Assembly: GCF_002727185.1 (NCBI RefSeq)
Contig: NZ_NIZW01000006.1
Location: 372,001-436,000, forward strand
Source: Rhodopirellula bahusiensis
GTDB lineage: Bacteria; Planctomycetota; Planctomycetia; Pirellulales; Pirellulaceae
DNA length: 64,000 nt
Direction: 5' to 3'
Made by a program: the position numbers and the translations under genes. Shown piece by piece: positions 1 to 64,000 of the stretch (its first letter is position 1; each line of letters starts with the position of its first letter). The notes under the pieces are model-generated. The model was not told where the DNA came from. It made no database searches and saw only the letters and a program-made list of their open reading frames with translations.

Positions 1-222
1 TTGAGAGTCATCAACTATCTCTCCTTTGGATCACGAGTTCTAGCGGACAGTGAACCGTCGCGATCTGACCAAAACCGCATGCTAAGAACCGGAGACACCA
101 GTGAGCAGCCAGCGGCGATGTACCCTTCGGAAGGATCGAATTTCGTTTCGCAACGTGGCGACTTGATCGATGACGAACTCGATCGACTGGCAGAGGACGT
201 CGCTTTGGTGCGACTATTTTGA
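1..222 (+). other. Open frame reaching the window edge, doubtful partial CDS
   Basis: A reading frame without stops runs from the first base to a TGA at 220-222 (about 73 codons, C-terminus ending in Leu-Ala-Glu-Asp-Val-Ala-Leu-Val-Arg-Leu-Phe). It could be the 3' end of a gene beginning upstream of the window, because the last 25 codons have an acidic/hydrophobic pattern that would fit a helix. I recognise no family. The rest of the stretch up to the sigma-factor start near 348 shows no other gene, RNA or repeat that I can support. Confidence 0.25.
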
Positions 223-347
223 CAACAGCAACGCGAAACCACGGTTGGCTTCAACCGATGAAGCGACTTTCGGTAGGTGCTAAACTGAGGCGATGTCGAT
301 TTTGCTCCGACTCTCCTCCGCATCCAGGCGTTCGTGTTTTGTCTCTC

Positions 348-962
348 GTGCCCAATGATCCGATCTCTCGCTGCTTGCGTGCTGTAGAAGAAGGCGACGA
401 AGATGCGACGACCGAACTGTGGGAATTCTGCTACCCGCGACTTTTAAACTATTCCCGTCAAAAATTGCCAAGCCGACTGCGTCGTGTTCTAGACGAAGAA
501 GATGTCGCCCTGAGCGCGTTTAAAAGTTTTTGCCGTGGAGCTCAAATGGGAGCCCTTGGCGACGTGAAAGGACGCGACTCACTATGGAAATTGTTGTTTT
601 GCATCGCGTCTCGAAAAGCTCGTTCCTACATACGCCAACAGAACGCGGCCAAACGAGGCGGCGGTAATGTCAGCGGCGAATCGGCGTTTGAAACGCTCGG
701 CAAAACATCTGGCATTGAGAATGTCGCTTCGCCATCGGACGGTCCTGATGCCCTGGCAATCTTTTCGGCTGATTGTCAAAGGTTGTTTGATTCCTTGGAA
801 GATGACGTTTTGGAGATGATTGCGTTGTTGCGGATTGAGGGCTATTCATGTGACGAGATTGCCCAGCGTGCCGACATGTCCAAACGGTCCGTCGAACGAC
901 GTCTTAACTTGATCCGGCAAATTTGGATGAGTGAAGGAGCGATGGATGAGCCTTCCGTCTGA
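348..962 (+). CDS. ECF-type RNA polymerase sigma factor (planctomycete kinase-linked type)
   Basis: About 204 residues, the usual ECF size, when started at GTG 348. The in-frame region upstream looks non-protein-like, so the longer reading from 219 is not favoured; TTG 339 is also possible. The N-terminal half carries a sigma2-like segment (Asp-Ala-Thr-Thr-Glu-Leu-Trp-Glu, then an Asp-Glu-Glu-Asp-Val stretch, then Ser-Leu-Trp-Lys-Leu-Leu). The C-terminus has a sigma4 helix-turn-helix, Glu-Gly-Tyr-Ser-Cys-Asp-Glu-Ile-Ala followed by Ser-Lys-Arg-Ser-Val-Glu-Arg-Arg. It would direct RNA polymerase to a specific promoter set. The 3' end overlaps the downstream kinase gene by 17 bases. In planctomycetes such ECF factors commonly sit beside Ser/Thr kinases that are thought to control them, so the pair is probably one signalling unit. 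The target regulon cannot be read from here. Confidence 0.8.
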   Translation: MPNDPISRCLRAVEEGDEDATTELWEFCYPRLLNYSRQKLPSRLRRVLDEEDVALSAFKSFCRGAQMGALGDVKGRDSLWKLLFCIASRKARSYIRQQNAAKRGGGNVSGESAFETLGKTSGIENVASPSDGPDALAIFSADCQRLFDSLEDDVLEMIALLRIEGYSCDEIAQRADMSKRSVERRLNLIRQIWMSEGAMDEPSV

Positions 963-3900
963 CAAGGTAGCGATCCCGAAACAAGTTTCGCACTACGCAA
1001 TTGAAAACCGTATGGCTGAGGGAGCGTTCGGCGTCGTTTACCTGGGGCGGAATCAACGAAACAATGAACAGGTAGCGATCAAACTTGTAAGGCTCGACCC
1101 GAACGCTGACAGTCATGAACGCTTCAAAGATGAGGCGAAACTGCTGGCACAACTCAACCATCCCGGGATCGTACCATTCATCGATGCTGGAATCAGCGGT
1201 GACTTTCACTACTTGGTTTCAACGTTTGTCCCCGGGGACACGCTTGAAGTTTGGTTGAAACAGAATCAATTAGCGACCGCCCGCGTTGTTGACATTGCGA
1301 TCGAACTGACATCGGCGCTTGCCCACGCTCATGCCCACCGCATCGTGCACCGAGATTTAAAACCACAAAACATCATCATGCGTGACGGCCGTCATCCTGT
1401 GATTGTGGATTTTGATTTGGCGATTCACGACTTGATTGGTTCAACGGCCAAACGTCGCCGGGGTGTCGTGGCGGGCACGCCCAGTTTTATGTCGCCCGAA
1501 CAGGTGATAGGGCAAGGCCATCGCATCGACGGCCGCACCGATATTTATTCGCTAGGTGTCATTTTATATCGGATGTTAACCGGGCATCTGCCTTTTCGTT
1601 CCAGCGATGCCGAAGAACTCCGCCAGCAGATTCGACAGGACGATCCCCAGCCTCCGCGTCAGTTGGCCCCCGCCATTCCGCCGATGCTGGAACAGGTCTG
1701 CTTGAAAGCCATGGCGAAGGATTTCCCTGACCGCCACGCAACAGCTGACGATCTAGCATCCGAACTGGCGTGTGTCCGCCGCGAATTATCGAATCGTAGA
1801 GGTCGCGAAACACATCGAGACACTTCGAATACGTCCGAAGATTCGGAATGGAAGGCGACGTCAGGTCCACCGCAATCAAGGATGCAACGCAAACGCGGTC
1901 GACGGATAAAGCGAGCGAGCATGCAACGTCAAATTACGCTTTTGCATCTTGCGTCGGACTTATTCTCGTCTTCGGACACACAGGCGATCCTCAGTCTCGA
2001 CGAACAAAGCGTGATGCACGAGGAGTTCATGCAGTTCTGCCAGGACCTTGTTGTGAAGCAGCAGGGTCGTTTGGTGGGTCGCACTGACCTGGGAGGGCTA
2101 TTCAGTTTTGGTTTTCCCATCGCAGGCGAAGTTTGTCTGAGACGAGGCGTTCGTACCGCGCTCGAGTTTCAAGACAAGTTTCCTGAACTGGCCGAACGAT
2201 GGCAGCGAATGAGCGGCGTGACCGTGCTTAGCAAAGCGGTCGTTCATTGTGACCGCGCCGTCGTCGTGAGCGATGGTGAATACGAAACAGAAAATGCTTT
2301 TGAACTCAACGGACATTTGCGATATGTCGTCGCTGAAATGACACGAAGAGCGCTACCGCGGCATGTGGTCGTCAGCGACGCGGCGCGTATTGGAGTCAAG
2401 ACGTACTACGAAACGAAGCCGCTGGATTCGATCCAGCTCGGCAAATCCGAGCAGTTTGCATTGCATCAAGTACTCGGTGAAGGAAAGACTGGGTCTCTCG
2501 ATTGGGCGGGCCTGCGAGGCCGGCTGACACCTATGATTGGCCGTGACGACGCAACCAGTTGTTTGCAAGAACGCTGGCGTCAAACATCCTCCGGTGAAGG
2601 GTCCGTGACACTGGTCTCTGGAGAGCCGGGAATTGGCAAGTCACGATTGATTCATTGGCTATGCCAGTGGGTGGATTCTCGGGCGGGTAAGCCCAGCGAT
2701 GATAGCCCACGAGAGCAACGTCCCATCCAGCTCTTGATTCACTCTGATCCCTACTATCGACAGAGTAGTCTGCATGGGGTCGTCGCGTGCTTGCGACGAA
2801 GCATAGGGATCGACGAATCAGTTCCCGCAATCAAACAACTCAGCAAGATGGTTCGATACCTAGACGATCTGGGGATTGAAGGCGATCAAGAAGTGGGCTT
2901 GATGGCATCGTTGCTTTCCATCTCGCTGGCTGGATGCTACCCGCCCCTCGATCTCTCACCAGCGGCGAAAAAGGAAGCCACATTCGAGTTGCTTCGAGAC
3001 TGGTTGAACGCTTACGCGAAGCGATCGCCGGTTCTCTTGGTGTTGGAAGACCTCCACTGGGCCGACCCGTCGACCTTAGAATTGCTACGGCGTGTCATTG
3101 CAAACGGATTTCCTCCTTCGATGATGGCGGTAATGACTCATCGCCCGGAGTTCAAAACAGACTGGGGTGATCATTCGGGTGTCAGTCGCATGAAGCTTCA
3201 ACGGCTCGACAGTGTGCAAATGCGGGAGATGTTCGCGTTTTGCGTCGGAGAAGAGAAAGCTAACGAGCATGAAGCTTCGGATTGGCTGCAACGAACAGAC
3301 GGCATTCCTTTGTTCATCGAACAAATTGCTACGATTTTTGAGTCTGGATCCGTTTTAGGGAGCGATGCGATTCCAGATCGCTTGCAAGACTTGCTGCTCT
3401 CACGCATGCAAGACGGCGGCAGGATTCCCGAAGCAATTCAGCGAGGCGCTGCCATCGGACGCAGTTTTGATTGGGATGCGATCCAGGCAATTTGTGATGC
3501 CACCGATAGCGAACTGAATTTCGAATTGGATACGCTGGTCCGTTCTGAATTGCTTTTCCGCGATTCGCGTCGTGACGACTCACGTTTTACGTTCAAGCAC
3601 GCTCTGATCCAAGACGCAGCCTATGAAACGATGATTGCTTCGCAACAACAGCTCACTCACGGGCGGATCGCGAATCATTTCCTCGCGTGCCAGTCACCGT
3701 ATCCGGCCGAAGTCATCGCTCATCACTTCCACCGAGCCCACAACTGGCCCCAAGCAGTGGAACATTGGCTGCAAGCGGCTCAGAATGCGACACAAGCCGC
3801 TGCCCATCTGGAAGCCGAGAGCCATCTTGGAATGGCACTTCAGGCACTTGGACACATCGAAGCGTCAGTCGAGCGAGATCGAAAAGAGATTGAGCTACGC

Positions 3901-4944
3901 AGCCTTTTGGGCGTCCACTTGCAAGCGATTCATGGCTACGCTGCTGCAGAAGTTTTCACGAATTATCAACGGGCATTGATTCTGTGTGAGCAACTTGACG
4001 ATGCACTGGCCACCTTTCCGGTCGCTTATGGATTGTTCCGCTACCACGTACTTCAATCGCAGCTCAGTCAGGCAAGCAATTTGGCGGAGACCTTATTGAG
4101 GACCGCTCGAGAAACGCAAGACATCGCCATGCTGCTGATGGCTCATCGAGCGATCGGAACCACAGACGCTTATCGAGGCAGGCTTGACTCCGCACGCCAA
4201 CATCTCGAGGCGATTTTGGAGGTTCAGCCCACGATTGAACTGCGAAACGAGATCTCGAAGACCGACGTTGTCGATGTTTGGGTCACCGCTCGGGCATATC
4301 TTGCCTGGACGCTTTGGTTGCAAGGCGACTCAAAGCAGGCGCTTGTTCAAAGTGATCAGGCGATTGCCCAGGGCGAACCATTGACGCATCCCGTGTCGCT
4401 CATTTTGCCGGTAGGTTTTTCGCAATGGCTACATCAGCTGCGAGGTGACGTTGACCGGACCGAGGCAACTTGTAATCGATCAGATCAACTTGGCAGAGAG
4501 TACGGCTTTCCGTTTTGGAACGCGTGGACACTGGCGATTCGTGGCTGGGTCCAGTCCGCCCGCGGCGACCACGAAGGTGCGATACAAACCATCCAAGATG
4601 GCGTGACGCAGTGGCGTGCATCCGGAACCACCGCGGGTTGCCATTACTTCTACACATTGCTGGCCGAAAGCTGTCTCAAGAACCATGACTCCGGTGCCGC
4701 GTCGGAAGCTTTAAACCAAGCTCAAGCGTTCGCCGACAAAACCGACGAACGATTCTACGAAGCCGAGATTTTACGCCTTCGAGGAGAGGTCGCTTTGTTG
4801 TACGACCCTGCGGACAATCATGGAGCGGCGCTGTGGTTTCGCAAATCGATCGAGTTGGCTGAACGACAGGGCGCAACGGCACTCCTGGCCAAAACGAGAA
4901 GAAGCCTCCATCGAATTCATTCCTTCAACTCAATCACCGAGTGA
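946..4944 (+). CDS. Large Ser/Thr protein kinase fused to cyclase-like domain, AAA ATPase and helical repeats
   Basis: About 1332 residues from ATG 946, chosen because AAGGAG lies six bases upstream (934-939); GTG 931 is the alternative. Residues ~15-285 are a Hanks-type kinase with VAIK Lys46, HRDLKPQN (catalytic Asp137) and a DFD in place of DFG at 155-157. Residues ~325-530 resemble a class III nucleotide cyclase domain, but the metal-binding Asp context and the Gly-Asp-Gly loop are not conserved, so it is probably a non-catalytic sensor. Residues ~540-830 form an AAA/NACHT-like ATPase with Walker A GEPGIGKS (~558) and Walker B LLVLEDLHWAD (~700). The rest is TPR/MalT-like helical repeat. 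No membrane segment is apparent, so it is presumably cytoplasmic. It overlaps the ECF sigma gene by 17 bases and is likely to transmit a signal to it. Confidence 0.88.
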   Translation: MSLPSDKVAIPKQVSHYAIENRMAEGAFGVVYLGRNQRNNEQVAIKLVRLDPNADSHERFKDEAKLLAQLNHPGIVPFIDAGISGDFHYLVSTFVPGDTLEVWLKQNQLATARVVDIAIELTSALAHAHAHRIVHRDLKPQNIIMRDGRHPVIVDFDLAIHDLIGSTAKRRRGVVAGTPSFMSPEQVIGQGHRIDGRTDIYSLGVILYRMLTGHLPFRSSDAEELRQQIRQDDPQPPRQLAPAIPPMLEQVCLKAMAKDFPDRHATADDLASELACVRRELSNRRGRETHRDTSNTSEDSEWKATSGPPQSRMQRKRGRRIKRASMQRQITLLHLASDLFSSSDTQAILSLDEQSVMHEEFMQFCQDLVVKQQGRLVGRTDLGGLFSFGFPIAGEVCLRRGVRTALEFQDKFPELAERWQRMSGVTVLSKAVVHCDRAVVVSDGEYETENAFELNGHLRYVVAEMTRRALPRHVVVSDAARIGVKTYYETKPLDSIQLGKSEQFALHQVLGEGKTGSLDWAGLRGRLTPMIGRDDATSCLQERWRQTSSGEGSVTLVSGEPGIGKSRLIHWLCQWVDSRAGKPSDDSPREQRPIQLLIHSDPYYRQSSLHGVVACLRRSIGIDESVPAIKQLSKMVRYLDDLGIEGDQEVGLMASLLSISLAGCYPPLDLSPAAKKEATFELLRDWLNAYAKRSPVLLVLEDLHWADPSTLELLRRVIANGFPPSMMAVMTHRPEFKTDWGDHSGVSRMKLQRLDSVQMREMFAFCVGEEKANEHEASDWLQRTDGIPLFIEQIATIFESGSVLGSDAIPDRLQDLLLSRMQDGGRIPEAIQRGAAIGRSFDWDAIQAICDATDSELNFELDTLVRSELLFRDSRRDDSRFTFKHALIQDAAYETMIASQQQLTHGRIANHFLACQSPYPAEVIAHHFHRAHNWPQAVEHWLQAAQNATQAAAHLEAESHLGMALQALGHIEASVERDRKEIELRSLLGVHLQAIHGYAAAEVFTNYQRALILCEQLDDALATFPVAYGLFRYHVLQSQLSQASNLAETLLRTARETQDIAMLLMAHRAIGTTDAYRGRLDSARQHLEAILEVQPTIELRNEISKTDVVDVWVTARAYLAWTLWLQGDSKQALVQSDQAIAQGEPLTHPVSLILPVGFSQWLHQLRGDVDRTEATCNRSDQLGREYGFPFWNAWTLAIRGWVQSARGDHEGAIQTIQDGVTQWRASGTTAGCHYFYTLLAESCLKNHDSGAASEALNQAQAFADKTDERFYEAEILRLRGEVALLYDPADNHGAALWFRKSIELAERQGATALLAKTRRSLHRIHSFNSITE

Positions 4945-5063
4945 CGGCGTGAATGCGATGCGAAAGGGCAGGGGATGCAACATCAGCAAGTCCCCAATCC
5001 CAAAGCACACATGCAGCGGAATGCCAGGAAATGCTGTCGCATCCAATCTCAAGATCGGCGCAC

Positions 5064-5097
5064 GAAAAAAGCCGCTTGCGAAATTGCAAGCGGCTTT
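5064..5097 (-). terminator. Rho-independent terminator of tRNA-Ala
   Basis: A perfect 12-base stem (5068-5079 with 5086-5097) and a six-base loop are followed, reading the minus strand, by a run of T. It begins six bases after the tRNA 3' end, so it ends the tRNA transcript. The stem could also act on transcripts from the kinase gene on the other strand, but the T run favours the minus direction. Confidence 0.9.
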
Positions 5098-5102
5098 CGG
5101 AG

Positions 5103-5175
5103 TGGAGGATAACGGACTTGAACCGATGACCTACGCGCTGCCAGCGCGTCGCTCTCCCAACTGAGCTAATCCCCC
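5103..5175 (-). tRNA. tRNA-Ala (anticodon GGC)
   Basis: On the minus strand a 73-base cloverleaf can be folded. The acceptor stem is GGGGGAT with ATCCTCC (one G-U pair) and the D-arm contains TAGCTCAGTTGGGAGAGC. The anticodon stem is ACGCG/CGCGT with loop CTGGCAG, giving anticodon GGC (reads GCC Ala codons). The T-arm contains GGTTCAAGTCC, with discriminator A. CCA is not encoded, so it must be added after transcription. The gene appears monocistronic, with a terminator directly behind it. Confidence 0.95.
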
Positions 5176-5330
5176 GGGTTGAAGAGGCAGATTATCGACT
5201 TGATTCGCGTTGCGTCAAGCCCGTCGGTACCTCGATTCGACGATTCTTTGCACTTCTTCGCTCGGGAAATGCATCTGAAATACGGATGATCTCAGTGTGC
5301 CTTATTTCCAACAGCTCAACGTCGCCAGCC

Positions 5331-7457
5331 TCAAAGTGACGGCCAAATCAGCACGCTGGCCAAGTTGTGATGCTGGTCCGTCCACAATGGGGCGGATTCA
5401 ACAACGGCCGCATTCGGCTTGTGGGCCACGCTCAGATGCTCCGATTCCCAAAATGAATCGTCGCGATCAGTGGCGATGACCCAGCGTGACGGACGGGTGT
5501 AAACCTGGTCGCAATGATCGTTTTGAATCAATCGGCTTGACATTCCGATCGCTTGGGTCAGCCGGTGCGTGAGCGGCACCAAATCGAGATGATTGTTCGA
5601 GACGTGGACAGCCAACACGCCATCCTCCGCCAACCGATTCCGGTACAGTTGCATCGCTTCGAGCGTTAGTAGGTGGGCAGGAATCGCGTCGCTGCTGAAC
5701 GCATCCAAGATCAGCAAGTCAAACTTCTTGTCGGTGTGTCGCTCCAGCAACAAACGACCATCGCCCAAGTGATGCTCGATCGTGGCGGGGCAATCGCTGA
5801 GGAACGTGAAGTGTTCTTTGGCGATCGCCAACACATCGGGATTGATCTCGTACATATCCATCGTGTCCGACTCTCGACCGTACGCGGCCAATACACCGCA
5901 CCCAAGTCCAATGACTCCGATTCGCATTTCAGGTGACTCGGCTTGCATTGTGTGAATCAATCGCCCGACGCCGCTGCTGTGTCCAAAGTAAGACGTCGGA
6001 GTCATCCGTTCCGGACCGTGCAACTGGATTCCATGGATCGTATTGCCATGCACCAATTGGATCCGTTCGGCATCGTTCTCGACTCGAAGCACACCAAAGA
6101 AGTTGCGACGCTGATCAATCGTGTCGGTTCGATTCGTCAAGGTGGTCACGACGGCAGTGAATCCGATGATCGCTACGATCAATCCGGTGATGCCTTTGGA
6201 CAATCTCCAATCACAGGTCATCGTCAACCAAGACCGCGATGCCAAGAAAGTGATCGCAACCACACCGATCGACAAAGACATGGCGATGGGAAGTTCGCGG
6301 TAGTCCTGGAACACGAGCGGACAAACTAGCGCGACCAGGATCCCGCCCATTGCACCGCCAAACGAAATCAGTGCGTAATACAAAGTCAATCGCTGAGTGG
6401 CCGGTTTGCGGGCCGCGGTCTCGCCGTGACACAACAAGCAAACGCCAAACAAGACGACCAAGTAGGAGAGTGCTTCCACGGGCATTTGCCATGTTCCGGG
6501 GAACCAGCCTTTCAGCTGAATAACGACAAACGCGAAACCGGTGAAGGCCGCGATAAGTTTGGGGCGATACCAGGTCGGCGAATCAAAACTGACGATGAAG
6601 CTCAGCAGATACAGACTCAATGGCAACACCCAAAGAAACGGCATCACGGCAATGTCTTGGCAAACATGGCTGGTCACCACCAACAACATCACGGAAGCCA
6701 AGGCCGGCAATCCAATCCAAACGGTCCAGTCCGCAACTCGCAAGCCGGCGAGTACCGGTTGATCGGTTGCAGAAGCTTCGCCTGACGTGGCGACACTTTG
6801 CTTTCGTCGACGCAGCAAACTGATTGCCAACCAGCCATCCACGACGACAAAACCGTAAAACGCCAGCGACCAGAAAATGGATTGCTGTTCGATTGACAGC
6901 AATGGTTCCACGACAAACGGGTAGCTCAGCAGAGCCACCAACGAACCGACATTGGAAAGGGCATAAAGCCGATAGACGGAGTCGGATTGGTTTTCATAGC
7001 TCAACCATGCTTGGACCAAAGGCCCAGTGCTGGAGAGCACGAAATACGGCAGAGCGACGTGTGCGGTCAGCAACCAAAGCAACGCCCACGTTGGGTCTTC
7101 GGTTCCGACAGGCTTCCAAGCGTCCGAGGGCGCGATCGGCAAAGACCATGCGGCCGCACACAACAACGCCAGGTGCACGACTCCTTGCAATGCCGGCGGC
7201 AAGAAACGTCTGAGACAGTGGGCGTACAGGTAACCAGCGAACAGCAGGACCTGAAAGAACAGCAAGCAAGTCGTCCAAACAGCGGGCGTGCCACCAAACC
7301 AAGGCAACACACACTTGCTGATCACAGGTTGAACCTGGAACACCAAAAAGGCCCCCAGCAACGTTGCTCCCGCGAAGACAAACCACGACGTGGTCTGCTT
7401 GGAAACGTTGGTTGAATTGATAGTGGAACCTGAAACAACCGAGGTGCACGACGGCAT
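5331..7457 (-). CDS. Membrane protein fused to a spermidine-synthase-like domain
   Basis: 708 residues. The N-terminal ~430 residues are a series of about twelve hydrophobic membrane segments, starting with TLLGAFLVFQVQPVISK, a pattern typical of the fused MFS/spermidine synthase-like family. The C-terminal ~250 residues look like the class I methyltransferase-fold aminopropyltransferase domain. There is a glycine-rich nucleotide-binding-like turn (GVIGLGCGVLAAYG), an acidic residue at the end of the next strand (MYEINPDVLAIAKEHF), GDGRLLLE, and LLILDAFSSDAIPAHLL near the active-site position. Whether it makes polyamines is uncertain: many members of this family lack that activity. It is the last gene before the tRNA on this strand and stands alone. 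Confidence 0.8.
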   Translation of the reverse strand: MPSCTSVVSGSTINSTNVSKQTTSWFVFAGATLLGAFLVFQVQPVISKCVLPWFGGTPAVWTTCLLFFQVLLFAGYLYAHCLRRFLPPALQGVVHLALLCAAAWSLPIAPSDAWKPVGTEDPTWALLWLLTAHVALPYFVLSSTGPLVQAWLSYENQSDSVYRLYALSNVGSLVALLSYPFVVEPLLSIEQQSIFWSLAFYGFVVVDGWLAISLLRRRKQSVATSGEASATDQPVLAGLRVADWTVWIGLPALASVMLLVVTSHVCQDIAVMPFLWVLPLSLYLLSFIVSFDSPTWYRPKLIAAFTGFAFVVIQLKGWFPGTWQMPVEALSYLVVLFGVCLLCHGETAARKPATQRLTLYYALISFGGAMGGILVALVCPLVFQDYRELPIAMSLSIGVVAITFLASRSWLTMTCDWRLSKGITGLIVAIIGFTAVVTTLTNRTDTIDQRRNFFGVLRVENDAERIQLVHGNTIHGIQLHGPERMTPTSYFGHSSGVGRLIHTMQAESPEMRIGVIGLGCGVLAAYGRESDTMDMYEINPDVLAIAKEHFTFLSDCPATIEHHLGDGRLLLERHTDKKFDLLILDAFSSDAIPAHLLTLEAMQLYRNRLAEDGVLAVHVSNNHLDLVPLTHRLTQAIGMSSRLIQNDHCDQVYTRPSRWVIATDRDDSFWESEHLSVAHKPNAAVVESAPLWTDQHHNLASVLIWPSL

Positions 7458-7651
7458 GCGTTCATCTCAACAAGTACGCGCAATGCGGCCTCGCCCCCGC
7501 GACGTGGTTCCGCCCGAAAGGGTACCCCACTGACAGTGACAACGCATCAAACAGACCGCAATCGGTGCACCCTTCCAGGTTTCTGTGAGCGGCTCACAAC
7601 AAACATCCGCTACATCCGAAATAATCCGCACTCGGGAATCACTGCAGCAAC

Positions 7652-7686
7652 GCAAAATGCCTCGCTGGTAAAGACCAACGAGGCAT
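7652..7686 (-). terminator. Terminator after the thioredoxin/YHS-like gene
   Basis: A 13-base hairpin (7657-7669 pairing with 7674-7686, one G-U on the minus strand, loop of four) is followed on the minus strand by TTTT. It lies 39 bases past the stop of the minus-strand gene ending at 7725. The rest of the 7458-7724 gap shows no gene. Confidence 0.8.
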
Positions 7687-7724
7687 GAGCGGATTCAAGC
7701 AGTGTGCTAGCGGCGATCTTTGGA

Positions 7725-8855
7725 TCAGTTCAGTCCGGGATTTGCATCCCGCACGGCGTGATCCATGACTTCAATCGCGGCGTCGGTGTAGCGTTCGTAC
7801 TCGTTCCAGAAATGATCCATCGCCGCTTCATCCGCGAAGAAGAACATTCGTTGATGAACAGGATCTTTCATTCCGAACTGACGTTTTCCGGGAACGATCA
7901 CTCGTTCTTCGAAGAAGCGAACCACGTCGATTTCATTCAACACGGGTGTGTAAGGAGCCGGGTCAGCCAAGAAGGTTTTCATCTTGGCTTCGCTTTGGAA
8001 CAGATACAGCTTTCCAAGGTGTACAACTCCGAACTTCGGATTGCCTTCGATCCATTGATCTTCGTTGATCACGGTAACGGAACAGAAACCTTCCATCGCG
8101 AGCTTGGGCTGGTCGGTACCAAAGGCTGGCGTTTTGGCTTCCCGTTGAGGTGCTGCTTGAGCGGGCATGCCAAGCGTCATTCCGTCAGTGCGTGCTCCGG
8201 CCAGTTGACCGGTCGCTCCGCCAGCGAACTGACTGTCGGGCGAAGGCAGGTTGTTCGATGCAACGTGCGGGTTCTGCTGAGTTCGAGGTGGTGTGGTTGC
8301 GACAGCAGCCTTCGCAGGAGTGGTCGGCGAAGCGTTGGACGCCAACATCGTTTGCGGTGCGTTTGGTGCTTGTGTGGCGGGTGCCGCCGCGGGCATTTTT
8401 CTAGCCGCGAGTGCCAACATCGCGATGTAGCGAGTCGGATCTTGTGGACTGACCGACGTGCCCAAAGGCTTGCCAGTTGGCGTGATCATCACGTCGGTCG
8501 GAAACTTGGTGACGCCAAACATTTTGGCCAACTCAGGCGATTTGCCAGCGTGGACTTTGACGGGCACAAACTTCTTCTCGACGGCTGAGCCCACTTCAGG
8601 GCTCTTGAAAGCACCGGCTTCCAAGCGATCACACCAAACGCAATTGTCGCTGGTGAAGTGCAGCAACAATCCTTTGCCGTTTTGCTGTGCTTCCGCTTGG
8701 GCAGCGGTCAAATCTTTTCGCCAAGTAATTTCTGCTTGGGCGACACCGGTGAAGATCGTTGTCAGACCGAGCAAGACCGTCGCCGGCATCACTCGCGACC
8801 ATTGCGAGGACGCAGTGGAAGAATCAATTCGCGGTGGTTTGGAGGTCAAACGCAT
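7725..8855 (-). CDS. Exported thioredoxin-fold protein with YHS-like C-terminal modules
   Basis: 376 residues. A hydrophobic segment near residues 23-40 ending in Ala-Gln-Ala suggests a signal peptide, so it probably acts in the periplasm or on the outer face. Residues ~45-150 are a thioredoxin fold with the redox motif CVWC and a cis-Pro context (Lys-Phe-Pro-Thr), in the subgroup used for DsbD-like or thioredoxin_7 proteins. A low-complexity Ala/Pro/Thr linker follows. The C-terminal ~120 residues contain GFCSVTVIN and YLFQSEAKMKTFLADP, which resemble a YHS-type metal-associated domain, and then a second related segment with FFFADEAAMDHF. A redox or metal-handling role is inferred; the substrate is unknown. 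It has its own terminator. Confidence 0.7.
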   Translation of the reverse strand: MRLTSKPPRIDSSTASSQWSRVMPATVLLGLTTIFTGVAQAEITWRKDLTAAQAEAQQNGKGLLLHFTSDNCVWCDRLEAGAFKSPEVGSAVEKKFVPVKVHAGKSPELAKMFGVTKFPTDVMITPTGKPLGTSVSPQDPTRYIAMLALAARKMPAAAPATQAPNAPQTMLASNASPTTPAKAAVATTPPRTQQNPHVASNNLPSPDSQFAGGATGQLAGARTDGMTLGMPAQAAPQREAKTPAFGTDQPKLAMEGFCSVTVINEDQWIEGNPKFGVVHLGKLYLFQSEAKMKTFLADPAPYTPVLNEIDVVRFFEERVIVPGKRQFGMKDPVHQRMFFFADEAAMDHFWNEYERYTDAAIEVMDHAVRDANPGLN

Positions 8856-9079
8856 CGGACAAAATCCTTTTTGTCTTTCTCAAAGGGAGCCAAAGTCGGC
8901 TCAGGTGTGCCGGTATCGGTGGTATCGGAAGCGTCGACCTTGACGCTTGAGCGGAACCTACGAAGTTTCCGGCGGTGGCCGCCACACCAATGGAGGGTGT
9001 TTCGGATTGAGTCCACCAATCGATTGAAAGGCAGTTTCACGGAGTCAGCAGGCGAACCACGACCTGCGGCGTGGTGCGT

Positions 9080-11185
9080 CTAGAGCTTCGGCACGGGGCG
9101 TTTTGGCGCTCGCTTGATCATGCGTTTTTGATCGTCGCGTGGTGGCGGATTGTTGTTCCCGTTGTTACCGCCGTTGTTGTTTCGAGGCGGACTCAAATCG
9201 GTGAACGTCTCGGTCCAAACCCAACCAATCGGAACTTCCAACTCTTTTTCCGCCAGCATTGCCCAAGGGGTGCCTTCATGATCGGCGACCACACGTTGCA
9301 AGAATTCGCGAGCGGTATCCGCCTCGCGTTGCCACTTGCTACCGACCGAGATTTCGTCAGCCGGTTTCAGAACCCACGTGTTGTTTTTCTCTTTCTCGAA
9401 AGGCATCCCACGCTTCGCTTTCGCGAGAATCGCGTTGTAGGTCTCCGTCCGAACTTTTTGAGCCAACACACGGCCGTACGCCAAATCGAATCCCGCCAAC
9501 CAGCGAAGACTCTCTTCTTCCTCGCGATCTTTCAAACCTTGCTCCAAGGTCGCAGCCAGCTGAATCAAAACCGGTTCCAATTTCGCGGCATCTTGCTGAG
9601 CAGTCGTCAACGCTTGAGCCAACCCAGCTTCGTTGCGTTTCACGAATCGAGTTTGAGGGCGTTGGATCCCATTCACATTTTTAATTTGCGCGGCTGCGAT
9701 CAACGCTTGGCGAAGAGGGCTTCGCTTGACGGCTTTGACGTAATCCTGCGGCGACAAGTAATCCGGCCGATAGCGAGCCATCGCGGTCGGATCAAAGAAC
9801 GCACGCAAATCCGCAGTGAACGCATCGATTTCTCGTCGCCGAACCTCTCGTGAAACGTTGCGGTTGGGGTGAACGGTGAAGTAAATCCCTCCCGTTTCGT
9901 AACACAACCGAGTCAAGCCATACGGCCCAAATCCACTGTCGATCACCGGCTCCTGCTCGAAGTTTCCGGTGAAGCTCAATTGAACGCGTTCGGGCAAAAA
10001 TGTTTCGGGTCCCTGATCCACCTGGGCCCATTGAGGTGTTTGGTCGTACTCAGGATCAGGGTCCACGTACTTGACCAACGTGTGTTCGCGACCGAACGGA
10101 GCGGGCACGCCCACGACATAAACCGGGATGCCCCATTTACGACAGGATCCAATCGACGATTCCAACAAGTGAGCGTCATCGCCTCGTTCATCGGTCACGA
10201 CAACAAACATCACGTTGCGTTTGGGGCCGCGGGTTCCAGCATTGCGACGCAGCGATTTGTATTGTTTGGCGGCAGATTCGATCGCCGTGAAAACTCGCTC
10301 GGTGCCTGAATTGTCGACGGGAATGTCGGCGACGGTTTGCTTGATCAATTCCAAGTCGGCCGTGGGTTCTTCCGTGAACAACTGAACCTTTTCACCAAAC
10401 CCGATGATCGATGTCAGCACACGTGACTTGGCGGGATCGTCAGGATCATCGCCCGCGGTCTTCGAATCCAGTTGTTCGCGAAGCATACCAAGTTCTTCGT
10501 AGATGCGATCGAACCGTTCGCGAATGTCTTGGCGTTGCCGCGTGAGCGAACCACTTTGGTCGAACAACCACACGATCAAAGTCGGGCGTTCTTCCGCCGC
10601 TTGCATCACTTCAAACGTGATTTGATCCACGGCACCTGACGCGCCGGCGGTTCCTTGTCCGACGCGACCTTTTTGATCGATCAATCGATCCTGAGGCGCC
10701 ACCGGCTGGCTGAACATTTTGTTGACCATGATGTCGCCCAGGTCAGTCGGTTCCAAATCAACTGGACTGACCATGTTGGCGATTTCGGCGAAGTTCGCTG
10801 CTGAGGCTTCCGCCATGTCGAATTCGGCCAAGGCATCCGAACCGATTTCGACCTGAGGTTGATCGCTGACGACGATCTCTTCGATCAAGTCGACGGTCTC
10901 TTCGTATTCAGGCGGTGGAGCGATCATCACCACCGCTTCATCGTCGATTGGATTCCGTAGTTGCACCAACGCCAGTGAAAGGATGACGATCAGGTGCACC
11001 AACATGCTGCCGACCATCGCAACGGTTTCATCGGCGTCCCAAAATGACTCGTCTTCCCACAACTCGGCCGAATCCCCGTTTTCGTAAGGTTGGACCAAAT
11101 TGGGCTTTGACGCGCCGGTGTCATCAGACCGCGAGCCAGAGGTCAATGCGTTCTTGATCGATGAAAGAAACGATGAGTCGCTCAT
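9080..11185 (-). CDS. Membrane-anchored von Willebrand factor A domain protein
   Basis: 701 residues. A single hydrophobic segment at ~55-76 (VGSMLVHLIVILSLALVQL) anchors it in the cytoplasmic membrane. A long acidic linker precedes a VWA domain from about residue 200 with an intact MIDAS start, Asp209-Gln-Ser-Gly-Ser213, and a strand with VVVTDERGDD. The C-terminal ~200 residues are helical, followed by an Asn/Gly-rich stretch and a basic, Pro-rich end. VWA proteins of this kind in planctomycetes serve as metal-dependent protein-interaction scaffolds, often with MoxR ATPases; one MoxR gene lies at 60.7 kb but is not linked here. The gene is divergent from the phosphatase at 11.4 kb, with a 216-base gap in which I see no other gene. 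Confidence 0.8.
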   Translation of the reverse strand: MSDSSFLSSIKNALTSGSRSDDTGASKPNLVQPYENGDSAELWEDESFWDADETVAMVGSMLVHLIVILSLALVQLRNPIDDEAVVMIAPPPEYEETVDLIEEIVVSDQPQVEIGSDALAEFDMAEASAANFAEIANMVSPVDLEPTDLGDIMVNKMFSQPVAPQDRLIDQKGRVGQGTAGASGAVDQITFEVMQAAEERPTLIVWLFDQSGSLTRQRQDIRERFDRIYEELGMLREQLDSKTAGDDPDDPAKSRVLTSIIGFGEKVQLFTEEPTADLELIKQTVADIPVDNSGTERVFTAIESAAKQYKSLRRNAGTRGPKRNVMFVVVTDERGDDAHLLESSIGSCRKWGIPVYVVGVPAPFGREHTLVKYVDPDPEYDQTPQWAQVDQGPETFLPERVQLSFTGNFEQEPVIDSGFGPYGLTRLCYETGGIYFTVHPNRNVSREVRRREIDAFTADLRAFFDPTAMARYRPDYLSPQDYVKAVKRSPLRQALIAAAQIKNVNGIQRPQTRFVKRNEAGLAQALTTAQQDAAKLEPVLIQLAATLEQGLKDREEEESLRWLAGFDLAYGRVLAQKVRTETYNAILAKAKRGMPFEKEKNNTWVLKPADEISVGSKWQREADTAREFLQRVVADHEGTPWAMLAEKELEVPIGWVWTETFTDLSPPRNNNGGNNGNNNPPPRDDQKRMIKRAPKRPVPKL

Positions 11186-11401
11186 GAAATCCGATTTTCA
11201 GCTGTTTGCGTTCACAAAGCCGGGCGGTGGGATTGCAAACCAGCGATCATGGGCGAAGATTTGCGGTCCAAGATTGATCCCGGATACTCTTTCAAACGTT
11301 TTTTGCGACGATTTGAACCCTTTGATTGTAGTCGAAAGTTCGATTCACAATCTTCACCGCTCGATTCAAAACCTCGTTGACTTGAGGATCAGGCCGATTT
11401 G

Positions 11402-12079
11402 ATGGAACAAACAAACGAATCATCTGGACGCCTGATCGCGATTGGGGACATCCACGGTTGTAACATCGCTCTGCAAGCGATTCTTGCGGCAATTGATCCT
11501 CAACCGAGCGATATTGTGGTGACGCTCGGTGACGTCGTTGACCGTGGCCCCGACTCCAAAGGGGCCGTTGAAACCCTCCTGCAGTGCGGCCAGAAAACCC
11601 AACTGGTGGCACTTCAAGGAAATCACGAAGAAATGATGCTGAATGTGCTTCGTGGCAGCGAATCGCATCACAGTTGGTTGCGATACGGCGGAGTCGAAAC
11701 GCTGGATAGCTACGGCTTCGACGGTGGGCTGGATTTTCTTCCGGAATCCCACCGGGTCTTTTTCGAATCGCTTGGTGACTACTTCGTCTACGAAGACTAC
11801 TTCTTCACGCACGCGGCATACGACCCGGCGGTTCCATTGGAAGAACAAACGGTCGAGATGCTTCGTTGGCACTCGCTACGCCAAGGCGTCCCCGAACCGC
11901 ACCACAGTGGCAAAACCGCGTTCGTCGGACACACGGCCAACCACGAAGCCCAAATTCTCGATGTCGGTCACTTGGTGTGCTTGGACACGCACTGCTATGG
12001 CGGCGGTTGCTTGACCGCGATGGATGTCCGCACGCGACAGACTTGGCAGGCCAACCAGGACGGCGTCTTGCTGCAGTGA
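11402..12079 (+). CDS. PPP-family Ser/Thr protein phosphatase (metallophosphoesterase)
   Basis: 225 residues from ATG 11402 (the preceding TTG is in frame but less likely). All PPP signature motifs are visible: GDIHGC (metal ligands Asp, His), GDVVDRGPDS (Asp, Arg), GNHEEMML (Asn-His), and a later GHTANH. This is the length and layout of bacterial bis(5'-nucleosyl)-tetraphosphatase / Ser-Thr phosphatase enzymes (the ApaH/PrpE-like group). Dephosphorylation of phosphoproteins or dinucleotides with a bimetal centre is the family activity; which of the two is not decidable. It converges tail to tail on the pseudopilin operon, 25 bases apart. Confidence 0.88.
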   Translation: MEQTNESSGRLIAIGDIHGCNIALQAILAAIDPQPSDIVVTLGDVVDRGPDSKGAVETLLQCGQKTQLVALQGNHEEMMLNVLRGSESHHSWLRYGGVETLDSYGFDGGLDFLPESHRVFFESLGDYFVYEDYFFTHAAYDPAVPLEEQTVEMLRWHSLRQGVPEPHHSGKTAFVGHTANHEAQILDVGHLVCLDTHCYGGGCLTAMDVRTRQTWQANQDGVLLQ

Positions 12080-12104
12080 GCCAAGTCGGTGGCGTCAGAG
12101 AGAC

Positions 12105-12671
12105 TTACGACGCCGGTGGTTTGACCACTGCCGGGGCAGAAACCGACGGACCGACAACTGGAAGCGATGGCACCGGTACCGGAGCAGATGGAGTGGGTGG
12201 TGCAGTCGCGATCGATGTCGTGACAGTCGCCGCGGGCTGGATTGCCCCCGGGTACATGTAGACTTGCAATGACACTGTTAGGTTGGTCGTGTCGATGACG
12301 GGAGGGGCCACCCATGCATCCGGAAAGGATGAGTTGCTCAGCTCTGCATCCAAACTTGCAACCGGCAACACGCCATTCGTTTTCGCCAGGGCAACGTTCC
12401 GATGGATCAGCCCTTCCGCGATTAATCGCCCTTCCACTTGGTGTCGCACGTTGGCAGCTCGGACGTTGGCACGTCGATGCGATCGAACGATGCTGATCGC
12501 TGCCAATGACATCACCGCCATCGCCAAAAAGCTCAAGACGACCGCCGACCCAACACGCGGTGAAGCATTGCCGAGTCGACTCGAACGCGAAGATGCCACG
12601 CACCGGTAACAAACCGCTTTGGAATGGTTGAATCGGTTCGCAATCGTTGCATCATTCATAGCAGCATTCAT
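12105..12671 (-). CDS. Minor pseudopilin-associated protein, GspK/PilX-like
   Basis: 188 residues when started at ATG 12671, which overlaps the stop of the preceding gene as ATGA; this decides the start. After a ~30 residue leader there is one hydrophobic helix (VLSFLAMAVMSLAAISIV) preceded by Arg-Val-Gly-Ser, reminiscent of the GspK/PilX class of large minor pilins. The C-terminal 40 residues are Pro/Val/Ala-rich low complexity. Assignment to the pilin system rests mainly on position as the last gene of the coupled operon, so the family call is tentative. Confidence 0.55.
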   Translation of the reverse strand: MNAAMNDATIANRFNHSKAVCYRCVASSRSSRLGNASPRVGSAVVLSFLAMAVMSLAAISIVRSHRRANVRAANVRHQVEGRLIAEGLIHRNVALAKTNGVLPVASLDAELSNSSFPDAWVAPPVIDTTNLTVSLQVYMYPGAIQPAATVTTSIATAPPTPSAPVPVPSLPVVGPSVSAPAVVKPPAS

Positions 12672-13213
12672 AGTTGAGGCGATAAACAAACGACGGTGGT
12701 CATTTCTGCTGTGTCTTGGTCCGGGCGAAGCTCCCCTGAACGATCGCTCGTTGTTTGCAATTGCAACGTCATCTCAATGCCGACGCGACGACCCGTGACA
12801 ACAATCTCATTCAGGTCGAAATTCCGAACCGAATTCCCAAGGCAAACCGTCTCTCCCAGCAAAGGATCCACCATCACCAAAGATCGATCGACACCATCGG
12901 ACGCACGTCGAATTTCGAACCGAACCCTTCGCAGATTCAATCCATCGTCGACTTGAATATCACGATTCCCAATCGAAACAATGGAAAGTCCAGTGCTGGT
13001 CATCTCCCGAATCTGTTCGGAGAGAAATCTCAATGCCTGTCGACCTTCCGCCGCAGCACCCTCGTTGCCCTGCGAAATCGCAGTCACGCGAGCCGAACCT
13101 CGCATCATGCCAACCATGCTGGTTGCCAACGTTCCCACAATCGCAACACAGGCGATCGCTTCGATCAGGCTCACACCATTGCGTTTTGACGACAAAGTAC
13201 GTGACCGGTTCAT
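12668..13213 (-). CDS. Type II pseudopilin-like protein (GspJ-like)
   Basis: 181 residues from ATG 13213, whose ATG overlaps the TGA of the previous gene. Near the N-terminus the sequence NGVSLIEAIACVAIVGTLA matches the prepilin-peptidase site and hydrophobic helix of type IV pilin-like proteins, with Glu at position +5 of the mature protein. The remaining ~140 residues have the beta-rich, charged nature of minor pseudopilins such as GspI/GspJ. It would be processed by prepilin peptidase and assembled in the inner membrane into a pseudopilus. Peptidase, ATPase and secretin genes are not in this cluster. Confidence 0.75.
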   Translation of the reverse strand: MNRSRTLSSKRNGVSLIEAIACVAIVGTLATSMVGMMRGSARVTAISQGNEGAAAEGRQALRFLSEQIREMTSTGLSIVSIGNRDIQVDDGLNLRRVRFEIRRASDGVDRSLVMVDPLLGETVCLGNSVRNFDLNEIVVTGRRVGIEMTLQLQTTSDRSGELRPDQDTAEMTTVVCLSPQL

Positions 13214-13656
13214 AGCTGGCTCCACTGCGTACGCAACTGTTGACTCAGCTCACCTTCGTCCGGCTCACCATTGTTGTTGCTGTCTTTCCATACCAAAGCG
13301 TCCATGGTCAGCAAACTTGGAGCCAATGAATCTTCGATCGTCAAACGCGAACGCATGGATGTCGTTTCATTGCCAACCACGACCGCATCGAAGGTTCCAC
13401 GACGAGTCGCAAATTGAATTGGATCACAAAGATCAATTTTGGTTTGCTCAATGATTCGTTCAGCTTCAAAGAGCAATTGGTCCTGCACATCAAGCTTCTG
13501 CAACAGCTGACTCGACTGCCCCATCAATCCCAACGCTGGAATCAACACCAATGACAACAGAGCGGCTCCTATGGCGACATCAATCAACGTCGCCCCATGC
13601 TGGATCGAACGACGACAGACTTTGTCATCGCAGCAAATTCCTTGGGTGAATTTCAT
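13210..13656 (-). CDS. Type II pseudopilin-like protein (GspI-like)
   Basis: 148 residues, started at ATG 13656, which overlaps the stop of the gene before it (TGATG). The N-terminus has His-Gly-Ala-Thr-Leu-Ile-Asp-Val-Ala followed by a hydrophobic helix (LLSLVLIPALGLMG). This looks like a prepilin-type cleavage site, but with Asp where Glu+5 is usual; Asp is tolerated in some pseudopilins. The C-terminal part is small and charged. It is the third gene of five in a fully coupled operon and presumably a minor component of the same pseudopilus. Confidence 0.7.
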   Translation of the reverse strand: MKFTQGICCDDKVCRRSIQHGATLIDVAIGAALLSLVLIPALGLMGQSSQLLQKLDVQDQLLFEAERIIEQTKIDLCDPIQFATRRGTFDAVVVGNETTSMRSRLTIEDSLAPSLLTMDALVWKDSNNNGEPDEGELSQQLRTQWSQL

Positions 13657-14210
13657 CAGGGGGCATCCTTGTAGATATTTCCAGACGATGCCTGAACCAA
13701 AACCTCGACACTCTCACTATCGCGAGAAACCTTCATTTGCAGGTCTCGCGAAGCAGTTCCGGTCGGCGTGAACTGAATGCTGGATGCATTCGCCTTCACG
13801 CTGACATCTGGATGCAAAGCAATGGGATCCACCATCCACGTGGAGGAACCAGGATTTGCTTGAGCGCCGAACGCATCGGTTCCGTCGCTGTAAATCCCAG
13901 GTGCCGCAAGCATGTCAATGACCATGCGGTACTCGCCGTCGTCATCTTTGACACTCTTCCAACGCACCGTCACTGCGCAACTTCGTGACACAGCCGTTTC
14001 ACGTGCGAGACGCAATGACCGGACGATCAAATCCGAATCTTGCCGGATGGACGTGCGATTTGAAAACAGATTTCCAACGCTCGGTGCAGCAACCATGGAA
14101 GCGGTTAAGATCATGATGACCAACAACGCTTCGACCAATGTCACGCCAGCGCGACGACGAGCGTCAGGCTTCGTTACCGAAATGCGGTGGCATGGTGCGA
14201 GCGGGGTCAT
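13656..14210 (-). CDS. Type II pseudopilin-like protein (GspH-like)
   Basis: 184 residues. The sequence RRAGVTLVEALLVIMILTAS at about residues 19-38 is a classical prepilin-peptidase cleavage site with Glu+5 and a hydrophobic helix. The following region (Ser-Asp-Leu-Ile-Val-Arg-Ser-Leu-Arg-Leu-Ala-Arg-Glu-Thr-Ala) is typical of the GspH/FimT group. The leader before the cleavage site is about 22 residues, longer than usual, so an internal start is possible but none is clearly better. It lies 145 bases after the GspG-like gene, across a stable hairpin. Confidence 0.78.
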   Translation of the reverse strand: MTPLAPCHRISVTKPDARRRAGVTLVEALLVIMILTASMVAAPSVGNLFSNRTSIRQDSDLIVRSLRLARETAVSRSCAVTVRWKSVKDDDGEYRMVIDMLAAPGIYSDGTDAFGAQANPGSSTWMVDPIALHPDVSVKANASSIQFTPTGTASRDLQMKVSRDSESVEVLVQASSGNIYKDAP

Positions 14211-14280
14211 AGCATGAACTCATGAGAACAAGAACGTCGGAGACGTTGATTGGTAGACGAAACCCGCAGGCACATACGTG

Positions 14281-14314
14281 AAACCGTTCCTCACCGAATG
14301 GATTGGAACGGTTC
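14281..14314 (-). terminator. Hairpin between major and minor pseudopilin genes (possible attenuator)
   Basis: AACCGTTCC (14282-14290) pairs exactly with GGAACGGTT (14305-14313), with a 14-base loop. No T run follows on the minus strand, so this may be an mRNA-stabilising or attenuating hairpin that leaves more transcript of the upstream major pseudopilin than of the minor ones. This role is inferred from position only. Confidence 0.45.
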
Positions 14315-14355
14315 GTCGACGCATATCTGCAAGTTGTCCGGTAGAAAACCGGTGA

Positions 14356-14688
14356 CTAGTTGGTCACTGGTTTGCTGAACGTTCCAGTTGCTGCGTCATA
14401 GGGATACTGACGCAATTTGTTGTAGCGAGCTCGCGACGCAGTATCGTCAGCTTTGATGTAGTTTTCGCGTACCAAGTAAGCGATGTTTCGCGGGTACGAG
14501 CCTATTTCGAGGTAATAGGTTTGTGCCATCGCGTTGAGCGAAGCGATGTCTTGCTCGGCCAATTTGTCTTCACTCTTCGCTCGCATTGGCGCAACGGTGG
14601 CGACGGTGGCAGCAGCAACAACGGCGAGAATAACAACAGCGGCGATCACTTCGAGAAGCGAGAAACCGTTCTTTTTAGTACGTTTCAT
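14356..14688 (-). CDS. Major pseudopilin-like protein (GspG-like)
   Basis: 110 residues. It starts with a short basic leader and NGFSLLEVIAAVVILAVVAA, the canonical prepilin site with Gly-1, Phe+1 and Glu+5 and a long hydrophobic helix. The short globular part contains Asp-Ile-Ala-Ser-Leu-Asn-Ala-Met and a Tyr/Pro pair as in GspG-type pseudopilins, although the C-terminal calcium-site region typical of full-length GspG is not evident and the protein is about 30 residues shorter. It is the first gene of the pseudopilin operon. It probably forms the shaft of a type II secretion-like pseudopilus. Confidence 0.8.
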   Translation of the reverse strand: MKRTKKNGFSLLEVIAAVVILAVVAAATVATVAPMRAKSEDKLAEQDIASLNAMAQTYYLEIGSYPRNIAYLVRENYIKADDTASRARYNKLRQYPYDAATGTFSKPVTN

Positions 14689-14865
14689 TTTGAGATACTT
14701 GGTCTGAATGAGGAGGATGAGGGACGGATGTCCTCACGGACAGAACCCGAGAAACAATCCGAGAGTCGTGAATCACTTCTACTGAAACGTAGGTCAGAAA
14801 TTGGGTGGTGGACGGAAATCGACTAAAAAGATTTCCGGTTCGACATCACACCCTCGGGGCCGTGC

Positions 14866-15627
14866 TCAATTCGAAAGGCCGCCGCGAACCCGCTGCACTT
14901 CGCCACTGTTGCATTGCTGCAACCCGCTGGCAGTCCGGAGCACCAAACTGCCGCCCTCGTCCAATCCTTCGCAGATTCCGCTGACAGGTTGACCACCGAT
15001 CACGCACTGAACGTTCTGGCCTCGCAAAACGTTGCGATCCTCAAATCGATGCATCACGTCATTTGGATGCACAGCAGCCTCACCGATCACATCCAACAAA
15101 TGTGGCCCAAGCATGTCCAGCAACTGCTCTTTAGAGATCAATCGTCCGGTGGCTTCGGAGATGGAGGTCGCCGGGACAAAGCCACCTGCGATCTGAGACA
15201 ACCCCGGATGGCTTCGCAAGTTGCACCCGATGCCGATCGCGAAAATGGGGTCACCATCGGATGATGCATCCCCGTGCCGCTCGATCAGAATGCCGGCAAC
15301 TTTACATTCATTCATCCAAACGTCGTTCGGCCATTTCAATTGGACGGTCGTGGGGCCGGCCAACATTTCGATTGTTTCCGCTACCGCCACACCGACCGCA
15401 ATCGACAAGAGGTTCGGTGACGCTTTCGCAATCAACGTGCATGCCAATCCATCGTCGGCCGCGAACCACGACTTGCCGTGACGACCGCGACCGGCGGTTT
15501 GCTGGTCGGCCACAACCAGCTTCGGAAGTTCTTCGTCGAGCTGTTTGTCGCTCGCAGAACGCAGCCAATCCAGCGACCACGTGCTCGTGGAATCAACTGA
15601 TGGCAAGCGAACAATCGATGCAATCAC
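14866..15627 (-). CDS. birA: Biotin--[acetyl-CoA-carboxylase] ligase
   Basis: 253 residues. It attaches biotin to carboxyl-carrier proteins through biotinyl-AMP. The biotin/ATP loop is visible as GRGRHGKSWFA and the family motif KWPNDVWMN lies downstream; the C-terminal SH3-like cap follows (Cys-Val-Ile-Gly-Gly ... Val-Leu-Arg). There is no N-terminal DNA-binding helix-turn-helix, so this is the monofunctional (group I) type and not a repressor. The start ATG overlaps the stop of the cytochrome/WD40 gene (ATGA), so the ligase is translated as the last member of that operon. Confidence 0.92.
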   Translation of the reverse strand: MIASIVRLPSVDSTSTWSLDWLRSASDKQLDEELPKLVVADQQTAGRGRHGKSWFAADDGLACTLIAKASPNLLSIAVGVAVAETIEMLAGPTTVQLKWPNDVWMNECKVAGILIERHGDASSDGDPIFAIGIGCNLRSHPGLSQIAGGFVPATSISEATGRLISKEQLLDMLGPHLLDVIGEAAVHPNDVMHRFEDRNVLRGQNVQCVIGGQPVSGICEGLDEGGSLVLRTASGLQQCNSGEVQRVRGGLSN

Positions 15628-17675
15628 TGAATCGCTTCAGCCAGCAGTTGTCGTTTTTTCTCGACTTCACTGAGTTCACCAGCGACGGCGGCATATGACT
15701 TTTCAGCCTGCTCCGTAGCGACGCGAGCGACCTCAACGGCCTTCTCCATCTCAGCTCGCTTGGTCTGCAACGCGGCCAATTCGGTCTGCTGAGTCGTCAC
15801 CGTCGCTGCCAACGCAGCTTCGTCCTTCTTCGCCTGCACGATCTGGCGACGTTGTTGAGCAATTTTGGAAAGCTGCTCCGCGAGCGATAGTTCCAAATCA
15901 GCTGCCTTGACCAAAGCTGCATCATCGGGCGATTCGCCCAGCCCAAGGCGTGAAGCGATTACCGAATCATGTGCATCACGAGACTTCGACACCAACGCGG
16001 GCAAGCCAGCAACCGTTTGTTCTCGCTGAGTCTTCTTCGCAGCGATTGCGGACTGATTTTTCGCGATCGCTTCGTTTTGTTGGGCGAGTTTGCTATCCAT
16101 CTCCGCCAACGCTTTCTCAGCCGACTTCCAATTCGCCGTCGTCGCGTCACGTTTCTCTTGCAAAGGAGTCAACTTGACCTTGATCGATGCCAACGTTTGC
16201 TCGACGGCACCGATGCGTTCTTTGGCGGGCGGAGGATTGGCCGCCAGCTCTTGGATCTTCTTTGGATCCGAAATCGCTGAAACCTTGACCGAACCGGTCC
16301 AATCGCCATAGATCATCTGCGAACTGTCATGGGTGATCGCGACTTCCAAAACAGCTTCTGACGCCGCCGGTGTTTCGGTCAATTGCTTTCCATTTGCATC
16401 CCACAGCCGAACCTTGCGGTCTTTTCCTGCCGTGACGATTTGGCCTTTGTGATCAAACTGGACCGAGGTAACGCCGCCGCTTCCGGCATTGATCGAACGG
16501 ATTGCTTTTCCGGAATTCACATCCCATAGCTTCACAGTGCCGTCTTCGCTGGCACTCGCAAGAACATTGGAATCATCGCGCCAGGAAATCGATCGTATCG
16601 CACCTTTGTGCCCTGCAAGGTCAAGGTAGAGTCGGCCGGTGTCCGCTTCCCAAACAAACAGTCCACCACTGCGATCTCCCGACGCAACCAAGACACCGTC
16701 CGGGCTGTAAGCGACCGAGTAAATCCAATCGGTGTGTTTCTTAATATCGAACAACTGGGTGCCATCGGTCGCATCGAAGATACGCAGCATTCGCTGGGGA
16801 CCACCCAATGCGATCCGTGACATATTGTCATTCACGTCGGCATCAAACACGGTGTCCAATTCGTCGCCCACCTGAGCGACTCGTTCGCCGGTCTTGATGT
16901 CGTACACCGCCGCAATGCCTTGGACGCTGTGTTCGCCGCCACCGGCGATCAAGAACTGTCCATCACGACTGAAACGCAGCGACTGCGGAATGCCTTCTTC
17001 AAATGGAAGCACACCAAGCAGCTCAGAAGTTTCGGTGTGATACAGCGAGATTTGCTTTTGACCGGCAAGAGCAACCAGGGGAGCCCAGGGGCTGGCACCA
17101 ATCGCGGTCGTCGCGGCAGCACGCTGAGTCACCACGGGGACTCGCTGAGGCAAAGCTTCGGGCATGGGAGGCGGACCTTCCGGGCGACCGCTCGATGAAG
17201 CCACAAACGCCAACGCGTTCTTCTTCTTCGCTTTGGCTTTCGATCCAGAGTTCTCCAGAATGCCGCCTTCGATCCACGACCGGATCACCTGCAATTGCTC
17301 CGCAGCGATCTTGGGTTGATTGGGAGGCATCACGGGCGTGTCGTCGTGATTCACCAATTGCCATAGCCGACTGGTTTCGGCATCGCCATCGTCATAGACA
17401 ATTTCGCCGCTGCCGCCACCTTCCATCATCGCACCGTACGAATCCAACGCCAAACCGCCACGCTTGTCACTTTGGCTGTGGCAATTGAAGCAATGCTGAC
17501 GAAGAATCGGTTTAACGTCGTCTTCGAACGTCACCTTCGCAGGCCCGTCGGTCGACTTGGCATCCGCAGCAAACACGCCAGCGGATGAACTTGCCCACAG
17601 AATGCTTGCCAGCGATAAAGCGACGTTTCCGAACCGCGTCGAACGCATGGAGTTCATTGAAAGATGCAGCAACAT
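15624..17675 (-). CDS. Exported planctomycete cytochrome-type domain plus WD40 repeat protein
   Basis: 683 residues with an N-terminal signal-like segment (LSLASILWASSSAGVFA). Residues ~45-135 are a planctomycete cytochrome C-like domain with one heme-binding motif, Cys-Phe-Asn-Cys-His, and a downstream Met-Pro-Pro-Asn ligand region. From ~190 to ~480 there are at least five WD40 blades, seen as WIYSVAYSPDGVLVASGD, SISWRDDSNVLASASEDGT and KLWDVNSGKAIRS. The last ~180 residues are a long Ala/Glu/Gln/Lys-rich coiled coil. ATG 17657 is an alternative start. It sits 29 bases after the DUF1549/1553 gene. A role in an extracytoplasmic redox or polymer-handling complex is inferred, not known. Confidence 0.85.
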   Translation of the reverse strand: MLLHLSMNSMRSTRFGNVALSLASILWASSSAGVFAADAKSTDGPAKVTFEDDVKPILRQHCFNCHSQSDKRGGLALDSYGAMMEGGGSGEIVYDDGDAETSRLWQLVNHDDTPVMPPNQPKIAAEQLQVIRSWIEGGILENSGSKAKAKKKNALAFVASSSGRPEGPPPMPEALPQRVPVVTQRAAATTAIGASPWAPLVALAGQKQISLYHTETSELLGVLPFEEGIPQSLRFSRDGQFLIAGGGEHSVQGIAAVYDIKTGERVAQVGDELDTVFDADVNDNMSRIALGGPQRMLRIFDATDGTQLFDIKKHTDWIYSVAYSPDGVLVASGDRSGGLFVWEADTGRLYLDLAGHKGAIRSISWRDDSNVLASASEDGTVKLWDVNSGKAIRSINAGSGGVTSVQFDHKGQIVTAGKDRKVRLWDANGKQLTETPAASEAVLEVAITHDSSQMIYGDWTGSVKVSAISDPKKIQELAANPPPAKERIGAVEQTLASIKVKLTPLQEKRDATTANWKSAEKALAEMDSKLAQQNEAIAKNQSAIAAKKTQREQTVAGLPALVSKSRDAHDSVIASRLGLGESPDDAALVKAADLELSLAEQLSKIAQQRRQIVQAKKDEAALAATVTTQQTELAALQTKRAEMEKAVEVARVATEQAEKSYAAVAGELSEVEKKRQLLAEAIQ

Positions 17676-17704
17676 GTAATTGTCTATCAGTGAATAAAAC
17701 GGAA

Positions 17705-20200
17705 TCAGTGGTTGAAAACGAATTCGCGGCCGTTCAGCACCGCCCAGAAAACGTCTTCCATGACCGCTTGAGGTTGTGCACCTTCTTCGGCGAGCAACGT
17801 CTTCACCGACTCGCGTTCTTCCGTTGAAGGATCACGACTCAGTGCCCGGCGATAAATGCGATCGAGGACCACTTCAGGTTCGAGATTTTCATCGTTCAAC
17901 CAACGCTTGATCAAACCACCTCGCACGATTTTGCTGTGAACGGAACTGCCGTTGAGCAAGTGCAATGCTTGAGACAGCGAAGGATCCGTAGTCGCTTCGC
18001 AATCGCACACGGTTGCTCGAGCTGAACGTCCAAACGTCGTCAAGAAATAGTTGGACGTTGCACCATCAGCGATCTGCACCGCACGACTACCGAGAGGCAA
18101 GCCACTGAATTTTTCAGGACTCTCGGTGACCTGGCAGATGCAATCCAGCAGACTTTCCGCAGGGACCCGGCGAATCGTCGCGTGAGCATAATTTCGCGAA
18201 TCGTGGGCGTTGGATTCGTTGGTCGCTGTGCTGCGTCCATAGGCTCGGCTGGTGCAAATGTCACGAACCAGTTTACGGAAGTCATAGTTGTACTCAACCA
18301 ACTTCTCACCCATTTCGTCGAACAACTCAGGGTTGCTCGGCGGATTGCTGACGCGAATGTCATCGACCGGATCGACCAAACCCGATCCCATAAAGTGGGC
18401 CCAAACTCGGTTGGCGATGCTCGTTGAAAAGAACGGGTTGTCGCCCGCCACCAACCAATCCGCCAACACTTCGCGGCGATCTTTTCCCTTCGTTTCTGGA
18501 GCGTCACCGCCCAAGAACTTAGGAGCCACGTTTGCGTTGGTCACCGGGTGTTTGGTTTCACCGCTGAATCGGTTGTAGACGATCTTTTCTCGGTAATCCT
18601 CGGCTTGCTTTCGCCCAACCTGGCTAAAGAAAGCGGTGAACCCGTAGTAATCGTCCATCGTCCAACGATCAAAGGGATGATTGTGACATTGGGCGCACTG
18701 CGTGCGAATTCCCATGAAGACCTGCGCGACGTTTTCTGCGGTCTTCAGTGTGTCCCGTTCGATCTCATAGAAGTTGGTCGCTGGTTCGCCGAAGGTACCA
18801 CCGGTACTGGTCAGCAGATCATGAACCATTTCGTTGACCGGAACATTGCGAGCGAACTGGTCGGTCAACCAACTCGCGTACAGCATCGCGGATTTCTTGC
18901 TGACTTGGTTCGTGCTCTTGATCATCAACAATTGAGCGAACTTCATCGCCCAGATCTCGCTGAACTCTTTCCGTTCCAGCAATCGGTCGATCAGTGCCTC
19001 TCGTTTATCGGGAGCCACATCGTTGACGAACAAATTCAACTCTTCTTCGGTTGGCAACAACCCGGTGATGTCGATGGTTGCACGGCGAATGAATTCCGCG
19101 TCAGTGCACTGGCCACTTGGAACCAAACGCAATTGCTGCAGCTTTTTGTCGACCAATTCGTCGACGTAGCTGCTCGGCTGCGGCTCCGGTGCACTGTATT
19201 GCAAGTCGGTGGGCAATGTCAGAATCTGCGACCCAACCGTGTGGGTGTCAAACCGAGCCATCACAAACGCTTCGCCACGCGCACCTGCGGTCGCCAAACC
19301 GTTTTGATCCATCGCGGCGACCGATGCATCGTTGGTCGAGAAGGTTGCCAAGCGACTTAAGTCGCGAGTCGTCCCGTCCGCATAAGTCGCAACGGTCACG
19401 AAACGTTGGGTCGAGTCAGCGCCTTCCAAAACGGCTTGCTGAGGGTAGATCGCTACCGAAGTCACCGCGGGTGGCTGTGCATCGGCGGGGTCTTTGGGAG
19501 CTCCGGCCTTCAACCAATTGTGCATGGTTGCGTAGTAGTCCGAATCCACACCAAACAACTTGCCGCCGGTATGAGGTACAGAACCAACCGACTTTTTCAA
19601 CAACAGACTTTCGGATGGAACGGCAAGATTGATCCGACGAACACCGATTTCTCGCGTGATCCGTTGATAGTCGCCATTTGGATCAAAGCCGAACAAGCTG
19701 AGGTTGAACCCGTCCTTGCCGCGAGCCGCACCGTGACATGAACCGGTGTTGCAACCTGAACGAGTTAGAGTCGGCATCACATCTTTGATGAAACTGACCG
19801 GTGGATGAGTCGCTGCCTGAGCGACTCGAACCTTGACTTCGACGCTTGTACCGCTGAAGCGCCCGTTCAATGTCGTTTCGCCATCGGCAAGCGGTCGCAG
19901 GATATAGCCGTCCAGTTTCGCCAGTTTGTCATCGCCCAACGACCAACGGACCTTGTCGGTGATATCTTCCGTCACTCCATCCTCTCGCCGCATGACCGCG
20001 ACAAAAGATTGAAAGTCGGCGGCAGTCGTCAGCGAGATTTCTGGCGGATAAACCGAGAGATCCACTTTGGGCAGCTCGCCCGGTTTACTTTTGATAGCTT
20101 CCGGGGAAGCCGCGGAGACCGACCCAGCCGAGACCACCGCGATTGCAATCGCAGTGAGTCCCAACGCGTGAACAGTCAATCGATGGAAGGACCGGTTCAT
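17705..20200 (-). CDS. Exported DUF1549/DUF1553 protein with Ig-like and cytochrome-like motifs
   Basis: 831 residues, with signal peptide (LTAIAIAVVSAGSVSAAS). Ig-like (BIG2-type) beta modules flank a Cys-rich segment with TRSGCNTGSCHGAARG (CxxxxCH), close to the planctomycete cytochrome-like domains. The DUF1549 domain is seen as DELVDKKLQQLRLVPSG with FIRRATIDITGLLPTEEE, and a second CAQCH motif lies in ~QCAQCHNHPFDRW. DUF1553 follows with NPFFSTSIANRVWAHFMG. The combination is characteristic of planctomycetes and often paired with DUF1501 genes, as here. The biochemical role is not established. The ATG overlaps the stop of the PPC-domain gene (ATGA), indicating coupled translation. Confidence 0.9.
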   Translation of the reverse strand: MNRSFHRLTVHALGLTAIAIAVVSAGSVSAASPEAIKSKPGELPKVDLSVYPPEISLTTAADFQSFVAVMRREDGVTEDITDKVRWSLGDDKLAKLDGYILRPLADGETTLNGRFSGTSVEVKVRVAQAATHPPVSFIKDVMPTLTRSGCNTGSCHGAARGKDGFNLSLFGFDPNGDYQRITREIGVRRINLAVPSESLLLKKSVGSVPHTGGKLFGVDSDYYATMHNWLKAGAPKDPADAQPPAVTSVAIYPQQAVLEGADSTQRFVTVATYADGTTRDLSRLATFSTNDASVAAMDQNGLATAGARGEAFVMARFDTHTVGSQILTLPTDLQYSAPEPQPSSYVDELVDKKLQQLRLVPSGQCTDAEFIRRATIDITGLLPTEEELNLFVNDVAPDKREALIDRLLERKEFSEIWAMKFAQLLMIKSTNQVSKKSAMLYASWLTDQFARNVPVNEMVHDLLTSTGGTFGEPATNFYEIERDTLKTAENVAQVFMGIRTQCAQCHNHPFDRWTMDDYYGFTAFFSQVGRKQAEDYREKIVYNRFSGETKHPVTNANVAPKFLGGDAPETKGKDRREVLADWLVAGDNPFFSTSIANRVWAHFMGSGLVDPVDDIRVSNPPSNPELFDEMGEKLVEYNYDFRKLVRDICTSRAYGRSTATNESNAHDSRNYAHATIRRVPAESLLDCICQVTESPEKFSGLPLGSRAVQIADGATSNYFLTTFGRSARATVCDCEATTDPSLSQALHLLNGSSVHSKIVRGGLIKRWLNDENLEPEVVLDRIYRRALSRDPSTEERESVKTLLAEEGAQPQAVMEDVFWAVLNGREFVFNH

Positions 20201-22743
20201 TTCGACTCCTTTTGCTGACGTAGTTGCTCCAAGCGACTCAGTGGCTTGGCGGCGGGCTTCGGTTTGGGTTTCGCTTCAGTTTTCTTCTCAGCGGGTGGAT
20301 CTTTTTTGACCGGCAACGGTTTGTCGATCCGGATCTCGCCGGTGCCGTCCGTTTGGATCATTGTTTCACCGTCTCGGGTGATCAACGTTTGGACGACCAT
20401 TGTCTTGTGCGTGCCAGGTTTTGCATCGGCCGCGACTTTCAGCTCGAACTGAACCGCCTCGGATCCGAGTTCCACTTTCTTCTTTGGCTCATCACACGTC
20501 ACTCCGTTGGGAATTCCAACCAAGCGAACTTCGATGTTGCCTTCGATATCTCTGCGTTTGGTCATCCCAACCGCCAACATCGTTTCCGCACCTTGCTCGG
20601 CAGCTGATTTCGGGAATGCAAAATCGAAAACGGGTTCTTCCACTTCCAACATAATTGGAGAAGTGGACATCGTTGCCGTTCCGCGATTGGTTCCGTAGCT
20701 AACCTGCAACACCATCGGCCAACTTCCAATCGCTGCACTACCGTTTGCTGTGATTGGAATGATCACTTCGTTTTTGCCTTTGTCGATCCGTTTGCTGTTG
20801 TTCACGCCGACACCCGGTGGGTTGTAAAGCGTTCGGAAAGACACATTTCCTTCGAAGCCTTCATCACGCTTGATACGGACCAACAAGTCCTTGCTGCCAC
20901 GGCGAAGGATGGGAGTCTTGGGTTGCACCACTTCGACACTGAATGGCATCGCTTCGCAGACTGCCAAGGCAGCTTTCTCGGTCTCGTAGCCAAACATTTC
21001 ACGACGGTTCTGACCCAACACGACTTTGTGGTGTTGGTTGAATTTGCCGCGAATTTCGCGATCACCGATCTTGCCAACTGCTCCGACGTCGAAGAATGCG
21101 CCACCAAGGGCTGCGTCCTTCGTCGCATGGAGCACAACTGGGATTTCGACGCGACCTGCTGGCATTGGGAAAGTTTGAGCAGTCACTCCTTCAGGCAAAC
21201 CTTCGACCAACGCATCAAACTGTTCGTTGAATTGATTTCGCCGAGCGGTCAACACCATCGCACCATGCCCACCGACGGGCACGGGAACCACCATCGCTTC
21301 GTCACGACGTAGTTCTTTCAAGGTCAATTCCAGCGACGGTTCACGACGGCTGAGTTCGATGACGTAGTTGTGGTTGGGACTTCCGCGACGCAGGTGGTCA
21401 TAAACACGGACAAAGTGATTGCCATCCGCTGCGGCGTCGAAGTCAACCAAGCCGTCCGGATTCGATCCAATATCATCGCTGCCCTTGAGCGTTTTTCCAT
21501 CGGGACCGAAGACGTGAATCACACCATCGAGTGGCGAACGCAGCGTTTTGCGAGCATGCAATTGAACTCGAACGCGATCACCTTTCTTGCATTCGAACGA
21601 ATACCAGTCATAGCCGTCGCCCTCCTCAATCACGCCACATAACAAAGCGGGAAATTGACCAGGAGATGCTTGTGACTGCCCTTCGTTGGGTTCGGCCTCG
21701 GTCACGATCGGTGCGTCGCTGACTCGAATCCAGTTAGGAGAAGGTGAGACACCTCGATCGTCCTGATGAGTCACCGGCCACTCGGCAACAGGCTGACTGG
21801 GAAGCTGAACACTGGAATCCGTCACGGTCCCATCAACGTCAATCAACTTCGCTTGCAGCACTTCACCGTTGACACCGCCGGACGGAATAACAGTCACTGG
21901 ACGAGGGAACGAACCGACGTGCAATCGGTAACCGCACTTGTTGGATGCTCCCAAGAATGAACTTTCACGCACGACGATTGTGTAGTCACCGGCTTCTTCG
22001 GGTGTGAACGAACACAAGCTGTCTTGTTGAAGCAGAGGCGAATCATCGCTGACTGCCACTTCAAATCGATCGGAATTCAAAATCGCGATCGCGGGATCAA
22101 AGATGTTCCGGTTGCGAAGTTCCTGGACCAATCGAATGCCTTCGATTTCGACAGTCAGTTTCTGACCGGCTTCCAAGTGCACTTTGAAGCAATCAACATC
22201 CTCACGATCGACGTTGCCTTCGATCGTGCGATCCATCTCAATGGACTGCGTTTCTTCAAACGAGTTGTTGGGTTCCACTTCGTTGACGATCGGCATCGCT
22301 CCCACGCCGATCAATCGCAGGTCGGTGATTCCCGATTTCGTAACCAAACGAATGGGATACAACCCAGGAGCGAGATTTTCGGCTGCCTTCAGCTTCACCG
22401 TCACCGATTTTTCATCAACAGGTTTGACCTCCAGAATTTCCAGCCCCGGCAAATCCGTCAAAACTTGAGTGGCGTCACCGAGCGAACTTCCGTGAAGCGT
22501 GATCGTCGATTCTTCACCGCGAACCACGCCAAGCGGACGCATGTAACTGATTTTCGGGAATGCCGCCGAAGCGGTTCCGACCACAAGCGTCGCACTCACG
22601 ACCGCCGCGACGCCGAGCAAGCAGCGTTTGGCAGCACGTGAATTGAATGCAGAGAACACAGAAGCCCAGGGCTTCTTCGCCCAACGCGGTGACCGACGAG
22701 AAAATCGGTCTGCGCAAGCAGGGAGATTGTCGTGTGACATCAC
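20197..22743 (-). CDS. Exported protein with pre-peptidase C-terminal-like (PPC) beta domains
   Basis: 848 residues. A long basic N-terminal leader (~35 residues) precedes a hydrophobic segment ending Ala-Ser-Ala, consistent with export. PPC-type domains are seen at about 150-270 and 345-450 as NEVEPNNSFEETQSIEM with DVDCFKVHLEAGQKLTVEI, and EAEPNEGQSQASPGQFP with DGYDWYSFECKKGDRVRVQL. Further beta-sandwich repeats fill the rest, and the C-terminus is a Lys/Pro/Ala-rich tail. It is probably a large cell-surface or periplasmic adhesion/scaffold protein whose partner is the DUF1549/1553 product encoded immediately downstream. No peptidase catalytic residues are seen. Confidence 0.82.
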   Translation of the reverse strand: MMSHDNLPACADRFSRRSPRWAKKPWASVFSAFNSRAAKRCLLGVAAVVSATLVVGTASAAFPKISYMRPLGVVRGEESTITLHGSSLGDATQVLTDLPGLEILEVKPVDEKSVTVKLKAAENLAPGLYPIRLVTKSGITDLRLIGVGAMPIVNEVEPNNSFEETQSIEMDRTIEGNVDREDVDCFKVHLEAGQKLTVEIEGIRLVQELRNRNIFDPAIAILNSDRFEVAVSDDSPLLQQDSLCSFTPEEAGDYTIVVRESSFLGASNKCGYRLHVGSFPRPVTVIPSGGVNGEVLQAKLIDVDGTVTDSSVQLPSQPVAEWPVTHQDDRGVSPSPNWIRVSDAPIVTEAEPNEGQSQASPGQFPALLCGVIEEGDGYDWYSFECKKGDRVRVQLHARKTLRSPLDGVIHVFGPDGKTLKGSDDIGSNPDGLVDFDAAADGNHFVRVYDHLRRGSPNHNYVIELSRREPSLELTLKELRRDEAMVVPVPVGGHGAMVLTARRNQFNEQFDALVEGLPEGVTAQTFPMPAGRVEIPVVLHATKDAALGGAFFDVGAVGKIGDREIRGKFNQHHKVVLGQNRREMFGYETEKAALAVCEAMPFSVEVVQPKTPILRRGSKDLLVRIKRDEGFEGNVSFRTLYNPPGVGVNNSKRIDKGKNEVIIPITANGSAAIGSWPMVLQVSYGTNRGTATMSTSPIMLEVEEPVFDFAFPKSAAEQGAETMLAVGMTKRRDIEGNIEVRLVGIPNGVTCDEPKKKVELGSEAVQFELKVAADAKPGTHKTMVVQTLITRDGETMIQTDGTGEIRIDKPLPVKKDPPAEKKTEAKPKPKPAAKPLSRLEQLRQQKESK

Positions 22744-22815
22744 AACAAACCTTCGGTGGGATAGAGGCGGGGCGGGATAGGTGGGAATCGACCGTCGGTG
22801 ACGTTGCGTCAGCGA

Positions 22816-24135
22816 CTAGGTCAAGATTTTCTCAATGACGTTTCCGCCATCAACAATTTCGATGGGCCGATCGCCGGGTGCCATCAGCTCTTTATCAGCC
22901 ACAATGCCGAGCAAACGATACATGGTCGTTGCCAAATCAGCAGGCGACACAGGATCCAACTCGGGTTCCGACGCGGTCGAGTCCGACGCACCGTGAATCA
23001 TGCCGCCTTGAACACCACCGCCGGCCAGCATCACGCTGAAGACCTTTGGCCAGTGATCGCGTCCGGCGTCCGCGTTGATCTTCGGTGTGCGACCAAATTC
23101 GCTGGTGACCATGACCAACGTTTCGTCCAGCAGACCACGCTCACTCAAGTCATCGATCAGGACGGCCAAGCCTTGATCAAACGATGGCATTTGGCCTCGA
23201 ATGCCCGACGTGATCGACGTGTGCATGTCCCAAGAGCCGTAGGTCATGGTGACCAAGCGTGAACCAGCTTCGATCAAACGACGGCACATCAACATTCGCG
23301 AACCGGCTTGATTGCGTCCGTAGCGATCGCGAGTCTTGTCGTCTTCCTTGGACAGATCAAACGCCGCCTTGGCTTCCGGTGTGTCCAACAGGTCATAAGC
23401 ACGCTCGTAGAACGTGTTCATCGCACCAACATTGTCTGCTGACGTGCCGGTGACGAATCGCTGGTTCACCATTTCCAACGCACGTTTGCGACGCATGAAG
23501 CGAGCTTCGTCGACGCCGCCTGCCAAGTTCAAATCACGAACTTGGAAGTCACCGCGAGCCGGGTCGGCACCAAGTGCGAACCCGCCGTATGAGCTGGGTA
23601 GATACCCTGTTCCTGCGAACTCGTTGGGAACGTTTGGCACGCAAATGTAGGCTGGCAAATTGTTGCGTGGCCCGTACTCGTGACTGACCACAGCACCAAA
23701 GCTGGGGTAACTCAGCGCGGGGCTGGGTTTGTATCCCGTGAACATGTTGTGCGTACCACGCTCGTGTGCCGCTTCGCCGTGCGACATCGATCGAATGACA
23801 CAGTACTTGTCGGCTCGTTTGGCCAACTGCGGCATCGCACTGCCGATGACTTCGCCCGTGTTGGTTTTGATCGTCCCCAGATCGCCACGATATTCCATCG
23901 GGCTGTAAGGTTTTGGATCCCATGATTCCTGTTGAGCCATCCCGCCGGGCAGGTAGATGTGGATGACACTCTTCGCCCTTGGTTTGACGAAGTCGTATTG
24001 TTTGATCTCAGCCGATGCTTCTCGCATCAACAACTGAGGCAAACTCAATCCAAGACCGCTGGCTGCTCCCGCAACCAAAAATCCTCGGCGACCAAACATG
24101 CCGGGCTGCGTCAGTGGGTTTCCGTGACAACGCAT
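22816..24135 (-). CDS. DUF1501 family protein, Tat-exported
   Basis: 439 residues from ATG 24135, selected because GAGGAG lies upstream (~24145-24150) and the longer frame from 24180 adds no recognisable sequence. The N-terminus has a twin-arginine leader (Arg-Arg-Gly-Phe-Leu-Val-Ala-Gly-Ala-Ala). The body has the alkaline-phosphatase-like fold features seen in DUF1501: HIYLPGGMAQQESWDPKP, GEAAHERGTHNMFTG and SEFGRTPKINADAGRDHWP. The last lies near a metal site in the superfamily. It heads the operon leading to the PPC, DUF1549/1553, cytochrome-WD40 and birA genes. DUF1501 proteins may be sulfatase- or phosphatase-like enzymes; the substrate is unknown. Confidence 0.9.
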   Translation of the reverse strand: MRCHGNPLTQPGMFGRRGFLVAGAASGLGLSLPQLLMREASAEIKQYDFVKPRAKSVIHIYLPGGMAQQESWDPKPYSPMEYRGDLGTIKTNTGEVIGSAMPQLAKRADKYCVIRSMSHGEAAHERGTHNMFTGYKPSPALSYPSFGAVVSHEYGPRNNLPAYICVPNVPNEFAGTGYLPSSYGGFALGADPARGDFQVRDLNLAGGVDEARFMRRKRALEMVNQRFVTGTSADNVGAMNTFYERAYDLLDTPEAKAAFDLSKEDDKTRDRYGRNQAGSRMLMCRRLIEAGSRLVTMTYGSWDMHTSITSGIRGQMPSFDQGLAVLIDDLSERGLLDETLVMVTSEFGRTPKINADAGRDHWPKVFSVMLAGGGVQGGMIHGASDSTASEPELDPVSPADLATTMYRLLGIVADKELMAPGDRPIEIVDGGNVIEKILT

Positions 24136-24468
24136 GTCTCTGATGCTCCTCAAATGAAGCGGGAAATGGGTTCGCCGCAACGACCGACTTCACGGTGCGC
24201 TCCGAGCAAATCCAAAAAGGGGTGGGACCTGGCTCGATCGTGGTGATCAAGTTCGGTGAAAGGTGGGATCCAACATTCGTGGACAGTGGCGGAGGTCTTC
24301 GTCTGCTTTTTTCGAGTCTGAAACACCTCGCAACATGAACGTTGGCGAGAACGATTCGTACCCTTAAAACATTCGCATCGTAGCAAGAACACTCATTGTG
24401 TCAATTAACTCACCGCCTACAGGGGGGAAGGATTCAATAGACTTTCCCCTCTTCCCAAGAGGCCCAGA

Positions 24469-25113
24469 TCAGCCAATCGGGCCGTTTCCACGCACGATTT
24501 CAAGCAATTCGATCGCCGGGCGGTGATCACAGCGGATCAGTGCGGTTCGCCCGTAGACGACTTCCCCGACATGAAGATTCAGAAATTCTGCCAGGCGTTT
24601 TCCCGCGGTGACCTTCCAAAGTCGACACAATTGAACTTGGCGAAGCACGTTGTTTTCAATCAAAACTCGCCCGAGCGGAATCTGCCCGCTCGCGATTTGA
24701 TGCCAAACCGATCGCGAGAGAGCAGATGGGTCCAAGCGAACGATTCCGTGCTGCACCACTCGCTGGGTGTCCTGAGTGACCAACGTGATTTCTCTCGTGT
24801 AGGCCTCCGTCGCGTCGAGTTCATCTGGATTGGCAACATCGACCGCTTGAGCCACCCGGCCATCGCGAAAACGGTTTCGGCGGCGATGAACGACCACGTC
24901 CACCGGTTCGCCGTGATAGTGCTCGACGGTCACCGTCATATGAGACTGATGATTCAGCAACGTGTCGAACGGCTCGGGAATGTCGGTCGCTAATTCGAAC
25001 TCCGCCAGCTCACCAAAATCGCTGTAGAACTCTTTCAACAACGACTTCAAATCGACCTGTTCGGCGGACTCACTCAACGTTTCGATCTCGGAGGACGGTG
25101 AACCGGGAGGCAT
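24469..25113 (-). CDS. Chorismate pyruvate-lyase (UbiC/DUF98)-like protein
   Basis: 214 residues from ATG 25113. The fold is recognised by four segments: MTVTVEHYHGEPVDVVVH, the strand with Thr-Arg-Glu-Ile-Thr-Leu, PLGRVLIENNVLRQVQ and the end GRTALIRCDHRPAIELLEIV, whose Glu corresponds to the conserved acidic residue near the ligand site of UbiC-type enzymes. The family either releases pyruvate from chorismate to give 4-hydroxybenzoate or forms the ligand-binding UTRA fold. No DNA-binding domain is present. It is 88 bases after the polyprenyl synthase fusion and on the same strand, which suggests a supply of an aromatic acceptor for prenylation; that link is inference. The 24181-24468 gap holds no further gene. 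Confidence 0.65.
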   Translation of the reverse strand: MPPGSPSSEIETLSESAEQVDLKSLLKEFYSDFGELAEFELATDIPEPFDTLLNHQSHMTVTVEHYHGEPVDVVVHRRRNRFRDGRVAQAVDVANPDELDATEAYTREITLVTQDTQRVVQHGIVRLDPSALSRSVWHQIASGQIPLGRVLIENNVLRQVQLCRLWKVTAGKRLAEFLNLHVGEVVYGRTALIRCDHRPAIELLEIVRGNGPIG

Positions 25114-25201
25114 GAGCAACTTTCAAACGGAGTCCGCGTTGGGCGATGATCAGTTGGTTCCAACAAAACGCATGGCTGTTCGGTCGATGCAAGAAGCAGA
25201 C

Positions 25202-27181
25202 CTATCGAGCGACCACGCCAATCTTCACGACGGCGGGCGAGCTTGACTGCTGGGCTTCTTCACCCGAGTCCGATGCATCAGGCCGCTCCAGGACGGTGTC
25301 GACCAAGAAATACAGCAACCGTCGCAAGCTTTCGTTTTCGATTTCGTCGGCGACTTGTTCCGCACGAGCCTGATGTTTGTCGATCAATTGCAAACTCATC
25401 TCGAACACGTTGGCTTTTTCATACAGCCGGCGTGCCGTGCTCAATCGCTCGCGATCTGACAACTCGCAATCAGGCTCCGCCAATGCGAGCAACCTTTCTT
25501 TGTCTTCATCTTCCAGATGCTGAAGCGCCAACGCCCACAACAAAGTCGGGCGTCCACCAATCACATCCGCACCAGCCGTCAGCTTGTTCGAGTCATCCCC
25601 AGCCCAGTCGTTCAGGTCGTTGATGATTTGGAAAGCAACCCCGAGGTTCCGGCTGAATTTGCGAATTGGATCGACCAGCAACGATGCATCGCCGGCCATT
25701 CGCACGCCGCTGTAAAGAGCGGCCTCAAACGCGGGAGAGGTCTTGAGAGCATAGATCTTGAGTGCGTCCAATGGCGTCAAACGGCGATCTTTCGCGTCTC
25801 GCCAAAGCAGCTCCGCACCTTGTCCCTCGGACAATCGAACGTGAGCGGCGGCCAACGAGTCCAGCAAATCGACTCGCGTTTCGGCATCGACTTCATCGCC
25901 CATCATATTGCGGCTGAGCAGACGATAGCCGAGCCCAATCAGGTAATCGCCGACGTTGATCGCCGTGGCGGTACCGAATCGTTGATGCACAGCGGGCTGA
26001 CCGTAACGGAATGCATCGCCGTCTTCGATGTCGTCGTGCACCAAACTGGCTTTGTGAAACGTTTCGATGCTCAATGCCGCCCGACGAACCGCATCCGGCA
26101 CACGATTGAGAACATCCTCTCCATCCGCTCCCGTGCCATCGCCGCCCATCATTGCGTCGTAGGCCGCCAATGTGATGAACGGACGCGAGTGCTTGCCACC
26201 ACGAGCCAAGAAATCGAGAGCAATCGTTTCGGTTGCGGCGATCGGATCGACACCTTCCAGTTGGTCCGGTGTCACCGCGGGACGCGCCCCGTTTTCCGAT
26301 GGAGTCGAATCCAGCATGCGAGTGCCTGGCGAATAAACGCCAGTGTTGTCGCCGCCCAGGTGACTCTCACGTTGCCGGGGTGCCAAACGCTCGAACAACG
26401 TGTCTTCGAACAGCAATCCAGCGGCTCGCATCAAGTGAACGTAGCTCTTTGTCTTTGCGGCCGCGGGCGTGTACGGCGTGCGAATCATTTGCTCCACCCA
26501 AGGTTCGTCGACCTTGGTGTTTCGGCAATCGCTCGACAGCAATGGAACCGCCATGCAGGGTATCCCGGCCAGCAATACTTTGTCGATCGCTTTTTCCAAA
26601 ACGTTCAAACAAGCCACGCCAACAACGGCATCAACGTATCCACCGACAATGATTTTCATCACGACCGGTGAACCTTCGGCCACCAAAACTCGGTAGCCCA
26701 TGTCTTCGGCGATCGAGCGGAAATCGGCGATGCTGCAAGCGCCGCATTCTTTGCAATTCATGCCGAATTGGTCGTATTCGGCGGGACAACCTTCGGCATG
26801 CTTCAAACAGTGAGGCAGCAAGAACAGTCGTCGTTCCGGTGGAACCGACGCGAGCGCGTCCGCCCAAAACTCGCTGCTGATCATCACCATCACCCAGCCA
26901 AGATAGCTCTCGGGCAAATCAGCCTCTTCGAGCATGCGGCGGGAGATCTGTTCCATCTCATCCTTGGTCATCGGATGAGAACGATCCAGCTTGGCGGCGA
27001 CCTCGGCGCAACGGCCTCGCAAGCTTTCACGCATTGCCAACGTTTCTGGCACCTCCTTCAAATGGCTCGTCTTTCGACGTCGGCCTGAAGAGGTTCCTGG
27101 AACGGACACATCGCTCGATGCGTTCTCGTTCGGCGGGATAGATGCGGGAAGGGAGGGGGATCCGGTCGACAAGCCAATCAC
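25202..27181 (-). CDS. DUF116 domain fused to polyprenyl diphosphate synthase
   Basis: 659 residues. Residues ~50-265 are a DUF116 domain with conserved cysteines (Cys125, Cys132, Cys143, Cys146, Cys149 in PHCLKHAEGCP and NCKECGAC), probably binding metal or Fe-S. Residues ~310-650 are a trans-polyprenyl diphosphate synthase with GGKHSRP (328-334), first aspartate motif HDDIEDGD (382-389), FQIINDLNDWAGDD for the second (first Asp replaced by Asn, ~523) and GGRPT. It condenses isopentenyl diphosphate to polyprenyl diphosphates; chain length is not readable. The start GTG 27181 overlaps the stop of the cyclase gene (GTGA), so it is translated with it. The two-domain fusion is unusual. The product may feed the adjacent class II terpene cyclase. 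Confidence 0.85.
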   Translation of the reverse strand: MIGLSTGSPSLPASIPPNENASSDVSVPGTSSGRRRKTSHLKEVPETLAMRESLRGRCAEVAAKLDRSHPMTKDEMEQISRRMLEEADLPESYLGWVMVMISSEFWADALASVPPERRLFLLPHCLKHAEGCPAEYDQFGMNCKECGACSIADFRSIAEDMGYRVLVAEGSPVVMKIIVGGYVDAVVGVACLNVLEKAIDKVLLAGIPCMAVPLLSSDCRNTKVDEPWVEQMIRTPYTPAAAKTKSYVHLMRAAGLLFEDTLFERLAPRQRESHLGGDNTGVYSPGTRMLDSTPSENGARPAVTPDQLEGVDPIAATETIALDFLARGGKHSRPFITLAAYDAMMGGDGTGADGEDVLNRVPDAVRRAALSIETFHKASLVHDDIEDGDAFRYGQPAVHQRFGTATAINVGDYLIGLGYRLLSRNMMGDEVDAETRVDLLDSLAAAHVRLSEGQGAELLWRDAKDRRLTPLDALKIYALKTSPAFEAALYSGVRMAGDASLLVDPIRKFSRNLGVAFQIINDLNDWAGDDSNKLTAGADVIGGRPTLLWALALQHLEDEDKERLLALAEPDCELSDRERLSTARRLYEKANVFEMSLQLIDKHQARAEQVADEIENESLRRLLYFLVDTVLERPDASDSGEEAQQSSSPAVVKIGVVAR

Positions 27182-29169
27182 CTAAGTAGTTCGTCGCGTT
27201 GCATAACCCGGCCCAGTGCCGCGGTCGTGAAGACCAGCGGATAAAGCCGCTCGTAATACCAAAGTTTGGCAAAATAAAACCCGATCGGCCAAGCCACCTG
27301 GTGACGCTCGCGTTGCACGGCATCGATCAGCCAGCGGGTGCCGGAAAGTATAGCCGCTCGCAGCGATGAACGCATCGACGCATCCCAGAGGCTTCCATCC
27401 GAAATGTCGTTTGGACCAGACTGCCCGCCCTCGTTCCCCGGAATTCGAGCCCACCAACTCACCAGTGCCTCCACCGCGAGCGCAGTTTCTTCCAGAGAAC
27501 TGATGGAACCCTCGGACAAAGCAAAAGTTTCGCGAACAGATTCGCCTCCGCCCCACCCCCCATCGCTATTCTGATTTTCAATCAAATAGCTCAGCCCACG
27601 AATAATCGCGTCGTGCCCCAACTCAGGACTGGCGTCGACCAACACACGTGACGTCCCGTAGACGGGGTTGTCCTCCTCCGCCCGATCTTGATTTCCAAAC
27701 CACAGCGGCAGCCACGATCCATCGGGCTGCTGATTCTTTCGCAAGAAACCGAGACCCTTCCGAATCGCTCTTTCTCGTTTCTCGGAGGACCGATTCGGCA
27801 AGCAAGCGATCGCTCGAAGCGTGTGCGCCGTCAAATCATTGCTGCTGCGGTCAAAAGGCAGCTTTCCCCAGCCCCGGCAAAAAGTCGGCCACCCACCATC
27901 GCGATTCTGCAAACCCAGCAGCCAATCGACACCGCGATCACAGGCCTGCCACGTGTCCACCGCGTTCTGAGTGCTCGCACCCGAAGCCATTGACGTCGGC
28001 CACTCTCGCGAAAAATCATTCCCCAGCAGATCCGGCTTGGTCGTCGCCTGCATTCGCAGCGAGATGATCGCACCGGGAGTGTCATCCGCGTCCGGCACCG
28101 AACCGGACAAATCAGTCCAGCCCCAACCACCTGGATCAGCCCCCGTGAACGGATGCCGCTCTTTGTACTGACAACCTCGTTGCCACTGGATCAGTTCGTC
28201 GGTCGACCAAGTTCGATCGTCCTCGGGATCCATCGCCAGCGCGGTTGTCGCAAGTGATGTCACCCAGTTCGCCAGATTCGTATCGATCGGCCAACTGCCA
28301 TCGGGCAACATCGACTCACGCAAGAAACGCAGGCCATTGCGAGTGACTTCATGCGAGGCACGTCCGCTCGCCGACAAAGACATCACAACAAACGCGGTTA
28401 ACGGCGTGGCTTCCAAGTACCCGCCACTGGAAGGCTGCATCGAACGCAAAACATTCATGGATGGTTCGATGGCCGCACGTCGCACCAACGACCAAGGCGG
28501 CAAGCACCCGCCACCCTCGAGAAACTTCACCTGTCCAATCGCGACGAGTGCCGGCACTGCATAACTGACGACGGGCATTCCCACAAATCGGTACAAAGAC
28601 TGCGGAACAACAGCGGCCTCGAACGGCAACGCCGAAACCTTTTTCCAAGGGACCAAGCCCGCGATCGCCATGTTGGTCAGGATCGGAACGACAAACGTTT
28701 TGTCCTTGCCATAGCGTTGCCGAAGGCCATCGAGCTCACCTGCCGATTCAATCCAACTTTTCAATCGCGAGACAGAATCGGCATTCGTTGCTTCACCAAC
28801 GACTTGGTCCGACAGAGTCCACGCGGCCAAAACCAGGTAGCTGGTTGCGATGTTGCTGTGACTGCGATCGGTGTCGCCAAAACCGCCGTCGTCGTTCTGC
28901 TGATCCGAAAGCCAACGACGTCCGCTCTGAATTTGTTCCAACAACGCGGCCTTGTCCGAATCAGCCAATTCGCCCGACCGGACCGCGGCACTCATCGCAC
29001 TGATCGCCGTCGCGGTCGACAACGCCGAGGCGGATAGTTCACCCGTCCAGTGTCCATCCTCCGTTCGCTGAGCCAGCAACTCGCCACGCAATTGATCCAG
29101 CGACGCACGCAATTCGTGCCGGTCCACCAATTTTTCCATCGCGTCTTCCACTTCCGAGATCATCTTCAT
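27178..29169 (-). CDS. Squalene-hopene cyclase family (class II terpene cyclase)
   Basis: 663 residues from ATG 29169, whose TGATG overlap with the TPR gene fixes the start; the longer frame to 29214 lies inside the previous gene. It has the class II cyclase acid motif Asp360-Ala-Asp-Asp-Thr (DADDT), several QW-type repeats (Gln-Asn-Asp-Asp-Gly-Gly-Phe, NRDGGWPTF, QPDGSW, NSDGGWGG) and RSSNDLTAH, which is diagnostic of the SHC family. Length fits squalene-hopene cyclases (about 630-720). It would protonate and cyclise a linear triterpene or polyprenyl substrate; whether the substrate is squalene cannot be read. hpnC/D/E squalene-synthesis genes are absent from this window. The next gene encodes a polyprenyl synthase. 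Confidence 0.88.
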   Translation of the reverse strand: MKMISEVEDAMEKLVDRHELRASLDQLRGELLAQRTEDGHWTGELSASALSTATAISAMSAAVRSGELADSDKAALLEQIQSGRRWLSDQQNDDGGFGDTDRSHSNIATSYLVLAAWTLSDQVVGEATNADSVSRLKSWIESAGELDGLRQRYGKDKTFVVPILTNMAIAGLVPWKKVSALPFEAAVVPQSLYRFVGMPVVSYAVPALVAIGQVKFLEGGGCLPPWSLVRRAAIEPSMNVLRSMQPSSGGYLEATPLTAFVVMSLSASGRASHEVTRNGLRFLRESMLPDGSWPIDTNLANWVTSLATTALAMDPEDDRTWSTDELIQWQRGCQYKERHPFTGADPGGWGWTDLSGSVPDADDTPGAIISLRMQATTKPDLLGNDFSREWPTSMASGASTQNAVDTWQACDRGVDWLLGLQNRDGGWPTFCRGWGKLPFDRSSNDLTAHTLRAIACLPNRSSEKRERAIRKGLGFLRKNQQPDGSWLPLWFGNQDRAEEDNPVYGTSRVLVDASPELGHDAIIRGLSYLIENQNSDGGWGGGESVRETFALSEGSISSLEETALAVEALVSWWARIPGNEGGQSGPNDISDGSLWDASMRSSLRAAILSGTRWLIDAVQRERHQVAWPIGFYFAKLWYYERLYPLVFTTAALGRVMQRDELLR

Positions 29170-30170
29170 CAGAAATCTTTCAACGCCTTCGCGATTTGCA
29201 GTTTTTCTCGGCATTGGTCGCGGTAAGCGTCAATGTTCGCTTCTTCAAGTGCCGCTTCGTAGTGCTTGATTGCTTCGGCCTTCTTCAAGTGAGCCAGAAA
29301 CAGATTCGCGAGCGTACGGTGCCACTGATACAAACTTCGCTTGGCTCGTTTGCCAGGACCAATCGCGTCGGCTGCCAAAGCTGCTTTCAAGGCCTTCGCT
29401 TTCTCACCTGCTTGTTCCCAGCAGTAAGCGGCTTCCATCAAGCAAAACGCTTTCGCCTCATCGGTTTCTTCCGACACCGCTTCATACCTCTTCGCGGCGG
29501 CCTCGAAATTTCGCGTGAGACGGTCGCAAAACGCTCGATTGATCTTCCACTCAACATCAAGCGGTTTGCCTTCTTCTTCGTTCAGCTTCAACAACCGATC
29601 GATGTACTCACCACGTTTCGCGTGATCACGCGCGACGTTGTACGTGTAAGCCTCCATGATGACGAGTGCCGTTCGGTCCTTTGGGTCCTCCTCCAGTTGC
29701 TTTTCGTAGCGAGCCTTCATCTCATTGGCCCAACCCTTGCGCCGTGCGATCGCGTTGACTGATCCAATCGACAAAGAAGCGAAGGCAGGGTAGGGAGCGT
29801 TCTCCACCGTATACTCAAGCGATTCGAACATTTTGTCTTGGTCGCCCAACTCAGCATGCACTGAGATCAACGTCCGATGGGCATCCGCCTTTTCTCGGTC
29901 GCGTGTTGCCAGTTCGATCGCAGCGTTCAGAGCAGACTTGGATTTTTCAAAATCACCCGCCTCTCGAGATCGAAAAGCAGCCGAGTAAGCCTGCCGAAAA
30001 TTGCTGTATTCGTCATCGGCGTCACCCGAAACTGCGTTGGTGGCAACCGACTCCGTCGTCGAACCAGCCTTCTCCTGCGCGATGGCGAATCCCCCCGATC
30101 CAAACAGCACGATCACGATGCCCCAACTGGGAACCAAATTGCTTTGCAGTACCGTCCGCCTTCGAGTCAT
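29169..30170 (-). CDS. Exported TPR-repeat protein
   Basis: 333 residues. The N-terminus has an Arg-rich stretch and a hydrophobic segment ending in Ala-Ile-Ala-Gln, a probable signal peptide. The rest is helix-rich with TPR-like units such as AGDFEKSKSALNAAIELATR and AEAIKHYEAALEEANIDAY, consistent with a scaffold protein. Its stop (TGA 29171-29169) overlaps the start of the terpene cyclase as TGATG, so the proteins are made together. This suggests it serves the same pathway or lies on the outer face of the membrane in which the terpenoid is used. No enzymatic motif is seen. Confidence 0.7.
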   Translation of the reverse strand: MTRRRTVLQSNLVPSWGIVIVLFGSGGFAIAQEKAGSTTESVATNAVSGDADDEYSNFRQAYSAAFRSREAGDFEKSKSALNAAIELATRDREKADAHRTLISVHAELGDQDKMFESLEYTVENAPYPAFASLSIGSVNAIARRKGWANEMKARYEKQLEEDPKDRTALVIMEAYTYNVARDHAKRGEYIDRLLKLNEEEGKPLDVEWKINRAFCDRLTRNFEAAAKRYEAVSEETDEAKAFCLMEAAYCWEQAGEKAKALKAALAADAIGPGKRAKRSLYQWHRTLANLFLAHLKKAEAIKHYEAALEEANIDAYRDQCREKLQIAKALKDF

Positions 30171-30435
30171 GGTGATTTCCGTGCATGGGTGGTGATGAAG
30201 TCCAGAGCGAAGACCAAAGCGTCATCGTATCAAAGCAGCCTAATTCAAATTGCAACGGTTCATCTTTTCCAACGCGCAGCCTCGTCATAACCGGCAAAGC
30301 CTCTTCAGAGCGTTCAATTTTGCAGGATCGTGTTGCGTTTTGACGACATGCGCACTGTTTAGGTCGTAGGGTTGGGTGAGTCATTTCAGGCACTCTGTGA
30401 GGGTGCCCGACACACCGTCAAGGATTTACAGAACT

Positions 30436-31755
30436 ATGCGACAAGCAGCGCCTCCACAACGTCCCGAAGCGAATCGCCAAGAACAATTCGAGCAAATCAA
30501 AAGCCGTATCCACGGTAAATTGGTCGACAAGCTGGATCTATCGCGTGTCGGTGACCTCCAAGGCGACACGCTCAAACGTGAAATTCGCATGGTGGTCGAA
30601 CACCTGTGCGACGCCGAAGACACGCTGCTGAACCGACAAGAACGTGAACGAATCGTTGACGAAGTCTTGGACGAAACCTTTGGACTAGGTCCATTGGAAT
30701 TGATCCTGAAAGACCCCAAGGTCAGCGATATCCTGATCAACGGCCCGAAGAACATTTATGTCGAGAAGGGCGGCCAGATGCAGAAGACCGACGTGGAATT
30801 CCGCGACGGCAAGCACCTTCTGCAGATCATTGACCGAATCGTTAGTAAAGTCGGCCGTCGTGTCGATGAAACCTGCCCAATGGTCGACGCTCGCTTGGAC
30901 GACGGCTCGCGGGTCAATGCGATCATCCCGCCATTGGCACTCGATGGGGCTGCGGTTTCGATTCGTCGTTTCGGTAGCAACCCACTGCGACTGGAAGACC
31001 TGCTCAACTACCGAGCCTTCACACCGGAAATGGTGATGTTGCTCGAAGGCTGCATCAAAGCTCGCCTGAACATGATCATCGCCGGTGGTACCGGTTCTGG
31101 TAAGACGACGCTGTTGAACACGCTTTCCTCCTTCATCGGCCACGAAGACCGAATCGTGACGATCGAGGATGCGGCCGAGCTTCAATTGCAACAAGACCAT
31201 GTTGTGCGATTGGAAACGCGACCGCCCAATATCGAAGGCAAGGGTGCCGTCACTGCGACGGACTTGGTCAAGAACGCACTGCGGATGCGTCCTGAACGAA
31301 TCATCATCGGCGAATGCCGTGGTGGTGAAACGCTGGACATGCTGCAGGCCATGAACACGGGTCACGACGGATCGCTCACAACGATTCACGCCAACACGCC
31401 CCGTGACGCCATCGCTCGTTTGGAAACGTTGGTGATGATGTCCGGTTTCGAATTACCGGTCAAAGCCATCCGTCAACAAGTCAGCGGTGCGGTGGACGTT
31501 TTGATCCAAGCCAACCGTTTGCAAGGTGGACCACGTCGCGTCACCGCGATCACTGAGGTCGTCGGAATGGAACAAGACACGATCATCTTGCAGGACATTT
31601 ATCGATTCAACCAAACCGGAATCAACTCCGAAGGCAAAGCCCAAGGGCAATTTGTCTGTAGCGGAGTTCGCCCAAGCTTCATGGACAAGTTGGAAGCTGC
31701 CGGCGTGCGTTTGCCCGCCAGTGCCTTCCGTGAACGAGTCATGATGGACGCCTAA
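30436..31755 (+). CDS. Type II/IV secretion ATPase of CpaF/TadA type
   Basis: 439 residues from ATG 30436; GTG 30376 in frame would add 20 residues with no conserved content. The motor domain shows Walker [12 protein letters not shown], Asp box [11 protein letters not shown], His box [16 protein letters not shown] and the CpaF-type N-terminal region ending [19 protein letters not shown]. It hydrolyses ATP to power assembly of a Flp-type (Tad) pilus at the inner membrane. It is followed at 116 and 66 bases by TadB-like and TadC-like genes, so the three form the core of an inner-membrane assembly platform. The pilin, prepilin peptidase, secretin and TadE-type genes are not nearby. Confidence 0.92.
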
Positions 31756-31871
31756 TCGGCGGCAACCAATACGCCGTGCCCAACATTCTGTTGTGGCACG
31801 GTGTCTGAAACGCCTCGGAAGCTCCCTTAATCAACCAAAGTTCGACTCCCCCCTCTTCAATCAACGCTCCC

Positions 31872-32837
31872 ATGTCATCCATCATCATCATCGTCGCCGC
31901 CGGGGTATTTGTTGCCTCGCTCATCGCGTTCGGTGCATCTGTTTTGATGCCCTCGGAAGAAACGACCGCGACGGAAGATCGCCTGACTCAACTCGCTCAT
32001 GGGAAACGCGGAGCAGAGTCCGAAAACAGCACGCCATCGTTCTTACTGAACGACCTGGATGATGCGACCGGGCTCTTGAAAACCGTGATGGACCGCCTGC
32101 CCGCGGTTCACAAGATCCTGGAACAAGCGGACCTCAACCTCACAGTGACCAAGTTTGCGATGATCTGTGGTGCCTGCTTCGCCGCAGGAATCGCGCTGTG
32201 CGCGGTCACACCGGTGCCGATTTTACTGGGCCCCGTTGTTGGTGCGGTGTTTGTCGGCGGGCCAGTTTTCTATGTCACTTTCAAACGCAAACGCCGCTTG
32301 AAACGATTCGGCGAACAAATTCCTGAAGCTCTCGAATTGCTTGGTCGCTCGCTCCGAGCGGGCCACTCGCTGAACGCTGGCTTTGGATTGGTCGGTGACG
32401 AAATGGAAGCCCCTTTGGCAACCGAATTTCGCCGTTGCTTCGAAGAGCAAAAGTTCGGCATCCCACTTGAAGAATCCATCGAAGACATGGCGGAACGCGT
32501 CCCCAACATGGACATCCGGTTCTTTGCGACCGCCGTGATTCTGCAGCGACAAACCGGGGGTGACTTGAGTGAAATCCTCGACAAGATCGGACACCTTGTT
32601 CGTGAACGATTGCAGATTCTCGGAACGATCCAAGCCCTCACCGGGGAAGGCCGAATGAGCGGTGCCGTGCTGCTTGCTTTGCCGCCCGTTTTGTTCCTGG
32701 TCATGTTGAAAATCAATGCCGAATACGTGTTGATGCTTTTCACGGACGAACTCGGACGCATGGCACTGGGAATGGCTCTGGTCACTCAGTTGCTCGGAGC
32801 TTTGGCGATCAAAAAGATCATCACGATCAAAGTCTAG
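31872..32837 (+). CDS. tadB: Tad pilus assembly platform protein TadB
   Basis: 321 residues. A T2SF/GspF-type domain with membrane segments near residues 1-25, 90-135 and 270-320 and a cytoplasmic region containing LELLGRSLRAGHSLNAGF and GGDLSEILDKIGHLVRERLQ, which are typical of TadB. It forms the membrane platform on which the CpaF ATPase works. It lies between the ATPase and TadC genes on the same strand, so one transcript is likely. The symbol reflects family and position, not experimental proof. Confidence 0.85.
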   Translation: MSSIIIIVAAGVFVASLIAFGASVLMPSEETTATEDRLTQLAHGKRGAESENSTPSFLLNDLDDATGLLKTVMDRLPAVHKILEQADLNLTVTKFAMICGACFAAGIALCAVTPVPILLGPVVGAVFVGGPVFYVTFKRKRRLKRFGEQIPEALELLGRSLRAGHSLNAGFGLVGDEMEAPLATEFRRCFEEQKFGIPLEESIEDMAERVPNMDIRFFATAVILQRQTGGDLSEILDKIGHLVRERLQILGTIQALTGEGRMSGAVLLALPPVLFLVMLKINAEYVLMLFTDELGRMALGMALVTQLLGALAIKKIITIKV

Positions 32838-32903
32838 ATCCGCCGCCCATCCCCGTCGCGTTCTCCTCTCTTTCGCTCATTGCACTTCGCACAACTCAGT
32901 CCC

Positions 32904-33890
32904 ATGTTCACACTCTCAATCGCTCCTGAACTCATCGGCTTCCTCAGCCCGTTGACTCTGACCACCATCGCGATTTTTGCTTCGGTGACATCCTTCGCTT
33001 GGTTCGTCCTCAGCAAAGTGGGCGGCGACGATCAGGCTCCCGCGGAATCACGCTTGGAACGAATGAAAGATGCCAAACGTGGCATCCGCGACATCGCTGC
33101 TGACGAAAAGCAACGCACAAAGAACGAAGCGTTGACCGAAGCTCTGGAGAAAGCGGCAACGCCGATCGCCAGCTCGGTCTCCGGCAACGAAGAAGAGATG
33201 GGCAAGCTTCGCGAAAAGCTGGTCAACGCTGGCTTTCGTCGCGAAAGTGCTCCCGTCATCTTCAAGCTGATCCAACTCGTCTTCACCGGCGTCGGCCTGA
33301 TGCTTGGTGGCGTTACTGGAGCGGTTTTGGACGGTTTGACCCAGGACATGATCATAAAGCTTTTGCTCGGCATGATCGGCGGCTTCATGCTGCCATCCTT
33401 GGTCTTGGGCTTCATGGCCAGCAAACGCCGCGAAAAGATTTTCTTGGGTCTGCCTGACGCGTTGGACTTGATGGTCGTCTGCGTCGAAGCCGGCTTGGGT
33501 CTCGACCAAGCACTCCGCAAAGTGGCCGAAGAAATGCAGAAGAGCCACAAATCAATTGGTGAAGAATTTTCAATCTCGAATCACCAGTTGCAACTTGGCC
33601 GGCCCCGTGCAGAAGTTCTATCTGGCTTGGGTTACCGCAGCGGTGTCGATGACTTGAAGCAACTCGCATCGATCCTGATCCAAGCCGACAAGTTCGGATC
33701 CAGCGTGGCTCAAGCCCTTCGGGTTCAGAGCGATTCGATGCGAACCAAACGTCGTCAAATCGCGGAAGAGAAAGCAGCCAAGACGGCCGTGAAGATGATC
33801 TTCCCGCTCGTGCTGTTCATTTTCCCTGGCATCTTCGTGGTCCTTGTTGGACCAGCGGCGATCAACATGTATCGCCAAATGCTTCAGTGA
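32904..33890 (+). CDS. tadC: Tad pilus assembly platform protein TadC
   Basis: 328 residues from ATG 32904; TTG 32880 in frame is possible. A single T2SF domain is seen with hydrophobic stretches near 5-35, 125-165 and the C-terminus, and the signature GLPDALDLMVVCVEAGLGLD followed by KFGSSVAQALRVQSDSMRTK. TadC usually pairs with TadB in the inner-membrane platform. It is the last of the three linked genes and converges with the response regulator 48 bases downstream. Confidence 0.85.
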   Translation: MFTLSIAPELIGFLSPLTLTTIAIFASVTSFAWFVLSKVGGDDQAPAESRLERMKDAKRGIRDIAADEKQRTKNEALTEALEKAATPIASSVSGNEEEMGKLREKLVNAGFRRESAPVIFKLIQLVFTGVGLMLGGVTGAVLDGLTQDMIIKLLLGMIGGFMLPSLVLGFMASKRREKIFLGLPDALDLMVVCVEAGLGLDQALRKVAEEMQKSHKSIGEEFSISNHQLQLGRPRAEVLSGLGYRSGVDDLKQLASILIQADKFGSSVAQALRVQSDSMRTKRRQIAEEKAAKTAVKMIFPLVLFIFPGIFVVLVGPAAINMYRQMLQ

Positions 33891-33937
33891 GCTGTCGCTC
33901 ACATTGGAATGCCAGGTCGCTCAAAGCAACCTGAGAC

Positions 33938-34333
33938 CTACTTCAGCAATCGATGAACCGCTTCCAGAAGTTTTTCGATCGCGAATGGTTTGCGGATGTA
34001 TTCACTCACACCAAGCAATTCCGCGTACGCTTGATGGCGACTGCCTTCGTTGCCCGTGATCATGATCACGGGGACGGGCAGCTCGTTTTCGCGTCGCATC
34101 TTTTCGAGAACCAAGAATCCGCTTCGCTTGGGCATCATCATGTCCAAGATCATCAACTGCGGATTCTCACACTCGGCCAACGCGAGTGCTTGATTGCCAT
34201 CTCGCGCGACCACCACTTCGTAGCCGTTAGATTCCAACGCGTACGAAACCGACTCGATGATTTCCGCGTCATCATCCACAACTAGGATTTTCGCGGTCGA
34301 GGTGGAGCTATCCGACTGGGCAGGGGTGTTCAT
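33938..34333 (-). CDS. Single-domain response regulator
   Basis: 131 residues from ATG 34333; the frame upstream of it overlaps the neighbouring gene and looks random. It consists of a receiver domain only: acidic patch DDDAE near the N-terminus, phospho-acceptor Asp in LMILDMMMPKRSG, Thr in VIMITGN and Lys in YIRKPF. With no output domain it must act through protein contact or as a phosphate shuttle. It begins 10 bases after the hydrolase gene and lies opposite the tad genes, so it could influence surface pilus assembly, but no cognate kinase is present. Confidence 0.9.
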   Translation of the reverse strand: MNTPAQSDSSTSTAKILVVDDDAEIIESVSYALESNGYEVVVARDGNQALALAECENPQLMILDMMMPKRSGFLVLEKMRRENELPVPVIMITGNEGSRHQAYAELLGVSEYIRKPFAIEKLLEAVHRLLK

Positions 34334-34343
34334 CAAGTAGCGA

Positions 34344-35129
34344 TCAATTGGCGGAGAAATCGATCGGTGACAATCCCTCGTTGGGACGAACCGTCGAATT
34401 TTCCGCGGTGGACTCGGTGCGTGGTTGCACGATGGTATCAAAACACCATTGGTCAATGTCACGCAACGCCACCGCGTTCATGACATCATCACCTCGGTAC
34501 TGGCGAATTTCAACACGAGCCCGGATGGTTTCCGCGGCAATGATGCCACGCTTGAGTTGTTCGGGGCAATCGTCGACGCCATTGATGGCTTGCTGCCACA
34601 AAATCGGCAACCTGCGTTCGCGAAGCCGATGATACTCCCGCATCACGCTTTGACTGGACGGGAAATGACCACCCATCATCGCGACCCCGCCAAATCGATC
34701 GGGTTCCATCAACGCGATTCGGCAAGCCATTGTGGCGCCGCTGCCGTATCCGGCAATCAAAATGCGATCGCAGTGAATCGACATTTCCGACTGGGCATGT
34801 TCGATCGCTTCCATCACAGCATCACGAGCGGATGCAATCGCTGACGTTCCTTCCGACCAATCGAATCCCCAACCGCGAACATCCGTGGCTTGGTTTCCGC
34901 GGACACCGACACCGACGTAGTTGCGAACGCTGACGTGCGGGAGGACTTGTTCGACCTGCAATTCATTGTGGCCGCCGTGATGGAGCCAGACCACCAAGGG
35001 ATAGTCGTAGGACGGCGTGTAATGCAGCGGAGTGACAATCGACAGAGGCCGACGAAGCCGCTCGGGCCGTACCGAAGAAGGCTCCTGAGTCGGATACGAG
35101 CGCATTCGGCTTGCAAACGGGTCGCTCAT
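34344..35129 (-). CDS. Alpha/beta hydrolase, carboxylesterase/PHB-depolymerase-like
   Basis: 261 residues from ATG 35129, preceded by AGGAC; TTG 35150 is the only longer option. There is an oxyanion-type His-Gly start (VVWLHHGGHNELQVEQVLPH) and a nucleophile elbow Gly-Tyr-Gly-Ser-Gly-Ala (Ser near residue 150), a Gly-X-Ser-X-Gly match. The length and layout match the phospholipase/carboxylesterase and PHB-depolymerase-like families. No signal peptide is seen, so it is probably cytoplasmic. It is in operon with the response regulator downstream. Substrate unknown. Confidence 0.7.
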   Translation of the reverse strand: MSDPFASRMRSYPTQEPSSVRPERLRRPLSIVTPLHYTPSYDYPLVVWLHHGGHNELQVEQVLPHVSVRNYVGVGVRGNQATDVRGWGFDWSEGTSAIASARDAVMEAIEHAQSEMSIHCDRILIAGYGSGATMACRIALMEPDRFGGVAMMGGHFPSSQSVMREYHRLRERRLPILWQQAINGVDDCPEQLKRGIIAAETIRARVEIRQYRGDDVMNAVALRDIDQWCFDTIVQPRTESTAENSTVRPNEGLSPIDFSAN

Positions 35130-35236
35130 CTTTTGTCCTGAATCGGTCAATGGGTAGTCAGCGAAACGTGACGGTGGGAAATTAGTTTCACGCCGCCATC
35201 AATGTCAACGTCGAAATGCCATCTGGTTTTCGGATC

Positions 35237-36277
35237 TCATTCCGATCGAGGGCAAACCAACACCTTCATTTGCTCCGCATCACCGGCGTGCAAGCGGTCA
35301 AACCATTTCGGACCATCCGCCAAAGAAATTTTGGCAGTGATCAAGGGTTCGACGTTGATGACGCCACGATTCATCAAATCGATGCACTGTGGGTACTCAC
35401 CATTGCATCCACAGGTGCCTTGCAACCGAATTTCTCGAGTGACGACCGATTGCAGTGGCAGCTCGATGGTTGGTGACACGTTGCCGACCAAGGTGACCGA
35501 TCCGCCTTTGCGAACCGATTCAATTGCAGTTTTGACCGTGGGTGTGGCACCGACCACTTCCAACGCCACATCCGCACCGCGGCCACCGGTCAGTTCTCGG
35601 ACTTTTGCGGGAACGTCGACTTGATCGGCCCGCAACAAAACATCGGCTCCCAACGCACCGGCTGTTTCCAAGCGTTTGTCATTCAAATCGACAGCGATGA
35701 CTTGAGTTGCACCGGCCGCACGAACCGCTTGAACCGCCAACAATCCGATCATACCGGCGCCAACCACAACGGCGGTGTCACCCAGCTTGATTGGCGTGAC
35801 TTCCGCCGCGTGAACCGCGACGCTGACCGCTTCCACCAATGCAGCGTGCTCGAAGGGCAGGGTGTCCGGTAATCGATAGACAATTCGGCGGGGCACCGAG
35901 ATTCGCTCCGCGAATGCACCGTGACGTCGATAGTCACCGCACGAAACGCCGAGAACCATCCGGTTGTCGCAAAGGTTTCCGTGTCCTTCGCGGCAGAAAT
36001 CGCAGTTTCCACAAGACACCATGGAGTCAAACGTCACGCGAGCACCGAGCTCCAAATCGTTGACGTTCTCGCCGACCTGCACCACCACACCAGCGGCTTC
36101 GTGCCCCATCACCAAGGGCGGAATGCGCCGGCCGGTGCTGCCGTCGTACCCGTGAATGTCACTGCCGCAGATCCCACACGCTTCGACTTGGACCAAGACG
36201 TCATCGGGCCCGACCTCAGGCTCATCCACGTCCGTCACTTGCATGTTTTTGTATTCGGTCAGCAACAATGCCTTCAT
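35237..36277 (-). CDS. Zinc-dependent alcohol/polyol dehydrogenase
   Basis: 346 residues, the usual length of the medium-chain dehydrogenase family. It has the catalytic-zinc region (Cys near residue 36 in CGICGSDIHGYDG), GHEAAGVVVQVG, a structural zinc group CGNCDFCREGHGNLC and a Rossmann Gly-rich turn VVVGAGMIGLLAVQ. It oxidises an alcohol or polyol with NAD(P). Its closest resemblance is to the galactitol/sorbitol/threonine dehydrogenase group; the substrate is not determined. It is a single gene on the minus strand, with a 301-base gap to the next plus-strand gene that shows no gene or repeat. Confidence 0.88.
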   Translation of the reverse strand: MKALLLTEYKNMQVTDVDEPEVGPDDVLVQVEACGICGSDIHGYDGSTGRRIPPLVMGHEAAGVVVQVGENVNDLELGARVTFDSMVSCGNCDFCREGHGNLCDNRMVLGVSCGDYRRHGAFAERISVPRRIVYRLPDTLPFEHAALVEAVSVAVHAAEVTPIKLGDTAVVVGAGMIGLLAVQAVRAAGATQVIAVDLNDKRLETAGALGADVLLRADQVDVPAKVRELTGGRGADVALEVVGATPTVKTAIESVRKGGSVTLVGNVSPTIELPLQSVVTREIRLQGTCGCNGEYPQCIDLMNRGVINVEPLITAKISLADGPKWFDRLHAGDAEQMKVLVCPRSE

Positions 36278-36578
36278 GGTGCAACGCTTCAGTGGGTGGA
36301 GTAAGACGTGGACGCACGGGATTCTATGCCAAATCCGAGGGCGTGGAAACGATGGCCAGCGAGAAACAGTCTCGCAACGGGCAAGCCCGATTCAATTCAA
36401 GCGGACCCGCGAAGTAGACTGCTGGTCACGAATTTCGTTTTGCACATCGGCACGGACTTCGCGACGCAACTGAGATTGGCGGCACGAGCCTGGCGGAACT
36501 TCGATTCTGGTGCCAATTGAATTGCGGAAACCAATTCACTGACGTCCACCACACAATCTGAAAAACGGTTCGTTTCCA

Positions 36579-38066
36579 ATGAAACTTCCCCGCTTCCGCC
36601 CATCTCAGGCCGCCGCGCTTCCGTCGGCGTTTTTGATCGCTTTGACGTTCGCCTCATCGATCGCCAACCCGAACGCTGCGATTGCTAGCAATTCTGATTC
36701 TGCAATCCAGGTCGAGAACCACGAAACCGGATCCGAAGTCCAGTACAGCGTTGTCCTTCTGCGAGGCACGGTGCCGTCTGAAAATGACGCTCCTATGACG
36801 ATCGTCAACAAAAATGCCCCGGCAGGTGCAAATGAGGTCAAAGTGCTGACCGACGGCAAGCGTTTCAAAGCGTTGGTGGAACTATCGGAGGGAAAAAACG
36901 CAATCCAATTGAAGCACGGCTCGGCTCCGGCAACCGAATTGGTCCTGACCTACAAACCACAAAACAATCCGCATTACGTGCGATTGATTTGGATGACCGA
37001 CCAGTCAGGTGAAACCGACTTTGCGGCGCCGGATGATTCCGTCACACAAGACTACGCGAACCGACTTCGCACCGCGGCGTTGCTGATGCAAACTTTCACC
37101 GCCGAAAGAATGAAGGACTTGGGCTACGGTCCGCGAACCTTTGCTTTGGAACACGACGAAAGCGGGCAGGTCGTCGTTCACACTTGGAAAGGCGACGAAG
37201 ACAAGCAGGACTACTACGCACAAGCCGATAACAACCGTTGGTGGCAACAAGTCCGTCGTTGGATCAACAATGAACACCCTGACCGGCTCGCAAAGAACGT
37301 TGTACTGGCCGCCTACACACGCAAAGACCCTCGCACCGGAAAGATGCTCGGACACACCGCTCTTGGTGGGGCCAACCTGGGATTGTTCGGCAGTGCGTCG
37401 GTGTTTTGTTGGCCGCGTGACATTCAATCCGCGATGGATGTCTTTCAAGACAACGCCGCGGTCGATGCAACTCACGTTCACGACGACAGTGCATTCCGAG
37501 GAACGATTTGGGCGTTGGCTTCGACCACGATCGGAGCCACGTTGCACGAGACCGGCCACGCGATGGGACTGCCGCACTGCACCGACAACATGGGCATCAT
37601 GACGCGAGGGTTTGATCACTTCCATCGCGTGTTCACGTTCGCTGATCCACCCAGCAACCAAAACAAACAGACCCGCAAATTTTCACCCGAACAAGAAGCC
37701 TACTTCTCTCCGGTCAGTGCCTCGTTCCTACGCTGGAGCCCATGGTTTCAGCTCAACGCCGCAACGACGGAGTCATCTGGTCGATCGAGGTCACGACCAA
37801 GTGTCGAAGTTGATGAAGAGGCACAATTGGTACGAATCAAAAGCGACTCCGGCATTCCATGGATTGGCTTCCATTCCAAAGATCGAATCGAGACTTTTCG
37901 CGAGTACGGTTCGCATGACGCGGGAGCCGATGACCATCCAAAAACAATCGATCTCACTTTCGATCAAATCCAGGACATGAAGCCGGGCACCGACATTCGG
38001 CGTATCGTTGTCGTCGACAGCAACGGAGCGTCTCGGAACGTTTCGCTTCCGCAGACTGCGTCTTGA
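36579..38066 (+). CDS. Exported metzincin-type metalloprotease
   Basis: 495 residues with a leader ending Ala-Ser-Ile-Ala-Asn. The zinc-binding motif HETGHAMGLPH (His323, Glu324, His327, His333) is the full HExxHxxGxxH of metzincins. A Met eight residues later (GIMTRG, Met341) fits the Met-turn. The N-terminal ~100 residues are beta-rich and look like an Ig-type module; the C-terminal ~130 residues may be another beta domain. The order resembles the fungal/bacterial putative metallopeptidase family of the YIL108W type, which is a tentative match. The enzyme is probably secreted and cleaves extracellular protein. It is a single gene. Confidence 0.75.
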   Translation: MKLPRFRPSQAAALPSAFLIALTFASSIANPNAAIASNSDSAIQVENHETGSEVQYSVVLLRGTVPSENDAPMTIVNKNAPAGANEVKVLTDGKRFKALVELSEGKNAIQLKHGSAPATELVLTYKPQNNPHYVRLIWMTDQSGETDFAAPDDSVTQDYANRLRTAALLMQTFTAERMKDLGYGPRTFALEHDESGQVVVHTWKGDEDKQDYYAQADNNRWWQQVRRWINNEHPDRLAKNVVLAAYTRKDPRTGKMLGHTALGGANLGLFGSASVFCWPRDIQSAMDVFQDNAAVDATHVHDDSAFRGTIWALASTTIGATLHETGHAMGLPHCTDNMGIMTRGFDHFHRVFTFADPPSNQNKQTRKFSPEQEAYFSPVSASFLRWSPWFQLNAATTESSGRSRSRPSVEVDEEAQLVRIKSDSGIPWIGFHSKDRIETFREYGSHDAGADDHPKTIDLTFDQIQDMKPGTDIRRIVVVDSNGASRNVSLPQTAS

Positions 38067-38230
38067 TACCAACAGTTGCGAGGGCCAATGACCTTTTCAG
38101 TCTGAGCTAATTGGCCGATGGCCCAGTTGCTTCGTAGAAACCGGTGCTAACGCAATTCGGCCAACCAGGCTTAAGCGTTGCTAATAAATTGCCCCAACAA
38201 GTTGGCGAAGCCATTGGTGACCACTTGATT

Positions 38231-38277
38231 CGCCGTTTAAAATGGCGGATCGGAGGCCGTTTTCGCCATTTAAAACG
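38231..38277. promoter_or_regulatory. Inverted repeat upstream of the Cys-rich protein genes
   Basis: CGTTTAAAATGGCG (38234-38247) and CGCCATTTAAAACG (38264-38277) are inverted copies with 13 of 14 matches, separated by 16 bases. The first arm is also close to an internal palindrome. It lies about 90 bases upstream of the ATG at 38369, where an operator or a structured 5' leader would be expected. No T run follows, so it is not a standard terminator. The rest of the 38067-38368 gap shows nothing else. Confidence 0.4.
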
Positions 38278-38368
38278 TGGCAACCGCGATTGATTGAGAT
38301 ACCTCGACGGACGCCTGTTGAGGAATTTCTCTCGACCCAAAGCAGTCTCGCCGCGTATAAAGGAATCT

Positions 38369-38848
38369 ATGAGACCGACCACATTGAACCGAACCGCATT
38401 CCGAGCGCCAGTTTTGCTGGCTGTGCTCGCGCTGTGCGTTTGGCCAATGCTGCAGCCACCATGTTGCTGTGCCGCGTCGGTTTCAGAGGAAGGCTCGGTG
38501 GCGACCGGTTGCTGTGCAACGGTTGCTCCTGTCACCAGTTCGTGCTGCCAATCGACCGCATCGGGTTGCACTGAATCAGGGACATCGGAGTTTCAGTCCA
38601 GTTGTTCCTGTGTATGGACGTCCCAATGCGACTGCGAAGTTCGGTCAACTTTGACCGACTCGTGGGTGAGTTCACGCGTGCTCACGGTCGATGACCAGCC
38701 CGTTGCTCTGAACGTGCCGATTGGCTTGTTCGAGGATTTGCTGCTTCCATCGCTAACCCACTCGATGGATTGGCGACCGAGTTCGTCGCTGCAAATTGCC
38801 GCGACGTCTCAGGACCGCTGCGCTCTTTTGTGCCGCTGGCTGAATTGA
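38369..38848 (+). CDS. Exported Cys-rich protein of unknown function
   Basis: 159 residues from ATG 38369, with AAAGGAA just upstream deciding the start over the longer frame from 38294. An N-terminal hydrophobic segment (VLLAVLALCVWPMLQ) acts as a signal or anchor and is followed by Cys-Cys-Cys. Further Cys pairs are seen in GCC, SCC, SCSC and QCDC, about 15 cysteines in total, mostly in residues 30-95. The C-terminal ~60 residues are not Cys-rich. No known family is recognised. The density suggests metal binding or disulfide stabilisation outside the cytoplasm. It is followed after 68 bases by another Cys-rich gene and is probably co-transcribed with it. Confidence 0.65.
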   Translation: MRPTTLNRTAFRAPVLLAVLALCVWPMLQPPCCCAASVSEEGSVATGCCATVAPVTSSCCQSTASGCTESGTSEFQSSCSCVWTSQCDCEVRSTLTDSWVSSRVLTVDDQPVALNVPIGLFEDLLLPSLTHSMDWRPSSSLQIAATSQDRCALLCRWLN

Positions 38849-38916
38849 AATTCAAGACTGATCTGACTGACAGTTTTGTTTGAATTTTCAATTGAGTTTT
38901 GGTTCGATAGGAGCCC

Positions 38917-39381
38917 ATGATGTTACGTAGTTCCATGATGTTTGCTGCCACCGTGTTGGTGGGAGTTGCGATTTTGTTTGCCGCCCGAAGCGCCGTCTCG
39001 AGTGACAATGCGTCGACCCTTCGCGGCGAGGTTTGCCCCTGCGGTCAGTGCGAAGCAGGCTGCGATTGCTGCCTAAACGAAGATGTCGCATGCGACAACT
39101 GCTCGTGTGAGGCATGTGAATGCGATGCCTGCGAAACGGCAGCAAGCGACACCGCCGCAACGAAAATGAGTTGCTGTGCCGGTTCGTCCTGCGAAGCCAC
39201 CGCGAGTGAGTCAGTCGCAACGAGCGACAGCCTTACTTCAGCGATCACAGCAGCCTGCATTTGCGGTCAGTGTGACGCGGATTGCAACTGTTGCCTGGAC
39301 GAAGCCGTCGACTGCGACAACTGCAGTTGCGAAAGCTGCCAGTGCGACGGTTGCGTTGACGCACCTGCAACGGGTGCCTGA
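38917..39381 (+). CDS. Exported Cys-rich metal-binding-like protein with duplicated module
   Basis: 154 residues; a GGAG lies upstream of ATG 38917 (ATG 38920 is adjacent). A membrane or signal segment (MFAATVLVGVAILFAA) is followed by two near-identical Cys modules. Module A is CPCGQCEAGCDCCLNEDVAC, continuing DNCSCEACECDAC. Module B is CICGQCDADCNCCLDEAVDC, continuing DNCSCESCQCDGC. They are separated by about 50 mostly Thr/Ala/Ser residues. The CxCxxC spacing resembles metallothionein-like or copper/zinc-trapping proteins, but there is no known-family match. Repeated arrangement and acid content suggest metal sequestration outside the cytoplasm. A strong terminator lies 62 bases downstream. 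Confidence 0.72.
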   Translation: MMLRSSMMFAATVLVGVAILFAARSAVSSDNASTLRGEVCPCGQCEAGCDCCLNEDVACDNCSCEACECDACETAASDTAATKMSCCAGSSCEATASESVATSDSLTSAITAACICGQCDADCNCCLDEAVDCDNCSCESCQCDGCVDAPATGA

Positions 39382-39442
39382 ATTTAGCACTCGCAAAAAC
39401 GCTTGATCGGCAACGACCGTCCGAGCATTGCGATAGCAAAAG

Positions 39443-39477
39443 AAACACCTCGTCGAGTCAACTCGGCGAGGTGTTTT
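39443..39477 (+). terminator. Terminator after the Cys-rich protein gene
   Basis: AAACACCTCGTCGAGT (39443-39458) pairs with ACTCGGCGAGGTGTTT (39461-39476), with one T-G wobble and a tight loop, and the second arm ends in TTTT. It ends the transcript of the Cys-rich genes. Because the stem is nearly symmetrical with A residues on the other side, it can also serve the minus-strand gene ending at 39504. Confidence 0.85.
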
Positions 39478-39503
39478 GCGTTTACATCGATCGAGTTCGT
39501 CGC

Positions 39504-40979
39504 TTAATCACGCGACGAACCACGACGGCGATCGTTTCCGTCCGGAGGTACCGAGGTGACTTGTGCAGCCATTTCAGGAGGCATGTGATCCGTCGCACGA
39601 CGTCCCGTCAAACGGTCACTCCAACGACGTCCAGCACTCGGGCCTTGTGGTCCCGGAGCGATCAAGAACACGGTTCCCAAACCGAATACCAATCCGGCGA
39701 ACAGTGATCCGAAGGTGACCGAGACGCCTGACATACCTTCGGGTGAATCACCGATTTGGGGTGGCCCCAATTCTGCCAACAGGTTTGTCGAAAGGGCAGC
39801 GGATCGGCTCGCTTGAGCTTCGCCCAACGCTGCTTCGGCTTCAGCGAGTTGCTGCGTCAAAGCCTCGGCGTCGCTGTCGAGTTTTGAATAGCTTGTTCGT
39901 ACGCCAGCCAATCGGCTCAGCTTTTCATGCAGCTGATCTTGTTTGTTTCTGAGACGTTGAACACGATCGCGAGCGAGCACCAAAGTCGGCTTCATCGCAC
40001 GAACGGCCGCCTTCGCTTCTTCCAACATCCGAGACGTGATCTCGCGTTCGGTGGTGATTGCTGAACGACGACGCGGATGCAATTCGGTGTAAACACTGGC
40101 CAATCGACTGGATTCGATCTGTGCGTCAATCAAACCATCTTTCAATCGTTGTAGCGAAGGCTGGCTGGACAGCAATTCATCTCCGCTGACCAACAACTGA
40201 CGTGGGTCTTGCGAACCCGCGATCAACAGTTGCTGCAGAGCGTTGAGTCGTTCGAGTTCCAATTCCGCCAATTGAAGTTCTTTCGCGTTCTCTTCCATGG
40301 TGCGGCGGTTGGCACCATCGCCCGAAATGGCATCGTTTAGGTTTCGCAGTTCGCTCAAGTCCGATCCGAACCGGACTTCCACTTCATTCATTTTCGTTAG
40401 GACAGTATCCAGTTTTTGCCGCGTCAGATCACGAGAATTCGTGAGTTCGACAATCACACTGTCGGCTCGAATCCGGCGAACGGTTCGAAGATGGCTGCTC
40501 AAATTGTCCAGCAACGCACGGCAGAAGTCAGAGGCACGCTCGGGCGACTCAGCTTCGACCTTCAAATAAACCAATTCGCTGTTGCCGAACTCGCTGCCTT
40601 GAGGTGCAACAACGTTGACGCGTCGATTCGCGACGGTGTCGACCAACGTCGTCGATGGGTAGGACTCATCTTCTCCTCCGCCGACGGGTCCGACGTCGCG
40701 CAGAGCGGCGGCGACCACTTCGGGATTGCGTGCCATTTCAAGCAACGTTTCTTGGGCCGCTTTCAGATCCGTTTGACTGGAGAATCGCCCCAAACGATCA
40801 ACTGCTCCGGTCGCTTCGTCACGAAGCACAAGCGGCTGACGCGCGGCCCAGCGGTCACTCGAGAGCAGCGCCGTTCCAAGGCCCAGCACTCCAAACAAAA
40901 CGGCTGCTCCGCCCCAAACCGGTGCGAACAGAACCAAGATATTGCGAATGTGTTTCCACGGAATTGGAGCAGCTGACAT
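39504..40979 (-). CDS. Wzz/GumC-type polysaccharide chain-length determinant-like protein
   Basis: 491 residues from ATG 40979; TTG 40997 is in frame. A transmembrane segment near residues 15-42 and one near the C-terminus (VTFGSLFAGLVFGLGTVFLIA) flank a long periplasmic coiled coil (Ala/Glu/Gln/Leu-rich). This layout is typical of Wzz/GumC proteins that set polysaccharide chain length. It lacks the cytoplasmic tyrosine-kinase domain found in some members. No neighbouring polysaccharide polymerase or export gene is present, so the polymer cannot be named. The C-terminal tail is basic and low-complexity. Confidence 0.75.
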   Translation of the reverse strand: MSAAPIPWKHIRNILVLFAPVWGGAAVLFGVLGLGTALLSSDRWAARQPLVLRDEATGAVDRLGRFSSQTDLKAAQETLLEMARNPEVVAAALRDVGPVGGGEDESYPSTTLVDTVANRRVNVVAPQGSEFGNSELVYLKVEAESPERASDFCRALLDNLSSHLRTVRRIRADSVIVELTNSRDLTRQKLDTVLTKMNEVEVRFGSDLSELRNLNDAISGDGANRRTMEENAKELQLAELELERLNALQQLLIAGSQDPRQLLVSGDELLSSQPSLQRLKDGLIDAQIESSRLASVYTELHPRRRSAITTEREITSRMLEEAKAAVRAMKPTLVLARDRVQRLRNKQDQLHEKLSRLAGVRTSYSKLDSDAEALTQQLAEAEAALGEAQASRSAALSTNLLAELGPPQIGDSPEGMSGVSVTFGSLFAGLVFGLGTVFLIAPGPQGPSAGRRWSDRLTGRRATDHMPPEMAAQVTSVPPDGNDRRRGSSRD

Positions 40980-41099
40980 GTTGGAACACGGGCTCAAAAA
41001 GAGGATTCAGAGAATATTCCCCCAACACTAGGACGCCCCCAACGCACGAGCCGAAGAATCTTCGCGTGTTCAATAAACCAGGCCACCAAACAGGGGCCA

Positions 41100-41720
41100 T
41101 CAATCGACCTTGCTGGATGTGCCGTTTGTATCGACAAACTCCGTTCGATAGCGACGGCCCAATCTCACATAGTGCTGAGCCCCTTCGAGCGATCGTTCAC
41201 GCAGTGAGTCGCTGACTTCCTTGATCGGTTTCGCTGGTGTTCCAACAGCCAACATGCCCGGCGGGATCACGGTGCCTTCGGTCACGAGAGCTCCAGCGGC
41301 GACGATTGCACCTTTGCCAATCGTGGCTCCGTTCAAGACGATCGCCCCAATCCCGATCAACGCATCGTCTTCAACGGTGGCACCGTGAACGATCGCGGAG
41401 TGCCCCACCGTCACTCGCTCGCCTATCACGCAAGGCATCCCTGGGTCACAATGCAGCACGCATTGGTCTTGAACGTTGCTTTGCCGACCGATCACGATCT
41501 TTTCTGTATCACCACGCATCACCGCTCCGAACCAGATGCTGACGTCGGCGGCGATGTAAACTTCCCCCAACACCGTTGCGTTGGGTGCGACAAAAGCAGA
41601 AGGATCGATCAAACTGCGATCGGGTTCGACAGTGACAATGGCCTCGCGTCGTGTGCGACCGGATGCATCTGAGGCGGACGGTTTGGCAGTGGATTGAGAA
41701 TCCGTATCATTCGTTGACAT
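41100..41720 (-). CDS. Gamma-class carbonic anhydrase-like hexapeptide-repeat protein
   Basis: 206 residues from ATG 41720. The left-handed beta-helix is seen as hexad repeats ([41 protein letters not shown]). His residues in [14 protein letters not shown] and the Met-Arg-Gly-Asp segment match the gamma-carbonic anhydrase / YrdA metal-site region. It probably coordinates zinc and hydrates carbon dioxide, though many relatives lack measurable activity. The ~35 residue N-terminal extension is Ser/Thr/Asp-rich. Its ATG shares bases with that of the divergent yidD gene (CATG, 41718-41721), so one of the two starts is probably wrong or both are used competitively. Confidence 0.88.
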
Positions 41721-42099
41721 GGCAAATCGGTTGCGGGAAGAACAAAGAAACTTCGAGCGAGATAGCCTCGACTCTGAACACACGAGGACGGATGACGGTC
41801 ACGCAGCCGACACTGCAGGCACGGACTGCACATCGGACGTCACACCACCTGAGTCTGCGCCAACAGTCTCACGAGGCTTCTTGTCTCGACTGGCGATCTC
41901 GACGTTTGTGCTGTGCATCCGATGGTACCAAGTCGTGATCAGTCCGATGATGGGTCCCAGTTGCCGGTTCACTCCCACGTGCAGTGCTTACGCAATCGAA
42001 TCCATCCAAAAACACGGTCCGATACGCGGCATATGGCGAGCCATCCGACGCATCGGCCGATGCCATCCCTGGAATCCCGGCGGGTACGACCCACCCTGA
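41719..42099 (+). CDS. yidD: Membrane protein insertion efficiency factor YidD
   Basis: 126 residues from ATG 41719. The conserved YidD core is residues ~60-126 with [34 protein letters not shown] and the Cys-His-Pro-Trp region near the C-terminus ([14 protein letters not shown]). The N-terminal ~50 residues are polar and do not match the family, so the real start may be further in: TTG 41881 or GTG 41909, giving ~70 residues, closer to the family size of 70-85. YidD helps YidC-dependent membrane insertion. yidC, rnpA and rpmH are not adjacent. Confidence 0.85.
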
Positions 42100-42204
42100 C
42101 TTTTCCTTAGCGTGACGCCCCTTCGGCCTGTCGCGATCACCAACACAACCTCACGGTGAAAGCTTCGCAATTCCCAGAACCAAGCGGCGTGCTATCATCG
42201 CCAC

Positions 42205-42726
42205 ATGCCGAAACCTGCTCCGCAATCGACCGATGCCTTCAAGCCCCTCTGGATCATTTCCGGCGGACAAACCGGTGTGGACCGAGGTGCATTGGACGCG
42301 GCCATTGAGCTGGACTTGCCGCACGGGGGTTGGTGCCCGGCCGGCCGGATTGCGGAAGACGGTCGCATCCCAGACCGCTACATGCTGCAAGAACACGCGT
42401 CGCGGCATTACCCGGATCGGACCGAGCAAAACGTGATCGACACCGACGCGACGCTGATTCTTTATCGCGACCGCATCTCTGGTGGCACGGCACTGACAAA
42501 GCGGATCTGCCGACGCGAAACTCGACCGTTTCTGGCGGTGGATTTGGCATCTCCGAAGACTGCTGCGAAGCGTATCCGGACTTGGCTCCAGGACATTCGC
42601 CCCGACAACCTCAACGTCGCCGGGCCTCGTGAGAGCAACTCGCCTGGGATCGGCGAACAAACGAAGGTTTTGCTCGTTCACATCCTCACGGGAGGTGGCG
42701 GCGACATTCAGTCGTCGCTGTTCTGA
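42205..42726 (+). CDS. Putative molybdenum-carrier / YpsA-like nucleotide-binding protein
   Basis: 173 residues with a Rossmann/SLOG-type fold. A Gly-rich start Ser-Gly-Gly-Gln-Thr-Gly-Val-Asp is followed by GGWCPAGRIAEDGRIPDRY, ATLILYRDRISGG and Ile-Gly-Glu near the C-terminus. The pattern agrees with the putative molybdenum carrier family (cpYpsA-like), whose ligand may be a nucleotide rather than molybdenum. The 3' end overlaps the convergent GGDEF gene by 19 bases. Molybdenum handling is not supported by neighbours. Confidence 0.8.
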   Translation: MPKPAPQSTDAFKPLWIISGGQTGVDRGALDAAIELDLPHGGWCPAGRIAEDGRIPDRYMLQEHASRHYPDRTEQNVIDTDATLILYRDRISGGTALTKRICRRETRPFLAVDLASPKTAAKRIRTWLQDIRPDNLNVAGPRESNSPGIGEQTKVLLVHILTGGGGDIQSSLF

Positions 42727-45110
42727 ACCATCTCAGCCATCAAATAGCTTTTCAGACTACCGAGCACTTCGCGAACGCAAGGCTGCAGGTCGCGACTGCG
42801 ACGGTCGCGATTTCGAACCGGTTGAATGCTGACTCGCATGGACGTCTGCGTCACGCTGTTGTCGTTTCGGTTGCGTTTCCCCTGTTTTTCGTTCAGGTGA
42901 ATCAGCACATGCAGAGTCATTTGATGATCGCTTGCTCGCCGCCCCTTGCCTGCGCCCTGCGCGACGATACGAAGCGAGACGACATTGCCGGTGACCTGAA
43001 TGATCTCAGCCCGATGATCCGAGATGAACCCGCGAAGTTTCTCGACTGCCAAATCAGTTGGCACGGGAGTGACCAATTGGAATTCGTTGCTGTCGTCTGA
43101 CTTCGATGAAGTCAACCAGCGGAACCAACTTGGTCGCGCGTCCACCTCGTCGTCTTGGTGAATTCCTGATCCGAGTTGCACAACCCGATTGCGTCCGTTC
43201 TCTTTCGCCTGCAGCAATGCACGGTCGGATCGTGCCAAAATGGTGTCCGCCGCATCTCCGGTTTGATACTCGGTGACTCCAAAGCTAACCGTGACCGATT
43301 CGCCCTTGAGCCCGTCCAGCGGAGTGACTTCGATCGCTTTTCGGATCTGTTCGGCGCGTCGCGCCGCAGTTGCGTTGTCGCTGTTGATCGCCAAGAAGAC
43401 GAATTCTTCGCCACCGTAACGAGCCACCAAATCTTCGTCCCGTGTGTGGCTTTCCAACACGCGAGCGAACTGAACCAGCGCTTCATCGCCGGCCGGGTGA
43501 CCGTGAATATCGTTGACCTGCTTGAAGTGATCGATGTCACAGATGATCAGACTAAACGTCACGTTGTTCTTCTTCGCATCGGCCGTCGCACGAACCAGTC
43601 GGCTGTCAAATTCAGCTCGGTTAGCGATGCCCGTCAGCGGATCGCTGGTGGCTTTTTTATGGAGCGTTTGGATCTGACTTTGAAGTTTGTTGCGGTCTGA
43701 CATATCGCGAACGACAACCAGCGCTCCGCCACCGTACGGATCGTGAACGGGACTGACTTGCAGCAGAACATCTCGCGATACACTTCCATGGATCACTTTC
43801 ATCGTACGAGTCACCGTGGTCTGCAATCGCAAACTATCCGCGACAGGACAAACAGCCGTTTCGTTGCCAGATTCCTCCACCATTCCGAGCGTATCGACAT
43901 CCCAATGACGTCCGACCATCGCTTCGGCGGCCACACCAGTCATCCGAGCCAATGTTTCATTCCAGAAGGTGACTTGCCCTTCACTGTCAGTGAATGCGAC
44001 TCCGTCTCGAAGTTGGTCACCAAGAGCTTGATAGTACGGCATGATTGCCGGCGTCTCGCCTTGCCAAGCCGCCGCAGATTGAACCAAAGCATTATCATGC
44101 AGCTCAGTCGGGTGGCCCGTTCGCATCGCTCCCAGGAAATCTGGCGAATTCGCGTCTAGCTTTTGCAACCACCGGTTCACAACACTGCTGTGCAACAACT
44201 CGGGACGACGTTCCAACATCGTCGCGAAATCTCGAGTCAGCTCTGGGTCGAATTGTGTTCCGCTGCCACGGAACAACTCCTGCAACGCTCGTTCACGACT
44301 GAGTGCCGAACGATAGACTTGATCCGTTGTCATCGCATCAAACGCACCGGCGATCGACATCATGCGTGCGCCCATCGGCAACGCGTCGCCGCGAACATGG
44401 TCTTCTTGTCGGCGTGAGTCGTACCAAACGCCGCAATACTTCACGATGTTCAGCAATGATTGGTCAGCGGTGCAACCACGCAGAATCTCGCAACCGAGTT
44501 CGGAGCAGCAATCCATCGTCAATTGTTCTTCGATACTGAGCTTGCCAGGCTTTCGAAGGATACGATCGGGGATTCCAATTTTGCCAATGTCGTGTAGCAA
44601 CGCGGCGACTTCAATCCGATCTCGAACTTCGTCGGCCAATCCCAAACGCTCGCACCACGCCGAACACGCGAGAGCCACTCGCAAGCTGTGCGCAGCCGTG
44701 GGTGCGTGCTTGGTTCGCAAGGCGTAAAACAAAGACGTCGCCATGCCCAACCGAGCCATGGCCAAATGATTTTCAAACGGGCGAGTGTCTTCGGCAGTAG
44801 CGTTCGTATGCGAATCCGAAGTGGAATTTGCGTCCAACACGGGCTCGACCACACCGGGAAGCTGTCCCGTCGCGGCTTCACCCAATCCCATCAGCAACTC
44901 GCTCAATCGTGACGCCGAGTGGGCGGCGTCCGCCGGCGTTGCATCGGGTTTGGAATCACCAGTTTGTGGTGGATTTGCTTGTGCGAGATCGTTGTCCGCC
45001 ACGTCCTTGGCGGGAGAGCGTACGGTTACGGGCACCATGGCTGGCATGCTGTGGTTGGCGAGATTGCTGGGAACCATTTGGTCGTTCATAGCCGGTATTC
45101 TGCGAGACAT
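42708..45110 (-). CDS. Diguanylate cyclase with HD-GYP-like and PAS domains
   Basis: 800 residues; ATG 45089 is an alternative start. An HD-GYP-type domain (~130-310) retains the His-Asp pair (LLHDIGKIGIPDRIL), but the GYP region is altered to GVWYDSRRQEDHVRGDALPM, so phosphodiesterase activity is doubtful. A PAS domain (~355-475) contains DGVAFTDSEGQVTFWNETLA. A GGDEF domain (~490-660) has an intact active-site loop Arg-Tyr-Gly-Gly-Glu-Glu-Phe, so it probably makes cyclic di-GMP from GTP. A final ~130 residues have no clear family. The intracellular sensor is presumably the PAS domain. Confidence 0.88.
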   Translation of the reverse strand: MSRRIPAMNDQMVPSNLANHSMPAMVPVTVRSPAKDVADNDLAQANPPQTGDSKPDATPADAAHSASRLSELLMGLGEAATGQLPGVVEPVLDANSTSDSHTNATAEDTRPFENHLAMARLGMATSLFYALRTKHAPTAAHSLRVALACSAWCERLGLADEVRDRIEVAALLHDIGKIGIPDRILRKPGKLSIEEQLTMDCCSELGCEILRGCTADQSLLNIVKYCGVWYDSRRQEDHVRGDALPMGARMMSIAGAFDAMTTDQVYRSALSRERALQELFRGSGTQFDPELTRDFATMLERRPELLHSSVVNRWLQKLDANSPDFLGAMRTGHPTELHDNALVQSAAAWQGETPAIMPYYQALGDQLRDGVAFTDSEGQVTFWNETLARMTGVAAEAMVGRHWDVDTLGMVEESGNETAVCPVADSLRLQTTVTRTMKVIHGSVSRDVLLQVSPVHDPYGGGALVVVRDMSDRNKLQSQIQTLHKKATSDPLTGIANRAEFDSRLVRATADAKKNNVTFSLIICDIDHFKQVNDIHGHPAGDEALVQFARVLESHTRDEDLVARYGGEEFVFLAINSDNATAARRAEQIRKAIEVTPLDGLKGESVTVSFGVTEYQTGDAADTILARSDRALLQAKENGRNRVVQLGSGIHQDDEVDARPSWFRWLTSSKSDDSNEFQLVTPVPTDLAVEKLRGFISDHRAEIIQVTGNVVSLRIVAQGAGKGRRASDHQMTLHVLIHLNEKQGKRNRNDNSVTQTSMRVSIQPVRNRDRRSRDLQPCVREVLGSLKSYLMAEMVQNSDD

Positions 45111-45478
45111 CGTTGTCGAGACGTGGAACCCTACGTTCCATTTTGCAACAGGCTGCCTGGGGTCCCCAATGCGGGGTCAATCCCTTGAATTTCGAGCTCA
45201 CAGGAATCGGCAAAGTCCTCGCAATCGGAACTGCCCGCCCACCGAGTCCGAAGATGGCCGTCTGATTCGCCCGGAAAGGGAACTTTCTGCCGCAAATATC
45301 GGCTCCAATGGTTCGCGGTCGACGATTTGGGATGCCAAGCGTTGCAAACCCAATCTTCCGCGAAAAACTTGCCACCGAACCCCCGTCCATCTAACATGGT
45401 TACGCGGCTTGTGACGGACCCTCAGCCTTCAGTCCAGAGCCCACAGGCTCAAATCTTCTCATCTTCCGGACCATCACT

Positions 45479-46087
45479 GTGAGCCTATCCGACGTCGATC
45501 GTCAGCTACTGCAACGTTGTCTCGACCGGGAACCCCGGGCGTGGCAAGACTTCGTCGATCGATTTGTTGGCCTGGTTGTCCATGTCGTCAATCGGACCGC
45601 GATTGGCCGCAGCCTTTCGATGGACGAACCAACCCGAGATGACATGGTCGCGGAAGTGTTCCTGGTCATCGTTCGGCATGATTTTGCCGTGCTTCGACGC
45701 TTCCGACGGCAATGCTCGCTGGCGACTTACCTGACCATTGTTGCGCGACGCGTTGTGGTTCGCCGTTTGACTGCCACATCGGCGGCTTCTGGAAATCACC
45801 ATCCGGCGTCATCCAACGGAAGCTCTTTGGCCAATGGAAATACCGTCAACGGGATCGCCAATGGTCACGCAGCACCAACGCAAATCAATGGTGAACTCCA
45901 GCGAATCGAAAACGCGGAAGAAGTCGAGCACCTGCTGATGCGTTTGGACCCCAAAGAAGCCAGCGTCGTGCGGATGTACCACTTGGAAGGCAAGTCGTAC
46001 CAAGAGATCAGCCAAGCGGTCGGATTGAGCGAAAACACGATCGGTCCGCTGCTGCATCGCGCACGAGCCAAGATGGGTCGCGGCTGA
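45479..46087 (+). CDS. RNA polymerase ECF-type sigma factor
   Basis: 202 residues from GTG 45479. A region 2 helix (RDDMVAEVFLVIVRHDFAVL with RFRRQCSLATYL) and a region 4 helix-turn-helix (LEGKSYQEISQAVGLSENTI, ending LLHRARAKMGRG) are both present, separated by an unusual ~45-residue Asn/Gly/Ser/Ala-rich linker (HPASSNGSSLANGNTVNGIA). The 368-base gap before it (45111-45478) holds no gene, RNA or clear hairpin. It is followed by recQ 87 bases downstream. A separate anti-sigma gene is not seen. Confidence 0.85.
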   Translation: MSLSDVDRQLLQRCLDREPRAWQDFVDRFVGLVVHVVNRTAIGRSLSMDEPTRDDMVAEVFLVIVRHDFAVLRRFRRQCSLATYLTIVARRVVVRRLTATSAASGNHHPASSNGSSLANGNTVNGIANGHAAPTQINGELQRIENAEEVEHLLMRLDPKEASVVRMYHLEGKSYQEISQAVGLSENTIGPLLHRARAKMGRG

Positions 46088-46174
46088 GCACCCTCGATCG
46101 AGTGAACGACATTCTCGAGCGAAACTGCTAACCTGTTCGATCTCTTTCTTCGAACGATCGCAGTGAGTCCCCGG

Positions 46175-48415
46175 ATGTCGTCGCCTTCTGAATCGCTCTC
46201 GACCACCGCCCATTCCACGTCTCCCAATGCCGAAATGGACCAAGCTCATTCGGTCCTCGAATCGGTCTGGGGTTATGACTCGTTCCGACCCTTGCAGGCC
46301 GATGCGGTTCAGGATGTGATCCGCGGCCGCGACAGCTTGGTCGTGCTCCCGACCGGCGGCGGCAAATCGCTGTGCTACCAAGTTCCCGCGCTCGTTCGCG
46401 ATGGAATGTCCGTGGTCGTTTCACCTTTGATCTCGTTGATGAAGGATCAGGTCGACGCGTTGACCAGCAACGGTGTCTCGGCGGCTCTGGTCAACAGCAC
46501 CCAATCGATGGAACAGAAACGAGAAACGGCGGAACGGATTCGTCGCGGTGAGATCAAGATTCTTTACCTGGCTCCGGAACGCTTGCTCACGCCCAAGACA
46601 CTCGACTTTCTTCGCAGCCTGCCGATCTCCTTTTTCGCGATCGACGAAGCACACTGCGTCAGCAACTGGGGACACGACTTTCGTCCCGAGTACCGCGGCT
46701 TGCGAATTCTCAAGGAACAATTCCCATCCGCATCCGTGCACGCCTTCACCGCGACCGCCTCCGAACAAGTTCGCGATGACATTGCGGAACAACTGCAACT
46801 GCATGATCCGCGTGTATTGGTTGGTGACTTCGACCGCCCCAACCTGACGTATCGAATGATGCGTAGCGACGGCAAACTGAATCAGATTCAGCAGTGCATC
46901 CAGCAACACCCGGGCGAATCAGGCGTTGTGTACTGCATCACTCGCAAAGAAGTTGAACAAACCGCGGGCGCGCTGGAGGCCGTGGGCGTTCGAACACTCC
47001 CATATCATGCGGGACTCCCTGATGAAGTGCGCCAAGCGAACCAGGAAGCCTTCATCCAAGAGAAGGTCGACGTCATCGTGGCCACAGTCGCGTTCGGAAT
47101 GGGGATCGACAAATCCAACGTGCGGTTTGTGATCCACGCCGGGATGCCCAAGTCGATCGAACACTACCAACAAGAAAGCGGCCGTGCCGGGCGTGATGGG
47201 CTCGCGGCCGAATGCGTCCTGATCCACAGCGGCGGCGACTTGATGTCGTGGAAACGGATCCTGGAAAACGGCGACCGCAACAACTTCCAATCCGCGATGA
47301 GTTCGGTTGAGTCGATGGCGGCGTTGTGCAACGGCGTGCAGTGCAGACACGCGTCACTGGTCGAATACTTTGGTCAGGAATACGACTCGGACAACTGCAA
47401 CGCATGCGATGTTTGTCTCGGCGAACTCGATGTCGTGGAAGATCCGATCACGCTGGCACAAAAGATCCTGTCGTGCGTGGTTCGTCTGAAAGAGCGGTAC
47501 GGCGCCGGACACACGGTCAAAGTTCTCACCGGCTCACGAGACCAAAAAGTGATCCAGGCCGGCCATGATCAGCTCAGCACCTACAACCTGCTTTCGAACG
47601 AAGGTGCCACGGCAGTTCGCACTTGGATCGAGCAACTGATTTCTCAGAACCATTTGATCCGAACCGGTGAGTATCAATCACTCCGTCTGACCGCATCCGG
47701 TCGTGCGTTGCTCAAACGAGAAGGCACTGTGACGTTGACGAAGGTCGCCGCCAAAAGCTCATCCCGTCGTCCCGCCGCAAACGAATCATGGGAAGGCGTC
47801 GATCGCGAATTGTTTGATCACTTGCGATCCCTTCGCAGTGAGATGGCGTCGGAACGAGGTGTTCCAGCCTACGTGATCTTCGGCGACGCCGTCCTTCGCG
47901 AATTGGCTCGTGTTCGTCCAACTTCGATAGACAAACTCACCAACATTCGAGGGATTGGCGACCGCAAACGCGAAGAGTTCGGACAACTGTTCTTGGATTC
48001 GATCGATCAGTACTGCGAAAACAATCCGCTTGCCAGAGATCAATCCGCCAACGCGTCCCTACCGACGGCCAGCAAACCGCGGGCAAGCACGACTCCCAAC
48101 GCCGCCATGGTCCAAGCCTCCCAACTTTTTCGCGAGGGGCACGATGTTGCCGAAGTGGCGAAGAAGATGGACCGCGCTGAATCGACCGTGAGCAAATACC
48201 TCAGCGACTACATTCAATCAGAGAAGATCACCGATCCAACCCAGTGGGTGCCCGCCGACGAAGTCGAAGCAATTCGGGCGGCATTGATGGCCGCCGAAGA
48301 CGAACGCCTGCGTCCGGTGTTCGAAGCCCTCGACGAAAAAGTGTCCTACGAAAAGATCCGCATCGTGGCCACTTGCATGAAAAACGAGATGGCGATCGAA
48401 GACACGGACGACTGA
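46175..48415 (+). CDS. recQ: ATP-dependent DNA helicase RecQ
   Basis: 746 residues from ATG 46175 (GTG 46163 is also in frame). Helicase motifs are visible: Walker A LPTGGGKSLCYQVPAL, DEAH box AIDEAHCVSNWGHDFRPEY, SATATA-like TATASEQV and motif VI QESGRAGRDG. RecQ zinc-binding cysteines (Cys-Arg-His then CNACDVC) and an HRDC domain (~540-625) follow. The last ~110 residues form a helix-turn-helix-like domain (VAEVAKKMDRAESTVSKYL) typical of HTH-containing RecQ proteins. It unwinds branched DNA during recombination and repair. The upstream gene is a sigma factor, but the association may be incidental. Confidence 0.95.
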   Translation: MSSPSESLSTTAHSTSPNAEMDQAHSVLESVWGYDSFRPLQADAVQDVIRGRDSLVVLPTGGGKSLCYQVPALVRDGMSVVVSPLISLMKDQVDALTSNGVSAALVNSTQSMEQKRETAERIRRGEIKILYLAPERLLTPKTLDFLRSLPISFFAIDEAHCVSNWGHDFRPEYRGLRILKEQFPSASVHAFTATASEQVRDDIAEQLQLHDPRVLVGDFDRPNLTYRMMRSDGKLNQIQQCIQQHPGESGVVYCITRKEVEQTAGALEAVGVRTLPYHAGLPDEVRQANQEAFIQEKVDVIVATVAFGMGIDKSNVRFVIHAGMPKSIEHYQQESGRAGRDGLAAECVLIHSGGDLMSWKRILENGDRNNFQSAMSSVESMAALCNGVQCRHASLVEYFGQEYDSDNCNACDVCLGELDVVEDPITLAQKILSCVVRLKERYGAGHTVKVLTGSRDQKVIQAGHDQLSTYNLLSNEGATAVRTWIEQLISQNHLIRTGEYQSLRLTASGRALLKREGTVTLTKVAAKSSSRRPAANESWEGVDRELFDHLRSLRSEMASERGVPAYVIFGDAVLRELARVRPTSIDKLTNIRGIGDRKREEFGQLFLDSIDQYCENNPLARDQSANASLPTASKPRASTTPNAAMVQASQLFREGHDVAEVAKKMDRAESTVSKYLSDYIQSEKITDPTQWVPADEVEAIRAALMAAEDERLRPVFEALDEKVSYEKIRIVATCMKNEMAIEDTDD

Positions 48416-48438
48416 AGGCGAGATGAATCACCAACCAT

Positions 48439-49395
48439 CTATGTCTTGCCCCACCGCGTCCTCAGCGCGTCGATCAACACAGCAACCACGATCACCACAC
48501 CGGTGATGATTTGTTTGCTGGCGTCGGACACACCAACCTGAGCCAAACCGGTCTGCAAGACCTGAATGATCAACACACCGATGAAGGATCGCACCACGTT
48601 CCCGCGGCCGCCCATCAAACTGGTCCCTCCGATCACGCAGGCCGCAATCGCCGCCAATTCAATCCCGATCGCCGCATTCGGGTCCGCGGTCGACAACCGG
48701 GAAGTTTGAGCCAACCCCGCCAAGCCGCACATCATGCCGCTGATCGCGAAAATCGCGATGCACAACGGTGCCGATCGAATCCCTGACATCCGAACCGCTT
48801 CAGAATTGGTACCGATCGCGATGCAGTACCGCCCCCAAACCGTGCGAGTCAAAAAAAGCTGCCCCAGAATGACAGTTCCGATCGCGGTCATGAACGCCGG
48901 CGAAACAAACGCTCCGGGCAATGGTTGGCCAAACCATTCAATCCGACTGCCTATGTAAATCGATTGCGAGTCCGTCACCACCTTGGTTGCTCCGCGAGCA
49001 ATCTCGAGCATTCCAAGCGTGACGATGAACGATGGAATGCCAAAGCCAATCGAAATCGCTCCGTTCAATCCTCCGCCGATCGATGCAACCAACACTGCAA
49101 CCGGAAGAGCCGCCCAGATCGACCAATCGTAATTGGCCATCAAGACACCCAGCACCGCCGATGAAACCGCCAACAGCGACCCGACCGACAAGTCAATTCC
49201 ACCGATAATCAGCACCAAAGTCATCCCGACGACCAAGAACGTCAGGTCGGGCACCTGATTCGCGATCGAAACCAGGGTCGACATTTGAAAGAAGTTGTTG
49301 CTGAGCATCGAAAAAACCGCGACCAGCACCAACAACACTGCCACCAATCCCACATGCGGTGCAATCTGCTTGAGGAAGTCTTTCAGGCGACTCAT
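48439..49395 (-). CDS. Ribose/sugar-type ABC transporter permease (RbsC-like)
   Basis: 318 residues from ATG 49395, which overlaps the ATP-binding gene's stop as ATGA. It is a membrane protein with about ten hydrophobic helices, and carries the RbsC/BPD_transp_2 region (IGGIDLSVGSLLAVSSAVLGV, GIPSFIVTLGMLEIARGATKV). It forms the inner-membrane pore for a carbohydrate or autoinducer-2 importer. Translation is coupled to the two upstream genes. The sugar is unknown. Confidence 0.9.
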   Translation of the reverse strand: MSRLKDFLKQIAPHVGLVAVLLVLVAVFSMLSNNFFQMSTLVSIANQVPDLTFLVVGMTLVLIIGGIDLSVGSLLAVSSAVLGVLMANYDWSIWAALPVAVLVASIGGGLNGAISIGFGIPSFIVTLGMLEIARGATKVVTDSQSIYIGSRIEWFGQPLPGAFVSPAFMTAIGTVILGQLFLTRTVWGRYCIAIGTNSEAVRMSGIRSAPLCIAIFAISGMMCGLAGLAQTSRLSTADPNAAIGIELAAIAACVIGGTSLMGGRGNVVRSFIGVLIIQVLQTGLAQVGVSDASKQIITGVVIVVAVLIDALRTRWGKT

Positions 49396-50960
49396 GGTGC
49401 CACCTCCTGATTCTTCCATTGATCGTCTGATGCTCCAGCGGGCGACTTCGACTCCTGTCCCGCAAACGACGCTTCCAAGATCGAATCCTCGCTGAAGTTC
49501 TCTCGCTCGAACGTCGTCACCATTTTGCCGGCGGACATGACAGCGATCGCATCGCACGTTTCAAACAACTCTTCCAAATCACTGCTCACAATCACGATCG
49601 TCTTGCCTTGTTTGGCCAATTCCTCAAACAGTTCGTACAGTTTTCCGCGAGCGGCCACATCGATCCCGCGTGACGGTTCATCGAAGAGGTAGACCTCGGC
49701 ACCGCGAGTCAGCCATTTGGCCACCGCGACCTTTTGTTGGTTGCCGCCGCTGAGTGTGCTGACAAGTTGTTCCAACGATTGGCATCGAGTTTCCAACGAC
49801 GCGTGGATCGCACTGGCTGATTCAGCCTCCGCTGTTTGCCGAATCCATCCCTTGGCGGAAAATTTGGTGGCAAGCGCGGCCAGCGAGGTGTTGGCTCGGA
49901 TCGGCTGAGTCAGCAGCAACCCGTTCTGCTTCCGATCTTCGGTCACCATCGCGAAACCAGCTTCGACGGCCTGACTGGGATGGGTGAAGCGAACTGCCTC
50001 GCCACCGGACAGCGACACGTGCCCCGAATCAGCCACGTCGGCACCAAAAATTGCTCGCAGCATTTCCGTTCTTCCGGAACCCACCAATCCAGCGATTCCC
50101 AAACGTTCTCCTCGACGAACATCGAACGAAACGTTGTTGACCATCCCACATGAGATTCCCTGAACCGACAATCCCACCTCTTCTCGACGATGACTGACAA
50201 AGCTGGCCGCTGGCTGTCTGGAATCGTCGTCCGCTTCTTCCTCGGAACTCATCCAAGCAACCATCTTTTCACGATTGATGTTTGCGATGGGTTCTGTGGT
50301 AACGAGCCGACCGTCGCGCAGCACGCTGACTTCATCGGACAACTGCTGAACTTCTTCGAGTCGGTGCGAGATGTAGATAATCGCGACGCCTTGTTCACGC
50401 ATGCGGGTGAGATGCGAAAACAACTCTTCGGATTCACTTCCGGAAAGGGCCGCAGTTGGCTCATCTAAAATCAACACGCGAGCGTCACGGGCCAGCGCCG
50501 CCGCAATTTCGACCATCTGTTGTTTGCCAACACCCAAACTGCCAACGATCGTGTGCGTGTCGACATCGGGCAAACCAAACCGATCCAATATTTCGCGTGC
50601 GGAACGATGCAGCTCGCTCATTCGCAAAACGCCCCACCGATTGGGAAGAGACGCCAGCCGAAGGTTCTCGGCGACCGACAGCGTTTCGATCAAATTTAAT
50701 TCTTGTTGAACAATTTGAACTCCACAGGCCTCCGCATCCTGTTTGCTGACAGGCTGATAGTCGCCGCCGCCCAGAGACATTTGCCCTGCTGATGCCGAGA
50801 CCAAACCGCTGATGATCTTGCACAACGTGCTCTTCCCAGCACCATTGGCGCCGAGCAACGCGTGCAGATGCCCGGCATGAAAGTCGATCGAGACGTCATC
50901 GAGCACCGTGACCTTGCCGTAGCGTTTCGTCAGCCCGTGAACAGAAAGAGCGACCGTCAT
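49392..50960 (-). CDS. Sugar ABC transporter ATP-binding protein (RbsA-like)
   Basis: 522 residues with two ABC cassettes as in RbsA/MglA. The first has Walker A GANGAGKSTLCK and LILDEPTAALSGSES (Walker B). The second has GLVGSGRTEMLRAIF, signature LSGGNQQKVAVAKWL and a Walker B ending in YLFDEPSRGID. It hydrolyses ATP to power uptake through the permease encoded downstream. The start ATG overlaps the stop of the substrate-binding gene (ATGA), and the stop overlaps the permease start. Confidence 0.93.
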   Translation of the reverse strand: MTVALSVHGLTKRYGKVTVLDDVSIDFHAGHLHALLGANGAGKSTLCKIISGLVSASAGQMSLGGGDYQPVSKQDAEACGVQIVQQELNLIETLSVAENLRLASLPNRWGVLRMSELHRSAREILDRFGLPDVDTHTIVGSLGVGKQQMVEIAAALARDARVLILDEPTAALSGSESEELFSHLTRMREQGVAIIYISHRLEEVQQLSDEVSVLRDGRLVTTEPIANINREKMVAWMSSEEEADDDSRQPAASFVSHRREEVGLSVQGISCGMVNNVSFDVRRGERLGIAGLVGSGRTEMLRAIFGADVADSGHVSLSGGEAVRFTHPSQAVEAGFAMVTEDRKQNGLLLTQPIRANTSLAALATKFSAKGWIRQTAEAESASAIHASLETRCQSLEQLVSTLSGGNQQKVAVAKWLTRGAEVYLFDEPSRGIDVAARGKLYELFEELAKQGKTIVIVSSDLEELFETCDAIAVMSAGKMVTTFERENFSEDSILEASFAGQESKSPAGASDDQWKNQEVAP

Positions 50961-51958
50961 TCTTTGACCAGGGTCTCGGATGTGATCAGATCCACGGGCG
51001 TTTCAACATCTTCGATCGATGAATCCGATTCTGAGTTTTCGCTGCCAAGTTGCTTCAGCGCCGCTTCGATTCCGAACACAGCCAACTGATCGCCATGTTG
51101 ATCGGCGGTGGCCAGGACCTTGCCGTCTTGGATAGCCTGTTGGATCGCGCTAATGTTGTCGAATCCGACGATCTGAACTTCGCCGGCACGTCCCGCGCTT
51201 TTGACCGCGGCGATCGCACCAAGGGCCATCGAATCATTGGCAGCCAAGATCGCTGAAATTTCAGGGTGCTCACTCAGCATCGACGATGCGACGGTGTTGG
51301 CTCGAGACATTTCCCAGTCCGCAGATTGGCTGCTCACAATTTCCATGCCGGCATCTTTCATCGCGGCCTCGAACCCCTTCAAACGCTGTTGAGCGTTGAA
51401 CGACGTACGGATACCTTCCAAAATCGCAACCTTCTCTCCTTTACGATTGGCGGCCAGATAATTTCCCACCGTTTTTGCTCCCGCCATGTTGTCCGGCCCG
51501 ACAAATGGAACCGAGATGTTCTCTTGCTGGAGAACTTCCGCGTCCAAACGATTGTCGATGTTAACGACTGTGACTCCCGCTTCGATCGCTCGCCGTAGCG
51601 CAGGCACCAAGACCTTTGAATCAGCCGGCGCGATCACGATCGCGTCGACTCCACTGGCGACCATTTCTTCGACCAATGCGACTTGCCGGCTGACATCGCG
51701 TTCGTCCTTGATGCCGTTGACGACCAAGTCGTACTGATCGGCGTTCTCGGCCTGATGCGATTCAGCTCCCTTGGCCATTGTTGAGAAGAACTCGTTGGCC
51801 AACGACTTCATGATCAAAGCAACGCGAGGTTTGGTGTTCCCATCGTCCTTTGATTGCGACGTCGAACTGGATGACGTGCAGCCGGATACCAAAAGTGACA
51901 AGAGTGCAGTGAAACAGCCAACGCGTTTGGCGGTTGCAAAATTAGTTGCAGTGAACAT
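50957..51958 (-). CDS. Sugar ABC transporter substrate-binding lipoprotein (RbsB-like)
   Basis: 333 residues from ATG 51958, fixed by a typical lipoprotein signal: a basic N-terminus, hydrophobic stretch and lipobox Leu-Val-Ser-Gly-Cys near residue 27. The mature part is a periplasmic-binding protein of the LacI/RbsB type, with LIMKSLANEFFSTMAKGAES and GVDAIVIAPADSKVLVPALR. It captures a sugar or related small molecule and hands it to the importer. It begins the three-gene operon. Similar proteins often bind ribose, xylose, galactose or AI-2; this one is not distinguishable. Confidence 0.92.
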   Translation of the reverse strand: MFTATNFATAKRVGCFTALLSLLVSGCTSSSSTSQSKDDGNTKPRVALIMKSLANEFFSTMAKGAESHQAENADQYDLVVNGIKDERDVSRQVALVEEMVASGVDAIVIAPADSKVLVPALRRAIEAGVTVVNIDNRLDAEVLQQENISVPFVGPDNMAGAKTVGNYLAANRKGEKVAILEGIRTSFNAQQRLKGFEAAMKDAGMEIVSSQSADWEMSRANTVASSMLSEHPEISAILAANDSMALGAIAAVKSAGRAGEVQIVGFDNISAIQQAIQDGKVLATADQHGDQLAVFGIEAALKQLGSENSESDSSIEDVETPVDLITSETLVKE

Positions 51959-52256
51959 TCGTTTGATGCGGGGAGGTGGGGAAGGAAGCATCAGGAAGGT
52001 GAGCGGCGTGATGCAGCAGCACCACACAGCGACGACAGCATAACCAGTCTATCGATTGAGGTGGCATGAGGCACCAAACCGTTTCGAGGGCGTGGATTCG
52101 GCAGTGGGTGCTCAGCGATACATGTCGAGCAGTGGGGTTGCTCAGTTGGCGACGGACTACGAAATTGATGGCTCATCGAATCGCTTTGCGAATCCCTGGC
52201 TGAAAAATCTCAGCTCGGATTCGTTTCTTCGCACCTCGCACCCGATCGGCCCGATC

Positions 52257-52778
52257 ATGTTTACTCTGGATGTCCTGTCACGAATCATCCACGTCGGCAC
52301 AGCGATCACCTTGGTCGGTGGATCAGCGTTCATGCTGATCGTGTTGTTGCCGTCTGCCAAATTGATTTCCGACGAGGCCCATCAAACCCTGGCCCAAGCC
52401 GTGACCGGTCGCTGGAAGCGTTTCATTCACGGCGGCATCCTGCTGTTCTTGCTCAGTGGTTTCTACAACTACATGCGAGCGATCCCGAACCACAAAGGCG
52501 ACGGTCTGTACCACGGCTTGCTGGGCGTCAAAATGCTGCTCGCCTTCACCATTTTCTTCCTCGCCTCGGCTTTGGTCGGTCGCAGTGCGGCCTTCGAGGG
52601 AATCCGTCAGAACCGAGCAAAATGGCTGAAAGTCATTGTCTTGTTCGCCGCCATCATCGTTGGAATCTCCGGTTTTGTGAAAGTTCGCGGGCCATCGATC
52701 AACACGGTCGACGCGAATGCAGTCGCACCGATCGATTCTTCTGACACGCCGGAACCACAACCGGCGACCGCCGAGTGA
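52257..52778 (+). CDS. Four-helix integral membrane protein of unknown function
   Basis: 173 residues from ATG 52257. The in-frame upstream sequence from 52056 looks like non-coding DNA, so it is excluded. Four hydrophobic segments lie at about 9-35, 60-80, 90-115 and 125-145. A His in IIHVGTAITLVGGSAFML and HGGILLFLLSGFYNYMR resemble features of CopD-like or DUF-type membrane proteins, but the match is weak. A Pro/Thr/Glu-rich C-terminal tail is probably cytoplasmic. The stop overlaps the next gene's GTG start (GTGA), suggesting co-translation with the following transporter. Confidence 0.6.
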   Translation: MFTLDVLSRIIHVGTAITLVGGSAFMLIVLLPSAKLISDEAHQTLAQAVTGRWKRFIHGGILLFLLSGFYNYMRAIPNHKGDGLYHGLLGVKMLLAFTIFFLASALVGRSAAFEGIRQNRAKWLKVIVLFAAIIVGISGFVKVRGPSINTVDANAVAPIDSSDTPEPQPATAE

Positions 52779-54148
52779 ATCGCCTGCGTGAGTGGCGAGA
52801 CGAATTTTTTCGGCCGGGCGAGATCCAGCTTCTCGTTTGGTCCACCGCATGGTTCTTTTGCCTGCTGGGCGGCTACTACCAACTCCGTCCACTTCGCGAA
52901 GCGGAAGCGTTCTCTCGCGGGAGTGATGAGATCCCGTGGCTGTTCCTCGCCAGTTTCATTGCAATGTTGGTCGCGTCGCCGATCTACGCCTCCGTCGCCA
53001 ATCTTGGTCGCGGCATGCGACTGGTCAGCCGCGTGTATCGGTTCTTTGAACTGAACCTGCTGGTGTTCTTCATCGCGATGCAAGCCAGCGATCCCAACAT
53101 CGCCGCTTGGGTCGGACGCGTCTACTTCGTGTGGCTGAGCGTCTTCAATCTGTTTGTCGTGTCGTTGATGTGGAGCGTTTTCACAGACGCCTACCGCAGC
53201 GACCAAGCCAAACGATTGTTCGGTTTCATCTCAGCTGGCGGGACGATCGGTGGCATCGCGGGATCCGCCTTTGCATCCTGGCTGTCGCAACAAGCCGATG
53301 TTTCCTACGTCTTGATCGCGGGCATTGTCGCTTTGGAATTGTGCCAGCAATGCGGCCGAATTTTCGCGAGTGCACTGAGGAAACAAAATCAGGCGAACGA
53401 TGAATCGGATAATCCGATCGAAGAAACACCCGCACTGGGCACGACCGCAGATCTGCCTCCAACCGACGACTTAGCCTCGACCGATGATGCTGACCCGCCG
53501 AAGGAAAAGCACTCGATGTGGGTTGGGATCCGTGCGGTTTGGAATTCGCCGTACCTCCTAGGACTCTGCTTGTTCATGCTGGCACTGCAAGCTTGCGCGA
53601 CAACCGTCTACTGCGAACAAGCCGACTTCATTCGCGAAGCTAATTTGAACAAGGCCGATCGATTCGCTTTGATGTCCAAGATCAACCTTTGGGTACTGAG
53701 CCTCACGCTGGCCGTTCAACTGCTCGGGACCGCTGCATTGCTGCGTCGTCTTGGGATGGCAATCGTCCTGGGCGTGTTTCCGTTGATCTACGTCGTCGGA
53801 TTCGCCGGGCTGGCGTTTTGGCCCAGCCTGAACTGGATCGTGGGGTTGGTGGTCGTCCACCGCGCAGCAAGTTACTCGGTGTTCGCACCCGGGATTCAGG
53901 TTTTGTACACGGTCGTGGATCGCCGAACGCTGTATCAAGCCAAGGGCTTTCTGGACACGGCGGTGGTCCGAGGTGGCGACGTGATGTCGGCTCAACTGTT
54001 CGGTTTGCTCCGATTCAGCGGATTGAGTTTGACCGCGATCGCCGCAGGTTTTCTGCCCCTCGCGGTCCTGACTGGGCTGCTGGGGATGCGAATCGGCCGA
54101 AAACAGGCACAAATGCAGCAACGCGGGCGACCGGCCGGCCATGATTGA
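52775..54148 (+). CDS. MFS/NTT-like membrane transporter
   Basis: 457 residues from GTG 52775. About ten to twelve membrane helices are present, and the start (FFCLLGGYYQLRPLREAEAF) and the motif FTDAYRSDQAKRLFGFISAGGTIGGIAGS resemble the nucleotide transporter (NTT, ATP/ADP translocase-like) and MFS families of intracellular bacteria and planctomycetes. A large hydrophilic loop (~205-250) divides two halves. A nucleotide substrate is possible but not supported by other evidence. It is coupled to the four-helix protein gene. Confidence 0.75.
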   Translation: MNRLREWRDEFFRPGEIQLLVWSTAWFFCLLGGYYQLRPLREAEAFSRGSDEIPWLFLASFIAMLVASPIYASVANLGRGMRLVSRVYRFFELNLLVFFIAMQASDPNIAAWVGRVYFVWLSVFNLFVVSLMWSVFTDAYRSDQAKRLFGFISAGGTIGGIAGSAFASWLSQQADVSYVLIAGIVALELCQQCGRIFASALRKQNQANDESDNPIEETPALGTTADLPPTDDLASTDDADPPKEKHSMWVGIRAVWNSPYLLGLCLFMLALQACATTVYCEQADFIREANLNKADRFALMSKINLWVLSLTLAVQLLGTAALLRRLGMAIVLGVFPLIYVVGFAGLAFWPSLNWIVGLVVVHRAASYSVFAPGIQVLYTVVDRRTLYQAKGFLDTAVVRGGDVMSAQLFGLLRFSGLSLTAIAAGFLPLAVLTGLLGMRIGRKQAQMQQRGRPAGHD

Positions 54149-54317
54149 CCCGCTCCGTGGCCATTCGTAGACTTGACGGGTTTCCGCCCAGCAATCTTCG
54201 ACGAAATTCGCCCACGCCGGCCAGCAATCGCTCGCCGGCATCTTTTTTTCGTCGATCATTCTCGTCAATCAATTCTCTCGTCACCCATTAACCGTCCAAC
54301 AGGGACACACGCCGCTC

Positions 54318-55181
54318 ATGGACCAAGCGATTGCGAAAGCCGACGCACTCATCGAAGCGATGGGTTGGATCCGCCGATTTCGAGGCAAAACGACCGTCAT
54401 CAAACTCGGCGGCAGTTTGCTCGAAGACCGGGAAGCACTCCAGCACTTGCTGCTGGATGTGATCTTCATGGAAACAGTCGGCCTGCGTCCGGTCGTGGTG
54501 CACGGCGGAGGCAAAGCGATCACCGAGGCGATGGCCAAAGCGGGCATCGAAGCTCACTTCATTCGTGGCCGCCGTGTCACAGATGAGAAGTCGCTAGAAG
54601 TTGTCGAGCAAGTTCTCGCAGGAGAACTGAACGTCGAATTGACCGAGATGATGGAACGCTTTGGCGGCCGTGCTGTCAATTTGTCGCCCCGAACGACTTG
54701 CGTGCTGAAGGGCAAGAAGCTGATCGATCCCGAAGGCGATGACCTCGGCTTCGTCGGTGAAGTGACCGAAGTCGACCGCGACGTGATCGAAAGTTTGGCT
54801 TACACCGACCAAGTCGCCGTGATCCCTTCGTTGTGCACCGACGACAAAGGTCAACTCTACAACGTCAATGCGGACACCGCCGCGATGGCGGTCGCTCAGT
54901 CGTTGGGAGCTGATAAACTCGTGTTTCTGTCGGATGTCAACGGCGTGCGTCGCGATCCGGAAGATCCCCAAACAATCATTCCGGCTTTGTCCGCCGACGA
55001 AGCTCGCCAGTTGATCGCCGATGGCGTGATCAAGTCCGGCATGATTCCGAAGGTCGAAGCTTGCTTGGAAACGCTGGGTCGCGGCGTCCAGAAAGTTCAC
55101 ATCATCGACGGACGTTTGCGACATTCGTTGCTGCTCGAGATTTTCACGACCGACGGTGTGGGCACGGAGATCCATCCGTGA
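54318..55181 (+). CDS. argB: Acetylglutamate kinase
   Basis: 287 residues, the usual length. It phosphorylates N-acetylglutamate in arginine biosynthesis. Key features are KLGGSLLED near the N-terminus, [14 protein letters not shown] (substrate/ATP site), [16 protein letters not shown] and [18 protein letters not shown]. The start ATG 54318 has no in-frame alternative. The next gene begins at a GTG overlapping this stop (GTGA), so argB is translationally linked to an aminotransferase-like gene and then argF. Confidence 0.96.
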
Positions 55182-56641
55182 ACGCGTCCGGCAGCGGCGA
55201 CGGCCCGCTCGGTGACAACTGGATCAATGCGATCGCGGGACGTCTTTCGCCAACCGGTGCGAATTCGTTCCGAGACGCATTGCACCAATTCGCCGATCAA
55301 CCGAAATGGCACGGCGACGCTGCGTTGCGGACAACGGTCGTTGCGCAACTGCGAACGCTGACCAACGCGGACGCGTCGACGATAGCGGACTGCGTTCCCA
55401 CATCGACGCGTGACCAAGCACTGGAACATGCACTTGTCGCGGCACGTCGGCATTATCAATCACAAAATGCAGCGGACGAATCGGCGGGTGACGCTGCTTT
55501 GCCGCCGAAGTGTCTTTGCCTCGTTGGCAGCGATCACGGACGCGGAATCGTCGCGAGAATGGCGAGCGGCAAACCATCGTTGCGAGGCAATGAGTGGCCG
55601 CTGCTGCCCGGCTTTGTTCACGCTCCTGCCGATCGCTTCGTCGAGCGAATTGATTCATCCACCGCGATTGCTTTGGTGTCGCCGGTCGACTTCAGTGGTG
55701 TAGGCCAACCGTTGACCGCGGAATGGTGGGCCGCCTGCCGAGAACGTTGTGACGAAACTGGCACACGGTTGATCGTCGATCACAGTGACTTTCCCGCGGC
55801 AGGCAATGGCTACTTTTTCGCACATGAAATGGTCGCTGGAATCTCGGCCGACGCTGTCATCCTATCCGCTGGACTGAGCGGCGATCTCCCGGGCGGTCTA
55901 TTGGTGCTATCGGAATCACTGGCCTCTCATTTGGATGATACAACTCAGTCCAGTGACTTGGTCGGACACCTGATTTCCTCCGCCCTGTCGACGCTGATCG
56001 AAACTGACGCTCTAGCAATAGAAGCAGACGCGTTCGCGATCGCCCTGGCGGAACGTATTGCCACCCGAGGATGCGTTCGCGACCTGCATGCTTGCGGCCA
56101 CACTGTGATCCTGGAGTTGGACGTCGAGTCACAGGCTTGGAGCCAACAAGCCAAAACGGAACAACTCGTTGCACATCAGTGCAGCGAACATTCCGTGCTC
56201 TTTCAGCCTCCTTTGCTGATAACAGACGAACAACGATCGATCTTGATTGACCGAATCGATGCGGTCCTGGCGGGGTTGGAAGGTAATCAGGAATTAGCGC
56301 AGCCTGCGTCCGACTCGGCAACCAACGCGGATGAGGCAGAAGTTCCCAGCGACATCGCGTCCGAGAACGATGCCGATGACGCATATGACCCCGATGACGA
56401 ACATGCCCCCGATGAAACAGACGAAGAATCCGACGTCGACGAACCAGAAGCGGAAGATGCATTCGAAGAGGACGAACTCGACGAATCAGCCGATGACGAC
56501 TTAGAAGATGAAGACGAGATTGACGACGAGGATGAAGGCGGCGGCGAGGACGACGAAGACCAAACCGAACAAGATGAAACTGAACTGGAAATCAACGAAC
56601 TGGACGAGTTCGAATCCAACGAGGAAACGGAGAAACTTTGA
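55178..56641 (+). CDS. ArgD-like pseudo-aminotransferase with acidic C-terminal tail
   Basis: 487 residues from GTG 55178 (overlapping the argB stop). Residues ~110-370 align by eye with the class III aminotransferase Arg[18 protein letters not shown] fits the Asp-Leu region, [20 protein letters not shown] replaces the usual DEVQ-Gly-Arg-Thr-Gly, and [20 protein letters not shown] takes the place of PDI-AKGLGGG-P-G. The catalytic lysine position holds Ala, and no Lys occurs between residues 133 and 326. The N-terminal fold is shortened. Residues ~385-487 are almost entirely Asp/Glu with Ala/Ser. Aminotransferase activity is not expected; a regulatory or scaffold role is inferred. The place between argB and argF suits an ArgD relative. 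Confidence 0.72.
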
Positions 56642-57579
56642 TGCGACACTTGCTCACGCTCTTTGATCTGACCCCGCACGAGTTGCATCAGATTCTGGCA
56701 ACCGCACAAACACTCAAAGCCAAATTGAAACAGGGCGAACGGCCCGCAATCTTGGAACGCTACACGCTGGCGTTGTTGTTTGAAAAACCAAGTTTGCGAA
56801 CCCGAGTCAGCTTTGAAACAGGCATGAACCACCTCGGTGGCAGCAGCCTTTTCTTGGGTGACGATGTCGGCTGGGGAAAACGCGAATCACCGTCGGACTT
56901 CACACGTGTGCTCGGTCAATTCGTCGATGCGGTAGCGTGTCGTGCGAAATCGCATCAGCGTGTTGAACAACTCGCGGAATACAATGCCGTTCCGATCATC
57001 AACAGCCTCACCGATCTTTGCCACCCCTGCCAAGCGATCGCGGATGTGCTGACGCTGCTGGAAAACTTTGGCGAAGTCAAAGGTCGCCATATGGTCTTCG
57101 TCGGTGATGGCAACAACGTTTCACGTTCACTCGCACTCGCTTGTGCGATGCTGGATATCCAGTTCACGCTTGCTCGCCCGGACGGCTACGAACTCGACCA
57201 ACCATGGCTCGATCGTATCACCGAGAAATTTCCCAACGCGAAAATGAATCAAACGGCCGATCCGATCGCCGCGGTCCAAACTGCTGATGCGATCTACACC
57301 GACGTGTGGACCAGCATGGGACAGGAAGCGGAGTCGATCGCTCGACGCGCCGCTTTCAAAGATTTCCAAGTCAATGAACAGTTGCTCGAAGCGGCCCCGA
57401 AGACCGCTCGCGTACTGCATTGCTTGCCCGCCGTGCGAGGCGAGGAGATCACCGACGCTGTCATGGATGGTCCACAGAGCGACGTGATCGAGCAGGCAGG
57501 CAATCGAATGCACGCCCAAAAAGCTCTGATGATTCAGCTTCTGCGCCCCGAATGGATCACAGAAAACATCAGCGTCTGA
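56641..57579 (+). CDS. argF: Ornithine carbamoyltransferase
   Basis: 312 residues from ATG 56641, which overlaps the stop of the preceding gene (TGATG). It transfers a carbamoyl group to ornithine to give citrulline. The carbamoyl-phosphate motif Ser-Leu-Arg-Thr-Arg appears in [43 protein letters not shown] and [15 protein letters not shown] supply the other binding sites. The length agrees with the family. The converging gene begins 36 bases further on. Confidence 0.96.
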
Positions 57580-57614
57580 TCAACCAGGATGCTGCTCAAC
57601 AAGCATCCCATGAT

Positions 57615-58181
57615 TCAGCGTTTTGCGAATTGCAAATCGGTCGACACGAACGGGTTGGTTTGAACCTGACCGGGAGTGAAATCGGCCGAACCGGAAACCA
57701 ACGTGGCGGCGACGTTCGAATCGGTTTCCGCTTCGCTCGACTGGGTTGCGACCGTTTTGGCCTTCGTCACCAAGTGTGGCGAAGACTCACCTGCCTTGCA
57801 GATGTACGGATTCGAGACAGGACCGACATACCCGCGTCGCTGGTTCATCGGCGCCGCTTGGCTGCGATAACCCGCTCCGGGACTGACAACCGGTGGCGAA
57901 GCAAACGGGCTGACACCATACGGTCGGTAGTGACGCGTGCCGTAGTAAACCGGTGGATTGGTCGCGAAATACGGCGGGTTCGGAATGCTGGATCGATACA
58001 CCGATCCATAGGGCTGGTAGAAACCGTAAGGTTGGAACCCAAACGCGTAAGGCGATTGCGCAGAGGCTTCTTCGCAGCAGGCCACGCATCCAGCGAGAAC
58101 GGCCAAACCCAAGAAAAGGCGTTGGATCGATCGCTTCAAGCGACTCGAACCTCGCGAAAAGGCAGATTTTTGAGACAACAT
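57615..58181 (-). CDS. Exported Pro/Tyr/Gly-rich protein
   Basis: 188 residues from ATG 58181; ATG 58202 in frame gives a longer leader. The signal region LFLGLAVLAGCVACCEEASA contains a Gly-Cys context and several cysteines. The next ~90 residues are rich in Tyr, Pro, Phe and Gly (AFGFQPYGFYQPYGSVYR). The C-terminal part is Ser/Thr/Glu-rich. It is probably a cell-wall or outer-surface structural protein; no enzyme domain is seen. The gene converges with argF, 36 bases apart. Confidence 0.55.
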   Translation of the reverse strand: MLSQKSAFSRGSSRLKRSIQRLFLGLAVLAGCVACCEEASAQSPYAFGFQPYGFYQPYGSVYRSSIPNPPYFATNPPVYYGTRHYRPYGVSPFASPPVVSPGAGYRSQAAPMNQRRGYVGPVSNPYICKAGESSPHLVTKAKTVATQSSEAETDSNVAATLVSGSADFTPGQVQTNPFVSTDLQFAKR

Positions 58182-58430
58182 AGCTGGCTCGCTTTCTCTC
58201 ATTGAATGAGGTGTGATTGGATCATTTGGCAAATGTCGATCGTGAACACCCCCGTGCATGTTCCACCGTAGTCACCCGGCCAACCGTTGCAATCCAAACA
58301 ACCAACCCGCAGCCGAATAATTCCTTGAATCCAAAGAGGAATTTTCCCGCACGACGTCGTTTCATCACTTTGTGAGATAAACGTTCACTAAGTTGTCTTC
58401 ATCCGATTCCAAATCACGCCGAGCTCGCCC

Positions 58431-59570
58431 ATGAAAATGAAAATCGCCTGCGTGATCCATTCGCTCGATGGGGGTGGTGCCGAACGAGTGATGGCCGGCC
58501 TCGCCTCGCGTCTGGCAAACCGCGCCCACTCCGTCACGCTGATCACCCTGGACGACGGAAGCCACGATCGTCACGAGGTCGACTCAAGCGTTTCGCGGCA
58601 AGCCATCGACGTCCTGTCGACGCCTCATCGGACAGTCTCCCTTTGGACCCGAATTCGACACCTGAGGTCAGCGATCAGCTCTGGCAACTTCGACATTGTC
58701 CTTTCGTTTTGCGATGCCACCAACTGGCTGACGTTGCTCGCCACCCGTGGACTCGGTGTTCCAGTCGTCGTCAGCGAACGAAGCGACCCCAAGCATCAAT
58801 CACTCGGCCGCACTCGAGAACTCCTCCGGCGACACCTGTACCCGAAGGCTTACCAAGTCGTATGCCTGAGCGGAGACGTTGCGGGCACACTGCAGGCTCG
58901 CACTCGTTGTCACACGCTCGTCATTCCGTCGGCTGTTGAAGCCCCATCGCAGGATGAACTCGTGCGAACGGGAACGACCGACATAGCAGACACGAAAGCC
59001 GAACTTGATGCCGAACAACGGACGCAGCAACTCGTGGCCGTCGGCAGGCTCGAACATGAAAAGGGATTTGACCGACTGATTCGCTGCCTTGCCGACTTAC
59101 CAGACGCTGCACCGGAATGGGAACTCACGATTCACGGCGAAGGCAGCCAGCGAAATTCGCTCGAGTCACTCGCTCGCGAACTCAAGATCGAATCACGAGT
59201 CCACTTCCCTGGCTGGACTCGTCCGATCTGGCCCGCCTATCAATCCGCGGATTGGTTTGTGCTGCCCAGTCGCTATGAAGGGTTCCCTTCCGCGTTGCTT
59301 GAGGCGATGGCTTGCTCCACCGCTGTCTTGACCGTCGACGCGGGTGGAGCGGTCCGAGATGTGATCGATCACGGACGCAACGGTTGGTTGGTCGCCAACG
59401 AAAACGCAGCACTTCGTGACGGCCTTCATCATTGCCTGACGTCGCCCGATCTTCGTCGGCGTCTCGAGACTCATGCAGCAGAGGTCACGGAACGATTCGG
59501 GTGGTCCGCGATGGTCGATGCCTATGAAGCGTGCTTGCAAAACGCTTGCGAGCGTCAACCACGAGGCTGA
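58431..59570 (+). CDS. Glycosyltransferase, GT4/GT-B type
   Basis: 379 residues. The N-terminal half shows the Gly-rich substrate-binding loop (SLDGGGAERVMAGLA). The C-terminal donor domain has VAVGRLEHEKGFDRLIRCLA, PGWTRPIWPAYQSADWFVLP and SRYEGFPSALLEAMA (the Glu-X7-Glu motif). It transfers a sugar from a nucleotide sugar in the cytoplasm, probably for an extracellular or envelope glycan. No nearby glycan export genes are visible, so the acceptor is unknown. Confidence 0.9.
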   Translation: MKMKIACVIHSLDGGGAERVMAGLASRLANRAHSVTLITLDDGSHDRHEVDSSVSRQAIDVLSTPHRTVSLWTRIRHLRSAISSGNFDIVLSFCDATNWLTLLATRGLGVPVVVSERSDPKHQSLGRTRELLRRHLYPKAYQVVCLSGDVAGTLQARTRCHTLVIPSAVEAPSQDELVRTGTTDIADTKAELDAEQRTQQLVAVGRLEHEKGFDRLIRCLADLPDAAPEWELTIHGEGSQRNSLESLARELKIESRVHFPGWTRPIWPAYQSADWFVLPSRYEGFPSALLEAMACSTAVLTVDAGGAVRDVIDHGRNGWLVANENAALRDGLHHCLTSPDLRRRLETHAAEVTERFGWSAMVDAYEACLQNACERQPRG

Positions 59571-59781
59571 ATGGCGGACGTGACTTGACCACAGGAATCA
59601 GGCTCGCGACAGCGCCGTCGATTCGACTCGCGTTTTGCACCGGTTCGCTTGTTCGGGTTTGTGAATTCACCGCGAAAAGTGCGCGTCTGGCCCGCCTGCA
59701 TCGCACTCGCCTATCCCTCTTTGCCGACGGGTATGGCACAATGTGGACGCTGATCTTCTCATTCGAAATGGAGTTATTCAG

Positions 59782-60714
59782 ATGAGCGAACCATCTGATG
59801 CGTTGGAACTGAAACCCATCGCGGGCGTTGTCCAGGATCCCAACGAAGTCCCCGTCGTCGTGCACAGCGACGTCAAAGGCTCAATCGAGGACATGACGTT
59901 TCTGCAGAAGTCATTGCTTTTCGCAGAATTGGCAATGATCGCTTACAACGATGAGCGAGAAGCCACCGTCGCGGCCGCCATGGTTGGTTTCCCCGACGTC
60001 ACGTTTTTTGACCACGATGGTTCACAAGCCTATCGCTTTCGCAACGATCACGATTGTGTGATCGCCTGTCGCGGAACCGAACCCAACGAATGGAACGATA
60101 TCCGAGCGGATGCCAACGCTGCATCGGTCTTGGCTGAAACAGCCGGGAAGGTTCACCGAGGCTTCAAGACCGAGGTCGACGACCTTTGGCCGATGTTGGA
60201 AACCGCGTTGGTCGGAAACGAGCAACCCGTTTGGTTTTGCGGTCATTCACTCGGTGGTGCGATGGCCACCATCTGTGCCGGTCGGTGCTATCTGTCTCAT
60301 ATCAAGTCGGTGCCGCGAGGACTATTTTCTTATGGCAGCCCGCGAGTCGGCGACAAACGCTATATCAATTACGTCGAACTGCCGCATTACCGTTACGTCA
60401 ACAACAACGACGTTGTCACTCGAGTCCCACCCGCCTGGATGGGTTATCGGCACTGCGGCACCGAAGTCTATATCAACCGCAATGGACGAATTGGCCATCT
60501 CGGACTGATCCGAAAACGTCGCGACCGCTGGCACGGCTTCTTGCGTGGGCTGAGGCGTTTCAGGGTGGATCATTTCAGCGACCACCCGCTGCACAATTAC
60601 ATCGATCCCATCTTGGAAGCCGTTCGAAAAGAACACGATGCAATGGGGCGTGGCGAAAGCGCCGTCGATGCTTCAGACTTGACGAAACAAGCTCCCAAAA
60701 CCGAAGCCCCCTGA
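59782..60714 (+). CDS. Class 3 lipase family protein
   Basis: 310 residues from ATG 59782; the in-frame sequence before it (59743) is less plausible. The nucleophile elbow is Gly-His-Ser-Leu-Gly ([20 protein letters not shown]), with the strand ahead [10 protein letters not shown] catalytic Asp is likely in [14 protein letters not shown] and His in [10 protein letters not shown]. No signal peptide is seen. It cleaves ester bonds in glycerides or related lipids according to family. It sits 10 bases upstream of the MoxR gene, so may be co-transcribed with it. The 59571-59781 gap shows nothing. Confidence 0.85.
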
Positions 60715-60724
60715 CGGACACTCC

Positions 60725-61753
60725 ATGAATTCGCCTTCGCCGAATCCATCCGAAGATCGCCCCTCGCAAGCATCCGCTTCCGACCGCTTCGCACGTGAAC
60801 CGGAAGTCGTCCAAATTGGCGGCGTCGAACTCAAACTCGCCCATCCCTACGACGCCGCGAGTGACTGGATTGGCCAAAACGAATTGCTGATGCAATTGTT
60901 GGCTTGCTGGTTGACCGTCGATGAATCGGATCTCCCGCTCACTCCTCGTTTGATCGGTTCGCCGGGAGTTGGCAAGACTCAACTCGCCATCGCGGCGACC
61001 AAACGCCAGGGCTTGCCGCTCTACATCTACCAGTGCACCGCCGACACCCGTCCCGAAGACCTGCTGATCACTCCCGTGCTCAGCCGCGGTGGCGAGATCG
61101 CTTACCACGCCTCGCCGTTGGTCAGTGCCATGATCACCGGCGGCGTTTGCATCTTGGATGAAGGCAACCGGATGAACGAAAAGTCGTGGGCATCGCTTGC
61201 TCCGCTCTTCGACAGTCGCCGCTATGTCGAATCCATTGTTGCCGGCATCACGATCCCAGCCTCGGCCGAATTCCGATCAGCCGTGACGATGAACCAAGAC
61301 GAGTCGACGTTTGAAATTCCCGACTACATCCTCAGTCGTCTGCAACCAACCCTGCAGGTTGGTTTTCCCAACAAACAAGACGAGATGGCGATCCTGCAGT
61401 ACCACCTGCCGTTCGCCGAACCAGAAATGCTCGCTCTGACGGTCGACTTCTTGCAACGATCGCACGAACTGAAACTCGATTTTTCACCTCGTGACGGTAT
61501 CAACCTGCTGCGGTTTGCGATCAAACGGATGAAGCAAAATCCTTCGCACCCGGTCGCTCACGATGTCGCTTGGCAAGAAGCTCTCGAAAAGTGCCTCGGC
61601 GACGAAGCAGTCGATCTGGAATCACTCGCAGAACGCCGCAAACGCACGCTCGGTGGCGATGCCGTTCCACTGGGTCTGGCGGATCTGTTCTTTGATGCCG
61701 ACGATCCGTTGCATCCCGACCGAGAAGATGAGGACGACGACGATCTCATTTAG
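60725..61753 (+). CDS. MoxR-type AAA ATPase
   Basis: 342 residues. An AAA_5/MoxR domain with Walker A Gly-Ser-Pro-Gly-Val-Gly-Lys-Thr, Walker [21 protein letters not shown] (Asp-Glu) and the Arg-finger context [12 protein letters not shown]. MoxR proteins are ATP-dependent chaperones that often work with VWA proteins. A short acidic C-terminal tail (Glu-Asp-Glu-Asp-Asp-Asp-Asp) is present. The upstream gene is a lipase. The start ATG has no better alternative. Confidence 0.9.
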
Positions 61754-61770
61754 ACGGCTTGCTAAACATT

Positions 61771-61860
61771 GCCCCGGACGGGGCCGTCGTCATTAGCTCG
61801 GCGCGGAAGCCCCGAGAACCATGCCCAAACACAAACGGTCGCCCCGGAGGGGCCGTCGTG
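61771..61860. repeat. GC-rich intergenic hairpin repeat unit
   Basis: Two near-identical copies of a 20-base unit, starting GCCCCGGA and ending GGGGCCGTCGT, lie at 61771-61790 and 61841-61860, each folding as a GCCCC/GGGGC hairpin. Between them CTCGG-C-GC and GC-C-CCGAG form another small hairpin (61797-61819). I recognise this style from intergenic repeats in Pirellulaceae genomes, but the copy number elsewhere in the genome cannot be tested from here. No gene is seen in this 361-base gap. Confidence 0.6.
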
Positions 61861-61872
61861 CAGGTGCGGTGG

Positions 61873-61994
61873 GGAATTGCAAAGTGCAAATTTCTCAATG
61901 CAAATTGCAAAGTGATTCAGGTCTACCAAGCCGCGAGATTTCCACCGATCCACAATTGCCAATTTGCAATGTCCATTTCGCAATTTGCAATCAC
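61873..61994. repeat. Imperfect inverted repeat rich in TTGCAA
   Basis: The arms 61873-61913 and 61953-61994 are about 41 bases each and form an imperfect inverted repeat built from TTGCAAA/TTTGCAA units (GAATTGCAAAGTGCAAATT on the left, CAATTTGCAATCACC on the right), separated by about 40 bases. It can fold into a long hairpin. It adjoins the GC-rich units and ends 120 bases upstream of rpiB; together the two may form one repeat element or a small mobile element of MITE type. Function unknown. Confidence 0.5.
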
Positions 61995-62114
61995 CCCGTC
62001 CGCCATTTCCCACCTGGACCCAAGCCCCGGTTACGAATCGACGCCAAACGACTATCTTGTGGTGTCTTCTTGGCATCTCCTTTTTGGCTCGTTCTTTCGT
62101 CGGTATTTGGTCCT

Positions 62115-62588
62115 ATGTCGCAAAATGCGGATTCCGTCTCGCCCATTCGCCTGGCTGTTGGTGGCGACCATGCCGGTTTCGCTCTGAAACAGCTCGTTGT
62201 CGAGCGTTTTGGATCTCAGGTCAGCAGCCTGATCGATTGCGGAACCGATGACGAAACCTCCTGCGACTACCCCGATTTTGCAGTCGAAGTCGCCGAGCGA
62301 ATCAACAACGGCGAAGCAGACCGCGGTCTTTTGATTTGCGGCAGTGGCGTCGGTGTCAGTGTCGCGGCGAACAAGATCACCGGCATCCGCGCCGCGATTT
62401 GTCACGACACCTATTCCGCACGCCAAGGCGTCGAGCACGACGATATGAACGTGCTGTGCATTGGCGGCCGTATCATCGGAAGTGAACTGGCGTTCGAGAT
62501 CATCTCGTCGTTCTTGGGAGCCAACTACACTCCCGAAGAACGCCACCAACGTCGGCTCGACAAAATCCTGGCTCTTGAGTGCGACTGA
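62115..62588 (+). CDS. rpiB: Ribose-5-phosphate isomerase B
   Basis: 157 residues from ATG 62115; the frame upstream is repeat-like DNA and not coding. It interconverts ribose 5-phosphate and ribulose 5-phosphate. Features are AVGGDHAGFALKQ at the N-terminus, CGTDDETSCDYPDFA, LLICGSGVGVSVAANKITG (phosphate/sugar loop), RAAICHDTYSARQ and HDDMNVLCIGGRIIG. The length fits the family. The 36-base gap to the convergent recombinase gene contains one hairpin. Confidence 0.93.
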   Translation: MSQNADSVSPIRLAVGGDHAGFALKQLVVERFGSQVSSLIDCGTDDETSCDYPDFAVEVAERINNGEADRGLLICGSGVGVSVAANKITGIRAAICHDTYSARQGVEHDDMNVLCIGGRIIGSELAFEIISSFLGANYTPEERHQRRLDKILALECD

Positions 62589-62606
62589 GACGGGCACGCC
62601 GAAACT

Positions 62607-62626
62607 GACCTGCATCCCTGCAGGTC
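62607..62626. terminator. Small hairpin between convergent rpiB and xerC/D
   Basis: GACCTGCA (62607-62614) pairs exactly with TGCAGGTC (62619-62626) across a four-base loop. It sits between two converging genes and includes the first bases of the minus-strand stop codon. No strong T run follows on either strand, so it may be a weak bidirectional terminator. Confidence 0.5.
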
Positions 62627-63527
62627 ACGCCGATCGAGGGTGAGCCTTCTCGTAGACTTGACGCAGATTCGCTGCACTGACGTGCGTGTAGATCTGGGTC
62701 GTTGTCAGTGACTTGTGCCCCAGCAGTTCTTGCACGCTACGAATGTCCGCGCCACGGTCCAGCAAGTGAGTTGCGAACGAATGCCGCAAAGTGTGCGGGC
62801 TCGTCCGAGCGTCCAACTCTGCTTTCGCGATGTACTTCTCCAGCATCCGACCAACGCTGCGAGTCGTCAGGATGTTGCCAAATCGATTGACAAAAATGGG
62901 TGCTGCGCGGCCAAGCTTTTCTGACTCGGGCGATCGACTGCGACGACCGGCGTAAGCTTGGATAGCTTTGATCGCATAGGAACCCAGCGGGCTGATCCGT
63001 TCCTTGCGTCCCTTCCCGCGAACCCGTGTGATGCCTTGCGAGAAATCCAGGTCACCATCTCGCAAACCGACCAACTCGCTGACACGCAGCCCTGACGAGT
63101 ACATCGTTTCCAAGATCGCTCGGTCACGAAGTCCCGATTCGCTGATCGCGGGCGGAGCCACCAACAGCCGCCCGACTTCATCGCTGGTCAGAACATGAGG
63201 CAACTTGCGGTTGCTTCGTGGATTCCGCAGTGGCTTGGCCGGATTGCTGCTCGCCATTCCTTCTCGCATCGCGAACTTAAAAAAGCTCCGAAGCGAAGCC
63301 AATTTTCGCGAGATCGTGCTGCGAGCGTAGCCGGCTTGCTGAAGTGCCGCTTGGAACTGACGTAACTGCTGCGGCGTCAGCGAATCCAGTTGAATTCGTC
63401 CCGCTTCCGTCTGCCCAATCCATTCCGCGAAAGCGAACAAGTCTTCCCGATACGCTTTGATCGTCAGTTCAGACGCATTGCGTTCGGTCGCCATGTGCTG
63501 CAGAAATTGGGTGATGGCCGTTCGCAA
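62625..63527 (-). CDS. Tyrosine recombinase XerC/XerD type
   Basis: 300 residues, standard for chromosomal Xer enzymes, from ATG 63527. The N-terminal SAM-like domain begins FLQHMATERNASELTIKAYREDL. The catalytic residues are Arg in SSGLRVSELVGLRDGDLDF, Lys in RGKGRKERISPLG, His-X-X-Arg in SPHTLRHSFATHLLDRG, His in LLGHKSL and the nucleophile Tyr in TTQIYTHVS. It resolves chromosome dimers at dif or excises DNA. The text does not tell XerC from XerD. No integrative element surrounds it, so it is more likely a chromosomal Xer than a phage integrase. Confidence 0.93.
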   Translation of the reverse strand: MRTAITQFLQHMATERNASELTIKAYREDLFAFAEWIGQTEAGRIQLDSLTPQQLRQFQAALQQAGYARSTISRKLASLRSFFKFAMREGMASSNPAKPLRNPRSNRKLPHVLTSDEVGRLLVAPPAISESGLRDRAILETMYSSGLRVSELVGLRDGDLDFSQGITRVRGKGRKERISPLGSYAIKAIQAYAGRRSRSPESEKLGRAAPIFVNRFGNILTTRSVGRMLEKYIAKAELDARTSPHTLRHSFATHLLDRGADIRSVQELLGHKSLTTTQIYTHVSAANLRQVYEKAHPRSA

Positions 63528-63555
63528 AACCGATGCTCACTGCTGGCGGAAAGAA

Positions 63556-63801
63556 TCAAACAAAGTCATCAATGGAAAGCGAATCAAATTCGGAGCTGGC
63601 CGACACTTCGTCGTCCACCACAACCGTGTCGCGAATCTTGCGAGACAGCATCGCGGCGTCATACCACGAGAAGTCCAACTCAGGGTTGGCAGCAAAACGA
63701 GCCAACTGACGCAGGGTCTCGTCGCGGTTCTCGTCGTCGAACAAGAAGATGAAACGTTCTTCGCCTTTGACCAAGGCTAACACGTTGACTTCCTTTTCCA
63801 T
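63556..63801 (-). CDS. Conserved-looking small hypothetical protein
   Basis: 81 residues from ATG 63801 (AGGA about nine bases upstream); the longer frame from 63894 is less protein-like. Two parts can be seen: a beta-rich half (VNVLALVKGEERFIFLFDDE) followed by helix (RDETLRQLARFAANPELDFS) and an acidic C-terminus. It may bind a nucleotide or protein partner, but no known motif is found. It lies 28 bases upstream of the recombinase gene on the same strand and may be co-transcribed with it. The last ~200 bases of the window show no other gene. Confidence 0.6.
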   Translation of the reverse strand: MEKEVNVLALVKGEERFIFLFDDENRDETLRQLARFAANPELDFSWYDAAMLSRKIRDTVVVDDEVSASSEFDSLSIDDFV

Positions 63802-64000
63802 CGTTTGATCGTCCTGAGTGCGAATGTCGCGGGACCGGAGAAACTTCCGCTGGGAGTTTCCCGCGATGCTGCTCAGTATCGGCTCACAGGCCATCGAAGT
63901 ATGAGGTCGCTTTGGTCACGACCACCACGCGACTCCAACATTTCGACGATGTGCAAGTGACAACAGAAACGAATGAAATCATCGCTACGTTTGATATAAC

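Follow-up and report, generated by a model that had tools for sequence, protein, structure and literature searches.

A probable ArgD pseudoenzyme maintained between argB and argF in Rhodopirellula bahusiensis and related Pirellulaceae

What becomes of a biosynthetic gene whose product has lost its catalytic lysine while the gene still stands in its operon? This question is raised by a gene of Rhodopirellula bahusiensis (55178-56641, + strand, 487 aa; positions refer to the window, i.e., the whole 64,000-nucleotide stretch of DNA that was analysed), which lies between argB and argF and whose product we call pseudo-ArgD. Its GTG start overlaps the argB stop codon (GTGA), and its TGA overlaps the ATG of argF (TGATG); the coupling to both neighbours proposed in the initial annotation is borne out by the reading frame and by the models that the neighbours match. 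The site was also described as the usual place of argD, and indeed the canonical argD of two relatives (genomes G110 and G167) occupies the same position between argB and argF. The features of the locus are as follows.

54318..55181, + strand: argB, N-acetylglutamate kinase, 287 aa (TIGR00761, 228 bits, cut-off 151)
55178..56290, + strand: pseudo-ArgD core, residues 1-371, aminotransferase class III homologue (PF00202; 51 orthologues in one clade; dN/dS)
55532..55543, + strand: Asp119-His120-Gly121-Arg122 replacing Phe-His-Gly-Arg of ArgD, with Phe changed to Asp (orthologue alignment)
55778..55780, + strand: Asp201, counterpart of the Asp that contacts PLP N1 in AstC (DEVQ motif; Asp in 51/51 orthologues; motif match)
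55868..55870, + strand: Ala231 codon at the position of the PLP Schiff-base lysine (Lys in 10/10 canonical ArgDs and 0/51 orthologues)
56291..56638, + strand: acidic C-terminal tail, residues 372-487 (up to 67% Asp/Glu per 60-residue window; fast evolving)
56641..57579, + strand: argF, ornithine carbamoyltransferase, 312 aa; its start codon overlaps the stop of pseudo-ArgD (TIGR00658, 347 bits, cut-off 281)

Relation to ArgD and loss of catalytic motifs

The Pfam model PF00202 (Aminotran_3) matches pseudo-ArgD over residues 78-364 with 46.9 bits and thus passes its gathering cut-off of 30.5. The best three NCBIfam models are acetylornithine transaminases (57-73 bits vs cut-offs of 372-457), and among solved structures, acetylornithine aminotransferases are the best matches. 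Pseudo-ArgD shares with ArgD (TIGR00707, EC 2.6.1.11) the homology over residues 78-364, the operon place, the HGR residues, the DEVQ Asp and a Gly-rich stretch past the lysine position, but it fails the argD model (56.9 bits vs a curated cut-off of 410), has a shorter N-terminus and an acidic tail, and lacks the PLP lysine and the phosphate-site motifs. AlphaFold2, run on a two-row alignment of the own core with its R. europaea counterpart, returned a mean pLDDT of 33.5.

When pseudo-ArgD is aligned with ten canonical ArgDs from its bacterial family, Ala231 falls in the lysine column, which holds Lys in all ten. The replacement of the PLP lysine by Ala and the retention of the DEVQ Asp (Asp201), both noticed at the outset, are confirmed by this alignment. 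The accompanying statement that this half of the protein has no lysine holds for residues 133 to 325, a span that includes the PLP site, but not for the remainder, since lysines occur at residues 43, 111, 132, 326 and 486. Other motifs are altered as well: the phosphate motif SG(T/A)EANE of ArgD reads TSTRDQALE, the (A/S)TFGGNP loop has no counterpart, and the Glu of EP(I/V)QGEGG is replaced by Ser168. The Phe of FHGR, which we take to stack on PLP in ArgD, is found in 10/10 canonical proteins and is replaced by Asp119 here and by Asp in 45/51 orthologues. Residue roles were transferred to pseudo-ArgD by motif from the structure of AstC, in which, according to the available part of the source, the lysine forms the Schiff base, Asp223 contacts N1 of PLP, and the phosphate is held by a Gly-Ala pair together with a Thr (PMC3590144).

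An orthologue family with a conserved core

Is the lysine-less protein peculiar to one genome, or does it belong to a family? A search of 241 Pirellulaceae genomes gave matches in 163 (canonical ArgDs included), among them 13/13 genomes of the own genus, and after fetching and aligning, the lysine-less form was recognised in at least 51 of the 241 genomes, spread over nine genera. The number 51 is a lower bound, as only some of the weak matches in genomes without canonical ArgD were read; entries L006 and L008 yield one and the same protein, and L006 is not among the 51. R. europaea 6C was the sole relative in the genome-contig scan. The position of the lysine is occupied by Ala in 39 orthologues, Gly in six, Ser in four, and Glu and Gln in one each. 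Because lysine is missing from all 51, a sequencing error, which had been named as a possible explanation, is excluded. Operon place is equally constant: argB lies upstream in 48/48 loci that reach far enough (three orthologues are cut off upstream by a contig end, and two contain masked sequence), and argF lies downstream in 50/50.

In a tree of 64 proteins, a quick one with long branches and SH-aLRT as its only support measure, the 51 orthologues form one clade (SH-aLRT 100) beside the canonical ArgDs of G110 and G167. A profile built from twelve members and run against 386 genomes of the order scored 213 bits or more with no protein outside the 51; the next matches had at most 198 bits, and the eight top-scoring ones outside the family all possess the lysine. 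By these counts, the observed gene is a trait of a family and no accident of one genome. Four members from genus g51 (L066, L074, L075 and L076), which make up the first branch of the clade, carry Ala, Ser, Glu and Gln, respectively, at the lysine position.

To what extent is the protein maintained? Comparison of the own species with five close ones gave a dN/dS of 0.11-0.14 for the core, 0.34-0.44 for the tail, 0.04-0.05 for argF and 0.03-0.12 for argB (the argB values take in some sequence upstream of its start, and dS is high in the farther pairs). Compared with argF, the core is clearly the faster-evolving. In 36 core columns, one residue is shared by 85% or more of the 51 orthologues, and seven of these columns have switched from a residue that is fixed or nearly so in the ten canonical ArgDs, giving Asp119, Gly131, His148, Cys191, Asp302, Gln343 and Pro345. 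Conservation among the orthologues extends to positions in motifs of the former pocket (Asp201 in 51 orthologues, Gly232 in 51, His120 in 47 and Asp119 in 45). Judged by this substitution pattern, pseudo-ArgD is a maintained pseudoenzyme, and because its core is under purifying selection and holds conserved and switched columns, the gene is probably neither decaying nor a mere translational spacer. The initial view of descent from ArgD, followed by loss of catalysis and retention of the protein under selection, is thus supported.

Both of the readings just set aside have something in their favour. Decay of the gene, with an ordinary argD at work elsewhere, would agree with its faster evolution than argF, its deletion in relatives and the one frame-split orthologue; nevertheless, 50 orthologues are unsplit, purifying selection is evident and nothing in the own genome exceeds the argD cut-off, so that this reading is very unlikely indeed. 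The split orthologue is from the own genus (G159; L018, G159:C407:51416-52577) and extends over two frames, reflecting either real decay or an assembly error; none of the other 50 is split in this way. A frame kept merely for translational coupling of argB and argF, with an idle protein, would explain the overlap of start and stop with both neighbours in the window and the rapid evolution of the tail. However, coupling needs neither a core dN/dS of 0.11-0.14 nor 36 conserved columns, a gap before argF is usual outside the own genus, and in genus g60 argF follows directly after argB; we give this reading only a slim chance. The newly fixed residues might instead belong to a new, PLP-independent enzyme on the old fold, but no recognised catalytic set is found among the seven, and we regard such an enzyme as improbable.

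The acidic tail behaves differently from the core. The C-terminus of pseudo-ArgD is acidic as initially described, with 57 Asp/Glu among the last 100 residues, and at a threshold of at least 40% Asp/Glu in a 60-residue window, a C-terminal tail is present in 10/13 own-genus genomes. With the same threshold, the other 38 genomes include 16 with an N-terminal acidic stretch; no genome has both, and 25/51 fall below the threshold (in five rows, the core motif was missed and a default position was used, the N-terminal pieces there being short). Therefore, acidic extensions seem to have arisen at least twice, at opposite ends of the same type of core. The tail is, by its distribution, an optional and not a family-defining part. 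Thus, of the two characters whose conservation among orthologues had been put forward for checking, the lysine loss is universal (51/51), whereas the tail varies in place and presence. N-terminal Asp/Glu-rich stretches in other genera were noted in L020, L025-L027, L034, L035, L057, L059 and L060, with EEELEDD repeats in L025 and L026.

The enzyme of the ArgD step

If pseudo-ArgD is not catalytic, which enzyme performs the N-acetylornithine step? The initial annotation expected a functional argD elsewhere in the genome. A probable substitute does exist on another contig, but it is not a second argD: no protein of the own genome reaches the argD cut-off, which 13/14 control genomes pass, and the same model search found no canonical ArgD in the 51 pseudo-ArgD genomes. 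Both argC and argJ were found in the own genome, and R. baltica, a member of the same genus, grows on a mineral medium with glucose and ammonium, as stated in the available part of PMC2754498. A 341-aa frame at G000:C26:78061-79029 gives another, weak argC-like match (43 and 28 bits).

The search for a substitute covered the class III aminotransferases, of which the own genome has five, namely, BioA and HemL (identified by their own models), EctB, the window gene and the following protein.

G000 contig 27, L004:1288-2682, strand not given: AstC-like transaminase L004, 464 aa, class III protein with catalytic motifs

EctB was rejected as a general substitute, as it is present in only 18/51 pseudo-ArgD genomes and 7/13 own-genus genomes. 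L004 contains the PLP lysine, DEVQ, SGAMANE, TFTG and FAGR; in a motif check of seven AstC-like proteins, SGAMANE and TF were present in 7/7, and the strict lysine and DEVQ/DEIQ patterns each in 6/7. Both AstC and L004 belong to the superfamily of pseudo-ArgD, but L004 keeps the catalytic motifs that pseudo-ArgD has lost. In E. coli, astC complements an argD deletion, i.e., AstC can replace ArgD (PMC3590144, in the part of the paper at hand).

L004 scores 104.1 bits with the AstC model TIGR03246, whose cut-off of 609.95 is not reached, and because of this low score, its proposed activity rests on context. A gene of the AstA family (TIGR03243) lies directly downstream of the L004 relative in 66 of the 99 genomes for which both positions were listed. 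Four such neighbours were scanned; they pass TIGR03243 but, at 285-366 bits, fall short of the AstA equivalog cut-off of 391, and AstD stands beside the AstA-family neighbour in one of these four loci. Thus, the L004 relatives occupy the place of AstC. In the own genus, AstA was found in 0/13 genomes, the own one included, and the AstC-like gene in 13/13; this half of the succinyltransferase pathway seems to have been lost there.

The distribution of these genes follows that of ArgD. Among 90 genomes with canonical ArgD (86 over the cut-off and four cut by contig ends), 31 have the AstC-like gene together with AstA, none has it without AstA, one has AstA alone and 58 have neither. The corresponding numbers for the 151 genomes without canonical ArgD are 83, 51, five and 12. 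Thus, the AstC-like gene is tied to AstA only while ArgD exists and outlives AstA once ArgD is gone. Genomes are not independent of each other; counted by genus, the AstC-like gene without canonical ArgD occurs in 18, canonical ArgD only in 37, both in seven and neither in six. The AstC-like gene is present in 50/51 pseudo-ArgD genomes, the exception being G164 (82% complete). An AstC-like match is likewise absent from 17 of the 151 genomes that lack canonical ArgD; completeness was available for 15 of them, of which 12 are below 90% and three are not (G051, 94%; G131, 91%; G229, 91%).

In 22 of the genomes counted as lacking canonical ArgD, a class III protein scores 291-377 bits, below the argD cut-off. 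Eight of these genomes also have pseudo-ArgD (G150, G172, G173, G175, G177, G182, G186 and G190; 291-341 bits). Six such proteins, five from the eight and one from G125, which has no pseudo-ArgD, were read by eye, and all six possess the PLP-site lysine; these sub-cut-off proteins might carry out the ArgD step in those 22 genomes. For the pathway in R. bahusiensis, genome content and gene neighbourhood together make it quite probable that the AstC-like enzyme performs this step.

The co-occurrence of pseudo-ArgD and the AstC-like gene in 50/51 genomes could also be explained by a heteromer of the two proteins, for which LCB1 and LCB2 of serine palmitoyltransferase provide a precedent (PMC3794620, as far as the accessible part of the text goes). 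However, the AstC-like gene occurs in 165 genomes, in 115 of which no pseudo-ArgD was found; the loop whose Thr extends to the phosphate site of the neighbour has become shorter or disappeared; and the two genes are on separate contigs in the own genome and more than 1 Mb apart in the single-contig genome G151. Because of the altered partner-site loop and the many AstC-like genomes without a pseudo-ArgD found, we consider the heteromer less likely and assign it a low probability.

Fates of the locus and the role of the retained protein

A further question is what happened at the same locus in related genera. In 12/14 genomes of genus g60, argB is followed immediately by argF and no argD-like gene intervenes, and the same direct junction was present in 11/11 genomes fetched from g6, g35, g42, g46 and g47. 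Eleven of the 12 g60 junctions show argB at nearly full length and one (L088) its end only; G061 (L100) and G016 (L106) show argF alone and were not counted, and in G008 and G010 a canonical argD is cut by the contig end. Three states of the locus are thus seen, i.e., canonical argD (G110 and G167), pseudo-ArgD (51 genomes) and the direct argB-argF junction, and they are consistent with redundancy followed by either deletion or retention for another purpose. Since relatives deleted the gene cleanly, ArgB and ArgF have no general need of pseudo-ArgD.

We propose that the canonical argD of an argB-argD-argF operon turned into a pseudoenzyme once and in place. An AstC-like acylornithine transaminase, linked to AstA in relatives, would have taken over the N-acetylornithine step and made catalysis by ArgD dispensable, after which some lineages would have deleted argD and others kept the protein. 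The kept protein, which has lost the PLP lysine and the phosphate site and has acquired new fixed residues, some of which fall in former pocket motifs, would serve as a non-catalytic accessory, most likely as a regulator or an assembly partner that is produced alongside ArgB and ArgF. We estimate the probability of this whole explanation at approximately 0.6. Descent, lysine loss, purifying selection, new conserved residues, operon place and the complementary distribution of the AstC-like gene are those of its parts that were read from sequence.

The putative role as a regulator or scaffold, which had been suggested from the first inspection, is plausible. That the retained protein acts on ArgB and ArgF or on their flux is a tentative suggestion, to which we give somewhat less than an even chance. 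The main refinement of the accessory reading is a ligand sensor, in which the emptied pocket would bind a metabolite of the pathway (acetylornithine, ornithine, arginine or 2-oxoglutarate) and signal its presence, whether or not the protein touches ArgB or ArgF. The conservation of former pocket positions (Asp201, Gly232, His120 and Asp119) points in this direction, as does the correspondence by motif of the own Arg122 to Arg141 of AstC, which in the available part of PMC3590144 forms a salt bridge to the substrate carboxylate; on the other hand, Arg122 is retained in just 62% of the 13 own-genus genomes, and the sensor is possible rather than likely. In its fullest and equally speculative form, a non-catalytic regulator would sense a pathway metabolite in the emptied PLP pocket and act on the co-translated ArgB/ArgF, with help from charged and probably disordered extensions that were acquired independently at one end or the other.

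PLP enzymes are already known to have non-catalytic relatives: LCB1/SPTLC1 is a homologue without the PLP lysine that is kept for a role in catalysis and regulation (PMC3794620, in the part available). It belongs to another subfamily and heterodimerises with its active paralogue, a type of complex that would be hypothetical for pseudo-ArgD. PDX1.2 of plant vitamin B6 synthesis is unrelated to pseudo-ArgD in fold and pathway. What the two may have in common is that PDX1.2, going by the title of a work cited in PMC6522883, is a non-catalytic protein that boosts its own pathway. In our literature search, no publication was found that deals with this gene, with an ArgD pseudoenzyme or with its AstC-like replacement.

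Annotation by homology and operon place would label this gene argD, and this label would miss both the probable change of hands of a pathway step and the second life of the old enzyme. Related species offer an active argD, a pseudo-ArgD and a clean deletion at one and the same locus, and since R. baltica, from the own genus, can be cultured on mineral medium, both the replacement and the role of the pseudoenzyme are directly testable.
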